DNA from: Polyangiaceae bacterium
GTDB taxonomy: Bacteria > Myxococcota > Polyangia > Polyangiales > Polyangiaceae
Assembly (NCBI GenBank): GCA_025936205.1
Contig: JAICTU010000313.1
Coordinates: forward strand, 1-10,971
Reading direction: 5' to 3'
Length of the DNA: 10,971 nucleotides
Shown: positions 1 through 10,971 of the stretch, one piece after another
Position numbering within the stretch: position 1 is the stretch's first letter
Layout: each line of letters starts with the position of its first letter
The notes under the pieces: model-generated
Databases searched by the model: none
The model's input: only the letters and a program-made list of their open reading frames with translations
Told to the model about the DNA's origin: nothing
Program-made: the position numbers and the translations under genes

Positions 1-1
1 C

Positions 2-1033
2 AAGCGGCGCCGGCGCAGCCTGCTGCGCAGGTCGAGCATCGCTGTTGCGGTCGCCGCGGGTGTCTTCGGCATCGTCCTCTCGCTCTGGATGCACGATCGC
101 TCGGCTGCTCCGCTCGCAGCACGGCAGGTCTCCAGCCACGATACTTCCGGCGAGCAGAGCGCCCCGAGCCACGCGGTCCTGCTGAATGACAGCGTCGGCG
201 ATGTGCGCGTGGTCGACGCGCACGGCAGCTTGCTCCGCGACCCATCGGGCCTGGCCGAGGGCTACGGCGTCCGCACCGGCGAAGGCAGCGCCTCGCTCGG
301 CTTTTCGAGCGGCGCTCTGGCGCGCGTGGCGCGGGGCAGTGCCCTGACGCTGACGGCCACCGAGCGCACGGAATCGTTGCTCTTGACGCGCGGTCGCGTG
401 GACGTGGAAGTGCCGAAGCTCGACCGCGAGCGCGGCTTCTCGGTGGAGACGCCGGACGCGAAGGTCGTCGTGCACGGCACCGGCTTCAGCGTGAGCGTCG
501 CTCCAGAGAACGAGCGCGAAATTCGCACCGCGGTGAGCGTCACGCACGGCGTGGTGTCGGGGCAGCACCAGGGCCGCGAGGTCCGCCTCAGCGCCGGGCA
601 GCACTGGCCGGACGACTTCGAGGCGCCGGCCGCGGCGGATGCCGGCGATGAGAGCCTCGAGCGCGACGTCGAGACGAGCAAGGAATCCGTGCGCGAGAAG
701 CCTCGCGGCAAGCACGCCGGCAAGGCGACCCGCAGCCGGCGAGCGCCGAGCGCGCGCGAGTCGCGCGAGCTCGCCGAGCAGAACGGACACTTCGCGCGCG
801 CCATGCTGCTGAAAAACCAGGGCCAGGCGCAGGACGCGCTGAGCGAGCTCACGCACCTGCTGCGGAGCCACCCGGCGTCTCCGCTCCGTCAGGAGGCGCG
901 CGTGGAGCGCCTCCGGATCTTGCGCAGCCTCGGGCGCAGGGACGAGGCACGCCGCGAAGCCAGCCGCTATCTGAGCGACTTCCCCGACGGGTACGCGGCT
1001 CAGGAGGCGCGCGAGCTGCTCGAGGAGCCATGA
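2..1033 (+). CDS. Membrane-anchored FecR-domain protein with TPR-like C-terminus (5' end outside window)
   Basis: The reading frame is open from base 2, so the gene starts upstream; the ATG at 89 lies after the membrane helix and is unlikely to be the start. Visible residues 1-11 are Arg-rich (KRRRRSLLRR), and residues 12-30 form one hydrophobic helix, giving an N-in, C-out topology. A FecR-like domain follows at about residues 59-204, with GYGVRT, LGFSSGA, the core ETPDAKVVVHGTGF and a closing LSAGQHWP. A charged linker leads to helical TPR-like repeats at about 259-341. FecR proteins relay envelope signals to ECF sigma factors, and TPRs bind proteins. The FecR part aligns along its length with that of the gene at 5348-6793, which is preceded by a similar Arg-rich membrane helix. 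The missing N-terminus could therefore be a sigma domain or an anti-sigma domain. The stop overlaps the next start (ATGA), so the two genes are translationally coupled. Domain calls are fairly sure; function is inferred. Confidence 0.85.
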   Translation, partial: KRRRRSLLRRSSIAVAVAAGVFGIVLSLWMHDRSAAPLAARQVSSHDTSGEQSAPSHAVLLNDSVGDVRVVDAHGSLLRDPSGLAEGYGVRTGEGSASLGFSSGALARVARGSALTLTATERTESLLLTRGRVDVEVPKLDRERGFSVETPDAKVVVHGTGFSVSVAPENEREIRTAVSVTHGVVSGQHQGREVRLSAGQHWPDDFEAPAAADAGDESLERDVETSKESVREKPRGKHAGKATRSRRAPSARESRELAEQNGHFARAMLLKNQGQAQDALSELTHLLRSHPASPLRQEARVERLRILRSLGRRDEARREASRYLSDFPDGYAAQEARELLEEP

Positions 1034-1761
1034 GAGCGTCGCTCTTCGTGTGTGCGTGCGGGCTGCTCGCCTGCGAGGCGCAGCAAGTGCGCCTCTTCCC
1101 CGTGCTGGGCGCGACCCCCGACTCCGGTGTTCCCGGGCCCGCCCAGCCCGCCCAGCCCGACGCCAGCGTGGCGCCGCCTCCCGCGCCCCCAGCGCCGGAA
1201 CAACCGGCATGTCGTTCGCTCGAGTGCTCGAGCTGCGCAGCCGAGCCCTCGGCGTGTATCGTTGCGGGCACGCCCTGGCTGTGTCATCCGTGGACGGGCA
1301 GTTGTTCCCTGCCGTGTGCTCCCGAGAGCGCCAGCTCGCAGTGTCCGCGCGAGCAGCGCTGCCACCCCGACTATGGCCTGTGCGTGGAGTGCGTGGGCGT
1401 TGCCGACTGCGCCGGGGCCACACCCGCCTGCGACCCTCAGCGAAACGTCTGCGTCGAGTGCACGGGCGACGCGAACTGCAGCGCGCCCACGCCGGCGTGT
1501 GACACCAGCGCGCAGCGCTGCGTCCCGTGCACCCGGCGCGAGCACTGCGCTGCCGGGCAGGTCTGCGACCCGGCGCAGCACACCTGTGTGCAGTGCGTGT
1601 CGAGCGCGGACTGCGCGAACCTGGGGGGTGACAATGACCGAAACGTATGCGACCCCGCCAACCACGTCTGCGTCGAGTGCTTGACCAACGCCGATTGCAA
1701 GGAGCCTGACAAGCCCTTCTGCAAGGCGAGTGAGCTCGAGTGCGACGACGACAGCGACTGA
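1030..1761 (+). CDS. Cys-rich repeat lipoprotein
   Basis: This 243-aa protein has a short lipoprotein signal (MRASLFVCACGLLAC, lipobox Cys15), so it is probably lipidated and exported. Residues about 28-58 are a Pro/Ala-rich spacer. From about residue 61 the protein is packed with cysteines. Residues 118-238 form five tandem units of 22-28 residues of the form CVxC...ADC...C, beginning at Cys118, 141, 164, 186 and 214. Such modules are probably disulphide-bonded outside the cytoplasm. Similar Cys-rich lipoproteins are frequent in myxobacteria and rarely have known functions. The tail is acidic (DDDSD). The start overlaps the stop of the FecR-TPR gene, which suggests one operon and perhaps a role as an envelope partner of that protein (inference). 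No enzymatic motif is seen. Confidence 0.85.
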   Translation: MRASLFVCACGLLACEAQQVRLFPVLGATPDSGVPGPAQPAQPDASVAPPPAPPAPEQPACRSLECSSCAAEPSACIVAGTPWLCHPWTGSCSLPCAPESASSQCPREQRCHPDYGLCVECVGVADCAGATPACDPQRNVCVECTGDANCSAPTPACDTSAQRCVPCTRREHCAAGQVCDPAQHTCVQCVSSADCANLGGDNDRNVCDPANHVCVECLTNADCKEPDKPFCKASELECDDDSD

Positions 1762-1783
1762 GCATCGCCGCCCGCCACGGCGA

Positions 1784-1798
1784 GAGCCGCCTCGGCTC
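1784..1798 (+). terminator. Hairpin after Cys-rich lipoprotein gene, possible terminator
   Basis: A perfect 6-bp inverted repeat, GAGCCG-CCT-CGGCTC, lies 23 bases after the stop codon. It sits inside a wider inverted repeat, GAGCATC (1760-1766, overlapping the stop) with GATGCTC (1810-1816). No T-run follows, so it is not a classical intrinsic terminator. It could instead be an RNA-stabilising 3' hairpin. Confidence 0.3.
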
Positions 1799-1860
1799 GC
1801 GGCCTCGTTGATGCTCTCCAGAGTCGGAGCGCGCGTCGAGGCCCCCGGCGCGCCGACAGG

Positions 1861-2100
1861 CACACGGCGATCCCGAAGCCTCTGAGCTTCACGCGCTCGT
1901 TCCCGCTGCCAGGGTCGACGACAACCACGTGCGCCGGCTCGAGCGGCAATGCGTCCGCATCGAGCCCTGTCGCAAGGGCGCGCCGGCGAGGTGCTCGGTG
2001 ACCACGAAGGGCAAGCCGTCGCTGAACACGTCGAAGCCATAGGTCTCGACGATGCGTCCGTGCTGCAGCACGGCGCACCTTGCGCAGGCCGCTGCGCGGG
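1861..2100 (-). pseudogene. Remnant of a Ser/Thr protein kinase gene
   Basis: Read on the minus strand, two frames together resemble part of a bacterial Hanks-type kinase. Frame one (about 2100-1985) gives LQHGRIVETYGFDVFSDGLP followed by FVVTEHLAGAPL, matching the usual 'QHPNIV..Y.F....DG.P..V.E.L.G..L' stretch. The frame then shifts, and the second frame (about 1960-1861) gives LEPAHVVVVDPGSGNERVKL followed by RGFGIA. This matches 'LKPANVVLVDPGSGE..KLLDFGIA'. The roughly 35 residues normally between the two segments are missing, the HRD catalytic Asp is not present, and DFG has become GFG. Neither the ATP-binding N-lobe start nor the APE segment and beyond is recognisable. This is a decayed, inactive fragment, not a functional gene. 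Coordinates are approximate. Confidence 0.65.
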
Positions 2101-2436
2101 TTGTCGAAAGCCCCGATCTTCGATCGACCGTGACCGCGGAAGCTGTGCGATCGCTTGCATTTTTCCCGGGGTCTGGCGCTTCGAAATCGACGCTTCCCGC
2201 GCTCCGTGCCCGGAGCGAGCAGCAAGCCGGCGAGCCATCTTCGCGGCGCACACTACTGCACGCGGCGCGCACAGACGCGCGCACAGCGGAAATCGTCCGC
2301 GCCCTTGCCTGATCCCGCGGGCAGCGGGAACTAAGCAGACTCTTCTGCAGCGGCGCGAACCGGATCCCCGAGTGAGTGGAAGGTCCGCGAGGATGCCCAA
2401 CGGCACGGCCGCTGCTCACCCGAGACGAGGCCGACC

Positions 2437-3249
2437 TTGAAAAAGTGCATGCGAAGTTCAGCATTGATCGCGAGCGAGTGGCTGAAGATCAGCGGAGTGG
2501 TGTTCACCATGGGCGCCCTGGCCATGGCCTGCAGCGCGGGCGCGGGTGGTGGTGAGGAGTCGACGCCCACTCCATCGCCGAGCAACACGAACACATCGAC
2601 GCGACCCGCGAACAGTTCTGCTCAAAGCTCGAGCAACACCGGTACGCCGGCCGCCTCGAGCAACGGCACGAGCAGCAGCGCGAACGGCGGAGCCACGACT
2701 GCTCCGGCGGCGGCGCCTCCGCCGAGCGCCGCGCCCGCCGCGCCTGCTCCCAGCGACAACGTCATCGATGAAGACGACGTCCTGTTGAACCCGCCGAGCA
2801 GTGGCGAAAGCCCGCGGGGCAATCAAGCGGCCGACGAGGACGACGATGACGATGATGACGACGACGACCGCGACGATGATGACGACGACGACGATGACGG
2901 CAACCAGGCCGGCGGCAACCAGGCCGGCGGCAACCAGGCCGGCGGCAACCAGGCCGGCGGCAACCAGGGCCAGAATCAGAACAATGTCACCTTCGCAACC
3001 ATCTATCCGATCCTGGTGACCAACTGCTCGCGCTGTCACGCCAACGGTGGCCTGCCGCAGCTCGCCAACGCCAACATCGAGACCGCGTTCAACGCCGCCC
3101 GCCGCGAAGCGCGCGACATCGTCGAGTTGATCCAAGACGGCGAGATGCCGGCCGATACCTGCAATGGGCCGCCCGGCAGCAACGGTTGCGTCTCCAGCGC
3201 CGACTTTGCCCTGATCCGGCAGTGGGTCAACGGGGGCACCTTGCGCTGA
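2437..3249 (+). CDS. c-type cytochrome-like lipoprotein with Asp run and NQAGG repeats
   Basis: This 270-aa exported protein starts at a TTG that is placed 6 bases after GAGG (2427-2430); an in-frame ATG at 2449 lacks good spacing. The signal region ends in ALAMAC, with putative lipid Cys32. Residues about 35-130 are Ser/Thr/Pro/Ala-rich, a likely flexible stalk. Residues 133-154 are almost all acidic (20 Asp and one Glu in 22). Four NQAGG pentapeptides follow, then NQGQNQNN. The C-terminal 85 residues form a mono-haem c-type domain: IYPIL, the haem motif C197-S-R-C200-H201, Met237 in DGEMP as a possible axial ligand, and a closing IRQWVNGGTLR. Domains of this kind are found in cell-surface redox proteins. 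The likely role is electron transfer or haem binding on the periplasmic or outer surface. The Asp run may bind cations (speculation). It could also be a degenerate haem domain with a structural role. Confidence 0.85.
   Translation: MKKCMRSSALIASEWLKISGVVFTMGALAMACSAGAGGGEESTPTPSPSNTNTSTRPANSSAQSSSNTGTPAASSNGTSSSANGGATTAPAAAPPPSAAPAAPAPSDNVIDEDDVLLNPPSSGESPRGNQAADEDDDDDDDDDDRDDDDDDDDDGNQAGGNQAGGNQAGGNQAGGNQGQNQNNVTFATIYPILVTNCSRCHANGGLPQLANANIETAFNAARREARDIVELIQDGEMPADTCNGPPGSNGCVSSADFALIRQWVNGGTLR
2899..2967 (+). repeat. 15-bp tandem repeat encoding NQAGG
   Basis: Four exact copies of GGCAACCAGGCCGGC (2899-2958) are followed by a partial copy (2959-2967), inside the cytochrome-like lipoprotein gene. 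The unit is a multiple of three, so copy-number change by replication slippage would lengthen or shorten the linker without breaking the frame. The copies are identical at the DNA level, which points to recent expansion or homogenisation. Confidence 0.95.
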
Positions 3250-3253
3250 TCTT

Positions 3254-3277
3254 CTGAGCTCACAGGGTGGAGCTCAG
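3254..3277 (+). terminator. Hairpin between convergent genes, possible bidirectional terminator
   Basis: A perfect 8-bp inverted repeat, CTGAGCTC/GAGCTCAG, with an 8-base loop begins four bases after the stop of the cytochrome-like lipoprotein gene. The gene downstream is on the opposite strand, so a symmetric hairpin here could end transcription from both sides. There is no T-run on either side, so the call is tentative. Confidence 0.4.
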
Positions 3278-3351
3278 CGACACCCTCGCTGTTGCTGGCG
3301 GACCGGGTCCACGCGGGCGGAAGGCGCCGCGCCGGCGCTCGTCAAGGAGTG

Positions 3352-4869
3352 CTACTTCGACGGCGACGGCGCGCTCCCGCGCGCATGGAACGGCGCATCG
3401 AGCGCACGACGAGCGTCGCCCGTCAGCGTCCCCGTGCGCGCGCTCTCTCGAACTTCCGCGAAGCTGGAGCGAATGGACCTCGTCTGGCTCTGCACCCGCT
3501 GTTCGAACTCGGCCTGCCGCAGCGCGCGCTGCGCTTGCTCGAGCTGCGCCTCGCGTTGCGCCTGCCGCTCCGCTTCCATCACGCCGCCGCTGCCGTCGGC
3601 CTCGATCAGCTGCCCGCTCTCCAAATCCGGCTCGAGCGCGCCGACGGGCTTGCCTGCGCGCAGCAGCCCGCGCCCATCGGGCAGCACGATCCACGTGCCC
3701 GACTCGCCACCGTAGCGCACGGTCACACCGAGGCTGCGCTGGAGCAACTCATCGGTGAGCTGGTCGAGAGCGGACGGGTGCTTCCCATGGGCGATGTCGT
3801 ACAGGAGGGTGCCTCGCGCGTAGTCCCCCAGCGAACGATCGCCCAGGTATTCCACCAGGATTTCCGCATCCGCGTGGCCCTCGGCAAAATGGCGCAGCCA
3901 AGGCACTTGGCGGGCGCGGGTGAGCAGTGAGTCTGCATCCCGCAGAAACGGCTCGAAGCTCCGCAGCTGCTGCTGCGTCGAGAGGCACAAGGAGAAGCCG
4001 AACGGCTCGCTCCCCGGCGCGAAGAGCTTGCCACACCAGACGCCATCTCCGTACCGGGTGTTGAGGCGATAGCGCCTCGAGACGCTGCTCTCCTCGATGC
4101 GAAAACGCTGGCGCAGCCGCTCGAGAGCCGCGCCATGCCGCTCCGCCGCCTCTTCAGCGCCGATCTCATCTTCAAACAACTCGCGGCCATACCGGGCAAT
4201 GCTCCCCGTCAAGTGCTTGCCCAGAACACGGTCCCGATTGAGAAACGCCTCGGGCAGGAGCGCCGAGACGGCCGCGCTGATGCTCGGGTTCCAGGTCGTG
4301 CCGAAGCCCTTCACAGACCACGGCAACATGAGCTGCGCCCGGCTCGTCGAGCTGAGCTCGAGGGTGGCCCCGCTTGCCCACAGCATCTCGATGTGAAGAC
4401 CGGGGTAATCGTCGAGCACCTTTGTGGCCTGCAAGCGCTTCAGCACCTGTTGCAGGTTCTCGCGTTGCAGAACCCGTTCGGCGAAGTGCTGCGCCGTGTG
4501 CGGTGAGAGACCGTCCTTTTCAGCTTCGGCGCGCACGTTGCCGATCAAGGGTCGAAGGCGCTCCGCATTCAGCTCTGGTTCGAGCGGTGCCGAGGCGGCG
4601 CGCAGCAAGGCTTCGATCAACGCCGCGTCGATCCGGCGTTCGCCGGCCTTGAACCCCTGCCAGGTCTGCTCGATGTCGAGGGTTTGTTCGGTGCCCCGCC
4701 GGGCTGCCTGCACGGAGCGAATCGAGATGTGCTCGGGCAGCCCCTCGGGCAGGCGCGCGCGGGGTTGCGCCGCCTGTTCCCACTGCGGCTGCGGAGCCGC
4801 TCGCTGCGTGACGTCGCTGCAGGCCAAGGCCAGAGCGAGCGCGAGCAGGTGCCGCAACTGCCTGAACAT
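3352..4869 (-). CDS. Lipoprotein of unknown function
   Basis: The frame is open to 5172, but the ATG at 4869 is chosen because it directly begins a lipoprotein signal, MFRQLRHLLALALALAC (putative lipid Cys17). The 101 codons upstream look like random Arg/Ala-rich readthrough. The result is a 505-aa exported protein of unrecognised family. The body is mostly helical and well-ordered in composition, with a conserved-looking central block (LNTRYGDGVWCGKLF, then a second Cys in FSLCLST). These are two of the few Cys after the signal and may form a disulphide. A segment with WIVLPDGRGLLRAGKPVGAL leads to a Gln/Glu/Ala/Arg heptad-like coiled coil at roughly residues 435-475. The start has no strong Shine-Dalgarno sequence. 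It is divergent from the sigma-FecR fusion and convergent with the cytochrome-like gene. It could be a target or partner of the neighbouring signalling gene, but nothing in the sequence proves this. Confidence 0.75.
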   Translation of the reverse strand: MFRQLRHLLALALALACSDVTQRAAPQPQWEQAAQPRARLPEGLPEHISIRSVQAARRGTEQTLDIEQTWQGFKAGERRIDAALIEALLRAASAPLEPELNAERLRPLIGNVRAEAEKDGLSPHTAQHFAERVLQRENLQQVLKRLQATKVLDDYPGLHIEMLWASGATLELSSTSRAQLMLPWSVKGFGTTWNPSISAAVSALLPEAFLNRDRVLGKHLTGSIARYGRELFEDEIGAEEAAERHGAALERLRQRFRIEESSVSRRYRLNTRYGDGVWCGKLFAPGSEPFGFSLCLSTQQQLRSFEPFLRDADSLLTRARQVPWLRHFAEGHADAEILVEYLGDRSLGDYARGTLLYDIAHGKHPSALDQLTDELLQRSLGVTVRYGGESGTWIVLPDGRGLLRAGKPVGALEPDLESGQLIEADGSGGVMEAERQAQREAQLEQAQRALRQAEFEQRVQSQTRSIRSSFAEVRESARTGTLTGDARRALDAPFHARGSAPSPSK

Positions 4870-4974
4870 CGTCGCCCGCAACGCTTCCGCATGCCAGCTA
4901 CCAGCGCGTCCGTCCGACACCGTCGGTCCGTCGCTCGCTCCAGTTGCGCCCATTGCTGGACGCTCTGCGAAAGA

Positions 4975-5005
4975 GCGGGGGTCGCGAGGATCAGCGATTC
5001 CCCGC
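4975..5005. promoter_or_regulatory. Long hairpin in divergent region
   Basis: GCGGGG (4975-4980) pairs with CCCCGC (5000-5005). Inside that, TCGC (4982-4985) pairs with GCGA (4994-4997). Together they give about 10 bp with a small internal loop and an 8-base terminal loop. It would fall in the 5' leader of the minus-strand lipoprotein mRNA if transcription starts upstream of about 5010. It could be a structured leader or an operator; no function is shown. Confidence 0.3.
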
Positions 5006-5047
5006 GGCGGTGACTCGCGCACGCCCAGCGCATGCGTGTGGATGACG

Positions 5048-5075
5048 ATGCCCCCCGGACGCCCATCGGGGGCAT
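5048..5075. promoter_or_regulatory. ATGCCCCC/GGGGGCAT inverted repeat
   Basis: A perfect 8-bp inverted repeat with a 12-base spacer lies in the divergent region. The spacing (arm centres about 20 bases apart, close to two helical turns) would suit a dimeric DNA-binding protein; equally it may fold as an RNA hairpin. No regulator is identified. Confidence 0.3.
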
Positions 5076-5334
5076 TCGGCCGCGCCGCTGTGTCGGCCCG
5101 GAACAGCCCGGAATGGCGTGCTTTTCGTCTCGCTCCGCTGCAACAGAGCTCTGCGATGAAAACACGTTCCACCCGCGCCAGTTTTGTTTGGCGATCTCGT
5201 CGACGCTAACGGCAGTGTACGCCGAGGTGCGCTACGACATGCGCATCGGACGAGCTCGGCAGCGATGGTACCGGTCAGAAGTCTGAGGTTCAGGAGCGCC
5301 AGGGTCGGCTGTTCGGTCCCGGGTGCTTGCTGGC

Positions 5335-5340
5335 AGGAGG
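5335..5340 (+). promoter_or_regulatory. Shine-Dalgarno AGGAGG fixing the start of the sigma-FecR gene
   Basis: A perfect AGGAGG lies 7 bases before the ATG at 5348. The in-frame TTG at 5327 lies upstream of this site, so it cannot be served by it. The ATG at 5348 is therefore the likely start. Confidence 0.8.
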
Positions 5341-5347
5341 AGCGCGG

Positions 5348-6793
5348 ATGGCAGAGCCGCTAGCGCCGCGTCCGCGGCCTCAGTTGCGCCTGCTCACGGG
5401 CGGCGCGCCCGCCACGGATTCGAACTACAGCGATCCGGAGCTGTTCGACGGCATCGTGCGCGGTGACGAGCGTGTCGCCTCCGCGCTGTATCGCCGGCTG
5501 CTGCCGGAGGTCGAGCGCGCGCTGAGCGGTGTGCTGGAGCGCCGCGATGGCAAGCAAGACGAGCTGGTGCGGGAGAGCTTCGAGCGCATGATCGTGATCG
5601 TCTCGCGCCGCCGCTACGCCGAGGCTTGCAATCTCGAGAGCTGGGCGGGCGCCGTCGCCGCGCAGGTGGCGCTCGCCCGATTGCGCGCGCGCCTGCGCCG
5701 CAACACGCAGCCGGTAGCGCTCGTGGCTCCCGGCGTGGGGCGCTCGGGCGTGGTGCCCTCCGGCTCGGAGCGCGGGGCCGCTCAGCGCCGCGCGCTCGAA
5801 TGGTTGCGGGTGAGCGTCGCACGGCTCGCCCCGGCGCGCGCGGAGGTCGTGGTGTTGCACGATCTGATGCGCCATCCACTGGCGGAGATCGCGACCCTGA
5901 TGCGGCTCTCCGTCGCGGCAACCCAGTCGCGCCTGGTGCGCGCGCACAAGGATCTGACGCTGGCCTGGCTGGAGCAGGGCTCGCTGGCGGAGAGCAAAGC
6001 CGGGAGTGAAGGCGAGAGCTCGAGCAAGCCTGCCCCGCTGCCCGATCTCGAAGAGCTGTTCTCGGTCTGGCGCGGGCAGTTCCGCGAGCGGGCGCGCTCT
6101 TCCAGCATCGCGCCTGGCGGCAGCCGCGTGCTCGTGCGCGCGCTGCGCCTGGTTGCGCGCCGGCGCCGGCGCATCCAGCAGTTGAGCACGGCGGCGCTCG
6201 GCGCGGCCGCGATCCTGACCGCGCTCGGCGTGGGCTTCGGCATCTGGTTCGCGCAGCGGCGGCTGAGTGGCGATGCCGAGCGTCCACGCGCCGAGTCGCG
6301 GGTGTTGCTCGGCGCCGTGCAGGGCGAGGTCTCCGTGAGCGATCGCCAGGGCCACGCGGCGGGCGGCTATGCCTCGCTCTCCGAAGGCTATGGCCTGCGC
6401 ACCGACGAAGGCACGGCGCGCCTCGGCTTCTCCAGCGGCGCTGCCGTCAGCGTCTCCGACCACAGCCGCCTCGCCATCCTGTCGACACAGGAAACGGAGG
6501 TCTTCTTCCTCGGCACCGGGCGCGTCGAGGTCGACTTGCCGGATCTCGCGCTGGGCGGCAGCTTCGCCATCGAGACGCCGGACACCCATTTGACCTCGCA
6601 CGCCGCGCGCTTTCTGATCTCGGTGGATCCGATCGGGAATACATCCACGCACGTCGAGGTGCGCTCCGGCAGCGTCTCGGTCCGCTATGCCGGTCATGAC
6701 CTCGAGCTCAGGGCCGGGCAGTCCTGGCCTTCGCCGATCTCGACGGTAGACAGCGATTCAGAAGGCCCGATTCAGAAGGAGACCGAGCAGTAG
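5348..6793 (+). CDS. ECF-type sigma factor fused to a transmembrane FecR-like domain
   Basis: One 481-aa chain combines parts that are usually separate proteins. Residues about 30-118 look like sigma region 2: DPELFDGIVRGDE, then DELVRESFERM, which corresponds to the usual 'EDLVQETF', then LARLRARLRR. Residues about 150-205 look like region 4 with the helix-turn-helix: LAPARAEVVVLHDL, HPLAEIATLMRLSVAATQSR, LVRAHKDL. A 65-75 residue linker follows, then RRRRR and one membrane helix (about 278-302), then a FecR-like domain (about 318-463) ending RAGQSWP. The sigma part would be cytoplasmic and the FecR part periplasmic. In classical systems FecI sigma and FecR are distinct; a sigma/anti-sigma hybrid (IutY) is known in Pseudomonas putida. 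By analogy the sigma half might be freed by proteolysis (inference). The FecR core lacks the usual G-T (ARF where the paralogue has GTGF). No TonB receptor is seen nearby. The domain order is well supported; activity is not. Confidence 0.88.
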   Translation: MAEPLAPRPRPQLRLLTGGAPATDSNYSDPELFDGIVRGDERVASALYRRLLPEVERALSGVLERRDGKQDELVRESFERMIVIVSRRRYAEACNLESWAGAVAAQVALARLRARLRRNTQPVALVAPGVGRSGVVPSGSERGAAQRRALEWLRVSVARLAPARAEVVVLHDLMRHPLAEIATLMRLSVAATQSRLVRAHKDLTLAWLEQGSLAESKAGSEGESSSKPAPLPDLEELFSVWRGQFRERARSSSIAPGGSRVLVRALRLVARRRRRIQQLSTAALGAAAILTALGVGFGIWFAQRRLSGDAERPRAESRVLLGAVQGEVSVSDRQGHAAGGYASLSEGYGLRTDEGTARLGFSSGAAVSVSDHSRLAILSTQETEVFFLGTGRVEVDLPDLALGGSFAIETPDTHLTSHAARFLISVDPIGNTSTHVEVRSGSVSVRYAGHDLELRAGQSWPSPISTVDSDSEGPIQKETEQ

Positions 6794-6835
6794 CCTCCAC
6801 ACCTCGCGCCCCGTCTGCTATGGGGTAGGCCGTCT

Positions 6836-6849
6836 CGGGCGGTCGCCCG
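6836..6849 (+). promoter_or_regulatory. Small hairpin directly before the dedA-like ribosome site
   Basis: CGGGC-GGTC-GCCCG is a 5-bp stem with a tetraloop that ends one base before the GGAGGAG ribosome-binding site (6851-6857). It could affect translation or mRNA ends between the sigma-FecR gene and the DedA gene. In such GC-rich DNA it may also be chance. Confidence 0.25.
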
Positions 6850-6863
6850 GGGAGGAGCTTCGT

Positions 6864-7520
6864 TTGTCGGTCTTGCTTCAGTTCTTCGACGTCCTGCGCC
6901 ACCTCGACCAGCACCTGGCAGAGTGGTCTCAGCAGCTCGGCGGCTGGCTCTACCTGGCCCTGTTCGCGATCATCTTCGCCGAGACGGGGCTGGTGGTGAC
7001 GCCGTTCTTGCCGGGCGACTCGCTGTTGTTCGCGGTGGGCGCGCTGTGCGCCGTACAGGGCTCTGCGCTCAACGTCGCCGTCATCGTTCCGCTGTTGCTC
7101 GTCGCAGCGGTGCTGGGCGACGCCGTCAATTACGCGATCGGGCGCACTCTCGGGCCCAAGGTGTTCACGACGGAAAGCTCGCGCTTCTTGAACAAGAAGC
7201 ACCTGCTGCGCACGCAGGAGTTCTACGAGCGCTACGGCGGCAAGACGATCATCATCGCGCGCTTCGTGCCGATCGTGCGCACCTTCGCGCCATTCGTGGC
7301 CGGCATCGGGCAGATGCGTTATCGGCGCTTTCTCGCGTTCAATCTGGTTGGAGCGCTGTTGTGGGTGGGCTTGATCGTGCCGATCGGCTACGCCGTCGGC
7401 AACAACCCCCTGATCAAGAAGAACTTCTCGATTGTGGTCTTTCTGATCATCGGCATCAGCGTGCTGCCGGCCGCGATCGAGCTGCTGCGCGAACGCAAGG
7501 CGCGCCGCGTCGCAGCCTGA
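6864..7520 (+). CDS. DedA-family (VTT domain) membrane protein
   Basis: This 218-aa inner-membrane protein begins at a TTG, set by a perfect GGAGGAG (6851-6857) with 6 bases of spacing. Family hallmarks are visible. The first is FAETGLVVTPFLPGDSLLF at about residues 37-55, whose acidic E and PGD motif are typical. The second is the region IIIARFVPIVRTFAPFVAGI at about 132-151, with its Arg residues and the re-entrant AG segment. These are followed by hydrophobic helices and a basic C-terminus. Length fits the family (about 200-220 aa). DedA/DUF368-type proteins act in proton-dependent membrane homeostasis and, as shown for some members, in undecaprenyl-phosphate or phospholipid scrambling. 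The gene starts 70 bases after the sigma-FecR fusion, with no terminator-like U-run between them, so co-transcription is possible. The specific lipid substrate cannot be read from sequence. Confidence 0.93.
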   Translation: MSVLLQFFDVLRHLDQHLAEWSQQLGGWLYLALFAIIFAETGLVVTPFLPGDSLLFAVGALCAVQGSALNVAVIVPLLLVAAVLGDAVNYAIGRTLGPKVFTTESSRFLNKKHLLRTQEFYERYGGKTIIIARFVPIVRTFAPFVAGIGQMRYRRFLAFNLVGALLWVGLIVPIGYAVGNNPLIKKNFSIVVFLIIGISVLPAAIELLRERKARRVAA

Positions 7521-7696
7521 GGGGCGCCGAGGGCTCGAGCGCGCGCCTGTCTCCCTGGCAAAGACCCGGGGAGGCCTGACAGAATGGCAGGCGAGCGCGC
7601 CGATCCCAGGCGTGGTCGAAGGCCAAATTTACCGGCATTTTTGCGGTTTCGGCCCCTTGTGGGCGCATGGCACGTGGCTTGCTCCAAGGTCTGCGC

Positions 7697-8356
7697 ATGT
7701 CCGCGAGCCTTGCTTCCAGCCTGCGTGCCGACTTCGAACCGCGCTCTTCCGTCTATTCGCGCCCGCGCCTCGCGCTGGTCCCGCCAGCGCCCGCGCTGCT
7801 GACGCAGGCGGAGCCTGCACGGGAACAGACCACAGCTGACGCGTGCGCGAAGCGCGCGCCCACACAGGGCGAGCTGGTCGCGCTGATGCCGGGTCTGCGC
7901 CGGCGTGCGCTGCGCTGGTGCCGCGACGCCGCACGCGCCGACGACCTGGTGCAGGAGACGCTGCTGCGCGCCTGCCGCCACGGCGACAAGTTCGAGAATG
8001 AAGGCCACCTGCAGGCGTGGGCGCACACCGTGCTGCACAACCTGCTCGTCTCGCGCGGCCGCCGCGATCGCAGCGCGCGGCGCGCCCTGGGCGTGCTGGG
8101 CGCCACGCTGGCCGAGGGCGTCACGGGCTGGAGCGCGCCGGCGCCCTCCTTCTTGCTGCCCAGCCTGGAGCGCGCGCTCGACAGCTTGCCGGAGCCGTTC
8201 AGCAGCACGCTGCGCCTCGTCGATCTCGAAGAGCACAGCTACGCCGAGGCGGCGGTCTTGCTGGGCGTGCCCGTTGGTACGGTGATGAGCCGCCTGTTCC
8301 GCGGACGCCGGCGCCTGGCGCAGGCGCTGGTCGCGGCCGAAGGCGCCGGCGCCTGA
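7697..8356 (+). CDS. Stand-alone ECF-type RNA polymerase sigma factor
   Basis: This 219-aa protein directs RNA polymerase to a specific promoter set. Its first 55 residues are a Pro/Ala-rich extension unrelated to the sigma fold. Region 2 covers about 60-125: ADDLVQETLLRACR, the typical core-binding helix, then LQAWAHTVLHNLLVSRGRR. Region 4 covers about 155-210: LDSLPEPFSSTLRLVDLEEH, then YAEAAVLLGVPVGTVMSRLF, with the helix-turn-helix GVPVGTVMSRL. The ATG at 7697 has AAGG 7 bases upstream (7686-7689). An in-frame ATG at 7667 is possible but has no good ribosome site. No zinc-finger or other anti-sigma gene is adjacent, so control may be by transcription, by the N-terminal extension, or by a distant partner. 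A more AT-rich patch precedes it (about 7620-7650), perhaps holding the promoter. Confidence 0.92.
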   Translation: MSASLASSLRADFEPRSSVYSRPRLALVPPAPALLTQAEPAREQTTADACAKRAPTQGELVALMPGLRRRALRWCRDAARADDLVQETLLRACRHGDKFENEGHLQAWAHTVLHNLLVSRGRRDRSARRALGVLGATLAEGVTGWSAPAPSFLLPSLERALDSLPEPFSSTLRLVDLEEHSYAEAAVLLGVPVGTVMSRLFRGRRRLAQALVAAEGAGA

Positions 8357-8424
8357 GCAGCGAAGAGGCTTGGGCTCGGCATTGCGCGTCCTTTCGCGAC
8401 GCCAGGATGAGCCCATTGTGGCGG

Positions 8425-8444
8425 GGCGGGCCATTTTGGCCGCC
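8425..8444 (+). terminator. Hairpin after the sigma gene
   Basis: GGC-g-GGCC, loop ATTTT, GGCC-GCC forms a 7-bp stem with one bulged G, 69 bases after the sigma stop and 28 bases before the next start. There is no T-run after it. It may be a weak terminator or an operator for the downstream gene. Confidence 0.3.
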
Positions 8445-8471
8445 GGTCGCGCCTGCTGCTAAGAGCCAGGC

Positions 8472-8999
8472 ATGGCAGCACGCAAGGCGAGCGGCTCCGG
8501 CGATCCGATGGCGGAGCTCCGAGCGTTTGGTCTGACGTATCCGGGTGCCCACACCAAGAGCCCCTGGCCCGGTCATCTCGATCTGGCGGTGAAGGACAAG
8601 ACCTTCGCATATCTGAGCGCGCCCGGAGATCCGTTCAAGCTCTCCTGCAAGCTACCGCAGTCGAGTGAAGAGGCGCTGACGCTGCCGTTCACGTCGCCCA
8701 CGCCCTACGGGCTCGGCAAGAGCGGCTGGGTCACGGCGGAGCTGCCCGAGGGCTCCGTACCGCTGGAGCTGTTCAAGGCGTGGATCGACGAGAGCTACCG
8801 CGCGCAGGCGCCCAAGCGGCTGGTGGCAGGCCTGGGGCAGGGGGGCGAGCAGGCCGCCGACGCTGTCCCAGCGGCAAACAAACCGCGGCCGGTGGCCAAG
8901 AAGCGCACCGCCAGGCAACGCCCCGCGGCGAAGCCCGCGGCCCGATCGCGCGCAGCGCAGCGGAAATCCGCGAAGAAAGCCCCCGCTCGCGCCCGCTAG
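8472..8999 (+). CDS. MmcQ/YjbR-family protein with basic Lys/Ala/Arg tail
   Basis: This 175-aa protein has two parts. Residues about 15-115 match the MmcQ/YjbR fold: a start like LRAFGLTYPGAHTKSPWPGH, then VKDKTFAYLS, then PFTSPTPYGLGKSGWV, and a last helix with LFKAWIDESYRAQAPKRLV. YjbR is described as a CyaY-like double-wing fold, often annotated as DNA-binding, but a reaction is not established. Residues about 122-175 form a low-complexity basic tail (AKKRTARQRPAAKPAAR and SAKKAPARAR), like histone H1 C-termini and other bacterial Lys/Ala-rich tails, and likely to bind DNA non-specifically. The ATG at 8472 is preceded by a modest AAGAG site. The family call is good; the nucleoid role is inferred from composition. 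Confidence 0.85.
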   Translation: MAARKASGSGDPMAELRAFGLTYPGAHTKSPWPGHLDLAVKDKTFAYLSAPGDPFKLSCKLPQSSEEALTLPFTSPTPYGLGKSGWVTAELPEGSVPLELFKAWIDESYRAQAPKRLVAGLGQGGEQAADAVPAANKPRPVAKKRTARQRPAAKPAARSRAAQRKSAKKAPARAR

Positions 9000-9036
9000 A
9001 TTCGAGCGCCGCCCTGGGTGTAGAACAGCAGCACCC

Positions 9037-10260
9037 ATGTACGAACCTACCGATCGAAGCGCCCAGATTCAGCGCCGGTCGCTGGTCGTGCTGGCGCTGG
9101 GAACGACGCTCCTCTTCATCTGGATCATCTGGGACTTCCTGCTCGCGCTGCTGATGGCGGCGATCCTGAGCGGCATGTTCCACCCGCTCTACCGGCGCAT
9201 CGCCCGCCGCCTCGGCTACCGCCGGGGCTGGGCCGCCGCGCTGACCGTGGGCGGGGTGCTGCTCGTGGTGATCGCGCCAGTTGTCGTTTTTCTGGTCATG
9301 GTCGCCGACCAGGTGATTCAGCTGAGCAAGATCGCGCGGCCCTGGGTGGAGGCCAATGCGGGCCGATTCACCCAGCTCGATCGACTGTTCGATCGCCTGC
9401 CACAGCTGCGCGTGCTCCGGCCCTATCGCGATCAAATCATGCCCAAGCTGGGAGAGCTCGCTTCCGAGCTGGGCAGCCTGTCGGTCGCGTTCGTGACCGA
9501 AGCCGCGCGTCAGACCGCGACCTTCGCGCTGATGCTGTTCGTGGCGCTGTACGCCATGTACTTCTTCTTGAAGGACGGCAAGTCCGTGCTCGACAAGATG
9601 CTGTACTACGTGCCGCTGCCGCCCGAGCAGGAGACGCGCATGCTCGAGCGCTTCATGAGCGTGTCGCGGGCCACCATCAAGGGCACGATCATCATCGGCT
9701 CGGTGCAAGGCGCCCTCGGCGGCATCTCGTTCTGGGTGGCGGGCATCAACGGCGCGGCCGTGTGGGGCACGATGATGGCGGTGCTCTCGGCGATCCCCGG
9801 CCTCGGGCACGCGCTGGTCTGGGTGCCGGTCACCGTGTACCTCGCGCTGAGCGGGCAGTGGAGCGCCGCCATCGGCCTCTTCGTCTGGAACGCGTTCGTG
9901 GTGGGCTCAGTGGATAATTTCTTGCGGCCGTGGCTGGTCGGCAAGGACACGGAGCTGCCCGATATCGTGATCCTGGTCTCGACGCTCGGCGGACTGGTGC
10001 TGTTTGGTCCGCTCGGCTTCATCGTGGGACCGATCGTGGCCGCGCTGTTCGTTACTGTCTGGGAGTTGTACGGCGCAGCGTTCGCGGATCTGTTGCCGCC
10101 CGCCCCACCGGCTCCGGCGTCGGTAGCGGAGTTCACCAGCACTTATCCGCCGCCGCCGGTCGAGCCGAGGCGGGCGTCCCGCACCGATTCGGAGCCGCCC
10201 CCCAGCGAAGGGCCTCCGAGCACGGTGCCACCGTCCTTGCCGCGCACTCGGCCGAAGTGA
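9037..10260 (+). CDS. AI-2E-family membrane transporter (PF01594-type permease)
   Basis: This 407-aa inner-membrane protein has about eight hydrophobic segments. N-terminal helices lie at about 15-50 ([20 protein letters not shown]) and 64-92. A soluble stretch of about 60 residues ([20 protein letters not shown] onward) follows, as is normal for the family. Then comes the conserved C-terminal half: [33 protein letters not shown], and the family mark [20 protein letters not shown] followed by [20 protein letters not shown]. Members export small molecules (AI-2 by TqsA) or exchange Na+ or H+; the substrate cannot be told here. The last 60 residues are a Pro/Ser/Arg-rich, probably cytoplasmic, tail not typical of the family. 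The start is 37 bases after the YjbR stop, with no clear Shine-Dalgarno sequence. Confidence 0.93.
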
Positions 10261-10263
10261 GCT

Positions 10264-10288
10264 GCCCCGCCGTTCAGGCTTGCGGGGC
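10264..10288 (+). terminator. Hairpin after the AI-2E-family gene, probable terminator
   Basis: A perfect 7-bp stem GCCCCGC/GCGGGGC with an 11-base loop starts three bases after the stop codon and extends by two more pairs beyond a T-T mismatch. The position directly behind the gene suits a terminator, though no T-run follows. Confidence 0.4.
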
Positions 10289-10315
10289 TGCGGCGCCTGG
10301 GACCAGACTCAAACG

Positions 10316-10777
10316 ATGCGGCGGCCTGTACTGCTCCTGCGCAGCGTGAAGCTGTCCTGCCTGCTCGTCCCCGCGGGAGGGCTGGCAGCCGGCGGCTTCT
10401 TCGCCTGCGGCAACAGCGACGACCCGGCCGCTCCGACCACGGCGGCGTGCCCGATCCTCTCGTACGACTGTCCCGCGGAGCTGCCGAGCTACGCCAACGT
10501 GGTGGGGCCGCTCTTCGACGCGCACTGCAATCAGTGTCACAACGGCGCGGAACCGACCGGGCCCTGGCCGCTGAAGAATCCGATCGACATCGGGGACTGG
10601 TCGCTCTCGATCAAGGCCGACCTCGAGGACTGCCTGATGCCGCCGCCGGACAGCAAGGCGCCGCTCAGCGACGCCGATCGCCAGACGATGCACGACTGGC
10701 TCTCGTGCGGCGCGCCACTAGGCTTCCGACCGTGGTCGACGCGGACCACCCAGTCGCCCCCGCACCCTGGAGGTCCG
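10316..10777 (+). CDS. c-type cytochrome-like lipoprotein, no stop before pyc
   Basis: From the ATG at 10316 the frame encodes a hydrophobic signal region ending in GGFFAC (putative lipid Cys31). A short spacer follows, then a mono-haem c-type domain: GPLFDAHC, the haem motif C71-N-Q-C74-H75, LEDCLMPPP with Met108 as a possible axial ligand, and [18 protein letters not shown]. Homologous domains usually end within a few residues of 'W...CGAP', but here the frame has no stop and continues for about 20 residues into the pyruvate carboxylase start at 10778. A TAG does occur at 10719-10721, right after the CGAP codons, in the +1 frame. The end given here is the base before the pyc ATG and is a convention. 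Domain type matches that of the gene at 2437-3249. The ribosome site is weak. The gene was found by translating the frame by hand. Confidence 0.75.
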
Positions 10778-10971
10778 ATGTTCCGCAAGGTTCTCGTCGC
10801 CAACCGAGGCGAGATCGCCGTCCGAGCCTTCCGGGCCGCGACGGAGCTCGGCGCCCGCACGGTCGCCGTCTTCCCGTACGAGGACCGCAAGAGCGAGCAC
10901 CGCCTCAAGGCGGACGAGGCCTACCAGATCGGCGAGGAGGGGCATCCCGTCCGCGCCTACCTCGACCACGA
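10778..10971 (+). CDS. pyc: Pyruvate carboxylase, N-terminal part (runs off right edge)
   Basis: The first 64 residues are visible: [18 protein letters not shown], then [16 protein letters not shown], then [21 protein letters not shown]. This is the start of the biotin carboxylase domain, and the tyrosine-rich PYED and GHPVRAYL variants fit pyruvate carboxylase better than acetyl-CoA carboxylase AccC. The enzyme makes oxaloacetate from pyruvate, bicarbonate and ATP, feeding the TCA cycle and gluconeogenesis in the cytoplasm. GGAGG (10769-10773), four bases before the ATG, supports an independent start. The frame upstream is nevertheless open and continuous with the cytochrome-like lipoprotein. 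The other domains (carboxyltransferase, biotin carrier) lie outside the window. Confidence 0.9.

Follow-up and report, generated by a model that had tools for sequence, protein, structure and literature searches.

The gene at positions 5348-6793 of the window, by which we mean the whole stretch of 10,971 nucleotides of Polyangiaceae DNA analysed here, encodes one chain of 481 residues in which domains 2 and 4 of an ECF sigma factor are followed by a cytoplasmic helix, a membrane helix and a FecR/PupR-type domain (Table 1). This confirms the single-chain sigma/membrane/FecR architecture that the initial annotation had read from the sequence, and the same architecture is kept across a family of 19 proteins spanning both parts. 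The fused clade is changed at two sites, a sensor site and a sigma site, that are unchanged in all unfused relatives examined. With about even confidence we take the protein to be a transcription regulator derived from an ECF sigma factor, permanently tied to the inner membrane by its own FecR-type sensor, closed in cis and freed by proteolysis. That the fused sigma is turning into a single-chain tethered regulator with a rebuilt polymerase contact and a sensor that does not cleave itself, beside a split module in the same genome, is a more tentative proposal, which we rate as rather doubtful.

Table 1. Features of the fused gene and its neighbourhood (window positions)
Feature	Position	Strand	Basis
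Fused sigma-TM-FecR gene, 481 aa	5348..6793	+	
Shine-Dalgarno sequence AGGAGG, ATG 7 bases downstream	5335..5340	+	read from sequence
N-terminal tail MAEPLAPRPRPQLRLLTGG, residues 1-19	5348..5404	+	model and identity comparison
Sigma domain 2, residues 27-118	5426..5701	+	structure model, alignment
Region 2.2 positions Glu72 and Arg75	5561..5572	+	alignment
Sigma domain 4 with HTH, residues 139-218	5762..6001	+	family match, structure model
Cytoplasmic anti-sigma-like segment, residues 231-274	6038..6169	+	alignment, structure model
Single membrane helix, about residues 279-301	6182..6250	+	structure model
Periplasmic FecR/PupR CJM-like beta domain, residues 319-462	6302..6733	+	structure model
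Ala419-Ala420, column of the FecR Gly-Thr self-cleavage dyad	6602..6607	+	alignment
DedA/VTT membrane protein, starts 70 bp after the fusion stop	6864..7520	+	family match, synteny
Second ECF sigma factor, ordinary, directly after dedA	7667..8356	+	synteny kept in L001
Split-type FecR/TPR paralogue, 5' end cut by the window edge, Gly-Thr kept	2..1033	+	
Cys-rich lipoprotein-like gene, 4-base overlap with the FecR/TPR gene	1030..1761	+	

The structure model of the fused protein (pLDDT 83.8) shows the sigma 2 and sigma 4 folds in the N-terminal part with a short linker between them, as in ECF sigma factors; a single membrane helix and a FecR-type periplasmic domain in the same chain, as in IutY; and a beta domain of the CJM type, as in FecR-like anti-sigma factors. 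A search of the PDB by sequence gave no match to the fused protein at E 0.1. No stop or frameshift separates the sigma and FecR parts, and an assembly artefact is ruled out by 18 further homologues that span both parts together with a MAG homologue that has no internal stop. A phmmer search with the window protein returned 24 proteins including its own entry (P0002); the 18 spanning homologues are 45-93% identical to it, 15 of them with a complete N-terminus, and the other five matches are fragments, to which a profile search added two. Three of these seven fragments (P0025, P0028, P0029) lack the sigma part. Among 183 genomes of the order of the draft genome G001, itself a MAG, 58 matched at E 1e-15 (8 candidates scored per genome), and both parts were covered without a stop only in G001, the other rows covering one part or encountering a stop; among 377 genomes drawn from the phylum, 10 matched at E 1e-35 (4 candidates per genome), and again only G001 had both parts in one frame. 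The fused proteins form one clade in three quick trees (SH-aLRT 99, 99 and 98). A viral origin was rejected, as tblastn of one viral contig set gave no relative. Titles and abstract openings listed from one open-licence library name no myxobacterial sigma-FecR fusion; one may still be in print.

Compared with locus L001 of a Polyangiaceae MAG, sigma 2, sigma 4, the cytoplasmic segment and the FecR part look selected, since their dN/dS values (0.47, 0.38, 0.65 and 0.26, respectively) lie within 0.26-0.65; the ratio exceeds 1 in the two linkers, on 13 and 20 codons, which are too few to read. The cytoplasmic segment matches no known anti-sigma domain family, and its Trp241, Gly258-Ser259-Arg260 and Arg271-Arg272 are invariant in 19 rows. 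The N-terminal tail is modelled with a pLDDT of only about 52 and yet is the best-conserved part of the protein: its mean identity to that of the window protein is 92% (15 rows), and the two most divergent members, at about 50% or less elsewhere, still reach 79%. Of the first 16 codons, 8 differ synonymously from those of L001 and one changes the residue; the constraint on the tail hence acts on the protein, and a DNA element was rejected as its cause. A motif LR(L/V/A/P)(V/L/I) stands near the start of 87 of the 120 listed split-type sigmas, and MAEPLAPR is found in none of those listed. The Shine-Dalgarno sequence of the fusion is not kept in L001.

In the mechanism that we favour, the cytoplasmic helix of residues 234-251, beside the membrane, would keep sigma domains 2 and 4 in a closed state in cis. 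A periplasmic or envelope signal would act on the CJM-like beta domain and lead to cleavage outside the membrane and then, by a site-2 protease, inside it, which would free a soluble fragment of about residues 1-280; this fragment would switch on a small regulon, of which the adjoining dedA may be a member. Over both domains the sigma part of the model fits anti-sigma-bound SigW and CnrH at 4.5-5.0 Å, and RNA-polymerase-bound ECF sigmas aligned over both domains fit it at about 26-27 Å only. The closed arrangement of the single-chain model would thus agree with inhibition in cis, but it is weak evidence because the free sigmas SigG1 and SigJ fit the closed model too (3.8 and 6.3 Å) and the sigmaE/RseA and AlgU/MucA complexes align well with it over sigma 2 only. 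Release by proteolysis is likely by analogy with IutY of Pseudomonas putida, whose cleavage and activation by Prc and RseP, as given in the extracts of PMC5411451 and PMC8999054 (section 3.5.3), provide both a precedent and a model. MAG G001 has five M50 site-2 protease matches, which carry little weight since M50 was also found in 14 of 14 control genomes. Alternatively, the tethered factor might act, or be switched, without any cleavage, by a conformational change at the membrane. The want of a self-cleavage dyad in the fused family would suit such a factor, and in some members sigma 4 is separated from the membrane by a long, variable linker that might be enough to bring DNA within reach of a tethered protein. 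We nevertheless think this improbable, given that site-2 protease candidates, near-universal as they are, are present in G001 and that we know of no precedent for a membrane-bound sigma working on promoters.

The first of the two changed sites lies in the sensor, where the column of Gly181-Thr182 of E. coli FecR aligns with Ala419-Ala420 of the window fusion. Gly-Thr stands at this column in all 31 split partners by alignment and, by motif, in all 32 pairs of an overlapping set; the 19 two-part fused proteins have AA (16), NA (2) or AG (1) instead and the seven fragments AA (6) or KA (1), so that Gly-Thr occurs in 0 of 26 family members. Gly-Thr is the reported self-cleavage site of FecR in the extracts of PMC9249621 and PMC8144685, and FoxR self-cleavage is placed at Gly191-Thr192 in that of PMC11637429. 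The portion of PMC7186176 cited here calls the Gly and Thr of FoxR non-conserved residues, and that of PMC9249621 describes the self-cleavage fragment of FecR as not essential and mentions cells without the Gly-Thr sequence. The dyad is common, not universal, in FecR-like anti-sigma factors, and its role could be structural. With the dyad gone, the fused sensor should stay one chain until the signal arrives, unlike FecR and FoxR.

The second changed site lies in region 2.2 of the sigma part, whose Asp and Gln presumably matter for core binding. The Asp is present in 35 of 35 split rows, in FecI and in the window's second ECF sigma, but in none of the 19 fused proteins, where it is replaced by Glu (16) or Ala (3). 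The Gln is kept in 35 of 35 split and 14 of 19 fused proteins, and the five with Gln75 changed to Arg are the window's subclade. Both residues occur in all 120 split-type sigmas listed of 488 matches (119 by pattern, the last with Phe in second place). Several region 2.2 residues are implicated in core binding in the part of PMC4383634 that we draw on. The initial annotation spoke of a sigma factor; the sigma 2 and sigma 4 folds uphold this, but the replaced region 2.2 residues weaken the label, and binding to RNA polymerase has to be demonstrated. With region 2.2 altered, orthodox sigma activity appears uncertain. Pfam Sigma70_r2 gives the window protein 17.5 bits, below its cut-off of 24, and at E<=0.001 Pfam region 2 is recognised in 8 of 19 fused versus 35 of 35 split proteins, region 4 being recognised in 19 of 19 fused. 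Against profiles built from split proteins, the fused sigma 2 domains score 91-112 bits and left-out split rows 89-155 (median 142), while the fused sigma 4 domains score 52-81 bits, all below the left-out split rows at 82-119 (median 108). On these scores both sigma domains, sigma 4 included, have drifted in the fused clade.

These changes could also mean that the sigma is degenerate, that is, no longer a polymerase subunit and serving instead as a membrane-tethered HTH regulator or as a decoy for the anti-sigma or the promoter sites of the split system. The better recognition of region 4 than of region 2, the loss of the Asp and, in five proteins, of the Gln, the scores under the split medians in both sigma domains and the long stem branches of the fused clade, seen in an enlarged sigma tree (below), would all fit such a loss of function; we consider it possible, if somewhat unlikely.

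The initial annotation had also remarked on the absence of a TonB receptor, and indeed there is none among the 10 window ORFs scanned and none on the fusion contig of G001. G001 contains 23 TonB-barrel matches and one STN match, all on contigs other than that of the fusion; its contigs C384 and C259, which carry the fusion and the split paralogue, respectively, have no STN or TonB match. The CJM of PupR (residues 111-237) aligns with residues 345-462 of the window protein, after which 19 residues with a pLDDT under 60 remain, and no STN family was found in the 19 fused members at E 0.001. According to the part of PMC7186176 from which the PupR domain boundaries are taken, transducer binding by PupR requires CJM and STN together. 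Because the window protein stops before the STN subdomain that PupR needs, a signal via a TonB transducer is unlikely. For an IutY-like TonB cell-surface-signalling hybrid with its transducer gene elsewhere, one could point to the order of the parts, which is as in IutY, and to the TonB-barrel and STN matches elsewhere in G001, but the short stretch after the CJM-like domain, the lack of an STN family and the contigs free of STN and TonB matches make it very improbable. The fusion would work like IutY without being, in all likelihood, a TonB cell-surface-signalling protein.

IutY (ECF243) likewise combines its sigma domains in a single chain with one membrane helix and a periplasmic part of the FecR type. 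It differs in having 374 residues and, in the sources as excerpted, in working with the TonB transducer IutA, whereas the longer window fusion has neither STN nor a linked TonB receptor; and the sigma of the fusion, unlike that of IutY, is related to sigmas that pair with FecR/TPR proteins in Polyangiales. An extract of PMC7593790 calls IutY a unique cell-surface-signalling protein. Section 3.5.3 of a 2022 review (PMC8999054) groups IutY with ECF48, ECF52, ECF53 and some ECF36 under ECF sigmas that have regulatory extensions and are activated by proteolysis, and IutY is, in the portion cited, the only ECF sigma with characterised activation by proteolysis of its own extension. ECF48, ECF52 and ECF53 of Actinobacteria (e.g. 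SCO4117) resemble the fusion in joining a sigma to a membrane-spanning regulatory extension with predicted proteolytic release (same review, in part), but they carry a zinc-finger domain where the window protein has a FecR-type sensor; with one Cys in 481 residues, the window protein shows no zinc-binding anti-sigma motif of the ECF52 type. E. coli FecI/FecR and Pseudomonas aeruginosa FoxR share the CJM-type sensor domain with the fusion and differ from it in having a separate sigma and regulator, a self-cleaved sensor, an STN and a TonB transducer (extracts of PMC8144685, PMC11637429 and PMC7186176). The Myxococcota fusion looks like an independent origin of a sigma/anti-sigma hybrid.

Close to it, too, are split pairs of Polyangiales relatives, in which homologous sigma and FecR parts, grouped with those of the fusion in trees, lie in two separate genes, Gly-Thr is kept and the FecR protein extends 96-176 residues past the matched domain (32 of 32 pairs). 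The split set comes from the first 43 loci, minus copies (L003 of L001; L004, L008, L009 and L010 of L002, L006, L005 and L002, respectively), two loci with weak sigma matches and a stretch without FecR match (L011, L012) and the fused L001; it comprises 35 split sigmas, 31 of them with a FecR match behind, the others lying at contig edges (L017, L035) or having no FecR match (L033, L043). At 27 of the 31 loci with both genes the FecR start lies inside the sigma stop in a 4-base ATGA overlap, the distance being -7 or -10 at the other four; the FecR start was placed at whichever start codon within 15 bases lay closest to the sigma stop, which biases the count toward this overlap. TPRs were found in both split FecR tails tested (window 2-1033 and the G001 copy), and no TPR family was found in the 19 fused proteins, which have lost the C-terminal tail or, in some cases, carry a different, low-complexity one. 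At the FecR stop of 12 of the 32 split pairs (L002, L062-L092) lies an ORF with at least 9% Cys, several being lipoprotein-like by eye; the ORF richest in Cys near the stop was taken, so this count is biased upward. Such ORFs behind Polyangiales pairs are a possible surface sensor of a non-TonB signalling module.

In trees of the sigma and of the FecR domain all 19 fused proteins fall into one clade each (SH-aLRT 99), and the nearest rows are those of the split pair of G001 (92 and 85), joined for FecR by the window's 2-1033. When 24 more split-type proteins, of the 120 listed, were included in the sigma tree, the fused clade (98) grouped with ten split rows including P0112 (98, midpoint root), and the split sigma of G001 fell outside this group. 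Which split pair is nearest to the fused clade thus depends on the rows used; that the parent was a split sigma/FecR pair is well supported by these sequence comparisons. The fusion is best read as a single event in a gene pair common in Polyangiales and would have arisen by duplication and fusion of an ATGA-coupled split pair. We infer fusion rather than fission to be derived because the split form is far more widespread and from the weakly rooted trees. P0112, a split-type sigma of 223 residues with a related N-terminal tail, has a longest contig of 17,729 bases, like that of P0002; this match in length makes it the probable sigma partner missing from the window, lying just beyond the window's edge before the split FecR/TPR gene. 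A split system of the parental type exists in the same genome as the fusion, complete in G001 and with its 3' part only in the window. Sigma/anti-sigma hybrids are few, and this coexistence makes three questions testable: how a one-to-one partnership of sigma and anti-sigma fares after a fusion, whether a FecR-type sensor still needs Gly-Thr self-cleavage when it is part of the same chain as the sigma, and whether, in a protein kept at the membrane, sigma region 2 can alter the motif with which it binds core.

The order after the fusion is DedA/VTT, ECF sigma, YjbR, an AI-2E-type transporter and a lipoprotein-like frame with CxxCH (by eye), and these five genes are syntenic in L001, the one other genome in which synteny was read, with identities of 81%, 64%, 80%, 87% and 38%, respectively. 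The dedA gene is possibly co-transcribed with the fusion, and would be the natural first candidate for its output. Window 2-1761, the tail of a split module that the initial annotation of the fusion did not mention, is kin to the split module on G001 contig C259 (39% and 35%), as is the ORF at 2437-3249 that comes after it (70% over 80 residues). The large ORF upstream of the fusion, on the minus strand at 3352-5172, matched nothing in Pfam or NCBIfam, and tblastn gave no match to it in L001. The frame at 10280-10969, which has a CNQCH motif, continues with no stop into the N-terminus of a biotin carboxylase; rather than a fusion, this is likely to be a pair of genes or a slip in sequencing, and L001 matches the frame over residues 20-146 only.
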